DNA of 38,916 nucleotides, taken from an uncultured Parcubacteria group bacterium (lineage in GTDB: Bacteria > Patescibacteriota > Minisyncoccia > UBA6257 > 2-01-FULL-56-20). Every line of letters starts with the position of its first letter. Position 1 is the stretch's first letter. Below, in pieces: positions 1 through 38,916 of the stretch. Made by a program: the position numbers and the translations under genes. The notes beneath the pieces were generated by a model that had not been told where the DNA came from, ran no database searches, and saw only the letters and a program-made list of their open reading frames with translations. The stretch covers positions 1 through 38,916 of the forward strand of contig CAJAQL010000022.1 of NCBI GenBank assembly GCA_903944135.1, in the 5' to 3' direction.

Positions 1-1
1 C

Positions 2-478
2 ACCCCGCGGGAAAAGCTGGAAAAAGAATCTCTTGAAACCCGGGAGGTGAACGGACATCCGAGACGAAGGAACAATGAAGACACCGGCGAAGAAGACGGT
101 GACGATCTCGAAGGAGCGCCTCTTGGCGGCGGCGGTTCGCCGCGCAAACCCCGCCCGGAATTCGAGAAAAAATATTCCGGCGAAGAATTGGTAGAGACAT
201 GGAACAAGGCGAACGGTAGCCGTATGAGGATCAATCTGGAAGAGGCGAAAAAGAACTTCCCGACGTTCTTTGGTGAAGAAAGAATATCCGTCGATGATTT
301 CTGGCAATTCAATGAATTTTATGCGGAGCGGCACGGTGACGAGGAACGATTTGAAGGGATGCCGAGCATGCAAAAGGCTGCGCGCAAACGCAAAAAGCCC
401 GGATTTTGGGCGCGGCTTTTCGGCCGTGGCCGCGCAAAGAGCGAGCGCAACTTCCTTGATTTCTTAGGCAAAAAATAA
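2..478 (+). CDS. Hypothetical hydrophilic protein, 5' end outside the window
   Basis: I do not recognise this protein. A GTG at 47 could start it (143 aa), but the frame stays open to base 2 and encodes charged residues of the same kind, so the gene probably begins before the window. The visible part is very hydrophilic: an acidic stretch (EDTGEEDGDD), a Gly-rich linker, a central segment with YSGEELVETWNKAN, and a strongly basic tail with KKPGFWARLFGRGR. There is no membrane segment or signal peptide. The basic tail could bind nucleic acid or membrane, but that is a guess. The next small gene follows after 19 bases on the same strand, so the two are likely co-transcribed. Confidence 0.6.
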   Translation, partial: TPREKLEKESLETREVNGHPRRRNNEDTGEEDGDDLEGAPLGGGGSPRKPRPEFEKKYSGEELVETWNKANGSRMRINLEEAKKNFPTFFGEERISVDDFWQFNEFYAERHGDEERFEGMPSMQKAARKRKKPGFWARLFGRGRAKSERNFLDFLGKK

Positions 479-497
479 TAACTAAATCAATATCTCC

Positions 498-761
498 ATG
501 GACGATCAAACGCAAAACACAGATCTGCAGAAGGAGCTCGACGAACTTCTTCTTGATTTAAAAAAAGATCATCAGGCTTTCGGCATTAAGAGCAAGGTTC
601 TTGTCGCGAAAGCCGACCGCTTAGCGGATGAGCTCGAAAAGACGGATTTTTCCGATCTTGACCGTGCCGAAAAAAAAGCAATGAAGGACTTGGGCGACAT
701 CACTGCCGAAGAGGTTGCCTCCCTTGAGCTTGTTGATGAGGCAAATTCAAGAGAAGAATAA
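498..761 (+). CDS. Small hypothetical coiled-coil protein
   Basis: The 87 aa product is unrecognised. It is acidic and Leu/Lys/Glu-rich, with heptad-like spacing in LQKELDELLLDLKKD and again in KADRLADELEKTDF, so a helical or coiled-coil fold is likely. It has no cysteines, signal or membrane segment. It starts 19 bases after the preceding gene without a visible Shine-Dalgarno, so it is probably read from the same transcript. A 10-bp hairpin followed by TTTT (785-819) lies 24 bases after the stop and would end that transcript. Confidence 0.6.
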   Translation: MDDQTQNTDLQKELDELLLDLKKDHQAFGIKSKVLVAKADRLADELEKTDFSDLDRAEKKAMKDLGDITAEEVASLELVDEANSREE

Positions 762-784
762 GTTTCCCGCAGCAAAGCTGACGG

Positions 785-819
785 GATATCGGCGGATATT
801 GGATTCGCTGATATCTTTT
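785..819 (+). terminator. Intrinsic terminator
   Basis: GATATCGGCG (785-794) pairs with CGCTGATATC (806-815), a 10-bp stem with one G-U, followed by TTTT. It sits just after the small coiled-coil gene. Confidence 0.6.
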
Positions 820-916
820 GTGCGGTTCTATGGTGCATAGATCGTATTATGACGACGGATTTTCGGTGTCTCGATCTTGCGGACGGAGTGATTCTCGGAA
901 CTCGACATCGAAATAC

Positions 917-946
917 TTGACAAAATCTTTGTTTCTGAGGTATTAA
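917..946 (+). promoter_or_regulatory. Sigma-70 promoter
   Basis: TTGACA (917-922), an 18-base spacer, then TATTAA (941-946). The predicted start of transcription is about 45 bases before the ATG at 997. This is one of the few genes here with both a real 5' leader and a Shine-Dalgarno. Confidence 0.6.
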
Positions 947-996
947 AGAAGAAGAACCATTGAGATGTAAAATCCCTTTTGCGGAGGTTGGAAGAA

Positions 997-1563
997 ATGG
1001 AATTACTGAAAGGAAATCGTACGGCGATATCCGGCGCGAGATCGTATAGGGCTCTCGCGGAAGTTGCCTTGATGGATTTGCGTCAATTGTCCGAACCGGT
1101 GGCGATGGTTTGCGGACCGATCAAATCCGGTGGCGCGTTGCTCAGGAAAGACTGCGATCCGGCAGAGGCGAAAAAAAGAAATCGCGCGAAACTCAACGGC
1201 GTCATATCCTTCCTCTCCAGGGAGCGCGCGATCTTTAACCAGTTGCCTTTTCTTGATCGGGCCGAGGAGCTCAGGACCGGAAAGAGATTGCGGCGCAAAT
1301 GGACAGGCGAATCTGTCCGCGACTATGTACTTTCTCTTTTTTCTCGTGACGGAGGAAAAAGAGAAAGCACAAGCGACAGAGATCATCTTCGGAACGAATT
1401 TCATCTTCCGATTCTGGCGTCCGGTTTGATCGGCACCATATACTTCCTTGATGGATGGAAGGATTCCGTCGGTTCTCGCTGGTATCATGCACAGGCCAAA
1501 GAGCTCGGCGTTGAGATCCGGCATGTCATTCCGATCCTTAAAAAGACCGCCGCAAAAAGGTAG
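997..1563 (+). CDS. Putative DUF4406 / nucleoside deoxyribosyltransferase-like protein
   Basis: The 188 aa product shows the layout of the nucleoside 2-deoxyribosyltransferase / DUF4406 superfamily. An early strand plus glycine loop (MVCGPIKSGG) is followed by a middle segment with IFNQLPFLDRAEEL. The C-terminal part reads LASGLIGTIYFLDGW, then DSVGSRWYHAQAKELGVEI, which resembles the family pattern of 'place of many choices, GW, S.G...E...A...G'. The usual catalytic Glu after S.G is not obvious: the position reads SRWYHAQA. Activity is therefore doubtful. ATG 997 is chosen because GGAGG lies about nine bases upstream; a TTG at 979 would extend it by six codons. The gene has its own promoter and a strong terminator. 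The family call comes from pattern memory only. Confidence 0.5.
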   Translation: MELLKGNRTAISGARSYRALAEVALMDLRQLSEPVAMVCGPIKSGGALLRKDCDPAEAKKRNRAKLNGVISFLSRERAIFNQLPFLDRAEELRTGKRLRRKWTGESVRDYVLSLFSRDGGKRESTSDRDHLRNEFHLPILASGLIGTIYFLDGWKDSVGSRWYHAQAKELGVEIRHVIPILKKTAAKR

Positions 1564-1581
1564 TCAACAGTTCTTGTTTTT

Positions 1582-1615
1582 GGCGTCCGACCTCGTGTCG
1601 GACGCCGTTTTTATT
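1582..1615 (+). terminator. Intrinsic terminator
   Basis: GGCGTCCGAC (1582-1591) and GTCGGACGCC (1597-1606) form a perfect 10-bp stem with a 5-base loop, followed by GTTTTTATT. It ends the 997-1563 transcript. Confidence 0.85.
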
Positions 1616-1627
1616 GCGGTCGGCTTA

Positions 1628-1755
1628 CTCCACCTGAAGCGAAAGACCTGCGCTTCAGCGCAGAAGACGAAGCGGAGGGTGGAGAATCTCCCAAGTCGCA
1701 TTGTTACGACCGTAGGGTCGTGCGCATGGGCATCCCTTTTGGAATGCCCAGGGCT
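1628..1755. repeat. Cluster of nested hairpins downstream of the GT39-like gene
   Basis: CTCCACC (1628-1634) pairs with GGTGGAG (1678-1684) around an inner perfect hairpin CTGCGC-TTCA-GCGCAG (1648-1663). Two further hairpins follow: ACGACC-GTA-GGTCGT near 1705-1722 and GGGCATCC...GGAATGCCC near 1729-1750. They fill the gap between two convergent genes. They may protect or end the minus-strand transcript, but no T-tract is visible in that direction. Confidence 0.45.
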
Positions 1756-1770
1756 TGAGATCGGGGAGAT

Positions 1771-3699
1771 TTACAGATGATAGACGAAGATCGAAGTGCC
1801 GATCCTGAAATCGGGCGAAGGGACATTGCCCATGCCGGGCGCCGGCGGGCGGAGTGCGGTGAGCCACGAATAGGAATCATTTGCATTCCGCGTTTGTCCT
1901 TCGCCAAGAGGCTGGGTTGCCCCTTCAAGCGTGTTCACGGAAACCGCGAGCCAATGGATGTTCTCATCGGCTGGGTTCCCCTTTGATGATGACCAATCAA
2001 TTTCCTTTGCGCCAAGCTCATATTTTGGATTGCTGCCGCCGAAATAGTCGACGGCTATCTTGTCGACTTCGGGATGGATATTGACCCATGCCCGGAACCG
2101 CAGGAGATCTTGCCCCCAGTCATAGTTCGAATCGGTCACATAATGATAGCCGTTCATGGTTCCGCCGCCGATCTCATTGAAATAGGAAAGGAAATAAGGC
2201 GCGGTAAAAAGCGTTTCGCAGAAGAGCCAGACAAGAAGGAATACCAAGATGCTGTATTTTATGAATGATGCGACGATCGATGTTGCCATGGTCGCGACGA
2301 TGTTTTGAGCCGATGTAATGCGGGAAAGATCGAATCGCATGATCCATTTTTTCCAGACGCCCGAGGAAAGGATATAGATGAAGGGGACAGTGGGAATGAT
2401 ATGCCGGATGCCGATGTTCAGGGTGCTATGCATGCTATACCCCCAATAGAGGACAATGAATGATATCATCGTGAACTCCGCGGGATTGACGCTCACATAA
2501 TCGAAAATATTATGAGCAATGTGCCAGTGGGATGCACGCGCTTTTTCCCACATCCACCAAAGTGCGAGAATGAGCGCTGTTGCTACGATAATGAGAGTCG
2601 GCAATGGCTCTTTCAAAAGATAGAGGAGCGGGAAATAGATCCACCCGCCGGAACCGACGATGTGTCCCATAAAATAGATCGTGTTGCCGCCGTCGGCTCG
2701 CTGAAGGACCATGAGGATGCCGAGGGCATATTGCGCAACGGGACGAAGGATCGGACTCTTTGCCATCCAGATCGTAAGGTCAGCAAGGCATCGTGTGCCG
2801 CGGCACATCTGTCCTGCGGGCGTGGGGCCGGATCCGAACGAGTTCAGGATGAAGGTCGTGTCGGAGACCTGCTTCGTGATGGGATAATTGAAAGTGAAAA
2901 GGAAATAGATCGGATAAACGATACAGGCATAGCCGATGAGAAAAATGAAAATAAGGCTTTTCAGATAACGCCATCCGGCGCGCCAGATATCATGATGCGA
3001 TTTCGTGACAATATCCCGGATCCATAGGACAAGAAGGACGAAAATAAAAAGCGGCACGAGAAGCGGCGTGGAAAATTTGGTGACCTGGGCGATGCCGAAG
3101 GCGATCCCGGCAAGCCACAGATTTTTTATCGTCGGTGATTCGATGAAACGTATGAAGAAATAAGTTCCGAGCAGGATGCCGAATGCCGCGCCGACGTCAG
3201 TGGTCACGTAATGCCCATGGGCAAGGACAGTAGGGGACAATCCAAAGAGGAACGCCGGGAGCAATGCCCACCATGCTCCCATGAGCCGTCGTGCAAAGAA
3301 ATAGACGAGAATGATCGTGAGGATCGTGAGCAGGATCGGCATGATCCGTGCGGTTCGGATGATTGCATTCGCGTCATTGCCTGATTCATAAAGGAACTGT
3401 GTTCCCATATTCCACTGTGCATTCACCTGGTTTTGCCATGCGTCGCTCTGGGTCGGGAATGTCGGGTTCAGAAAAAGAACCGGCAGCATGGCGAGCGCTT
3501 TCACGAGCGGAGGATGTTCGGGATTCAAACGATAGTCCAGATTGTGCACGTAGCCATAACCGGCGGGAATGTGCGCCAATTCGTCGTCGATGGCGGAATC
3601 TGTGCGCGATGCCCAGAGCATCAAGCCAAAAGAAACAATACAGATGAGTGCAAGCGTTATTCCCGCGAACCGAGAGGATATCTTTTTTAAAATAGGCAT
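1771..3699 (-). CDS. Membrane glycosyltransferase, GT39/PMT-like
   Basis: The 642 aa polytopic protein begins with a membrane segment, then a large outer loop carrying the acidic motif DDELAHIPAGYGYVHN and DYRLNPEHPPLVK. This matches the first-loop Asp-Glu and HPPL signature of dolichyl/undecaprenyl-phosphate-mannose transferases (GT39, ArnT-like). About ten more hydrophobic helices follow, with a soluble C-terminal part (NYDWGQDLLRFRAW) also typical of this group. It would transfer a sugar from a lipid-phosphate donor to protein or envelope glycan on the outer face of the membrane. A longer frame starts at 3738, but ATG 3699 is preferred. It sits exactly six bases after TATAAT (3706-3711 on the minus strand), the arrangement seen at many starts in this window. 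The acceptor is unknown. Confidence 0.8.
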   Translation of the reverse strand: MPILKKISSRFAGITLALICIVSFGLMLWASRTDSAIDDELAHIPAGYGYVHNLDYRLNPEHPPLVKALAMLPVLFLNPTFPTQSDAWQNQVNAQWNMGTQFLYESGNDANAIIRTARIMPILLTILTIILVYFFARRLMGAWWALLPAFLFGLSPTVLAHGHYVTTDVGAAFGILLGTYFFIRFIESPTIKNLWLAGIAFGIAQVTKFSTPLLVPLFIFVLLVLWIRDIVTKSHHDIWRAGWRYLKSLIFIFLIGYACIVYPIYFLFTFNYPITKQVSDTTFILNSFGSGPTPAGQMCRGTRCLADLTIWMAKSPILRPVAQYALGILMVLQRADGGNTIYFMGHIVGSGGWIYFPLLYLLKEPLPTLIIVATALILALWWMWEKARASHWHIAHNIFDYVSVNPAEFTMISFIVLYWGYSMHSTLNIGIRHIIPTVPFIYILSSGVWKKWIMRFDLSRITSAQNIVATMATSIVASFIKYSILVFLLVWLFCETLFTAPYFLSYFNEIGGGTMNGYHYVTDSNYDWGQDLLRFRAWVNIHPEVDKIAVDYFGGSNPKYELGAKEIDWSSSKGNPADENIHWLAVSVNTLEGATQPLGEGQTRNANDSYSWLTALRPPAPGMGNVPSPDFRIGTSIFVYHL

Positions 3700-3705
3700 A
3701 CAGAA

Positions 3706-3711
3706 ATTATA
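3706..3711 (-). promoter_or_regulatory. -10 element of a leaderless promoter (GT39 gene)
   Basis: TATAAT on the minus strand, followed by TTCTGT and then the ATG at 3699. The spacing predicts transcription starting at or next to the start codon. No clear -35 is seen. Confidence 0.65.
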
Positions 3712-3847
3712 GAACCTATCCCGAATATCCTCCAGCATCCATGGTTCGATCCTGTTTTGCGGCCAGACCTAAAAAATCTGCATCAAAGCCCTGAGAGAGG
3801 TTCTTGCGATATGAACTTGCACGCTTTAAGTATTGCTGATGTTTTGG

Positions 3848-3853
3848 TAGAAT
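3848..3853 (+). promoter_or_regulatory. -10 element of a leaderless promoter (pilO-like gene)
   Basis: TAGAAT preceded by TGG (extended -10), followed by TAATCA and the GTG start at 3860. Confidence 0.6.
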
Positions 3854-3859
3854 TAATCA

Positions 3860-4393
3860 GTGGACAAGAAGGATTTCAAAAAGAAAATGTGGATCGGGAT
3901 AGGGATCATTGCCGGAAGCATGATCGTTTTCGGAATGGCCCTTTATTTCTTTGCGGACAATATTCAGGAACAAGCCAATGCCATTGCGGGAAGCCGTGAC
4001 GATATTGCAAACCAGAGTGCCGCTATCAATTCCTACAGCAACCTCAAGGCGAGCGCCGCAGAAGCTGCCACCTATCAAACTGCCATGGACAAACTTCTTG
4101 CAACGCAGGATAGTCTTATTGCGTTTCCATCGGAGATCAATAGCATTGCATCGAATGATGGCGTGAGCATGACATTCTCATTTGACGGCGATCCTGTTCC
4201 GGCGAGTTCGAATACGGTGGGATACGTAGGTTTCAAGCTCGGCATGACGGGTTCATTGGATGGCATAACATCGTTCCTTAGGGACATAGAGTCTTCCACG
4301 CCGATCCTGCTTTCCAAAATAGATTCTTTCGACATAACCCGGAGCGGGTCGTCATATACGCTTGCGGCGGCGGGAAGAGTATTTTTCAAATAA
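3860..4393 (+). CDS. PilO-like type IV pilus assembly protein
   Basis: The 177 aa protein has a short basic cytoplasmic N-terminus (MDKKDFKKK), one membrane helix (IGIGIIAGSMIVFGMALYFF), a helical periplasmic or outer stalk rich in Ala/Gln (residues about 34-80), and a small C-terminal alpha/beta domain. That domain contains VSMTFSFDGDPV, VGFKLGMTGSLDGITSFLRDIE and PILLSKIDSFDI, which is the PilO fold. PilO aligns the inner-membrane platform of type IV pili. The start is GTG, six bases after TAGAAT. It leads a three-gene unit with a small membrane protein and prfB. No pilM or pilN is adjacent, although a prepilin-like gene lies at 28550. Confidence 0.75.
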   Translation: MDKKDFKKKMWIGIGIIAGSMIVFGMALYFFADNIQEQANAIAGSRDDIANQSAAINSYSNLKASAAEAATYQTAMDKLLATQDSLIAFPSEINSIASNDGVSMTFSFDGDPVPASSNTVGYVGFKLGMTGSLDGITSFLRDIESSTPILLSKIDSFDITRSGSSYTLAAAGRVFFK

Positions 4394-4402
4394 GACAACA
4401 AC

Positions 4403-4627
4403 ATGGACGGCGCGATCATTTTTTTCAGAAAGCATATGGAACAATTTTTAGTCGGGCTTGCCGTTCTTCTGATCGGCATCATGGCATCCTGTTTTGTTTG
4501 GGGCGTTATCTACCTTTCCCAGAATCTTGACAGCGTCTTTGCGTCGAAATCAGCAGAAATCAAGATAGTCAGTTTCGATCTGTCAGACGCGAAAAAGCTG
4601 AACCTTCGAGGGCTTCTTCCGCAATAG
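4403..4627 (+). CDS. Small single-span membrane protein, pilus-associated by context
   Basis: The 74 aa protein has an N-terminal amphipathic stretch, one long hydrophobic helix (FLVGLAVLLIGIMASCFVWGV), and a short outer tail ending DLSDAKKLNLRGLLPQ. It starts nine bases after the pilO-like stop, so it is almost certainly in the same operon. Its function is unknown. The size and position suggest a small partner of the pilus platform, but that is inference from neighbourhood only. Confidence 0.6.
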   Translation: MDGAIIFFRKHMEQFLVGLAVLLIGIMASCFVWGVIYLSQNLDSVFASKSAEIKIVSFDLSDAKKLNLRGLLPQ

Positions 4628-4689
4628 TTTCTTGGCGGTCATTCGAAGTTCGCGGGAAATCTAAAAAAATTCAACAAAAAATTATTTTC

Positions 4690-5725
4690 ATGAAAGACAT
4701 CGAAAATCTTGACGTATTGGTTTCCGAAGCCCGGCGGCTGGCCGGGCGGCTTTGACGTCGCCGGCAAACAGGCGCGCATCAAGGAACTTGAAGCGAAAAT
4801 GTCGGCGCCTGCTTTTTGGTCCAATCGCGCGCGCGCGGACACGCTCATCAAAGAGCTCGGCATTTTGAGCAATATCGTAGGCGAGTTCGATAAGCTTGAA
4901 AATTTACTCGGCTTGCTCGAGAAGAACGTCGAGGATCAGAAATTCTTTGAAGCGAAAAAGGTCTTCCGATCGCTTGAGCTTCAGGAACTTTTCAAGAGTC
5001 CATACGATATCGGTACGGCGGTGGTTTCCATCTTTCCCGGGGCGGGAGGGGATGACGCCGAGGATTGGGCGCGGATGCTCGGTGAGATGTATGAAAGTTA
5101 TGCAAAACGTCGCGACTGGAAAGTGAATGTCATCGATGACAGTATTCGATCGCGGACGATCGAGATCCGCGGAGACTATGCATATGGTTATTTAAAGAAA
5201 GAATCCGGCGTACATCGCCTGGTGCGCATTTCGCCGTTCAATGCGAAACATTCACGCGAAACGTCGTTCGCGCTCGTGGAAGTCGTGCCCGAGCTCCCCG
5301 AACTTGAAGAATCAAAACTGCAGATACCGGAAGACGATCTGAAGTTCGAATTTTCGCGCGCGGGCGGACCCGGCGGCCAGAACGTGAACAAAGTGGAAAC
5401 GGCGGTGCGTGTGACGCATTTGCCGACCGGCATCACGATCTCTGCGCGCACCGAGCGGTCGCAGGCGCAGAATCGCGAATATGCTGTGAAACTTTTAAAA
5501 GCCAAGCTCTTTGCGCGCATGGAGAAGGAGAAGGTGGACAAGCTCGAAAAGCTTCGCACGAACGTGAAGCCGGAATGGGGCAATCAGATCCGATCGTATG
5601 TTCTGAATCCGTATCAGATGGTGAAGGACCATCGCACTGGAACTGAAACCTCGAAGGTGGACGGTGTGCTCGCCGGAGACCTCGATATATTTATAGAGAG
5701 CGAAGTGGAAGCGACGGAGATATAA
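4690..5725 (+). CDS. prfB: Peptide chain release factor 2, programmed +1 frameshift
   Basis: RF2 reads UGA and UAA stop codons. The ATG at 4690 opens 21 codons ending CTT (4750-4752), then an in-frame TGA (4753-4755). The family's classic slip site CTT-TGA-C moves the ribosome +1, and reading resumes at GAC (4754). The resulting 344 aa protein keeps the RF2 tripeptide SPF (about residues 181-183) and the catalytic GGQ (228-230, in [18 protein letters not shown]). The usual Shine-Dalgarno-like stimulator before the slip site is represented only by GGGCGG directly next to CTT, not AGGGGG three bases away. Low RF2 would raise frameshifting, the known autoregulation. The retained site shows that UGA is a stop in this organism. 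Annotating from 4709 would misplace the N-terminus. Confidence 0.95.
4744..4756 (+). promoter_or_regulatory. RF2 programmed frameshift site
   Basis: GGGCGG (4744-4749) then CTTTGAC (4750-4756). The heptamer is identical to the conserved prfB slip site, and both flanking frames are coding. Confidence 0.9.
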
Positions 5726-5742
5726 CAGCTCCGGTTTCTGTT

Positions 5743-5835
5743 CTGTCATTCCCGCGCAGGCGGAAATCCAATATTGGAAGCATGGATCCCCGCCGGAGCC
5801 CGTACCCGCGCGCGCGGACACGGGGGCGACAGAAA
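5743..5835. repeat. Dispersed palindromic repeat, inverted pair
   Basis: CTGTCATTCCCGCGCAGGCG at 5743 is followed by a second, inverted and degraded copy (GGATCCCCGCCGG ... GGGGGCGACAG, to about 5832). The copies face each other across a 13-base spacer. This is the commonest repeat type of the window. Confidence 0.7.
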
Positions 5836-5877
5836 AGAACATAAACGGAGGGTTTCTTTTCTTGAAGATTGATCAAG

Positions 5878-5946
5878 CAGGATGCCACAATGCCACCCTG
5901 AGGGGTTCGTCCTCGCATACCCTCAGGGTGGCGTTGTGGCATCCTG
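5878..5946. repeat. Large hairpin between prfB and the rRNA promoter
   Basis: A 27-base arm (5878-5904) is complementary to 5920-5946 with a single G-U, around a 15-base loop. It has no T-tract, so it is either a factor-independent barrier or another mobile palindromic repeat. It separates prfB from the strong rRNA promoter. Confidence 0.75.
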
Positions 5947-5980
5947 ACGAATCTTCCAGAAAACGGGAAAGCCGGAGTCC

Positions 5981-6008
5981 TTGACAATGTTCTTTGTCCG
6001 TCTATAAT
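5981..6008 (+). promoter_or_regulatory. Strong consensus promoter of the 23S rRNA unit
   Basis: TTGACA (5981-5986), 16 bases, TATAAT (6003-6008): both hexamers are perfect. It is the only full-consensus promoter in the window and lies about 380 bases upstream of 23S, as expected for an rRNA transcript that lacks a 16S gene in front. Confidence 0.85.
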
Positions 6009-6087
6009 AGTACTCACGATTCGAATGTCGAAGAAAATCAACTCTCAAGTTTTCGGCGACTAAACCGCATGCTTCTGCATACGAACG

Positions 6088-6112
6088 GCCGCCCGGTGCG
6101 GCTGATTTTTTT
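6088..6112 (+). terminator. Leader intrinsic terminator or attenuator
   Basis: GCCGC-CCGGT-GCGGC (6088-6102) followed by TGA and seven T (6106-6112). It lies about 80-100 bases into the transcript from the 5981 promoter and before 23S. It could make a short leader RNA of about 100 nt, or act as an attenuator that the rRNA transcript has to read through. Confidence 0.55.
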
Positions 6113-6368
6113 CTTTCGTTTCGCGCGTCATTTGACAAAGATCCGTTATGAAATGGAACCATGGAAGTAGAGCCATGGATATGCATATAAGATAGCTCTG
6201 CGTCACGCGCACTTCACGCAATGTGAAGTGCCACAAGCGCATTCTGGAACGCATCGGACATTTTCGTCGTTCGTTGCGGAAAAGACAGCGTACACTGCGA
6301 AGCATTTTTCGCGGACCAATTTCTCGTGGCGAGCAGAGCATAACTATTGTGCGAAAGCACAATGGCAA
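6113..6368 (+). other. 23S precursor leader, structured, no gene
   Basis: I see no coding sequence in this stretch. It holds a perfect 9-bp hairpin GCACTTCAC-GCAAT-GTGAAGTGC (6209-6231) and a GAAA-capped hairpin TTGTGC-GAAA-GCACAA (about 6349-6364) next to the 23S processing stem. Confidence 0.5.
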
Positions 6369-6392
6369 GAAGTCAGTATTGGGATGGTTGGC
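6369..6392 (+). other. 23S rRNA processing stem, 5' arm
   Basis: This 24-base arm pairs with 9978-10001 with one G-U and otherwise full complementarity, enclosing the whole 23S gene. Such stems are the normal RNase III substrate in 23S maturation. The mature helix 1 lies in its inner part (GGTTGGC with GCCAACC). Confidence 0.85.
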
Positions 6393-6699
6393 ATTTCCGC
6401 CGCAAGGCGGAACTCAATAAGGGCGAATGGTGGATGCCTTGACTAGAAAAGGCGATGAAGGACGTGGCGTAGCGACGATACGCCTCGGGGAGGTGCGTAG
6501 CAACCTGTGATCCGAGGATTTCCGAATGGGGTAACCTAATGAAGTAAACCTTCATTGCTCGGCGTAAGCCGAGAGCGCACCCGGTGAAGCAAAACATTTC
6601 AGTAACCGGAGGAACAAAGAATAAATAATTATTCCCTGAGTATCGGCGAGAGAAACGGGAACAGCCCAAACTAAGGTTCTGATTTATCAGGACGTTAGC

Positions 6700-6800
6700 G
6701 TTATAAGGGAGGAACGCTGCTTTGCTTATCGCAAAGCGCAGAGCACTTCGGTGCTTCGCGTTTCGCGATTCGCGAGGAAAGGAGGAGTAAAAAAATCGTT
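6700..6800 (+). other. Expanded helix 25 of 23S rRNA
   Basis: E. coli has a hairpin of about 20-25 nt here. This sequence has about 100 nt, including hairpins such as GCTTTGC-TTATC-GCAAAGC and GAGCAC-TTCG-GTGCTT. Helix 25 is a known site of intervening sequences in other bacteria. It is not clear whether this one is excised. Confidence 0.5.
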
Positions 6801-6960
6801 AGTTAGCCAAAGCCGTCTGGAAAGCGGCGCCAGAGCGGGTGATAGCCCCCTAGGCGAAAACTTACGATCTCCTTAGTTTTTCTACTTGAGTACTTCGAGG
6901 TCAAACAGTCTTGAAGGAATTTGGCAGTACTATCTGCTAAGGCTAAATACTTTTCTAGAT

Positions 6961-6997
<37 letters not shown>

Positions 6998-7722
6998 CAG
7001 GCCGGTGAGGCCGATGAAATAGAATCTGAAACCATTTGTCTACAAGGAATTGAACCTCGAACGGCTACGGAGCAATCCGCGGACGAGAGGAACAATGTGC
7101 CTATTGAAGAATGAGCCAACGACTTATTTTGTGTTGCTTGTCTAAGCGCGTATAGCGCAGAGGCATAGGGAAACCGAGTCTTAATAGGGCGAATACGGCA
7201 GCATGAGATAGACCCGAAGCCAGATGAGCTTGCCTTGGCCAGGTTGAAGTTCCGCGAAAGCGGAATGGAGGACCGAACTGGTGGGTTGTTCAACACCCTC
7301 GGATGAGCTGAGGTAAGGAGTGAAAAGCTAATCGAATCTGGTAATAGCTGGTTCTCTCCGAAATAGTTTTAGGACTAGCGGTATGGTAAACCAATGGGGG
7401 TAGAGCACTGGATGATTCGTAAAGACCGAAAGGCCGACGCATCAATCAAACTCCGAATACCATTGAGAGATCCCATACTAGTCAGACTGCGGGGGCTAAG
7501 CTCCGTGGTCGCGAGGGGAAGAGCCCAGATCATCATCTAAGGTCCCTAAATTTACGCTCAGTGTAAAAGGTAGTTTTCTGCCATAGACAGATAGTAGGTT
7601 GGCTTAGAGGTAGCCATCCTTTAAAGAGTGTGTAACAACTCACTATTCGATGGCAGGAAGCGCCGAAAATGTACCGGGGCTAAAGCGTAATACCGAAGAT
7701 ATGGGTGCGTGGACTTCACAGA

Positions 7723-7919
7723 GGAAAATCCTCAAAAGTGTGTGGGGCTGTAGCTCAGTTGGGAGAGCGCTCAACTTCTGCTTTAGGTTTTTGTTTAGAT
7801 CGTTCCGGAACGATTGAAACAGAAGCTTCGAAGTTGGGAGTCAGCGGTTCGATCCCGTTCAGCTCCACCACATATTTGTTCTTTTCATGGTGAACCTTCT
7901 TTTCTGAAGGTTCACCTCT
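7723..7919 (+). other. Intervening sequence in 23S helix 45
   Basis: GCGTGGACTTCACAGA (7707-7722) pairs with TCTGTGAAGTCCATGC (7920-7935), a 16-bp stem that replaces the tip of helix 45. The 197 bases inside are absent from ordinary 23S. They hold a small hairpin (7723-7731), a tRNA-Ala-like unit (7744-7870) and a perfect 11-bp hairpin (7889-7916). Helix 45 is an established IVS site (Salmonella and others), where RNase III removes the insert and leaves a fragmented but working 23S. The long flanking stem suits that processing. Confidence 0.8.
7744..7870 (+). tRNA. tRNA-Ala-like element inside the 23S gene, with enlarged anticodon arm
   Basis: The cloverleaf parts are complete. The acceptor stem GGGGCTG (7744-7750) pairs with CAGCTCC (7860-7866), including the G3-U70 wobble that marks alanine tRNA. 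The D-arm is GCTC...GAGC, the T-arm AGCGG-TTCGATC-CCGTT (7843-7859), then A73 and an encoded CCA (7868-7870). The anticodon arm is abnormal: a 9-bp stem (7770-7778 with 7830-7838) carries 51 bases in place of the usual loop. The insert includes the 16-base palindrome ATCGTTCCGGAACGAT (7799-7814) within a longer hairpin (7788-7825). CTTC occurs at both edges of the insert (7775-7778, 7826-7829), as a target duplication might. TGC, the Ala anticodon, stands at 7779-7781 but not in a normal loop position. It may be an intron-bearing tRNA, a tRNA-mimic cleaved by RNase P/Z to release the IVS, or a dead insertion. Confidence 0.7.
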
Positions 7920-9340
7920 TCTGTGAAGTCCATGCGCGGTAGGAGAGCATTCCGGCCTGCAGTGAAGGCGTACCCGTGAGGGATGCTGGAGCGGCCGGAA
8001 GAGAAAATGTTGGCATGAGTAACCACAATCCCAATGAGAAATTGGAACCCCGAAAATCCAAGGTTTCCGTGGCACTGGCAATCAACCACGGGTTAGGCGG
8101 CCCTAAGCCCATGCCGAAAGGCGCAAGCGATGGATAGCTGGTTAATACTCCAGCCCACCTACTGTGTTATCCCTCTTGTGCGAATGAGATAAGTAAACGT
8201 GCCTTATTGGTTTGGCATTGTTTGTGCGAAGTTCAAGCGAGCACCGACAGAAGGTCAGGAATTTACCTGGTCGACGTTTATGAAGTGCATTCCAAGAAAA
8301 GCATGAGGGTCACGCACGGCAGGTTCCGTACCGTAAACCGACACTGGTGGATAGGGCGAGAAGCCCAAGGGGAACGAGTGAATCATCGTTAAGGAACTCG
8401 GCAAAAAAGCGGCCGTACGTTAGCTATATGGCCTGATCCTCGCAAGAGGATCCGCAGCGAAAGTCTCCCTAGCAACTGTTTACCAAAAACACAGCTCCCT
8501 GCTAACTCGCAAGAGGATGTATAGGGGGTGACGCCTGACCGATGCGAGAAGGTCAAGACCGGGTGTGGTGCCGCAAGGCATTGCTCACTGGTTCAAGCCC
8601 TCGTCAATGTCAGCGATAACTATAATCGTTCTAAGGTAGCGCAATTCCTTTTCGGGTAAGTTCCGAAGCGCACGAAAGGCGTAATGACTGGGGAACTGTC
8701 TCAACGATGTGCTCGGTGAAAATGCGATTCCAGTGAAGACGCTGGATACCTGTAACGGGACGAAAAGACCCCGGAAGCTTTACTGCAGCTTGGTATTGAT
8801 TTTAAGGTTTTTCTGCGTAGCGTAGTGGTGAGGATTTGAAGCGTTGCTTTTGGGTAACGTGGATCCGACAATGAAACAGCCATCTTTAAAACTTTAACGT
8901 CTAACCGGTTGGGAGTCCGAAAGGTAAACCCAACTGAGACAGTGCTTGGTGGGCAGTTTAAATGGGGCATTTTCCTCCTAAAGAGTAATGGAGGAGTTTA
9001 TTAAGGTCAGCTTAGCCCGGATGGAAATCGGGCAGGACGTGCAAACGCAAAAGCTGGCTTGACTGCAAGACCTACAAGTCACGCAGGCACGAAAGTGGAA
9101 GTTAGTGACCCGACGACTATATTAAGTATTTCTTTATTGATGTACTAATTCTTTATAGAAAGGTCGGAGACACCGGACAAAAGCTACTCCGGGGATAACA
9201 GGCTAGTGAAGTCCGAGCGTCCCTAGCGACGACTTCGCTCGGCACCTCGATGTCGGCTCGCCGTAGCGCGGGGGTGGAGAAGCTCCCAAGCGTTTGGCTG
9301 TTCGCCAATTAAAACGGCACGTGAGCTGGGTTCAGACCGT

Positions 9341-9681
9341 CAACGAAGATAACCCATTCGAGGCAAGATTTGTTTTTAGAAACGAAATCTACTGTTAAAA
9401 AGAAACGGCGGCCTCCAACAGCAATGTTGGAGTGAAAAAATCGACTCATATCGGTGAAGCCCTCATAGAATCTGACCTGGTTCTAGAGGAGAATACCGAG
9501 GGAAGTCGCACCTGGAAGAAATTTCATGTGTTGACCCCCTAGAGACTTGATCCTTCGGGATCGGATGGACGGAACGTCCATAACACGTCGATCATCCATT
9601 GATGGCTCGAGATTTATCTTGGGCTTGTCGAAGGATGGTGGTATAGTCCAAAGCGTCAGTAATGACGAGAATTGAAAATTG
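9341..9681 (+). other. Group I intron in 23S rRNA near the peptidyl-transferase centre
   Basis: Joining ...CAGACCGT (ending 9340) to CGTGAGACAGG (from 9682) restores the universal 23S segment around A2602; the break corresponds to about E. coli position 2593. The insert follows group I rules: the exon ends in U and the intron ends in G (9681). A GAGACTT segment (9542-9548) pairs with the hallmark GGTATAGTCC (about 9649-9658) as P7, and a P9-like hairpin CGTCA-GTAA-TGACG follows (9664-9677). Further hairpins are seen at 9366-9390 and 9412-9431, and between the two P7 strands (GATCC-TTCG-GGATC, GGACG-GAA-CGTCC), as in subgroup IA introns. There is no open frame for a homing endonuclease in its 341 bases. 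The guide pairing (P1) is not firmly identified. Confidence 0.8.
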
Positions 9682-9842
9682 CGTGAGACAGGTTGGTCTC
9701 TATCTGTTACAGGCGTAGTGCGAGCGAAAGCTCGCCAAATACTTGAGGGGAGTTGGCCTTAGTACGAGAGGACTGGGCTGAACATACCTCTGGTTTACCG
9801 GCTTTGGTACCAACTGAATTGCCGGGTAGCTATGTATGGAAG

Positions 9843-9876
<34 letters not shown>

Positions 9877-9977
9877 ACCCCAAGATTAGGTATGCGTGAT
9901 TTCGTGGAAGACTACCACGTTGATAGGCTCTAAGTGTAAGGCTCGCAAGGGCTTCAGCTGAGGAGTACTAATAATCC

Positions 9978-10001
9978 GCCAACCATCCCAATGCTGACTT
10001 C
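9978..10001 (+). other. 23S rRNA processing stem, 3' arm
   Basis: Complement of 6369-6392. It follows directly after the conserved 3' end segment GAGTACTAATAATCC. Confidence 0.85.
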
Positions 10002-10230
10002 GAAAGAAAGGCGAACTGTTGCAAAAACAGTAAGCCACAACTCTACAACCCCACGTCGCTCCTAGGGAGCTATGCGGGGCAAACAAATATCAAAAAACAA
10101 GAGATCTTTATCTTTCGTTCCCGCGTAGGCGGGAACCCAGAGTGGATCTCAAAACGGTTTTTTGATGTCTGATCGTACCGTTCTGTCATTCCGTGAAAAA
10201 TCGGAATTCAGAAAACAGAAAGAATTTTTA
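10002..10230 (+). other. 23S-5S spacer with palindromic repeats, no gene
   Basis: I see no tRNA or protein gene here. It contains a CCCC...GGGG hairpin with inner GCTCC/GGAGC (about 10050-10079), a palindromic repeat CGTTCCCGCGTAGGCGGGAA (10115-10134), a degraded copy at 10182-10212, and the 5' arm of the 5S precursor stem (10155-10175). Confidence 0.55.
10115..10140. repeat. Dispersed palindromic repeat
   Basis: TTCCCGCGTAGGCGGGAA core, same family as copies at 5743, 27803 and 28457. Confidence 0.65.
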
Positions 10231-10397
10231 ATTGCTGGTGTTCTATTCGCACATGTCCCACCTCTTCCCATTCCGAACAGAGAAGTGAAAGCGTGCGCAA
10301 CCGATGATACTCATCGCGAAAGCGGCAGGGAAAGTAGGTTATGCCAGCAATTAAGAACTTTTTCTTGCACGATCCGACATCAAAGGGCCGTTTTTTT
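10155..10397 (+). terminator. 5S precursor stem that also forms the transcript terminator
   Basis: Bases 10155-10175 pair with 10370-10390 over 21 positions (one mismatch, three G-U), enclosing the 5S gene. The 3' arm is followed at once by seven T (10391-10397), so the processing stem also has the form of an intrinsic terminator. Confidence 0.7.
10232..10350 (+). rRNA. rrf: 5S ribosomal RNA
   Basis: The 119 nt sequence has the 5S signature CCCATTCCGAACAGAGAAGTGAAA. The terminal helix 1 is formed by TTGCTGG (10232-10238) and CCAGCAA (10344-10350), and the pairing continues outward through AATT. It lies about 250 bases after 23S on the same strand, inside its own 21-bp precursor stem, so it is probably the last gene of the rRNA transcript. 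Exact ends depend on trimming. Confidence 0.93.
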
Positions 10398-10420
10398 ATT
10401 TGTCCCGTAGGGACAAATAA
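10396..10420. terminator. Second hairpin after 5S
   Basis: TTATTTGTCCC-GTA-GGGACAAATAA is a perfect 11-bp hairpin right behind the T-tract. It could work in either orientation. Confidence 0.5.
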
Positions 10421-10482
10421 CCCTGCGAAGCCTATGGCGAAGTGGGGTGCTTTTGTCGTTCCCGTGAAAACAGGAATTCAGG
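10421..10482. repeat. Two palindromic repeats of different types
   Basis: The first (about 10421-10451, read on the minus strand) has GCACCCCACTTCGCC...GGCTTCGCAGGG. This is the same element found in frame inside pgk (25038) and valS (13558). The second (10455-10482) is the GTCGTTCCCG...AGGAATTCAGG type. Confidence 0.6.
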
Positions 10483-10490
10483 ACTAAATA

Positions 10491-10529
10491 AATAACCTTC
10501 ATCACCATTAGTGATGAAGGTTATTTTAA
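10491..10529. terminator. Strong hairpin terminator between 5S and the regulator gene
   Basis: AATAACCTTCATCAC (10491-10505) pairs perfectly with GTGATGAAGGTTATT (10511-10525) around CATTA, followed by TTAAT. It lies between convergent units and probably acts in both directions. Confidence 0.75.
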
Positions 10530-10582
10530 TAAGATTTTACTTACCTCAACTTGCTATCGGTTTGATATCAGGCTCAGGTAGT

Positions 10583-10608
10583 GGGACAAGCGAACGATCG
10601 CTTGTCCC
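10583..10608 (-). terminator. Hairpin after the HTH/sigma-like gene
   Basis: GGGACAAGCGA-ACGA-TCGCTTGTCCC is a perfect 11-bp hairpin 20 bases after the minus-strand stop. The T-tract is missing, so the terminator call is tentative. Confidence 0.45.
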
Positions 10609-10627
10609 GTTGGTTGAAATGGACGAT

Positions 10628-11206
10628 TTACCGTTTTGTGGCGATCAGCGTTAGGCCAAACGTTTCTGCGGCGATCAGCTTCAAGCGGAATGTTTTTCTG
10701 CCCGGCGTTCCCCTCAGTCTTTTGAGCGCCGCGATCTTGACCTGCCGGATCCCTTCCACGGTCATCTTAAGCTCTCGGGAGAGCTCTTCCAGGGTTTTTT
10801 CCTTGAAGAAGAATCCCATGATGACCTGCCGCTGTTTTGGAGAAAGGACATCCATCGCTTCTCTGAGCGCTTCCAGGAGTTCAGTGATCTCACATTGTTC
10901 ATCTGGCAATAAGGGAGACCGTTTGATTTGAATAGAAACAGAGGGGATTCCAGAAAGGATTTTTTCTTCCGGTTCCGGCCAGATCTCCTCCATGAGCTTC
11001 CCACCCGTCAAATCGCAGAGTTTCTCGGCGAGTTCCCGTGGAAGCCTCTTGGGCGTTTGCCTAATAATGAGAAGCCTTCCAATTGCAGTCGGACTGATTC
11101 CCAGGAACTTTGCTGCCTTGTTCTGACTCCAGCCGCGTTCTTTAAGCGCAGCCATGAGCACTTCATTTTTTGCATGAAGCGCAGGAGGTACCTTCTTGTT
11201 TGTCAC
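10628..11206 (-). CDS. Regulator with N-terminal HTH and C-terminal sigma-70 region 4-like HTH
   Basis: The 192 aa protein has two DNA-binding parts. Residues about 10-60 form a Cro/XRE-like HTH (LMAALKERGWSQNKAAKFLGIS, then PTAIGRLL). The C-terminal half, about residues 100-165, reads LREAMDVLSPKQRQVIMGFF, FKEKTLEELSREL, EGIRQVKIAALKRLR, which is the region 4 pattern of sigma-70 factors. Region 2 is absent, so it is not a full sigma factor; it could bind -35-like DNA or act as a repressor or phage-type late activator. GTG 11206 is chosen because AGGAGA stands six bases upstream, one of the clearest Shine-Dalgarnos in the window. Inverted repeats at 11249-11301 lie around its likely promoter, suggesting autoregulation. 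Confidence 0.75.
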   Translation of the reverse strand: MTNKKVPPALHAKNEVLMAALKERGWSQNKAAKFLGISPTAIGRLLIIRQTPKRLPRELAEKLCDLTGGKLMEEIWPEPEEKILSGIPSVSIQIKRSPLLPDEQCEITELLEALREAMDVLSPKQRQVIMGFFFKEKTLEELSRELKMTVEGIRQVKIAALKRLRGTPGRKTFRLKLIAAETFGLTLIATKR

Positions 11207-11248
11207 CGAATTTCTCCTATGGAAGATCGCCACAAAGGGCGGCTACTA

Positions 11249-11301
11249 TTTCGGCAGCAATTTAGCGATGAATTTTGCTCACGACCAAATTGCTACCGAA
11301 A
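11249..11301 (-). promoter_or_regulatory. Candidate operator: inverted repeat around the regulator's promoter
   Basis: TTTCGGCAGCAATTT (11249-11263) and AAATTGCTACCGAAA (11287-11301) are complementary at 14 of 15 positions, 23 bases apart. On the minus strand a possible promoter lies between and across them (TTGGTC, 18 bases, TAAATT). The arms would be bound by a dimer, plausibly the regulator's own HTH. Confidence 0.5.
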
Positions 11302-11394
11302 AGCTGTTGGAAATATACTGGTAAAATAATAGTTATATTTACAATATTTGTCAATAATGAAACGGATGGCAAAATGGAAATTTGGCGGTGGTGC

Positions 11395-11400
11395 TATAAT
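11395..11400 (+). promoter_or_regulatory. -10 element of the aspartase/fumarase gene
   Basis: TGC-TATAAT (extended -10) followed by eight bases and the ATG at 11409, predicting a leader of one or two bases. Confidence 0.6.
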
Positions 11401-11408
11401 GAACATCT

Positions 11409-12737
11409 ATGGTGCGGAATGATCATCATTATTATGGCAAGGAAACCGAAGCGGCGCTCCGCAACTTTCCGTTTTCCGTGCCGCTGGTCCATCATGAATT
11501 GATCCAGGGGATCATTCTCGTCAAACGTTCCGCGGCGCGGGCGGCTCTCGCGGCGAAACTTCTCGATCGGGCCCGTGCGCAGGCGATCGTACGCGCAAGC
11601 GAAGAGGCTCTTGCCGGGAAATTGGACGATCAATTCGTAATTCCGTCGTTCCAGGGAGGAGCGGGAACTTCAATGCATATGAACGTGAATGAAGTTCTTG
11701 CCGCAAGGGGAACGGAGCTGTTGTCCCGCGGAAAATCGTCCAGAAAGATCATTATCCATCCGAACGATCACGTGAATATCTGCCAGTCTACGAACGATGT
11801 CGTTCCTTCGGCATTGAAGATCGCTGCGTTGCGCGAAACGGACGAGGTGTTGCGTAGCGCGGATCTTGCCGTAGCGGCGCTTGAGAAAAAAGCCCGCGAG
11901 TTCGGAAAAATAAAGAAGCTGGGGCGCACCCATCTGCAGGATGCAGTTCCCATAACCCTCGGTGCGGAATTTGCAGCTTATGCCGAACTTATAAAACGCG
12001 ACCGGCAGCGCATTGTGGGCGTGATCCCTTATTTTTATGAACTGAATCTCGGGGGCAGTGCGGTGGGGAATGGCGTAAACGTATCGCCACGCTTCAAGAT
12101 GGCTCTGTATCGCGATCTGCGAAAGTCTCTTAAATTGCCGTTCCGTCCCGCAAAAGATCTTGCATCGCAAACAATGAGCGCCACCGATTTTTGCGCGCTT
12201 TCTTCTGCGTTCGTGATGTTGACCCTCGATCTTTCGAAGATCGCAAACGATCTTCGTCTTCTTTCGAGCGGTCCGCGCGGCGGTATTGGCGAGATCAGGA
12301 TCACTCCGCTCCAGGCAGGTTCTTCGATCATGCCGGGAAAGGTGAATCCGGTACTCTTGGAGGCGCTCAATCAACTGCATTTTTTCGTCATGGGAAACGA
12401 TCTTGCAATCCGAGAAGCGGCCCAGGCGGCCCAGCTCGAGCTGAGTGTTATGACGCCGATCATCGCCGATCATCTTCTTGTCTCAGCGACGCTGATCGCA
12501 GAGGTGATGGCGCAAGCGGCGCGGCAGTGTTTTTCTCTCATCAACGCGGATCCAAAACGATGCGAAGAACTGCTTGAACGTTCCACGGCATATGCGACCT
12601 CTCTGGCACCCCGCCTCGGTTATGACGCCGTTGCGTCGCTGGTCCATGAAGCTGTTGCGCGGGACATTTCTTTCAAAAAATTATTGCTTGAAAAAAAACT
12701 ACTGACTCCCGCGGAGCTCAAAAAACTTCTTCATTGA
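11409..12737 (+). CDS. Aspartase/fumarase superfamily lyase
   Basis: The 442 aa product belongs to the class II fumarase / aspartate ammonia-lyase family, which adds or removes water or ammonia across the fumarate double bond. Signatures in order: GGAGTSMHMNVNEVLAARG (about 83-101), HPNDHVNICQSTND (about 117-130), GRTHLQDAVPITLG (about 173-186), and the catalytic mobile loop GSSIMPGKVNPV. Evidence for the substrate is mixed: GGAGTS.H.N.NEV and STND favour aspartase, GRTHLQD favours fumarase. The N-terminus is about 15 residues shorter than usual, beginning almost at the YYG motif. ATG 11409 agrees with the promoter spacing. It stands alone, between a divergent regulator and the convergent valS. 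Confidence 0.85.
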   Translation: MVRNDHHYYGKETEAALRNFPFSVPLVHHELIQGIILVKRSAARAALAAKLLDRARAQAIVRASEEALAGKLDDQFVIPSFQGGAGTSMHMNVNEVLAARGTELLSRGKSSRKIIIHPNDHVNICQSTNDVVPSALKIAALRETDEVLRSADLAVAALEKKAREFGKIKKLGRTHLQDAVPITLGAEFAAYAELIKRDRQRIVGVIPYFYELNLGGSAVGNGVNVSPRFKMALYRDLRKSLKLPFRPAKDLASQTMSATDFCALSSAFVMLTLDLSKIANDLRLLSSGPRGGIGEIRITPLQAGSSIMPGKVNPVLLEALNQLHFFVMGNDLAIREAAQAAQLELSVMTPIIADHLLVSATLIAEVMAQAARQCFSLINADPKRCEELLERSTAYATSLAPRLGYDAVASLVHEAVARDISFKKLLLEKKLLTPAELKKLLH

Positions 12738-12801
12738 TCATCCGCGATCCAGTATAAAAGAGCCGTCCTTTCTTCTTGTTTGGGATTGAATGCAGAATCT
12801 T

Positions 12802-15024
12802 TTACCACTTCTCGACCATCAGCATTTTGCCGGGCCGGAAGATATGGTAGATCTCCTCGGTGATGAAGGGCACGAAGGGATGGAGCATTTTAAGTGAATC
12901 GAGAAGAAGCTGTTCGAGAACGGCATAGCTTTCCGCTTTTTCTTCGTCAGTTCCACTTTTGAGTTTTTCTTTTTCGGTTTCAATAATGACATCTGCGAAT
13001 TCGTGCCAGACGTAATGATAGAGCTTGTCGGCTGCGAGATGGAACTCGAAGTTATCGAGATGACCGGAAATTTCTTGCTTGAGTGCGGCGATATCCGTCA
13101 GATATTTTTCATGCGTTTCGGAGGAAGCACGGACCCTCGCCTCCGCGAGGGCGACAGAATCTACCGGGGAGACAGATGATGCGGCGGGCTTGTTCATTTC
13201 GATGAACCGTGCGATGTTCCACAGCTTCGTCGAGAAGTTGCGATAGCCGCGGACGCGGTCTTCGGAAAGTTTGACATCGTTGCCGGGCGCCGCGCCGATG
13301 ATAAGCGAAAGCCGTGTCGCATCCGCGCCATATTTGTCGGCCATGGTCAGGGGATCGATGATGTTGCCGAGCGATTTCGACATCTTTCGTCCCTTATCGT
13401 CGCGAACGAGGCCGTGGAGATAAACTTTACGGAAAGGAATCTCGCCCATGAGGCATGTGGACATGAGGATCATGCGCGCGACCCAGAAGAAGATGATATC
13501 GTAGCCGGTTTCAAGAACGGAGTTCGGGAAATAGTTCGCGAGATCGTTTTCCGGCCCGGGCTTGCCCCGCGAAGCTCCATCAGGAGCGGAGTGGGGCCAG
13601 CCGAGCGTCGAGAACGGCCAGAGGCCAGACGAGAACCAAGTATCGAGCGTGTCGGGGTCCTGAATCCAGCCCTCGCCCTGCGGCGCTTCAATGCCGACGT
13701 AAAGTTCTTCGCCCTTGGTCCAGACGGGGATCTGATGCCCGAACCATATCTGGCGCGAAATGCACCAGTCCCGCAGGTTGTCGATCCAATTGAAATAGAT
13801 GCGTTCGAAACGTTCCGGAAGGATCTTCACGTTGTCATCCGCGACAGCAGATTTCATGAGTTCCTTCAGTGTTTTTTCCTGTCCCTTCAATCTGCCGTTT
13901 TCCACTTTGAACTTCCGGTTGACCTCAATGAACCATTGCAGTTTCGGTAGAGGCTCGATGATGCCCCTGGTCCGTTCTGCGGTCGCGACGTTCTGTGATA
14001 TTTCTTCTTCTTTTTCGATGAGGCCGCGCTTGCGCAATTCCTCCGTGACGATCTCGCGCGCTTCGGCGGCTTTCTTGCCGAACACGAGTTCGTTTTTGAT
14101 GGTCATCTTGCCGTGTTCGTCGATGATCTGCTTCAGGGGAAGATCGTGCCGCTGTGCCATTTCCCAGTCGATTATGCTGTGTGCCGGCGTGACGCCCAGG
14201 GCACCCGTGCCGAAATCTTTTTCAACGGCTTCGTCTGAGATGATTTTCACATGGATCTTCGTTCCGCAGAAATCGGCGTCATATTCCCTGCCGACGAATT
14301 CTTCATAGCGCGGATCGTTCGGATGTACGGCGACGGCGGTGTCGCCGAATTTCGTTTCGACGCGGGTCGTGGAGATCGCGATCGGGAAATTCTTGTCGTA
14401 GCGGAACGTGATGAGCTTCGCCTTGCGTTCTTCATAGACGATCTCGTCATCGGAAATGGTCGTTTGTCCTTTCGGATCCCAGTTCACGACGCGATTGCCG
14501 CAATAGATGAGGCCCATGTCATACATCTTTTTGAATGCCGTACGGACTGCGACTTCGCGCTGTTTATCGAGCGTGTAAGCTTCGCGGCTCCAGTCGAGCG
14601 ACGCGCCCATGCGTTTCGTCTGGCGGACGATCGTATCATGGCTTTCCTGAGCGAACGCGCGAACGCGTTTCAAAAATTCTTCGCGGCCGAGATCATGGCG
14701 ATTTTTACCTTCTTTTTTCAGGATATCCTTTTCTACTTTCGATTGCGTGGCGATCGCGGCATGGTCGGTACCCGGGATCCAGAGCGTGCGTTTTCCCTGC
14801 ATGCGCGCATAGCGGACCATGATGTCTTCGATGGCGAGCATAGCGGCGTGGCCCATGTGGAGCGTGCCGGTGACGTTCGGCGGGGGGAGAACGACGCAGA
14901 ACGGTTCAGCGTGCGGGTCGGTAATGCCTTTTTCTATACAGACATCCGGATCAAACAAACCGGAATCTTCCCAAAGCTTTTCGATGCGGGCTTCGACTTC
15001 GTTGATGTCATAACGGGACTCCAT
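12802..15024 (-). CDS. valS: Valyl-tRNA synthetase, short form
   Basis: Class I synthetase that charges tRNA-Val. HIGH appears as HMGH (residues 56-59, in PNVTGTLHMGHA), KMSKS at about 546-550, and the CP1 editing domain is present (STTRVETKFGDTAVAVHPND). At 740 aa it is well below the usual 880-950: the protein stops at FRPGKMLMVEKW, right after the anticodon-binding domain, so the C-terminal coiled coil is gone. Two inserts are repeat-derived: PHSAPDGASRGKP (about 475-488), between the conserved LGWP and the FYP-like segment, and VSPVDSVALAEARVRASSE (about 612-631). ATG 15024 is chosen over an upstream frame to 15141 because the protein begins at MESRYD and the promoter lies at 15034-15062. 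That leaves a leader of only about two or three bases. Confidence 0.93.
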   Translation of the reverse strand: MESRYDINEVEARIEKLWEDSGLFDPDVCIEKGITDPHAEPFCVVLPPPNVTGTLHMGHAAMLAIEDIMVRYARMQGKRTLWIPGTDHAAIATQSKVEKDILKKEGKNRHDLGREEFLKRVRAFAQESHDTIVRQTKRMGASLDWSREAYTLDKQREVAVRTAFKKMYDMGLIYCGNRVVNWDPKGQTTISDDEIVYEERKAKLITFRYDKNFPIAISTTRVETKFGDTAVAVHPNDPRYEEFVGREYDADFCGTKIHVKIISDEAVEKDFGTGALGVTPAHSIIDWEMAQRHDLPLKQIIDEHGKMTIKNELVFGKKAAEAREIVTEELRKRGLIEKEEEISQNVATAERTRGIIEPLPKLQWFIEVNRKFKVENGRLKGQEKTLKELMKSAVADDNVKILPERFERIYFNWIDNLRDWCISRQIWFGHQIPVWTKGEELYVGIEAPQGEGWIQDPDTLDTWFSSGLWPFSTLGWPHSAPDGASRGKPGPENDLANYFPNSVLETGYDIIFFWVARMILMSTCLMGEIPFRKVYLHGLVRDDKGRKMSKSLGNIIDPLTMADKYGADATRLSLIIGAAPGNDVKLSEDRVRGYRNFSTKLWNIARFIEMNKPAASSVSPVDSVALAEARVRASSETHEKYLTDIAALKQEISGHLDNFEFHLAADKLYHYVWHEFADVIIETEKEKLKSGTDEEKAESYAVLEQLLLDSLKMLHPFVPFITEEIYHIFRPGKMLMVEKW
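13131..13161 (-). repeat. Palindromic repeat in frame inside valS (second insert)
   Basis: GGACCCTCGCCTCCGCGAGG and the following GCGACAGAATC form the same outline as the intergenic GATTCTGTCG...GGATCC repeats, with a perfect core CCCTCGC-CTCC-GCGAGGG (13134-13151). It encodes part of SVALAEARVRAS, a segment not expected in this family. Confidence 0.6.
13558..13602 (-). repeat. Palindromic repeat in frame inside valS (first insert)
   Basis: Read on the minus strand it begins GGCTGGCCCCACTCCGC and ends GGAGCTTCGCGGGGCAAGCC. It matches the element in pgk (25038-25076) over most of its length. It encodes PHSAPDGASRGKP, an extra loop directly after LGWP. Confidence 0.75.
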
Positions 15025-15033
15025 GATTGTTGT

Positions 15034-15062
15034 AGTATAACGATTTTTGGGCTTTTTGCCAA
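15034..15062 (-). promoter_or_regulatory. valS promoter
   Basis: On the minus strand: TTGGCA (15062-15057), 17 bases, TATACT (15039-15034). The start codon begins ten bases after the hexamer, so the mRNA leader is nearly absent. Confidence 0.7.
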
Positions 15063-15108
15063 AGATTATCAGGGTTCGAGCCCGATAGCGCGGAAATGGG
15101 AGAAAGAT

Positions 15109-15114
15109 TATAAT
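15109..15114 (+). promoter_or_regulatory. -10 element of a leaderless promoter
   Basis: TATAAT, then GGTTTT, then ATG 15121. Confidence 0.7.
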
Positions 15115-15120
15115 GGTTTT

Positions 15121-15888
15121 ATGCCGCGGCGCGCGAAACAATTTGCCTATGGTCTTTTCTATCTTATTATTTTAGGCGGTTTAATGACCGGTATCTATTT
15201 CCTGTTTTTGAAACCAGCGCCGTCGTGTTTTGATAATATTCAGAACGAAGGGGAACAGGGCGTCGATTGCGGTGGGCCATGTGCGAAATCATGCCTTCCG
15301 TCGGACATTCAACAGATCTCTCCGCTCGGCACGGTTCACGTTTTTACTCCCGCCAAAGGCCATGCGACCGTTCTTGTCCAACTGGAAAATGTGAATGCCG
15401 ATCTTGCGGCAGAATCGTTCGATTACACGATCACGATCTACGGTGCCGACGGTTCCAGTACGGTTGCGACGGTGAACGGCACGTCGTTTGCGTACGCTGA
15501 TGAAACGAAGTATCTTGTGATACCGAACGAATCGGTATCCGATACGCCGAGCATTGCCGATATTTCGATCGGCAATATTCAGTGGCTCGATGCCGCAAAA
15601 ATGGGACTTGTGCCGCAATTTGCGTTCACGAACATCACAAGCGTTGCGGGTGCGGATGGTTATGCTACCGTAAGCGGGAACATCACCGATCGCGACGCCT
15701 CGTCGTTCAGTAATGTCACGATCGTGGCTGTTTTTAAGGATGCGGCCGGCGCGCCGATCGGCGCTTCAGAGACGGAGCTTGATTCAATCTCGCCCGGTGT
15801 TACGCAGAACTTTTCGATAAGCTATCCGCTTCTCCCGAATGAAAACATTTCCGCGACGGAGATCAAGGCATATGCGGAACGAAATTAA
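15121..15888 (+). CDS. Membrane-anchored surface protein with Cys-rich motif
   Basis: The 255 aa protein has a basic start (MPRRAKQ), one membrane helix (residues about 11-30) and an outer domain. Just outside the membrane is CFDNIQNEGEQGVDCGGPCAKSC (about 36-58) with four cysteines. This motif recurs in extracellular proteins of many bacteria and archaea, where it probably forms a small disulfide-bonded, possibly calcium-binding, module. Two beta-rich segments follow (about 65-150 and 160-250), the second like an FxLYD/CARDB fold (TVSGNITDRDASSFSNVTIVAVFKD). Its function is unknown. An open frame extends far upstream but only antisense to valS; ATG 15121 sits six bases after TATAAT. Confidence 0.8.
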   Translation: MPRRAKQFAYGLFYLIILGGLMTGIYFLFLKPAPSCFDNIQNEGEQGVDCGGPCAKSCLPSDIQQISPLGTVHVFTPAKGHATVLVQLENVNADLAAESFDYTITIYGADGSSTVATVNGTSFAYADETKYLVIPNESVSDTPSIADISIGNIQWLDAAKMGLVPQFAFTNITSVAGADGYATVSGNITDRDASSFSNVTIVAVFKDAAGAPIGASETELDSISPGVTQNFSISYPLLPNENISATEIKAYAERN

Positions 15889-15973
15889 AAAAAAAGATAC
15901 GAGATACGAATTATGAAGTATAAATAAATTATTCATATCTCATACTTCATATCTCATATCTCGCCTTTAAAAA
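15889..15973. repeat. AT-rich imperfect inverted and direct repeats
   Basis: GAGATACGAATTATGAAGTAT (about 15901-15920) is partly complementary to ATACTTCATATCTCATATCTC (15941-15961), and CATATCTC is repeated in tandem. It may act as a terminator for the upstream gene. It differs in composition from the GC-rich repeats elsewhere. Confidence 0.45.
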
Positions 15974-17020
15974 ATGCTTTCTCTCTTTATTCCGGTCGGT
16001 ATTATCATGGCGGCGGGTCTGGTCACGCTTTCGGCGCTTTCTCTGCATCTTTTCGTCCTGCAGGCGATCTGGATCGCGGTCGGTATCGCTGTCACGGTCT
16101 TCTTTCTGTTCTTTGATTGGCGTTCCATATTCAATGTTCGTTGGTCGATCGTGGCATTCTATGCATGTGCGCTTTTTCTGATGTTGTTTCTCCTTTTGCA
16201 TGGCTCGGTGATCAGGAATGCGCGGAACTGGATCGTGCTTGGCCCGATAAGCATCCAGCCGGTCGAACTGATGAAGGCTGCTCTGATTTTCCTGTATGCC
16301 ATGTATTTTCAGAGGCGGCATCTTGCGGTCGCGCGTTTCAGCAACATCGTGACATCGTTTCTCTTTTTTGTGGTTCCCGCCGCGATCGCCGTGCGTTTGC
16401 CTGATCTTGGTTCGGCGCTCATCTTTTTCGGTATCTGGTTCGGTTTTCTGCTTCTGCTTGGTCTGCCATGGCGTCGCGTTCTCGTTACGGTCGCGATCTT
16501 TGCGCTCGCGGGAGTCTTTGTATGGAATTTTGTTTTTCGCGATTATCACCGTGCACGCATCATTGGCTTTTTGTATCCGCAACAGAACTCGCTTGGCGTA
16601 AATTACAGCGTGACGCAGTCCCGGATCGCAATCGGTTCCGCGGGTTTCTGGGGAAAGGGCTATGGTCAGGGGACGCAGGCTCAGCTCGGTTTTCTTTCTG
16701 AGCCGACGGAGGACTTCATCTTTGCGGCGCTCATTGAGGAATGGGGGATTTTCGGCGGCCTCGTCGTCCTCGCCGCTTTCTTTTTTCTTATCTGGCGGAT
16801 TCTTGCGATCGGATCTGACACCCAGGAAAATTTTGCGAAATGCATCTGTCTTGGCGTGGCGATCATGTTCAGTGTCCAATGTTTCCTGAATGCCGGTTCC
16901 GTGACGGGGCTTTTACCGGTCATCGGCGTCACGTTCCCGTTCTTGAGCTATGGCGGCACGAGCATGTTCGTTGATTGTTTTTTGCTTGCGATCGTGAATG
17001 CCATTAGGCAGAGATCATAA
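15974..17020 (+). CDS. rodA: Rod shape / peptidoglycan polymerase of the SEDS family
   Basis: The 348 aa protein has about ten membrane helices and belongs to the RodA/FtsW/SpoVE family, lipid II glycan polymerases working with a class B PBP. Landmarks: NWIVLGPISIQPVELMK (about 76-94), the PDLGSA segment with the putative catalytic Asp (about 139-144), QSRIAIGSAGFWGKGYGQGTQ (about 215-236), and the C-terminal hallmark GVTFPFLSYGGTS (about 318-331). The family identity is firm. RodA rather than FtsW is favoured by its shortness and the presence of mreB in the window. It is slightly short at the N-terminus, where the first helix begins at residue 2. No Shine-Dalgarno or clear -10 is seen before the ATG. 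Confidence 0.88.
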   Translation: MLSLFIPVGIIMAAGLVTLSALSLHLFVLQAIWIAVGIAVTVFFLFFDWRSIFNVRWSIVAFYACALFLMLFLLLHGSVIRNARNWIVLGPISIQPVELMKAALIFLYAMYFQRRHLAVARFSNIVTSFLFFVVPAAIAVRLPDLGSALIFFGIWFGFLLLLGLPWRRVLVTVAIFALAGVFVWNFVFRDYHRARIIGFLYPQQNSLGVNYSVTQSRIAIGSAGFWGKGYGQGTQAQLGFLSEPTEDFIFAALIEEWGIFGGLVVLAAFFFLIWRILAIGSDTQENFAKCICLGVAIMFSVQCFLNAGSVTGLLPVIGVTFPFLSYGGTSMFVDCFLLAIVNAIRQRS

Positions 17021-17034
17021 GAGGCGTTGCTTTT

Positions 17035-17158
17035 CCCGTGAAGCTTGTCCCCGCACGGGCGGGAGACGGGGATCCGGTTTATCTTTTTCGGATTTTAGAT
17101 CCCCGCCGGAGTTTATCTTGAGTCTTTCGAAGGAGCAGGAACGACAGAAAAAGTGTCG
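17035..17158. repeat. Palindromic repeats between rodA and the transketolase gene
   Basis: A GTCCCCGCACGGGCGGGAGACGGGGATCC-like element (from about 17045) faces a second degraded copy GATCCCCGCCGGAGTT...GGAACGACAG (17097-17148). Confidence 0.6.
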
Positions 17159-17191
17159 GCACGCGGGATGACCATTCGGAGATGATTATGC

Positions 17192-17197
17192 TAAAAT
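17192..17197 (+). promoter_or_regulatory. -10 element of a leaderless promoter
   Basis: TATGC-TAAAAT (extended -10), then AAAGTC, then ATG 17204. Confidence 0.7.
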
Positions 17198-17203
17198 AAA
17201 GTC

Positions 17204-18217
17204 ATGTTGAATCCTGAAGCGAAATTAAATCAAAAAATGTTCGATGAAGATGCGGAACAGCTTCCGATCCGCGATGGGTATGGCGAGGGGCTCGTGCTGG
17301 CTGGCGATGCGAATCCGAACGTGGTTGCGCTCTCGGCCGATCTTACGGAATCGACGCGGACGCAGGCGTTTGCGGAAAAATTTCCGAAGCGTTTTTTTGA
17401 GCTGGGCGTTGCCGAACAGAACATGGCGACCGTTGCTGCGGGGCTCGGCATAAGCGGAAAGATCCCGTTTATAGCATCGTATGCGACGTTCTCGCCGGGC
17501 CGAAATTGGGAACAGATCCGGACGACGATAGCGTACAATAATTCCAACGCGAAGATCGCCGGGCATCATGCGGGCATTTCGGTCGGTCCGGACGGTGCGA
17601 CCCATCAGGCGACGGAGGATATTGCCATCATGCGTGCAATGCCGAACATGCGCGTGATCGTGCCGTGTGATGCGATCGAGGCGCGCAAGGCTACGGTCGC
17701 CGCGGCGCAGATATTCGGCCCGGTCTATCTTCGCTTCCAGCGCGAAAAGACCAGGGTGATGACGACCAACGGAACGCCCTTTATTCCGGGAAAGGCGGAA
17801 ATATTTTGGCAGCCTCGTGGGACGGGTTCGGGACAGGTGAAAAAGGCTGATGTTTTATTGATCGGCTGCGGTGCGGTGCTTTACGATGCGATCCTTGCCG
17901 CACGTGAGCTTGAGCATGAAAAGATCGGCGTGATCGTTTTGAACTGCCACACGATCAAGCCTCTTGATGAAAAAAAGATCATTGAACTTGCAAAAAAGAC
18001 GGGCGCCGTCGTGACGCTCGAAGAACATCAGGTGAACGGAGGGCTTGGCGGAGCGATTGCGGAGGTTATGGCGAGGCATTGTCCGGTGCCGATCGAATTC
18101 GTCGGTATGCAGGATACGTTCGGAGAATCCGGTGATCCCGCCGCGTTGCTCAAGAAATATGGCATGGACAAAAACGCCATCGTCCGCGCGGTGAAAAAAG
18201 TTTTGCGTAGAAAATAA
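17204..18217 (+). CDS. Transketolase, C-terminal subunit
   Basis: The 337 aa product corresponds to the second half of transketolase: the pyrimidine-binding domain and the C-terminal domain. Motifs: RDGYGEGL, LSADLTESTRT, the catalytic-Glu segment FELGVAEQNMATVAAGL (about 65-81), HHAGISVGPDGATHQATEDIA (about 121-141), and the C-terminal TLEEHQVNGGLGGAIAE (about 266-282). Activity needs a separate N-terminal, TPP-phosphate-binding subunit. That gene is not adjacent: upstream is rodA. About ten residues, QPRGTGSGQVKK (about 206-217), lengthen the link between the domains relative to the family. With aldolase, a PfkB kinase and pgk nearby it fits a pentose/glycolysis scheme. The start is fixed by the promoter spacing. 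Confidence 0.9.
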   Translation: MLNPEAKLNQKMFDEDAEQLPIRDGYGEGLVLAGDANPNVVALSADLTESTRTQAFAEKFPKRFFELGVAEQNMATVAAGLGISGKIPFIASYATFSPGRNWEQIRTTIAYNNSNAKIAGHHAGISVGPDGATHQATEDIAIMRAMPNMRVIVPCDAIEARKATVAAAQIFGPVYLRFQREKTRVMTTNGTPFIPGKAEIFWQPRGTGSGQVKKADVLLIGCGAVLYDAILAARELEHEKIGVIVLNCHTIKPLDEKKIIELAKKTGAVVTLEEHQVNGGLGGAIAEVMARHCPVPIEFVGMQDTFGESGDPAALLKKYGMDKNAIVRAVKKVLRRK

Positions 18218-18255
18218 AAAGAACTATTACAGGGAGAGGACCAGGGCGGGAAGAT

Positions 18256-19044
18256 TTATTTCTCTTCTGCTTGAGGAAAAACCTCTCTTTTTTCCTGCGG
18301 GGCGGGGACCATAACTATCCTGTTTTTTCCGGCTTCCTTTGCGCTATAGAGTCCGCCATGGTCTGCTCTTTCAACGGCTCTTTCGACGGTTTCTCCGGGG
18401 ATAAGATCGGTCACGCCGCCGCTCAGGGTGACGGATATCTTTTTTCCATTGAATTCGGTTTCGAAACCGAAACCCGCCTGTCCATCGTCTTTCCGATAGA
18501 ATTTATTGATGACGTCTTGAGCGTCGGCGCCCCAAAAGACAATGACGATCTCGTCGCCCCCCCAGCGGCATAGTATGTCGCCTTTCCCTCCGTTTTTGAT
18601 GCGGATCGTATTTCTCAGGTGCTCGGTCAATTTGGCGAGCACATGGTCTCCTGCGGCATGGCCGTCCGTATCGTTTATGCTCTTAAATCCGTCAATATCA
18701 AGGATAAGGACCGAGGCTTTTTTCTGTCTTTCCGGATCTCGTTTACCCGATTCTTCTTTGTTCAACGGAAAAAGATATGACATTTTTTCCTCAAGGCCAT
18801 CGCGATTATCCATGCCGGTCAGAGGATCTTTTGTGGCAAAAAGTTCAAGCTGTTCGATGATCTCTCGTTGCTCCCGTATGATGTCTTTCGATTTTTTTCC
18901 TTCTTCCCGCAGGTCGTTGTTCTCGGCGGTCAAATGCAGTATGGTTTCCCGTGCCTGGCGGAGCGCTTCCTGAACCGATTCGAGTGACGGTTCTTCCGGC
19001 TCATGAGTCATGCGTTCCGATGATGGTTGATGATGTGATATCAT
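18256..19044 (-). CDS. GGDEF-domain protein, putative diguanylate cyclase
   Basis: The 262 aa protein has a charged coiled coil (about 20-75; ALRQARETILHLTAENNDLREE) leading into a GGDEF domain. Signatures: DPLTGMDNRDGL (about 81-92), LDIDGFKSINDTDGHAAGD (about 117-135), RWGGDEIVIVF carrying the GGDE[F/I] active site (about 160-170), and AKEAGKNRIV near the end. It would make cyclic di-GMP from GTP. The RxxD inhibitory site usually five residues before GGDEF is absent (GKGD there), so product inhibition of the normal kind is unlikely. No membrane or sensor domain is present. ATG 19044 (MISHHQ) lies six bases from an ATTATA hexamer shared with the divergent PfkB promoter; a later ATG (MTHEPEE) is possible. 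Longer frames run antisense through the PfkB gene and are not credible. Confidence 0.82.
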   Translation of the reverse strand: MISHHQPSSERMTHEPEEPSLESVQEALRQARETILHLTAENNDLREEGKKSKDIIREQREIIEQLELFATKDPLTGMDNRDGLEEKMSYLFPLNKEESGKRDPERQKKASVLILDIDGFKSINDTDGHAAGDHVLAKLTEHLRNTIRIKNGGKGDILCRWGGDEIVIVFWGADAQDVINKFYRKDDGQAGFGFETEFNGKKISVTLSGGVTDLIPGETVERAVERADHGGLYSAKEAGKNRIVMVPAPQEKREVFPQAEEK

Positions 19045-19050
19045 GTACCG

Positions 19051-19056
19051 TATAAT
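19051..19056 (+). promoter_or_regulatory. Shared divergent -10 region (PfkB gene and GGDEF gene)
   Basis: TATAAT then AATACC then ATG 19063 on the plus strand, with a weak -35 TTGATG 18 bases upstream. On the minus strand the same six bases read ATTATA and are followed by CGGTAC and ATG 19044. Confidence 0.65.
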
Positions 19057-19062
19057 AATACC

Positions 19063-20064
19063 ATGGCTACTATAAAAAAACATACTTTGGTTTGTATTGG
19101 CGATGTCGTGATGGATGCGTTCATTATTCTCGAAAAAGCAAGTATACACGAACATCCCGATCGGGAACATCTCGAGATATGCATGCCGTTCGCGGATAAG
19201 ATCCCGTATAAATCGCTCACGGTCATGCCTGCGGTCGGCAATGCTTCGAACGTTGCGGTCGGCGCGCGGCGTCTGGGGATCGAAACGTCGATCATCACGG
19301 CGGTCGGCAATGATTATTACGGGAAGGAAATACTGAATTGGTACCACAAAGAGAAGGTCGGTACGAAATTCGTGAAAATAAACAATGGCAAACCGACGAA
19401 TTACCATTTTGTCCTGAACTACGGTCCGGAGCGGACGATCCTCATCAAGCATGAGGATTATGAGTATGCAGATCCTTCGCGCATCGGCACACCTGACTGG
19501 ATCTATTTTTCCTCGATCGGCGAACATACGCTCGGATTCCATGAGAAGGTCGCGAAATATCTTGCGGCGCATCCGAATGTGAAGATGGCGTTCAATCCGG
19601 GAACGTTCCAATTGAAGTTCGGGCCGAAGAAACTAAAGAAGATCTATGAGCGGAGCTATGCGCTTTTCGTGAATCGCGAGGAGGCGGAGCTGATCCTTGG
19701 CGCGAAGCGTGACAATATCAAAGAACTTTTGTCGGGTCTGCGAAAGCTTGGGCCGAAGGTCGTCGTGATCACGGACGGACCTTTGGGTGCATATGCTTCG
19801 GATGACGATTCATGCTATTTCATGCCGCCCTATCCCGATCCGAAAGCTCCGGTTTCGCGCACCGGCGCGGGCGACGCGTTCTCATCTGGATTTTTGTCCG
19901 GATTGATCTATGGCTTGTCGGTTCCCGAAGCGCTCAAATGGGCGCCGATCGAATCCATGCATGTCGTACAGTATTTCGGTGCCCAGACCGGATTGCTCAC
20001 AAAACCCGAACTTCTGAAATTCCTCCGGAAAGCACCAAAGAGCTATCATTCGAAGTTTATGTAA
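19063..20064 (+). CDS. PfkB-family carbohydrate/nucleoside kinase
   Basis: The 333 aa protein has the ribokinase fold. The N-terminal CIGDVVMDAFI takes the place of the family's G-N-x-x-x-D start. PAVGNASNVAVGARRLG (about 55-71) is the first glycine motif. The C-terminal signature SRTGAGDAFSSGFLSGL carries the catalytic base Asp, at residue about 271, and the GAGD anion hole. The family phosphorylates sugars or nucleosides with ATP; the substrate cannot be read from the sequence. The divergent GGDEF gene shares its promoter region, and a zinc-ribbon gene and class II aldolase follow on the same strand, which suggests sugar-phosphate metabolism. Confidence 0.88.
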   Translation: MATIKKHTLVCIGDVVMDAFIILEKASIHEHPDREHLEICMPFADKIPYKSLTVMPAVGNASNVAVGARRLGIETSIITAVGNDYYGKEILNWYHKEKVGTKFVKINNGKPTNYHFVLNYGPERTILIKHEDYEYADPSRIGTPDWIYFSSIGEHTLGFHEKVAKYLAAHPNVKMAFNPGTFQLKFGPKKLKKIYERSYALFVNREEAELILGAKRDNIKELLSGLRKLGPKVVVITDGPLGAYASDDDSCYFMPPYPDPKAPVSRTGAGDAFSSGFLSGLIYGLSVPEALKWAPIESMHVVQYFGAQTGLLTKPELLKFLRKAPKSYHSKFM

Positions 20065-20187
20065 GGATTCGTTGCCGTCATCGTTGCGGAGATGAGGATC
20101 AGCTGTATATATAAAAAGCACGGGGTCCATCTTCACGGGCCATGATAGGGAGAAATTCTTCACGGAATTTATGAGAGGTAATTATGC

Positions 20188-20193
20188 TAAACT
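20188..20193 (+). promoter_or_regulatory. -10 element of a leaderless promoter
   Basis: TATGC-TAAACT (extended -10), then AATATG, then GTG 20200. The preceding ATG 20197 is only three bases away, so the GTG may be the true start. Confidence 0.55.
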
Positions 20194-20196
20194 AAT

Positions 20197-20367
20197 ATGG
20201 TGATCCGCAAAAAGCCGACGGCAAAACGTTCCGTGGAGCATCTGCATCATTTTCATTGTGGCAGTTGTGGTAAGTGGTGGTCGATAGGAGATGCGCCTGC
20301 GCGGAGAACGGTTTGGTCCTGTCCATGGTGCGGCGCGAAAGAAAAATATCCGGTGCGAAAAAAATAA
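20197..20367 (+). CDS. Small zinc-ribbon protein
   Basis: This short gene encodes 56 aa (55 if the GTG at 20200 is used). It has two CxxC knuckles, CGSC and CPWC, about 20 residues apart, flanked by His-rich (HLHHFHC) and basic (RKKPTAKR, KYPVRKK) parts. The pattern is a classic zinc ribbon of the kind that binds nucleic acid or proteins. It ends nine bases before the aldolase start, so the two are surely co-transcribed from the TAAACT promoter. Function unknown. Confidence 0.75.
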   Translation: MVIRKKPTAKRSVEHLHHFHCGSCGKWWSIGDAPARRTVWSCPWCGAKEKYPVRKK

Positions 20368-20376
20368 TTTTTTATC

Positions 20377-21288
20377 ATGAAAACATTCCGTGAAGTTCTT
20401 GCTGACGTCGACGCGCGCCATGTTGCGATCGGGCATTTCAATATTTCCGAACTCGCTGCACTCAAGGGGATTTTTTCCGCGGCACAGGAACTTACGGCAT
20501 CGTATGGTGCGCAGATGCCGATCCTGATCGGCGTCTCGGAGGGTGAGCGCGAATTTATCGGCGTCCGGCAGGCTGCGGCACTCGTGAGGAGTTTACGCGA
20601 GGAATATGATTATCCAATATTTTTGAACGCCGACCATACGCATTCGTTCGAAAAAGCGATCGAAGCTGCAAATGCAGGATTTGATGAAGTTCTCTTTGAT
20701 GGTTCTGGCCTTGTCATGGAGGAGAATATCGCGGAAACCAAAAAAGTGGTTGCGGCTATCCGTGCGATCGATCCCGCGATCGTCATCGAGGGAGAGATCG
20801 GCTATATCGGAACTTCATCGGAGGTCATCGCGGAGAAGCCAGTGAACTTGGCGCTCTCAACAGCGGAGGAAGCGGTGCGATTCATGCGGGAAACGGGTAT
20901 CGATGTGCTTGCGCCTGCGGTCGGCAATATGCACGGACTTTTAAAAACAATGGTCGCAGGAACAGAAAAGAAACGTCTCAATATTGCGCGCATTGCGGAA
21001 ATCAAGCAGGCGATAGTCGCTCTTCCGGTCAATGCGACGGGCGGCGGCCACTGGATGACCTCACACGGCGGATCGGGGACCGCGGATGAGGATTTCAAAG
21101 CGGCGGTTGCGGCGGGTATGGATATCGTCCATGTCTCAAGCGAACTTCGGCTCGCATGGCGCCGCGGCGTCGAAGCGGGACTTGCAGCAAATCCCGACGA
21201 GATAGCTCCGTATAAGATATTCCCGCTCGCAATAGAAGGGATAAAGAAGATCGTCGAAGATCGGTTAAGGCTTTTTAACGGTCTCTGA
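20377..21288 (+). CDS. fba: Class II fructose-bisphosphate aldolase
   Basis: The 303 aa enzyme is the zinc-dependent aldolase that splits fructose-1,6-bisphosphate into DHAP and glyceraldehyde-3-phosphate. Key residues are visible: NADHTHS with catalytic Asp 86 and zinc ligand His 87, the EGEIGYIG motif (about 138-145), His 186 in VGNMHG, His 230 in the phosphate-binding TSHGGSGT, and a further substrate loop near HVSSELRLAWR. Length and motif order fit family II. A related tagatose-bisphosphate or other ketose-bisphosphate substrate cannot be excluded. It is the second gene of a unit with the zinc ribbon. No Shine-Dalgarno is seen. Confidence 0.9.
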   Translation: MKTFREVLADVDARHVAIGHFNISELAALKGIFSAAQELTASYGAQMPILIGVSEGEREFIGVRQAAALVRSLREEYDYPIFLNADHTHSFEKAIEAANAGFDEVLFDGSGLVMEENIAETKKVVAAIRAIDPAIVIEGEIGYIGTSSEVIAEKPVNLALSTAEEAVRFMRETGIDVLAPAVGNMHGLLKTMVAGTEKKRLNIARIAEIKQAIVALPVNATGGGHWMTSHGGSGTADEDFKAAVAAGMDIVHVSSELRLAWRRGVEAGLAANPDEIAPYKIFPLAIEGIKKIVEDRLRLFNGL

Positions 21289-21462
21289 ATGATGTAATGG
21301 GATTATTAGTTGTGCACAGGCCGGCTTGACGGCGGTTATGGGAGGCTTAAACTATAACTAGGTCTCCTACAATCTATGTTTTCTTATCTATAAATATTTC
21401 TCGACATATTTGCCGAGACCAAGCCCATCGCAGCTATAAGTGCGATACAGTTCCTTAAAACC

Positions 21463-21497
21463 AAAGACCCCTTGCTTGCAAGCGGGTCTTTCTTCTA
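21463..21497. terminator. Bidirectional terminator between aldolase and EamA genes
   Basis: AAAGACCC (21463-21470) pairs with GGGTCTTT (21484-21491) around a GCTTGCAAGC inner stem, followed by CTTCT on the plus strand and GGTTTT on the minus strand. It partly overlaps the 3' end of the minus-strand gene. Confidence 0.7.
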
Positions 21498-22394
21498 TCT
21501 GGAAACGCTGATCAGTATTCCTCCTGCGAGGATAAAGGTGATCGCTATGGTTTTGACCCGAAGGGTCGACTCGGTAAGATCTTCTTTGATGATCTGCGGC
21601 AGCCAAAGCGAGAGGATAATGCCGTAGAGAAGCGTAAAAAGCGGTCCGGTACTGCCGAATGCCGCCACGAGCGCGACTGGTCCGAGCGTCACAGCATAGA
21701 ATCCGGAAAGCTGACCTATGAAATAAAGGATTTCGTTGCCGACAATGATGATCCAAGTGTTTCCGCTTATCGTAATTGCTTCCTGTTCCGATTTTTTGAG
21801 AAAAATAAGGAACAATATGAAAGCGCCGATTGCGCCCCCGAGACATTCATATGCGAGCGTGGTCCAAAAATCAGCACGAACAACGACTAATTTAAAAAGA
21901 ACCGAGGGGAAGGCATAGAGCGCACTGGCTGCCATGGCCCACCAAAATGATCGCCTCAACCGGAATGCCGCCGAGCTTATTTTTTTCAGGGATAGCATGA
22001 AGCCGCCGGACATGATGAGCAGGAAAGCGATGATGCCGAGCGACGTGAGCGTTTCACCGAGCAGAACATAAGAAAGGATGGCAACGAAAATAGGGATGAT
22101 CTGAAAGAGCGGCAGAACGCGCGAGGTGTCGTCGAACGAGAGCGCGCGATAATAAGGGATGAGTGCGAGTTCGGCAGAGATGCCGGCAATGAGCAGAATG
22201 GATATTTGGCTTATCGAGAGTGAACCGGTGCCGTGGAGGAGAAAAACGGCAGCTGCGGCAAGAAACGTGATAATGCCGCCGAGCACCGTGAGCAGAATGG
22301 GGTTCTTGACCCTTTTTTCGATCAGAAATTTATCCACAAAGCTCGATGCGCTATAAAGTGCCGGTGCTGCGATGGCAAAAAATATCCACGTCAT
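21495..22394 (-). CDS. EamA-family (drug/metabolite transporter) permease
   Basis: The 299 aa protein has ten hydrophobic helices in two repeats of five, the EamA/DMT arrangement. The first repeat begins WIFFAIAAPALYSASSFVDKFL and ends in LGETLTSLGIIAFLLIMSGG; the second begins FWWAMAASALYAFPSVLFKLV and ends LAGGILISVSR. The family exports small metabolites or takes up precursors; the substrate is unknown. It is divergent from the ATPase gene at 22422, 27 bases away, so the promoters must overlap. The minus-strand -10 is weak (CACATT six bases before ATG). Confidence 0.85.
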   Translation of the reverse strand: MTWIFFAIAAPALYSASSFVDKFLIEKRVKNPILLTVLGGIITFLAAAAVFLLHGTGSLSISQISILLIAGISAELALIPYYRALSFDDTSRVLPLFQIIPIFVAILSYVLLGETLTSLGIIAFLLIMSGGFMLSLKKISSAAFRLRRSFWWAMAASALYAFPSVLFKLVVVRADFWTTLAYECLGGAIGAFILFLIFLKKSEQEAITISGNTWIIIVGNEILYFIGQLSGFYAVTLGPVALVAAFGSTGPLFTLLYGIILSLWLPQIIKEDLTESTLRVKTIAITFILAGGILISVSR

Positions 22395-22409
22395 GAGCTT
22401 AATGTGTGA

Positions 22410-22415
22410 TACAAT
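22410..22415 (+). promoter_or_regulatory. -10 element of a leaderless promoter
   Basis: TGA-TACAAT (extended -10), then GATACC, then ATG 22422. Confidence 0.65.
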
Positions 22416-22421
22416 GATACC

Positions 22422-24818
22422 ATGACGTTTTATTTTGTCTTCTCCGCTTTTATGCTTGGCGCCGCCGCCGGCTTCGGCGTTTTTTTCTGGATCCGCCGGA
22501 TGCGCGTGAAGAATTTTTCCGATTCGCTCCAGACCTCGCTTTTTCTCATTAAAGTTCCGAGGATCCTACCCGATGAAAAAGGCAGAGGGGAGTCCAATGA
22601 TTTCAAATCGGAAATAGCTCATTTCGAAGAATTGCTCGGCGGGTTGTCGGGTTTTAAAAAACCGTTCTCCTTCGAGATCGCCGTGCCCCATGTCGGCGAA
22701 GAGATATCTTTCTATCTTGCGGTTCCGAAATTGCTCGCAGAAATTGCCGCAAAACAGATCCAGGGCTTATGGAGCGGAGCGAGCGTTGAGCTCTTGCGCG
22801 ATGATTTCAATATTTTTAACGTCAATGGCGCGACTGCGGCGGCGTACGTGACCCTTAAGGAATCTTACGCTCTGCCGATCCGGACCTATATGGAACTCGG
22901 CATTGATTCGTTCGAACCGATCCTCGGGACGCTCGCAAAGATCAATGAGATCGGTGAGGGCGTCGCTCTGCAGGTGATCATGCGCCCCGCCGGAAAGAAC
23001 ATTGCGAAATCGATCAGAAAACACATCGAATTATTGAAGAAAGGGGAATCCGTGAAGAAAGTATTAGGCAACGATTTTTCAATATCCCTGCAGGATGTCG
23101 GCGAGGTGTTCAATCCGAAGACCGAGGAAGAAAAAGCAAAAGAAAAAAGCGAACGCGTCGTCGATGAGGAAGCCGTGAAGGCGTTGCAGGCGAAGATCGC
23201 CAAGCCGCTTTTCGAGGTGAATGTCCGCATTGTCGCATCGGCCGCTTCCCAGTTCCAGGTCCAGGATATCGTCGATGGCGTCGCCGCAGGTTTTGGGCAG
23301 TTTGGAAGTCCGACGCGCAATGATTTTAAGATCGTGAAGCCGCGCAATGCGAAACGCATCGTGAAAGATTTCATTTTCCGATCGTTCGATGCGAGTCAGA
23401 TGATGGTGCTTTCAAGCGAGGAGATCGCGAGCTTCTATCATTTGCCGATCTCGACCACGGAAACACCGCGCGTAAAATGGCTGAAATCGCGCGAGGCGCC
23501 GCCACCGGAAAATCTGCCGAAGGCAGGGCTTCTTCTCGGCGATTCGCTTTTCCGCGGCAATACGAAACCGGTCTATATGACCGACGAGGATCGGCGGCGG
23601 CATATCTATATTGTCGGTCAGACGGGGACTGGCAAGTCGACCTTGCTGCAGAATCTTGCGAAAGAGGATATCCAGTCCGGGAAGGGGCTCGCGATCATCG
23701 ATCCGCACGGCGATCTTGTGGAGAACGCGCTCGGTTTCGTGCCGAAGGAGCGGTTGAACGATGTGATCTATTTCAATGCCGCCGATCTCGAGCGGCCGAT
23801 GGGCATGAACATGCTCGATTACAATTTTGACCGGCCGGAGGAGAAGACGTTCATCGTGAACGAGATGATCAATATCTTCGATAAGCTTTATGATCTGAAA
23901 ACGACCGGTGGTCCGATGTTCGAACAATATATGCGGAACGCATTGCTTCTCATGATGGAAGACATGCCAAACGAACCGGCGACCTTGATCGAGGTGCCGC
24001 GTATCTTTTCGGACCCGGCGTACCGCGCCCGCAAGCTTGCGCGCATCAAGAATCCGGTCGTCGTCGATTTCTGGGAAAAAGAGGCGACGAAAGCGGGCGG
24101 TGACGCATCGCTCGCCAATATGACGCCGTACATCACTTCGAAGTTCACGACATTCATTTCAAATGATTACATGCGGCCGATCGTCGGCCAGCCGAAATCG
24201 GCGTTCAATTTTCGCGAGATCATGGATTCCGGGAAGATACTCTTGGTTAACCTTTCAAAGGGGCGTATCGGTGACCTGAATGCCCAGCTGCTTGGCTTGA
24301 TCATTACGGGGAAGCTCTTGATGGCGGCCCTATCGCGCGCAGATATCGCGGAAGGCGCGGCGCGGCGGGATTTCTATCTCTACATCGATGAGTTCCAGAA
24401 TTTTGCGACCGATTCGATCTCGACGATCCTTTCCGAGGCGCGTAAATATCGGCTTGATCTCGTGGTGGCGCATCAGTTCATTGCCCAACTGGACGATAAG
24501 ATCCGCGATTCGGTTTTCGGAAACGTGGGATCGATCCTCGCGTTTCGGGTCGGTCCGCAGGACGCGGAATTCCTGGAGAAGCAATTCGAGCCGGTTTTCA
24601 GCCGTAACGATCTTATCAATATCGACAACTTGCGGGCGTATGCGCGGCTTTTGATCGACGGACAAACCTCGCGCGCTTTTCTCATGAAGATCGGCACGGC
24701 ATCATGGACCGGTGGGGACAAGGATATCGCAGCAAAGATGAAAGAATATTCGCGCATGAAGTACGGCGAGGATCGCCAGACGATCGAAGACGGCATCTAT
24801 CGTCGTTTACGGGGATGA
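22422..24818 (+). CDS. VirB4/TraC-VirD4-like P-loop ATPase, conjugation or pilus type
   Basis: The 798 aa protein has one N-terminal membrane helix (about 5-22), a long alpha/beta region (about 50-380), then a HerA/FtsK-type ATPase. Walker A is GQTGTGKST (399-407), followed by LAIIDPHGDLVENAL, and Walker B is LYIDEFQNFAT with Asp 656-Glu 657. VVAHQFIAQLDD and the arginine-rich AFRVGPQDAEFLEKQFEP follow. This is the layout of type IV secretion coupling/motor ATPases (DUF87 / TraM-binding TraD) found alone in many CPR genomes. It could drive DNA transfer or uptake, or pilus export. No relaxase or other conjugation gene is in the window. It stands alone, with pgk starting 53 bases later. Confidence 0.82.
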   Translation: MTFYFVFSAFMLGAAAGFGVFFWIRRMRVKNFSDSLQTSLFLIKVPRILPDEKGRGESNDFKSEIAHFEELLGGLSGFKKPFSFEIAVPHVGEEISFYLAVPKLLAEIAAKQIQGLWSGASVELLRDDFNIFNVNGATAAAYVTLKESYALPIRTYMELGIDSFEPILGTLAKINEIGEGVALQVIMRPAGKNIAKSIRKHIELLKKGESVKKVLGNDFSISLQDVGEVFNPKTEEEKAKEKSERVVDEEAVKALQAKIAKPLFEVNVRIVASAASQFQVQDIVDGVAAGFGQFGSPTRNDFKIVKPRNAKRIVKDFIFRSFDASQMMVLSSEEIASFYHLPISTTETPRVKWLKSREAPPPENLPKAGLLLGDSLFRGNTKPVYMTDEDRRRHIYIVGQTGTGKSTLLQNLAKEDIQSGKGLAIIDPHGDLVENALGFVPKERLNDVIYFNAADLERPMGMNMLDYNFDRPEEKTFIVNEMINIFDKLYDLKTTGGPMFEQYMRNALLLMMEDMPNEPATLIEVPRIFSDPAYRARKLARIKNPVVVDFWEKEATKAGGDASLANMTPYITSKFTTFISNDYMRPIVGQPKSAFNFREIMDSGKILLVNLSKGRIGDLNAQLLGLIITGKLLMAALSRADIAEGAARRDFYLYIDEFQNFATDSISTILSEARKYRLDLVVAHQFIAQLDDKIRDSVFGNVGSILAFRVGPQDAEFLEKQFEPVFSRNDLINIDNLRAYARLLIDGQTSRAFLMKIGTASWTGGDKDIAAKMKEYSRMKYGEDRQTIEDGIYRRLRG

Positions 24819-24870
24819 TCATCTTTTAAGGTAGTGTCTCGCTAATTGCTAATTTTGGAAGAATAAAATT

Positions 24871-26046
24871 ATGATTCGTTTTCTCAGTAAGATCGGCGCA
24901 AAGAAGCTGCAGAAAAAGACCGTACTTTTGCGGCTCGATTTCAATACCGAAGATGATTGGCGGATGTGCGCCGTTCTTCCAACGATCAAATTGTTGTTAA
25001 AGAACGATTGCAAAATTATAATTTTGAGCCATCGCGGCCGGCCCCACTTCGCCGAAGCGGCTTCGCGGGGCAAGCCTCTTAGATTAAGCGTGGCGGATGG
25101 AAAGTTCAGCTTAAGGAAGGATGCCGTCGAGCTTGTGCGACTTTTGGGGCGCGAAGTTGCGTTCATTGATCATTTTGATTTCGCCCGCATCAAAAAGATG
25201 GTCGCCAGTGCGCCGCAGGGATCGATCTTTCTTCTCGAAAATCTTCGATTTATAAAAGGGGAAGAAAAGAACGATCCGAAGTTCGCGGAAAAGCTTGCGT
25301 CGCTCGGAGATATTTATGTGAACGACGCTTTTGCGGTTTCGCATCGGGCAAACGCTTCGGTTGCGGCGATAACGAAATTCCTCCCGAGCTATGCCGGTCT
25401 TGAACTGGAAGCTGAGATCACGCATCTTTCGCGGGTCATGATCCGGCCGAAGCGGCCGCTCATTATGGTCGTCGGCGGGGCAAAAGTTTCCGATAAGTTG
25501 GATGTTCTGCGCTATTTCCGCGATAAAGCGGATAAGTTCCTTCTTGGTGGCGGTCCGGCAAATACGATGCTTGCTGTTCGTGGCGTGGAAGTCAAGAAGT
25601 CATTGAAGGATATGAGCGATATCGGCGAGATCAAAAAAATCGCTTGTTATTCCAATATGATCCTGCCGGTCGATTATGCGTGGCGCAAGGATGCGATCGT
25701 GGATATCGGCCCGAACACCAGGAAGCTTTTTATCAGGGAGGTCGGCGGGGCGGCAACGATCGTCTGGAGCGGTCCGCTTGGCTTGATCGATGTGAGGCCT
25801 TACGGTGAAGGCTCTCTTGCTGTTGCGAAGGCAATCGGCAAAAATAGAAAAGCACTTTCTGTCGCGGGCGGCGGAGAAACGGTGATGTTCATCAAAAAAT
25901 CACGGCTTGATAAGAAGTTCACTTTTATTTCGACGGGCGGCGGCGCGATGCTTGATTTTCTCGCCGGCAAGAAACTTCCGGGCATTGAAGCGCTGAAAAA
26001 TTCAAAAAATCCCATGCCAAGCCTGTCGAGGAATTTCGAACGATGA
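24871..26046 (+). CDS. pgk: Phosphoglycerate kinase
   Basis: The 391 aa enzyme transfers phosphate from 1,3-bisphosphoglycerate to ADP. Motifs: LLRLDFNT (substrate loop, about 19-26), LSHRGRP (about 51-57), LLENLRF, VNDAFAVSHRANAS, MVVGGAKVSDKL, FLLGGGPANT, VWSGPLG (about 296-302), and the nucleotide-loop GGGETVMF. The C-terminus has STGGGAMLDFLAGKKLPGIEAL. The loop after GRP carries HFAEAASRGKP (about 58-68), which is encoded by a palindromic repeat also present in valS and between genes. Such a loop is not expected in Pgk. Five bases before ATG a weak AAGAAT-AAAATT arrangement matches the leaderless pattern only poorly; GGAAGA is also present. Confidence 0.93.
   Translation: MIRFLSKIGAKKLQKKTVLLRLDFNTEDDWRMCAVLPTIKLLLKNDCKIIILSHRGRPHFAEAASRGKPLRLSVADGKFSLRKDAVELVRLLGREVAFIDHFDFARIKKMVASAPQGSIFLLENLRFIKGEEKNDPKFAEKLASLGDIYVNDAFAVSHRANASVAAITKFLPSYAGLELEAEITHLSRVMIRPKRPLIMVVGGAKVSDKLDVLRYFRDKADKFLLGGGPANTMLAVRGVEVKKSLKDMSDIGEIKKIACYSNMILPVDYAWRKDAIVDIGPNTRKLFIREVGGAATIVWSGPLGLIDVRPYGEGSLAVAKAIGKNRKALSVAGGGETVMFIKKSRLDKKFTFISTGGGAMLDFLAGKKLPGIEALKNSKNPMPSLSRNFER
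25038..25076 (+). repeat. Palindromic repeat in frame inside pgk
   Basis: It runs from GGCCGGCCCCACTTCGCC to GGCTTCGCGGGGCAAGCC. It matches the valS element (13558-13602) and an intergenic copy (about 10421-10451). It encodes PHFAEAASRGKP in a surface loop. Confidence 0.75.
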
Positions 26047-26059
26047 TTTATGATTCTCA

Positions 26060-26108
26060 AGATTTTTCGTCCCTCGCAAAGCATCGGGACAGGCTCTGCC
26101 TGAAATGA
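26060..26108. repeat. Palindromic repeat between pgk and the PAP2-like gene
   Basis: TCGTCCCTCGCAAAGCATCG...GGCTCTGCCTGAAATGAC, a diverged member of the GTCATTC.../...GAATGAC group. Confidence 0.5.
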
Positions 26109-26115
26109 CAAAAAA

Positions 26116-26745
26116 ATGAAATACAAGGATTTTTTCACAAAAGAAAGAGTGCGGTCGCTCTGTGTGGCATTGGTGCTTCTCGCGCTCGCGCTTACGTTCC
26201 AATATTATGCAAGCGCATATTCGACACGCAACGCCAATCGTTTTGTGGGCGATATTTTCCTCGATAATCTGCCGGTGGTCAATATGAATGGCGTTATCAT
26301 CGAGGGTGCGCTTCTGCTCATTGTTACTTCCATGATCCTTGTTCTCTGTAAGCCGAAATATCTTCTTTTTACCCTGAAGGCAGTCGCTATCTTTATCGCG
26401 ATCCGCGCGTTCTTTGTTGCCGTGACGCATCTCGGCATTTATCCCGACCAGATCGTTCCCGACAGCAATGGTTTTCTTGACCGCATTTACCTTGCCCTGA
26501 ACTTGCAGGCAGGATATTTCTTCTCGGCGCATACGGGATTGCCATTTTTACTTGCGCTCATTTTTTGGGATAAGCGGTTCTGGCGGATATTCTACTTCAT
26601 CGTATCGGCGATTATGGGCATCTCGGTTCTCTTGGCTCACGTGCACTATTCCATTGATGTTTTTGCCGCGCCATTTATGACGTACAGTATTTTCAAGCTT
26701 GCAGAGTATCTTTTTTCGGACGATTATAAACTTATTGAGGGTTGA
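26116..26745 (+). CDS. PAP2 / sphingomyelin-synthase-like membrane protein
   Basis: The 209 aa protein has about six hydrophobic helices. Two late motifs match the lipid phosphatase/phosphotransferase active site of the PAP2_C (sphingomyelin synthase-like) group: FFSAHTGLPF, with His at about 139, and LAHVHYSIDVFAAP, with the HYxxDV triad at about 176-181. The enzyme would act on a phospholipid or isoprenoid-phosphate head group at the membrane surface. The real substrate is unknown; sphingolipids are unlikely. It follows pgk by 69 bases, a gap mostly filled by a repeat. The start lacks a clear Shine-Dalgarno. Confidence 0.72.
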   Translation: MKYKDFFTKERVRSLCVALVLLALALTFQYYASAYSTRNANRFVGDIFLDNLPVVNMNGVIIEGALLLIVTSMILVLCKPKYLLFTLKAVAIFIAIRAFFVAVTHLGIYPDQIVPDSNGFLDRIYLALNLQAGYFFSAHTGLPFLLALIFWDKRFWRIFYFIVSAIMGISVLLAHVHYSIDVFAAPFMTYSIFKLAEYLFSDDYKLIEG

Positions 26746-26767
26746 AATAATTTAAAAATTTTTATCT

Positions 26768-26824
26768 GTCGTCCCCGCGAAGGCGGAGGTCCAGGAATAG
26801 GGAATCCGGATCCCATTTCAATGG
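26768..26824. repeat. Palindromic repeat pair
   Basis: CTGTCGTCCCCGCGAAGGCG at 26767 followed by GGATCCCATTTCAATGGGAT (26811 on), with inner GGTCCAGG. Confidence 0.6.
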
Positions 26825-26840
26825 GATGATGCTACGAATT

Positions 26841-27827
26841 ATGACTTACGATCTTTATTTTCATAATGATTTTGACGGCTGGGCTTCGGCGGCGGTCATG
26901 CTGTCGTTCCTTGAAGGCCGCGGCGACCATATCGGTCATTTCACTCCCGTGGATCACGATCTTCAGCCCCAATGGCTCGATGATGCTTTTTTTAAGAAGC
27001 ATCATCTCTTCAAGGGAAAACGGAACGCGCCCATCGTGCTGGATTTCCCGTTTCATCCGGGCACGGCATTTTGGTTCGATCATCATCCGACGGCTTTCAA
27101 AAAAAAGGCATGGCAGAAGAAATTCCACGAAGACGCCGAACATGCCTACCGGCCTCGATATTTCTCGTGTTGCCATATGGCGTACGCTACGCTCAAAAGG
27201 AATTTCAAATGGCAGCCGCCTGCGTATTTGGGTGGATTGATCATTTGGCTCGATATCATCGACGGCGCGCGATATACTTCGGCAAAACAGACGATTCTCA
27301 TGAAGGAGCCGGCTTTCGCGATCGACAGCTTCATTGACGCACAGAAGGGAGACTCCAAAAAAGCAGAATGGCTGGTTCGGCGCCTGGCAGCAACGTCCTT
27401 TAAGGAGGTTGCTGGGATCCCGCGGATCGCGGCGGCAGGCAGGCGGGCGCGGCAACGTGCTGTTCGGGACGTTGATTTCTATCGAAAAAACCTTGCCGTG
27501 ATCGGAAACGCCACGTTGATCAATCTTATTGGTCATTCCGATAAAATGCTTCGCTATGCGCCTTATTATCTTTTTCCGAAACTGCGCTATAGCGTGCGCA
27601 TAAATATGAAAGGATCGTTCTATCATATCGGTGCCGGAGAGAATCCATGGTTTACCAGAAAGGGGAGGATACATATCGGGCAGCTGATGAAGAAATATGG
27701 CGGCGGTGGTCATGCTTCTGCCGGCGCGGCAGAGTTTAAAACGAAAGAGGAGATGGAAAAAGCGAAGGAAGAAATTATTGCTGTGTTAAATAAAAAATTT
27801 CCGTCGTTCCCGCGCATGCGGGAATGA
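26841..27827 (+). CDS. DHH/DHHA1-family phosphoesterase
   Basis: The 328 aa protein has the DHH phosphoesterase layout: N-terminal HNDFDGWASAAVML (metal-binding Asp residues), LDFPFHPG and FWFDHHPT (DHH motif, about 80-83), and C-terminal DHHA1 with the RNA/phosphate-binding GGGGHASAGAAEF (about 292-304). Relatives hydrolyse nanoRNA, pAp or cyclic dinucleotides. A GGDEF protein is in the window, so a link to nucleotide signalling is possible but unproven. The last residues (FPSFPRMRE) and the stop codon come from a palindromic repeat at 27801-27831, so the native C-terminus seems to have been rewritten. Two upstream ATGs (26826, 26829) are possible starts; 26841 begins at the conserved strand. 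Confidence 0.8.
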   Translation: MTYDLYFHNDFDGWASAAVMLSFLEGRGDHIGHFTPVDHDLQPQWLDDAFFKKHHLFKGKRNAPIVLDFPFHPGTAFWFDHHPTAFKKKAWQKKFHEDAEHAYRPRYFSCCHMAYATLKRNFKWQPPAYLGGLIIWLDIIDGARYTSAKQTILMKEPAFAIDSFIDAQKGDSKKAEWLVRRLAATSFKEVAGIPRIAAAGRRARQRAVRDVDFYRKNLAVIGNATLINLIGHSDKMLRYAPYYLFPKLRYSVRINMKGSFYHIGAGENPWFTRKGRIHIGQLMKKYGGGGHASAGAAEFKTKEEMEKAKEEIIAVLNKKFPSFPRMRE

Positions 27828-27831
27828 CGGA
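27801..27831. repeat. Palindromic repeat forming the 3' end of the DHH gene
   Basis: CCGTCGTTCCCGCGCATGCG continues as a perfect inverted copy to GGAATGACGG. The stop codon (TGA, 27825-27827) lies within it. Confidence 0.75.
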
Positions 27832-27840
27832 AAAAATGTC

Positions 27841-28455
27841 ATGCCTTCAAAGAAGAAAAAATATTACGCCTATCTTTTACCGAACGGGACATCGGGCATC
27901 ACGGACGATTGGGGTGTTTGCGAAAAGATGGTTTCGGGCGTTGTGGCGGCAAGGTATCGGGGATTTCCCTCAAGAGAGGATGCACGCGCATGGCTTGGAG
28001 AGGGTGCCCGCTATGAATCGAAGGTCCATAAAAAGTTGGAACCTGGCATTTATTTTGATGCCGGGACGGGACGAGGCGAAGGCGTCGAGGTGAGCGTTAC
28101 CGATGAGCGTGGAAAGAATCTTCTACATAAGGCATTGCACGAAAAAGAGCTGAATCGTTTCGGAAAGCATCTTATCCGTCACGACGAGGCCACAAACAAT
28201 TATGGCGAACTTTTGGCTCTGCGGTATGCGCTCGAAATAGCCAAAAAAGAAAAGGTTAAAAAAGTGTTCGGAGACAGTAAACTGGTCATTGAATATTGGT
28301 CGCGTTACCGCGCAAAGCGCAAAGAACTTTCCGCCGAAACGGTCAAGCTGATCGACGAGGTTGCGGCGTTACGTGAAAAGTTCGAAGCTGCTGGTGGTTC
28401 AATTGGCCGCATATCTGGCGATGATAATCCTGCGGATCTGGGATTCCATAGATGA
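27841..28455 (+). CDS. rnhA: Ribonuclease H with N-terminal viroplasmin-like domain
   Basis: The 204 aa protein has an N-terminal hybrid-binding (viroplasmin) domain (about 5-55; YAYLLPNGTSG...GFPSREDARAWL) and a C-terminal RNase H domain. The catalytic carboxylates are visible: Asp 73 (IYFDAGTGRG), Glu 123 (TNNYGELLAL), Asp 145 (VFGDSKLVI) and Asp 199 (DNPADLGFHR). It cuts RNA in RNA-DNA hybrids, removing primers and R-loops. It starts 13 bases after the DHH gene with a repeat in between, so they are probably co-transcribed. Confidence 0.87.
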   Translation: MPSKKKKYYAYLLPNGTSGITDDWGVCEKMVSGVVAARYRGFPSREDARAWLGEGARYESKVHKKLEPGIYFDAGTGRGEGVEVSVTDERGKNLLHKALHEKELNRFGKHLIRHDEATNNYGELLALRYALEIAKKEKVKKVFGDSKLVIEYWSRYRAKRKELSAETVKLIDEVAALREKFEAAGGSIGRISGDDNPADLGFHR

Positions 28456-28456
28456 C

Positions 28457-28529
28457 TGTCATCTCCGCGAAAGCGGTGATCCAGATTCGTTTTATTTTCT
28501 GGATTCCCGTCTTCACGGTAACGACAGTA
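28457..28529. repeat. Palindromic repeat, inverted pair
   Basis: TGTCATCTCCGCGAAAGCGG...GATCCAG at 28457 faces CTGGATTCCCGTCTTCACGG...GACAG (to 28528). The right copy ends just before the -10 of the prepilin gene. Confidence 0.75.
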
Positions 28530-28537
28530 ATATGTGC

Positions 28538-28543
28538 TAAAAT
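28538..28543 (+). promoter_or_regulatory. -10 element of a leaderless promoter
   Basis: TGTGC-TAAAAT (extended -10), then AAGAAC, then ATG 28550. Confidence 0.7.
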
Positions 28544-28549
28544 AAGAAC

Positions 28550-29875
28550 ATGCAGGTATGTGTCATGCGCAAAAAGATTTGTTCAGGCCAATCGCTGGTT
28601 GAGGTGCTGATTGCCGTCGCGATCGGCGCCATCCTTATTACCGGTGGCGTTATGCTTATCGTTCCGGCATTGCAGTCGAACTCACAAGCGACAAAGGTGC
28701 AGGCGGCATCGTTGCTCGGCAAACAATTACTTGATAATGTGCGGGTCTGGTCGGAAGGAAATTGGAACAATGTGCTCGCGCTTTCGACGGGGACATCGTA
28801 TGCATATTATATGAATACTTCGATTTCGCCGTTCACCGTTGCGACCGGGACGGAATCGATCGTGGTCGTGACCAGTACGGTTTCAACGTCATCGTTAACC
28901 TCGGGACTTGTCGGATATTGGCCATTCGACGAAGGAACGGGAACGGTGGCCTATGACTATAGTGGGAATAATGTTGTATTGAATTTAACTAACTCGCCGT
29001 TGATTACATGGCAGTCAGGAAAAATCGGCGCCAGCGCAATAAATTATGCCGCTTCAGTCCCGACGAACTGTACATCCGGACCTGGCGTGCAATCACCCAG
29101 TGTGCCATCAATCATCCAAAATCTTCCATCGGGTAATTTTAGCGTTTCATTTTGGGCGCAGAATCCGTCAAGTCATATAATGTTTCATCTACTGACGAAT
29201 ATGACTGTTTCGGGTAATTTTCAAGGGATTTATTTTACCGCTGGTACTGTGGCAATAGCAAACAATAGCGGCGTGAATACCGGGTTTTCTTTTTCGGTAC
29301 CCGGCACTACGGGATGGCATTTATTTACTTACGTATTCAATCTTAGTTCATCGAGCCAAACAATGTATGAAGACGGAGTATCTGAGGGTTCAGGAAGTCT
29401 AAGCGGTTCATACGGAACTGTCAGTCAAATAAATGTTGGTGATTATGCCACGAGCTGTTCAGATGCAGCAGCTGGTTCAACTTTTGACGATGTCCGCGTC
29501 TATAATCGCGCGCTTTCCACAACAGAGATATCCCAGCTCTATGCGCTCGGGCAATCGAATGTGACCTATACCCGCTATTTCTATCTTTCGGATGTCTATC
29601 GCGATGGTTCGGGGAATATCGTGACGAGCGGCGGAACGTATGATCCTTCGACAAAACAGATAACGGTCGTTTATAGCTGGCCGAACGGTCCAGTCAATAC
29701 GATGACGACCTATATTGTCCGCGGCAGGAATAATGTTGTTTCACAGAACGGCTGGTCGGGCGGTCCTGGAGTGACCATGCCGGAAACGTCGACAAACAAT
29801 CAATTCGCAAGTTCGACGAATGTCGATTATCAGACGTCGACCGGAGCGATCTACGTTGCCATACCGGGATATTAA
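28550..29875 (+). CDS. Prepilin-like protein with an inserted LamG domain
   Basis: The 441 aa protein starts with a type IV prepilin leader: basic MQVCVMRKKICSG, then cleavage before QSLVEVLIAVAIGAILITGG, with the required Glu five residues after the cut. A pilin-like body follows to about residue 115. Then comes a domain from GLVGYWPFDEGTGTVAYDYSG to FDDVRVYNRALSTTEISQLY (about 120-338), which is the LamG/concanavalin-like lectin fold, binding carbohydrate or protein. The pilin body then resumes with YTRYFYLSDVYRDGSGNIV. The LamG part is less GC-rich (about 35% at 29161-29220, against about 48% at 28681-28740), suggesting acquisition. It probably decorates a pilus or pseudopilus tip as an adhesin. 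The next surface gene starts four bases after the stop. Confidence 0.85.
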   Translation: MQVCVMRKKICSGQSLVEVLIAVAIGAILITGGVMLIVPALQSNSQATKVQAASLLGKQLLDNVRVWSEGNWNNVLALSTGTSYAYYMNTSISPFTVATGTESIVVVTSTVSTSSLTSGLVGYWPFDEGTGTVAYDYSGNNVVLNLTNSPLITWQSGKIGASAINYAASVPTNCTSGPGVQSPSVPSIIQNLPSGNFSVSFWAQNPSSHIMFHLLTNMTVSGNFQGIYFTAGTVAIANNSGVNTGFSFSVPGTTGWHLFTYVFNLSSSSQTMYEDGVSEGSGSLSGSYGTVSQINVGDYATSCSDAAAGSTFDDVRVYNRALSTTEISQLYALGQSNVTYTRYFYLSDVYRDGSGNIVTSGGTYDPSTKQITVVYSWPNGPVNTMTTYIVRGRNNVVSQNGWSGGPGVTMPETSTNNQFASSTNVDYQTSTGAIYVAIPGY

Positions 29876-29879
29876 AAAC

Positions 29880-30887
29880 ATGAAGATTTTATTTTATCGC
29901 AGAAAAAAGAATGCCGTCCCGGCGCGAATGACTTCATCTTGTGCATTTTCTTCTGTCGTCCCCGCGAAAGAGGGGATCCAGAACGGATCACGAAAATACT
30001 GGATTTCCGCTCTCGCGGGAATGGCAATTGGTTTCAGTATTTTCATTATATTTTTCTTGTTTTTCCCTTCTTCTGTCTTTGCCGTGACGAATATCAGCGC
30101 AACGACCACTCAGCATTGGGCATGGAACGATCTGATCGGGTGGATGAATTTTTACAGCGAGGCGAATATCAATGTGACGCCGACGCAGCTTACGGGTTAC
30201 GCCGATTCATCGATCGGTCCTATTTCGCTTGATTGCGCAACCTCGCCGGCTGGTAATATTTGTTCTTCGCAAAACAGCAATTACAAAGTGACCAATAGCG
30301 GCGGTGGATCACTCTCGGGATGGGCATGGAACGATTCGGTCGGTTGGATCAGTTTTAGCTGTCAAAATACCAGTGGTTGCGGCACGTCGAACTACGGAGT
30401 TTCGATCTCGAACGGAGTTTTTAGCGGATGGGCATGGAATGACGTGATTGGTTGGATCAGTTTTAATTGTTCCAATACCGGTGGTTGCGGCACGTCGAAC
30501 TACAGCGTGGTGACAAGCTGGCTGCCGGTCGCGGCGACCGGCATGCTCGATTCGGCGACTTTCGATACGTCATCGACCGGGGCGCAGCTGAATTCCGTGG
30601 TTTGGCAGGGATCGATGAATGGCTGCGCGACATGCGGGGTCGCGTTCCAGTTTGCCGCATCGAACAGTTCGAGTGGGCCATGGACATTTACCGGTTACGA
30701 TGGAACGGTGAACACTACCTATCCTCAAAATCCAGCCAATAGTGTCCCAAATACGCCGATTCCGATCACGAATTATTCCGCATATTCAGGGTACCGTTAT
30801 TTCCGTTACCGCGTCATTTTGACGACGGACATTGCGCAGAGCGTCAGCCCGAAGGTGACCAGTATTTCGGTAGATTGGAGTCCATAG
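29880..30887 (+). CDS. Secreted protein with WAWN(D)xIGW repeats
   Basis: The 335 aa protein has a basic N-terminus, a hydrophobic signal or anchor (about 49-70, ending PSSVFA), then repeats built on WAWNDxIGWxxF. Three copies are seen: WAWNDLIGWMNF, GWAWNDSVGWISFSC, GWAWNDVIGWISFNC, with CGTSNY spacers and paired cysteines. This family is common on CPR cell surfaces; function unknown. The C-terminal half (about 205-335) is a beta-rich domain (YSGYRYFRYRVILTT...VSPKVTSISVDW). Residues about 25-48 are encoded by a palindromic repeat pair (29953-30024), which pushes the signal helix away from the start. ATG 29880 is four bases after the prepilin stop, so the genes form an operon. Confidence 0.82.
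   Translation: MKILFYRRKKNAVPARMTSSCAFSSVVPAKEGIQNGSRKYWISALAGMAIGFSIFIIFFLFFPSSVFAVTNISATTTQHWAWNDLIGWMNFYSEANINVTPTQLTGYADSSIGPISLDCATSPAGNICSSQNSNYKVTNSGGGSLSGWAWNDSVGWISFSCQNTSGCGTSNYGVSISNGVFSGWAWNDVIGWISFNCSNTGGCGTSNYSVVTSWLPVAATGMLDSATFDTSSTGAQLNSVVWQGSMNGCATCGVAFQFAASNSSSGPWTFTGYDGTVNTTYPQNPANSVPNTPIPITNYSAYSGYRYFRYRVILTTDIAQSVSPKVTSISVDWSP
29953..30024 (+). repeat. Palindromic repeat pair inside the coding region
   Basis: CTGTCGTCCCCGCGAAAGAG ... GGATCCAG faces CTGGATTTCCGCTCTCGCGG ... GAATGGC. It is the same pair structure as at 28457-28529, but here translated in frame. Confidence 0.8.
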
Positions 30888-30894
30888 TTGGTTT

Positions 30895-30925
30895 GATGTT
30901 GAACCTCGTGCTGAGGTTCAACATC
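30895..30925. terminator. Perfect 13-bp hairpin after the WAWN-repeat gene
   Basis: GATGTTGAACCTC-GTGCT-GAGGTTCAACATC starts seven bases after the stop. There is no T-tract, so it may stabilise the 3' end rather than terminate. Confidence 0.55.
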
Positions 30926-31061
30926 GGCTCCTGGATACCGTTTTTCAACGGGATGATGAAAATGTCGTGGTTCCGGTAGCGGGACCATCTGTGCTTTCGA
31001 TCCTGGTCTTTTAATAAAGCACGGGTCCTCCGCCGCCGCAGAGGATGACGAAATACATTTT

Positions 31062-31090
31062 TTGACTTATTCGTATTTTGGCGCTTTAAT
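31062..31090 (+). promoter_or_regulatory. mreB promoter (leaderless)
   Basis: TTGACT (31062-31067), 17 bases, TTTAAT (31085-31090), then GTTCTT and ATG 31097. The good -35 at ideal spacing makes this the clearest support for the leaderless arrangement. Confidence 0.75.
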
Positions 31091-31096
31091 GTTCTT

Positions 31097-32104
31097 ATGT
31101 TTCGCAAGAAAATAGGCATTGATCTTGGGACGGCAAATACCGTCGTTTTTGTTCCGGGCAGGGGATTTATCATCAACGAACCGACGATCGTCGCTTTGAC
31201 GCGCCCGGAAAATACGGTGCTTGCCGTAGGTGCGGAAGCCAAGGAGATGATCGGCAGGACGCCGGAGGAGATAGTGGCCTATCGTCCGTTGAAGGATGGC
31301 GTTATCGCCGACTATTATATCACGAGGGCGATGCTTCAATATTTCATCAATAAGGCGTCTGGCGCATTTTCAATATTGCGCCCGGACGTCGTGATCTCGG
31401 TGCCGGCCGGCATCACTCAGACGGAGCGGCGCGCCGTGATGAACGCGGCGCGGGAAGCGGGCGCGGGAAGCGCGTTTATCGTCCGTGAACCGATCCTTGC
31501 GGCTCTGGGTGCGGGCATTCCGATCAATGCGCGGAGCGGCAACATGATCGTGAACGTCGGCGGCGGAACCTCGGAGCAGGCGGTCATTGCGCTTGGCAAC
31601 ATCGTTTCTTGGGCGAGTTTGCGCGTAGCCGGCAATAAGTTCGATCAGTCCATTATGGATTACGTGAAGAAAAAATATAACCTCGCAATCGGAGAACAGA
31701 CAGCTGAGAACGTGAAGATTCAGATAGGATCCGCGATCCCCCTGAAGGAAAAAATGGAAGCGCGGGTACGTGGACGGGATCTTGTGACGGGATTGCCGAA
31801 AGACATCATGATCAATTCAAATGAGATCGCAGAAGCGTTGAATCCGCTTCTGATCGATATTGTCGCTTCGGTACAGAACGTCTTCAATGAAACGCCGCCG
31901 GAGCTTGTGGCGGATATTATGGAAAAGGGCATCATTCTTTCCGGCGGCAGCGTCCAGCTGCACCATATGCCGGAATTTTTGGAACGCTATCTCGGCGTGC
32001 AGGCGTATGTCGCCGAAGATCCGCTTTTCTGCGTCGCAAAAGGCACCGGTTTGATCTTGAACCATTTGGACACGTACAAGAGGACGTTGCTCAACAAGAA
32101 ATAA
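31097..32104 (+). CDS. mreB: Rod-shape-determining protein MreB
   Basis: The 335 aa bacterial actin organises wall synthesis. Motifs: phosphate 1 IGIDLGTANTVV (about 6-17), the MreB segment EAKEMIGRTPEEIVAYRPLKDGVIADY (about 49-75), SVPAGITQTERRAV (about 101-114), phosphate 2 NMIVNVGGGTSEQAVI (about 151-166), and the adenosine motif GIILSGGSVQLHHMPEFL. Length is normal. In phosphate 2 the usual DIGGGTT reads NVGGGTS, so the conserved Asp is replaced by Asn-Val; this may change nucleotide handling. Its partner rodA lies 14 kb upstream; mreC and mreD are not here. Confidence 0.92.
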   Translation: MFRKKIGIDLGTANTVVFVPGRGFIINEPTIVALTRPENTVLAVGAEAKEMIGRTPEEIVAYRPLKDGVIADYYITRAMLQYFINKASGAFSILRPDVVISVPAGITQTERRAVMNAAREAGAGSAFIVREPILAALGAGIPINARSGNMIVNVGGGTSEQAVIALGNIVSWASLRVAGNKFDQSIMDYVKKKYNLAIGEQTAENVKIQIGSAIPLKEKMEARVRGRDLVTGLPKDIMINSNEIAEALNPLLIDIVASVQNVFNETPPELVADIMEKGIILSGGSVQLHHMPEFLERYLGVQAYVAEDPLFCVAKGTGLILNHLDTYKRTLLNKK

Positions 32105-32118
32105 AGATATTTTTCGTT

Positions 32119-32157
32119 GCCCCCTTCGTCGTTCCGAGCTTCGCGAGGAATGACAAG
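32119..32157. repeat. Palindromic repeat between mreB and the DUF5654-like gene
   Basis: TCGTCGTTCCGAGCTTCGCG continuing to AGGAATGACAAG, the 'GAGCTTCGCGAGG' variant also seen at 32560. Confidence 0.65.
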
Positions 32158-32166
32158 AAATTATGT

Positions 32167-32172
32167 TATAAT
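32167..32172 (+). promoter_or_regulatory. -10 element of a leaderless promoter
   Basis: TATGT-TATAAT (extended -10), then GATTTT, then ATG 32179. Confidence 0.75.
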
Positions 32173-32178
32173 GATTTT

Positions 32179-32460
32179 ATGGAACCCAAGAATGTCGTAG
32201 AAGTCAAAGAGAAGATCGTCAAAAAAGCGGAGACGGTTCGGAAGAAAACACGCGGAAAATTTCTGAGCTATATCAGCGCCGCGCTCGCTTTGGTTGCGGG
32301 TCTTGCCTGGAATGATGCGATCTCGACGTTCATCAAATATGTTTTCCCTCTCGACTCCCATACGATGATCGCGAAGTTCATCTATGCCGCGATCCTTACG
32401 GTATTTATTTCGCTGGTCATAGTTTATCTCGAATCCGTGCTGGGTGATAAAGAAGAATGA
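32179..32460 (+). CDS. Small two-helix membrane protein, DUF5654-like
   Basis: The 93 aa protein has a charged N-terminal helix (EVKEKIVKKAETVRKK), a first membrane segment with the marked motif SAALALVAGLAWNDAISTF (about 34-52) and a second membrane segment (IAKFIYAAILTVFISLVIVYL, about 64-84). The AGLAWNDA motif between a cytoplasmic helix and a hairpin membrane domain resembles the DUF5654 family seen in archaea and CPR bacteria. Function unknown. It has its own leaderless promoter. Confidence 0.7.
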   Translation: MEPKNVVEVKEKIVKKAETVRKKTRGKFLSYISAALALVAGLAWNDAISTFIKYVFPLDSHTMIAKFIYAAILTVFISLVIVYLESVLGDKEE

Positions 32461-32559
32461 GGCCTCGATAGGTTCTAAGATTGCTTATCGGAAAAGTTTA
32501 TAGTATGGTTTGAGTACCCCCTATAAGAGACTGTTTTGGGGCGATTTCTGCGTTTGTTT

Positions 32560-32631
32560 ATCGTCATTCCGAGCTTCGCGAGGAATCTATTTATAGTTAT
32601 AGAGATCCTTCGCAAGGCTCAGGATGACAAA
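32560..32631. repeat. Palindromic repeat pair directly upstream of uvrA
   Basis: GTCATTCCGAGCTTCGCGAG...AATCT faces AGATCCTTCGCAAGGCTCAG...GATGAC, seven bases before the uvrA ATG. The pair has the outline of a MITE-like element about 70 bases long. Confidence 0.75.
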
Positions 32632-32637
32632 AAATCC

Positions 32638-35151
32638 ATGCACGATAAGATCATAATCAAGGGCGCGCGCGAGCATAATTTAAAGAACATCGATCTTGAG
32701 ATCCCGCGGGACAAGATGGTTGTTTTCACGGGACTTTCGGGTTCGGGCAAATCGAGCTTGGCGTTCGATACGCTGTTCGCGGAGGGCCAGCGCCGCTATA
32801 TCGAATCGCTGTCCGCTTATGCGCGGCAGTTTTTGGGCCGCCTCGACAAGCCGGATGTCGACGATATCGAAGGATTGTCGCCCGCGATCTCGATCGACCA
32901 GAAAAGCCATTCGGCGAATCCGCGTTCGACGGTCGCGACGATAACGGAGATCTATGATTATCTCCGGGTGCTTTTTGCGCGCGCCGGCCGGCCGTTCTGT
33001 CCGCGCTGCGGTCGCGAGATCAAAAAACTCACGAATGAAGAGATCGTGGACATTGCGATCGATATCTCAAACAAGAACGGAAGCAAAAAGAATATGGTGA
33101 TCCTTGCGCCGGTCGTCCGCGGCCGGAAAGGGGAATATTATCAGATGTTGTACGATCTCCTGAACGCCGGTTTTACCGAAGTGCGCGTGGACGGCAAATA
33201 CCATTCGCTCCGCGAACGGATCGAGCTTGGCCGTTATAATGTCCATACGATCGAGTTGGTCGTTGACCGTATTCCGGCAGGAATGAATTTCAAGGACAAG
33301 GAAAATCGCTTGCGGCTTTCGGAAGCGATCGAGTCGGCGCTCAAATACGGCAATAGCGTTCTCACGATCATCACTGATGAGGAAGTCTCTCTTTCGGCGC
33401 AATTCACCTGTCCCCACGACGGATTTTCCTTTCCGGAGATCGAGCCGCGCCTTTTTTCATTCAATAGTCCCTATGGCGCGTGTCCGGAATGCCATGGCTT
33501 GGGGGTGAAGGATATCTGGTCGGATGAGATCTGCGAGGTCTGCGCGGGCAAGCGGCTCAAGGAAGAGAGTCTGAACGTTCTTATTGACGACAAGAATATC
33601 ACGACGGTCACGGCGCTCTCGATCGAGGACGCGCTCGCATTCTTTTCCTCGTTGAAATTCAAGACGGCATCGCAGGAGGAGGTAGCGGTCGCGCCGCTCC
33701 GCGAGATCAAAAGTAGGCTGAAGTTCATGATGGATGTCGGGCTTGAATATCTCACGCTTGACCGGAAGGCTGGCACGCTCTCCGGCGGCGAAGCCCAGCG
33801 GATACGCCTTGCATCGCAGATTGGTTCACGGCTGGTCGGCACGCTTTATATTTTGGACGAACCGACGATCGGTCTCCATCAGCGCGATAATGCCAAGCTT
33901 ATCCAAACATTGAAGGATCTGCGCGATCTGGGAAACACGATTATCGTTGTTGAGCATGACGAGGATACGATCCGCGAGTCGGATTATCTTGTGGATATCG
34001 GACCCGGTGCGGGCGTGCATGGCGGGAATGTCGTAGCGGCAGGACCGATGCCGGAGCTTCTGAAAGACACCAAACAGGATTCGCTTACGCTCCAGTATTT
34101 GCGCGGCAAAAAGTTCATCGAAGTTCCGGAACACCGGCGCAAGGTGGACAGCAAGCAGGAATTCTTGAAGATCCGAGGTGCGCGCGCGAACAACCTGAAA
34201 GATGTCGATGTCGATATCCCGCTTCGTCGTTTCACGGCCGTGACCGGCGTTTCCGGATCAGGGAAGTCAAGCCTGGTTTATGATGTGCTTCATAAGGCGG
34301 TTGCCGCAAAATTAAACCGCACAAAAAATCAGGAAGAAAATTATAAATCGATCCTTGGATTGGAATATATCAATCGCATCATCAACATCGACCAGGCGGC
34401 GATCGGCCGCACGCCGCGTTCGAATCCGGCGACGTATGTCGGCGCGTGGACGCACATCCGCGATCTTTTTGCGGCGACGGAAGACGCGCGCGTGCGCGGC
34501 TACAAGCCGGGCCGGTTCAGCTTCAATGTGCCGGGCGGTCGGTGCGAGAATTGCGAAGGACATGGCACGATCGCGATCGAGATGCATTTTTTACCGACGG
34601 TCTATGTGACGTGCGATATCTGCAAAGGCAAACGTTTTGACCGCGAAACGCTCGAGGTTGAATATAAGGGAAAGAATATCTACGACATCCTTAAGATGAC
34701 GATTGAGGAGGCCGTGCAATTCTTCGAAGACATCCCGTGGCTGTATGAAAAATTAGTGATTTTGGAAGAGGTTGGTTTGGGCTACTTGGAGCTTGGCCAA
34801 TCGGCGACCACCTTGTCCGGCGGTGAGGCGCAGCGCATCAAGCTTTCGGCTGAACTCGGCAAACGCGATACGCGTCGGACGCTCTATCTTCTCGATGAGC
34901 CGACGACCGGACTTCATTTTGCGGATGTCGATCAGCTTTTGAAAGTTCTCCAGAGGCTTGTCGATCGCGGAAATACCGTGGTCGTCATTGAGCATAATTT
35001 GGATGTCATCAAAACCGCTGATTGGGTGATCGATCTTGGTCCTGAAGGCGGCGCGCGCGGCGGCACGATCGTCGGTGTTGGAACGCCGGAAGACATCGCC
35101 CGAAGGAAAGGTAGCTTTACCGGAGAGTATCTGCGGAAGCTTTTGAAATAG
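32638..35151 (+). CDS. uvrA: Excinuclease ABC subunit A lacking the insertion domain
   Basis: The 837 aa damage-recognition ATPase of nucleotide excision repair has both ABC modules: Walker [10 protein letters not shown] and GVSGSGKSS, signatures [15 protein letters not shown] and [15 protein letters not shown], and Walker [14 protein letters not shown] and [13 protein letters not shown]. The UvrB-binding domain is present (about 120-235) and the second zinc finger is intact (CENCEGHG...CDICKGKR). UvrA is normally about 940 aa. Here, after [19 protein letters not shown], the chain passes directly to [13 protein letters not shown] (about residue 297), removing roughly 100 residues that form the DNA-contacting insertion domain. 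ATG 32638 ([16 protein letters not shown]) is the family start; the longer frame from 32536 only translates a repeat. Confidence 0.95.
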
Positions 35152-35175
35152 ATTTTAGAGCCTATCCCAAAAGTT

Positions 35176-35206
35176 TTTCTGTCATTCCGAGCTGCGCGGG
35201 GATTTT
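35176..35206. repeat. Palindromic repeat after uvrA
   Basis: TCTGTCATTCCGAGCTGCGC continuing to GGGGATTTTGTC, a half-degraded copy of the GAGCTTCGCGAGG variant. Confidence 0.55.
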
Positions 35207-35270
35207 GTCATACTGCAACCTTTTCGGTCGTTTCGATGTATTACTAGTGGAGATAAGTTCGAGATATATC

Positions 35271-36266
35271 ATGAAAAGAAGGATTTTAGCGATAACTTTA
35301 TTATTGCCAGTCGTTTTTGCCGTGGCGGGCATCGGTTCGGCATCGGCGGCCCCTCCTCACGTTCTGATTTATGAAGATGTTTCAAGCGGCACGGCGCCGA
35401 ATTCCTATATAAGCACGGATACTTCACGGAATTGGTCCGGTTATGTCGCGCTGGGGACCGGCTATACTTCGATCGGGGCCGATTGGATCGTTCCGCAGGC
35501 GGCCGCAAGCACAAGCTTTGCTGCGGACGCAACGTGGGTGGGCATCGGCGGTCTTTCGTCGACCGATCTGATCCAGACCGGCACTCAGGCGGTCATAGAG
35601 AACGGCACGACAACGTATACGGCATGGTACGAGCTTTTGCCAGCATCATCTGAGACGGTTCCCATGACGGTGAATCCAGGAGATACCATACAGGCGCGGT
35701 TGACGGATCAACTGAATGGAACGTGGCTGATTTCGCTTGCGGACCTTACGAATGGTCAAAGTTATCAAACGACGGTTTCGTATGATTCCTCGCATTCGTC
35801 AGCCGAATGGATCGAGGAAATGCCGAGCGATGGATCCGGTTTTGTTCCGCTCGATAATTTCGGTTCAGTCTCGTTTTCTGGCGGTTTTGCGGTGCAGAAC
35901 GGCAGCCAGGCGAGTATAACCGGCGCGGATGCCCGATCGATGACCATGATAACATCGGACGGCATGGCGCTCGCGGTTCCTTCGGCGCTCGGTGCCGACG
36001 GTGCGAGTTTCACGGTCACACGATCAAATGTTGCGAGTTCCGCAAGCGGTGCTCCGGAAGGATCGATCGGCCGCCGGGTTCCGTGGACGCGCACGGGTAT
36101 TGGTATTGAAAATTATGCACCGCATCCCCGTACGGATTCAGCTTCGTCGAGGGGGCAGGAAGGTTTCGGGAATTTGCCGCCAGCAGTTTTGGAACTGCTT
36201 GAACGATATCACATCGATCTACGCGGAGGGTTTCGCGCTGCATTCTATTTCGGATTCAATAGGTAG
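35271..36266 (+). CDS. Secreted peptidase G1 (eqolisin) family protein
   Basis: The 331 aa protein has a signal peptide (MKRRILAITLLLPVVFAVAG, cut near ASA-A 27). Its beta-sandwich domain matches the glutamic peptidases: NWSGYVALGTGYTSIGADW (about 54-72), ATWVGIGG...DLIQTGTQ with the catalytic Gln at about 102, YTAWYELLP, and SSAEWIEEMP with the catalytic Glu at about 179. Both members of the Gln-Glu dyad are kept, so activity at acid pH is plausible. A C-terminal extension of about 85 residues (RRVPWTRTGIGIENYAPHP..., YHIDLRGGFRAAFYFGF) is not part of the peptidase. The family is best known from fungi. It could degrade host or environmental protein. No promoter is obvious; ATG 35271 is set by the signal peptide. 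Confidence 0.82.
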   Translation: MKRRILAITLLLPVVFAVAGIGSASAAPPHVLIYEDVSSGTAPNSYISTDTSRNWSGYVALGTGYTSIGADWIVPQAAASTSFAADATWVGIGGLSSTDLIQTGTQAVIENGTTTYTAWYELLPASSETVPMTVNPGDTIQARLTDQLNGTWLISLADLTNGQSYQTTVSYDSSHSSAEWIEEMPSDGSGFVPLDNFGSVSFSGGFAVQNGSQASITGADARSMTMITSDGMALAVPSALGADGASFTVTRSNVASSASGAPEGSIGRRVPWTRTGIGIENYAPHPRTDSASSRGQEGFGNLPPAVLELLERYHIDLRGGFRAAFYFGFNR

Positions 36267-36349
36267 TTTATGGGAACATGCGAATCGCCGGTTTTTTGGA
36301 CCGGCGATTCGCATTCGGAAGCTTTATTTTTATCGGGATTTTATGCGCC

Positions 36350-37093
36350 CTAATTTACGCTGAACGATGCATGGACGACTGCAGTGATCTGTTTCTGGAT
36401 AGAGCTCGTGTCGTATTCGCCGTAATCCGAGAGATCGGTAGAATTGACGGGTGTTATCTGAAAGACGCCCATATCGGCGCTGCGAAGATTGCCGAGCTTG
36501 GCGCCGGCATTCTCTGCGATGCGTGATGCGCGTGCCTGTGCGTCCTGCGTCGCCTTGGCGAGCATATCAAGCTTCAATTCCGAAAGCTTGCTGTAGAAAT
36601 ACTGGAGCGGTTGGCTTGAGAAAACGACGCCTTGATTGATGATATCGCCCGATCCCTGCGCTATTTTCGTGACGCCCGTAACATCGTTGGATTGCACGGT
36701 TACGTTTTCGGAGAGCTGGTAACCGATGATGCTCGAACCGCCACCCTTGCCGTAATAGTTGCCGCTGTTGTCGTAGTTCGGCATCACCATGATGGGATCG
36801 ACCTCAATATCGCTGGTTGCAATGCCGTTGTTCGTGAGATAATTTTCCACGATCGCAAGATCCGATTTCATGTTGGCATAACCTTCGCTCAATTGATCCG
36901 GCGTCACGTTCCGCGAGAAACTGCTTTGCCATTCGACGACGTCTGAGGTAATGGTCTGATCGGATGATCCCGTAACCGAGATCACGCTCGAAAGACCTTT
37001 TACCTTATAGAATGTGTTTGCGACTATAAACGTACCGCCAACCAAACTGATGCCCAAAATGATTGCGGCTATCACTATTGTTTTTTGGTTCAT
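36350..37093 (-). CDS. SIMPL-domain (DUF541) protein
   Basis: The 247 aa protein has an N-terminal membrane anchor (about 5-27) and a SIMPL/DUF541 domain: VISVTGSSDQTITSDVVEW (about 37-55), ENYLTNNGIATSDIEVDPIMVMPNY, GYQLSENVTVQSNDV (about 123-137), LSELKLDMLAKATQDAQARASRIAENAGAKLG (about 170-200) and a final beta strand ITAVVHASFSV. The family is periplasmic or surface-exposed and poorly understood, with links to oxidative stress and signalling. It is divergent from the FN3 gene at 37180, and both have leaderless promoters. Confidence 0.85.
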   Translation of the reverse strand: MNQKTIVIAAIILGISLVGGTFIVANTFYKVKGLSSVISVTGSSDQTITSDVVEWQSSFSRNVTPDQLSEGYANMKSDLAIVENYLTNNGIATSDIEVDPIMVMPNYDNSGNYYGKGGGSSIIGYQLSENVTVQSNDVTGVTKIAQGSGDIINQGVVFSSQPLQYFYSKLSELKLDMLAKATQDAQARASRIAENAGAKLGNLRSADMGVFQITPVNSTDLSDYGEYDTSSIQKQITAVVHASFSVN

Positions 37094-37099
37094 GCCTTT

Positions 37100-37105
37100 A
37101 TTTTA
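37100..37105 (-). promoter_or_regulatory. -10 element of a leaderless promoter (SIMPL gene)
   Basis: On the minus strand TGT-TAAAAT (extended -10), then AAAGGC, then ATG 37093. Confidence 0.7.
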
Positions 37106-37167
37106 ACATACAGGCATCGGCGAACAAGTGCGTAAAATCTACCGAAAGTTTTATGCTGACAGTATGA

Positions 37168-37173
37168 TATAAT
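37168..37173 (+). promoter_or_regulatory. -10 element of a leaderless promoter (FN3 gene)
   Basis: TGA-TATAAT (extended -10), then TCCCTT, then ATG 37180. Confidence 0.75.
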
Positions 37174-37179
37174 TCCCTT

Positions 37180-38859
37180 ATGGCAAAGAAAAATGTTTTC
37201 GCAGTTGCGGTAATTCTGACCTTTTCTTTTTTAAACATTGGCTTTGCGCCGATCATTCGTGCGCAGAGCGCCGATACCGAACCGCCGACGATACCGAGCG
37301 GGCTTTCGGCGACCGCCAATCAGCCGTCGTCGGTTTCACTTTCCTGGGGTGCATCGACGGATAATGTGGGGGTTGCGGGATATTATGTTTATCGGAATGG
37401 CTCGGCGATCATCTCGGTCAGCGGTACGTCATTCACCGATTCCAGTCTTGTTCCGGGTTCTTACCAATATGCAGTTGCCGCGTATGATGCGGCAGGAAAT
37501 ATTTCTTTCAAGTCAAATACCGCTACTGTTGCGCTCATGCAGGATACCGACCCGCCGACTGCGCCGACCGGCCTTTCGGTAACGCCGACGTCAACCTATA
37601 CCTCTACGTCTTCGGTGCAGGTCACGCTCTCATGGAATGCGTCGACCGATAATGATGGTGTTGCGGGATATTATGTTTATCGGAGCGGCGTGAAGATCAC
37701 GACGAGCACCACGCCGCTTACCGCCACTTCGTATACCGACACCCTTCCGCCCGGAGCGTGGACGTACTCCTATACGGTTTCTGCTTACGACACATCCGGC
37801 AATATCTCGCCGTATTCTTCGCCTGCTACGGTTGTGGTTCTCTATGATGTGACACCGCCTGTGGCTCCCACGAGCGTTTCTGCAGAGCAGACATCGCTTT
37901 CAGCAGTCACGCTTTCGTGGACGAGGGCGACAGATAATATCGGTGTGACCGGATATGATGTTTTTCGCGATGATTTGGTCATCGGTACATCATCGACGAC
38001 GACGTATGTCGATTCGGGCGTCACAGGAGGGAATTCCTATAGTTACGCCATTGCGGCCTATGATGCCGCCGGCAATGTTTCGGCTTCTTCTACGGTCACG
38101 ACGATCGCGGTGATGAACGATGCTACGCCGCCCTCGCCGCCCTCCGGGCTTTCAGCGCGGGTAGGTACGTCAACGATCGATGTATCATGGAATCCATCGA
38201 GCGATGCGATCGGTATTGCGGGATACGATGTCTATCGTAATGGTGCTCAGGTAGCGACCGTTACGACGACGTTCTACTTTGATGCGGCGCCCGTAGTGGG
38301 AAGCAATATGTACGGCGTTTCGGCATACAATCAGGGAAATCTCTTTTCGTCATCTTCAACGGTGGTGAACGCGGAATGGTATCCTGTTTCCGCGACGACG
38401 ACCTCAACGGTTGTTTCCGCCCCTTCTCCCGTTGTTGTTTCTTCTCCTGCCGCGACAGTTGCCGGCACGCAAAGTTCGTCGCCTCAGTCTGCGGTAAGTT
38501 CTTCGACGCTTCCATCCGTATCGCTTTTAACAACTTCATTGTTCTATGGATTGCGCAGCGACCAGGTTTCGACATTGCAGTCGCTGCTTGCCGCGCATGG
38601 TTATCTCGCGTCGAATCTTGCTACGGGGTTCTTTGGAACTCTGACCGAGCAGGCAGTCCAGAAATTTCAGTGCGACAGCGGCATTCTCTGTTCCGGCGCG
38701 GGGTGGGGGATCGTCGGCCCGAAAACGAGGGGAGTTTTGAATGGTCTTGCGGGTGGAATCGCTACAGTTTCTTCATCTTCTTCAAGTACAACATCGCTTA
38801 ATGCGCAATTGCAGGCATTGGAGCGACAACTTCTCGATCTCGAAGCTCAACTGAAATAA
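37180..38859 (+). CDS. Secreted FN3-repeat protein with peptidoglycan-binding domain
   Basis: The 559 aa protein has a signal peptide (to about residue 29, IIRAQSA) and four fibronectin type III repeats (about 32-120, 122-220, 222-315, 317-400). Each opens with (D)xxPPTxPSGLSA-like text and contains LSWxASTDNxGVAGYYVYRNG and YAVAAYDAAGNIS. A Ser/Thr/Val-rich linker (about 400-445) leads to a PG_binding_1 domain (about 450-525; LRSDQVSTLQSLLAAHGYL, FGTLTEQAVQKFQ). The tail is a short coiled coil (LNAQLQALERQLLDLEAQL). It would be anchored to peptidoglycan at one end and present FN3 modules outside, as an adhesin or spacer. The four FN3 units are similar enough at the DNA level to allow recombination. 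The stop is in the window. Confidence 0.87.
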   Translation: MAKKNVFAVAVILTFSFLNIGFAPIIRAQSADTEPPTIPSGLSATANQPSSVSLSWGASTDNVGVAGYYVYRNGSAIISVSGTSFTDSSLVPGSYQYAVAAYDAAGNISFKSNTATVALMQDTDPPTAPTGLSVTPTSTYTSTSSVQVTLSWNASTDNDGVAGYYVYRSGVKITTSTTPLTATSYTDTLPPGAWTYSYTVSAYDTSGNISPYSSPATVVVLYDVTPPVAPTSVSAEQTSLSAVTLSWTRATDNIGVTGYDVFRDDLVIGTSSTTTYVDSGVTGGNSYSYAIAAYDAAGNVSASSTVTTIAVMNDATPPSPPSGLSARVGTSTIDVSWNPSSDAIGIAGYDVYRNGAQVATVTTTFYFDAAPVVGSNMYGVSAYNQGNLFSSSSTVVNAEWYPVSATTTSTVVSAPSPVVVSSPAATVAGTQSSSPQSAVSSSTLPSVSLLTTSLFYGLRSDQVSTLQSLLAAHGYLASNLATGFFGTLTEQAVQKFQCDSGILCSGAGWGIVGPKTRGVLNGLAGGIATVSSSSSSTTSLNAQLQALERQLLDLEAQLK

Positions 38860-38916
38860 CAGTTTTTGCCTGGTATGCGCACGGGTGGGACCTGTTGCAT
38901 TTTCTTCCTGCATGCG

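Follow-up and report, generated by a model that had tools for sequence, protein, structure and literature searches.

In-frame inserts from two unrelated palindromic repeat families in the valyl-tRNA synthetase gene of a Patescibacterium

The valyl-tRNA synthetase gene (valS) of the Patescibacterium considered here contains two inserts that derive from two unrelated families of palindromic repeats, each found genome-wide and each read in frame, which bears out the proposal of a preliminary description of this DNA that valS holds two repeat-derived inserts. The window analysed is the whole of contig C22, 38,916 nucleotides long, and belongs to a genome (G000) of 0.86 Mb in 38 contigs that is approximately 91% complete. 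Both families are dispersed, have covarying stems and lie mostly between genes with some copies in essential genes, and the sites concerned are empty or differently occupied in most relatives. The inserts are very probably REP-type palindromic elements that have multiplied in the genome and become fixed in frame in tolerant loops. The gene and its two elements are as follows.

12805-15024, minus strand: valS, valyl-tRNA synthetase, 740 aa (Pfam tRNA-synt_1 1.2e-122, Anticodon_1 2.9e-22)
13125-13156, plus strand: family 2 element (AAGCACGGACCCTCGCCTCCGCGAGGGCGACA) of the GTC-tagged REP type (insert 2), identical to the copy at C38:6537-6570 (L002)
13558-13600, plus strand: family 1 element, a CCCCGCGAAGCTCC-ATCA-GGAGCGGAGTGGGG hairpin (insert 1), shared with the congener G001

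The valS reading frame remains open upstream as far as 15141, and the best match of its product (ValRS) among named relatives is 72% identical, with Parcubacteria and Patescibacteria records as the nearest. An AlphaFold2 model of the protein has a mean pLDDT of 90.5, and the closest solved structure is that of another ValRS (1gax, TM 0.87), so that the fold is kept. Values below 50 are found only at residues 482-489 and 617-623, one stretch lying within insert 1 and the other immediately ahead of the repeat-made residues of insert 2. The tolerance that had been suggested for valS is thus seen as two variable loops on an intact fold. Structure prediction had also been put forward as a way of seeing both inserts on the surface; here the model confines its least confident stretches to the inserts and their border, where pLDDT is lowered partly by the small number of aligned rows, and since missing rows alone depress it, a low value is no proof of exposure. 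The modelled segments are probably unusual and flexible. A third candidate repeat in valS, at KVENGRLK (13867-13911), was rejected, having no second copy among the loci searched.

Insert 2 is read on the minus strand of valS as VALAEARVRA within SVALAEARVRAS, in the linker ahead of the anticodon-binding domain; it had been described at 13131-13161, where the element is indeed present, with its true limits slightly offset at 13125-13156. It is identical at 34 of 34 bases to the copy at C38:6537-6570, and BLAST finds 12 further places at E<0.01. A covariance model of family 2 gives 121 candidate hits in G000 at E<=1; of these, 67 in the retrieved loci reach E<=0.001. At E<=1 it also has 113 hits in G012, a member of another genus, eight in the congener G001 and one in G006, totals that are to be read as candidate counts because REP subtypes related to family 2 are among the weakest hits. 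Among 63 distinct aligned copies, 97.8% of the stem cells are paired, 54 cells have changed on both sides, and the covariation score (0.546) exceeds that of every one of 500 shuffles and of every slid version; five pairs of the stem were modelled and the remainder taken from the alignment. The conserved ends are AAGCAYGG on one side and GACA, which is TGTC on the other strand, opposite it, most aligned copies ending in GACA or GACG (complementary strand TGTC or CGTC). The unpaired tail, CCRTGCTT, is CCG or CCA followed by TGCTT, and the stem starts with RY/RY, which is AT in many copies and GC in that of valS. Inverted pairs have their GTC tags outward, with 15 head-to-head pairs against a single tail-to-tail one. 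Two non-coding copies of family 2 lie elsewhere in the window.

5778-5831, plus strand: non-coding family 2 copy whose loop is enlarged (model E 1.8e-4)
31017-31050, plus strand: family 2 copy, non-coding (model E 8.3e-5)

Insert 1 follows the LGWP motif and is read as WPHSAPDGASRGKP. Its family is unrelated to family 2 and is characterised by a conserved GCGAAGC...GCGAAGTGG with an internal GAA/GAA mismatch. Across 26 copies 98.1% of the stem cells pair, seven of the 11 pairs have changed on both sides and the covariation score, as in family 2, lies above all 500 shuffles. The model finds 12 hits in G000 and 10 in the congener G001; relatives of insert 1 are found at 25038-25077 of the window and on contigs C29 and C7. 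Neither family was matched by Rfam at its gathering threshold in the loci searched. The other family 1 features of the window are these.

10045-10086, minus strand: family 1 copy, non-coding, between the 23S and 5S rRNA genes (model E 0.0014)
24871-26046, plus strand: pgk, phosphoglycerate kinase, with a family 1 element inside (Pfam PGK 1.8e-100)
25038-25077, minus strand: family 1 element in pgk, encoding RPHFAEAASRGKP in the loop after SHRGRP

The pgk copy is read in the same frame as insert 1 (RPHFAEAASRGKP and WPHSAPDGASRGKP, respectively), in a loop that is shorter in most relatives and that in G001 is long and different. Three other pgk matches (L277, L278 and L281, from G017, G006 and G044) are each listed with one in-frame stop. 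The window also holds palindromes of another REP-like type, TCGTTCCCGCG..CGGGAA, at 5746-5766, 10115-10135, 26769-26789, 27804-27824 and 29956-29976. The 23S rRNA gene at 6406-9982 measures approximately 3577 nt against a model of 2925 positions and probably contains an inserted element or intron; within it, at 7744-7867, is a tRNA-like Rfam match of 47.8 bits at which ARAGORN makes no call.

Alignment to the closest relatives, which the preliminary description had proposed, reveals that insert 1 is missing from most of them and that no family 2 copy occupies site 2 in any relative examined. Insert 1 consists of residues that are extra relative to most relatives, the loop after GWP being short in nearly all, and long loops occur there only in G001, in a few relatives with other loops and in G020. 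In G001 the insert stands at the same place, is longer and has a second repeat-like unit behind it; since the insert is common to two species of the genus, it predates the present one. The condition that both segments be ancestral and of random DNA sequence, named at the outset as what would refute the proposal, does not describe these data, although insert 1 is older than the species. In G004 the loop at site 1 has only weak simple-repeat matches in its own genome. The valS of G020 (L048, ORF 1186-4170, plus strand) is enlarged in this GWP loop by well over 100 residues (DLKIYGEDIFRALVNGTKRIETRAG...), which resemble a small separate domain and have no Pfam identification at E<=0.001. A distant relative (CAIUOX010000023.1, L195:4416-4452) has HSADASQGKP at site 1, close to insert 1 as protein and hardly so as DNA; tested for repeat origin, this loop scored 5.8 bits (E 2.2), a weak match, and may be a decayed copy or a case of convergence.

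At site 2, length and content of the linker vary throughout the relatives. The linker of G000 exceeds that of its congener by about 5 residues and those of several others by about 8-12, against about 11 residues encoded by the element; there is no clean empty site, so loss or replacement of native linker residues is also involved. A target-site duplication could not be demonstrated for the elements. The same linker is built of GAATGG-type repeats in G007, with 63 other places in that genome, and of a TGTC-tagged palindrome in G040, with nine other places, so that, at the level of DNA, different repeats are seen to fill it in three lineages (G000, G007 and G040). The site 2 segments of G001, G008, G012, G014, G016 and G020 have no further copy in their own genomes at E<=0.01. 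At a third site in valS, G012 carries a family 2 element read as AVPAKAEIRA, which its congener G041 is without. In G007, EWRMENG-like segments are encoded by the GAATGG-type repeats twice in valS (L032) and also in enolase (L296), and coordinates put further places of the repeat inside an ileS-like gene or beside it.

Copies of family 2 are also found in frame in other genes. In G000 these are cca (the CCA-adding enzyme), trmD and enolase, the last (L154:1170-2405) containing a complete inverted pair in frame and being about 18 residues longer there than its closest relative; in G012 they are tsaE, ileS and valS, ileS having been checked solely for its position between domains. The preliminary description had spoken of frequent insertion, and insertion does recur across lineages, but only a handful of events are seen per genome. 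Copies of family 2 are strongly depleted in genes, with 8 of 67 inside called genes in the loci fetched, against 81% coding bases, with gene boundaries and coding fraction taken from a simple gene finder. Five of the eight are in four Pfam-confirmed genes (valS, cca, trmD and enolase, which has two). A binomial test of this depletion gave a P of 5e-35 when run on 7 of 66 copies, the filter as stated giving 8 of 67 and the same conclusion; the figure describes these loci and does not amount to a designed test, because they were picked for having a copy.

The eight intragenic family 2 copies use four different reading frames, and there is therefore no codon-phase rule, contrary to the sensitivity to codon phase that had been considered; for family 1, valS and pgk agree in frame, but two genes are not enough to establish a rule. 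Openness in all six frames was considered as an adaptation and rejected. Shuffled sequences are open in all six in 43% of cases for the family 2 element, in 22-34% for the main family 1 forms and in 2.6% for a single longer form; since shuffles are often as open, and the family 1 form carried by valS is not open in all six, no special fitness for coding is indicated.

We infer that the elements have spread from their near-identical dispersed copies and from the difference between G012 and G041. They would multiply in the Patescibacterial genome, settling mostly between genes, through copying of the hairpin DNA by a putative mobilising enzyme, and selection would remove insertions that break genes and leave those that lie in frame in loops. 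The two inserts would have become fixed in valS by falling, in frame and free of stop codons, into loops able to accommodate additional residues. The data support such a passive account, which does not require the protein to benefit.

Rather than landing passively, the elements could prefer certain sequences or genes, with valS a true hot spot. Three valS sites are occupied by two palindromic families across two genera, other repeats have entered the gene in additional genera, and both insert 1 and the pgk copy are preceded by GGCC and share a frame; however, hits are easier to recognise in long conserved genes and the intragenic sites of family 2 share no frame, and we consider targeting unlikely. 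A functional role, in which ValRS benefits from, or is controlled by, the extra loops or a hairpin of the valS transcript, is more improbable still. Insert 1 has been kept in two species of the genus, longer in G001, and strong local mRNA hairpins are predicted, but relatives fill the same loops with other families, frames and peptides, many have no insert, and outside the event shared by the genus no peptide is conserved. Chimeric joins at short repeats might be feared in a metagenome-assembled genome of 38 contigs, yet nine genes in three genomes read through the junctions in an open frame, insert 1 is common to two separately assembled species and the same relatives match both halves of valS, which makes an assembly artefact very improbable. 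Finally, within the order both sites are variable in sequence and in length, as ordinary fast-evolving linkers are, but a chance resemblance to repeats is refuted by the repeat counts and has a negligible probability given the exact 34-base match, E-values near 1e-11 for both elements in their models and a control allowing 3 mismatches, in which the family 2 pattern has nine genome hits and its reverse none.

Because congeners differ in the genes hit, they serve as natural replicates in which to follow how repeats insert, how they are tolerated and whether the peptides they make are later put to use, and repeat-made residues become recognisable in annotation and structure work. It is possible, though we are doubtful of so broad a statement, that several unrelated types of repeat feed, repeatedly and independently, the same loops of the same essential enzymes across the Patescibacteria, with repeat capture a main source of new protein loops in these reduced genomes and the loops of ValRS natural landing sites.

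In comparison with known systems, both families have features of REPs. REPINs, which are accompanied by RAYT transposases (PMC3116915), share with the present elements the inverted pairs of short palindromes and the many dispersed copies, but not the tag, which is GTAG in REPINs, GTC in family 2 and lacking in family 1. The RAYT/Y1 transposase domain (PF01797) had no match in G000, G001 or G012 and was present in 6 of 25 genomes, in assemblies that are incomplete (G000 approximately 91%). The family 1 hairpin (CCCCGCGAAGC..GCGAAGTGGGG) resembles REPs generally in its size, dispersed copies and covarying stem, and differs in its GAA/GAA mismatch and its ends: none of the 26 aligned copies has a terminal GTAG or CGTC tag, and insert 1 is placed in neither superfamily because both are missing, no named family having been matched here. 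No earlier report of REPs in Patescibacteria or CPR was found in the open-licence literature.

The architecture of family 2, judged from its sequence, is that of a CGTC-type REP element. Members of the CGTC superfamily have a terminal unpaired CGTC, TGTC or CCTC motif, a stem of 8-9 bp beginning with complementary AT at positions 1-2, a loop of 4-5 nt and an unpaired tail with the consensus CCA; head-to-head dimers predominate, no associated transposase has been found and copies are reported within genes, tRNA synthetases among them (PMC3733652). Family 2 agrees in its GTC tag (TGTC being an allowed variant), covarying 8 bp stem, 4 nt loop, unpaired CC tail, dominance of head-to-head dimers, lack of a transposase and in-frame genic copies, some in tRNA synthetases. 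It differs in a tail extended by a conserved TGCTT and in its host, whose phylum is outside the five of that study; its stem begins with RY, which is the expected AT in many copies, rather than with near-invariant AT pairs. The same superfamily counts the Rickettsia elements RPE-4 and RPE-6 as members (PMC3733652), and with these and RPE-1 the present elements share in-frame palindromic repeats in protein genes that are essential to a bacterium with a small genome, although their sequence is different and most of the examined copies lie between genes. As in Rickettsia, elements are present in frame and absent from orthologues, in valS, pgk, enolase, cca and trmD and, in G012, in tsaE, ileS (by position only) and valS. 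Repeats within genes, known from Rickettsia and some Proteobacteria, are thus extended to the Patescibacteria, where a single essential gene has been hit several times independently.
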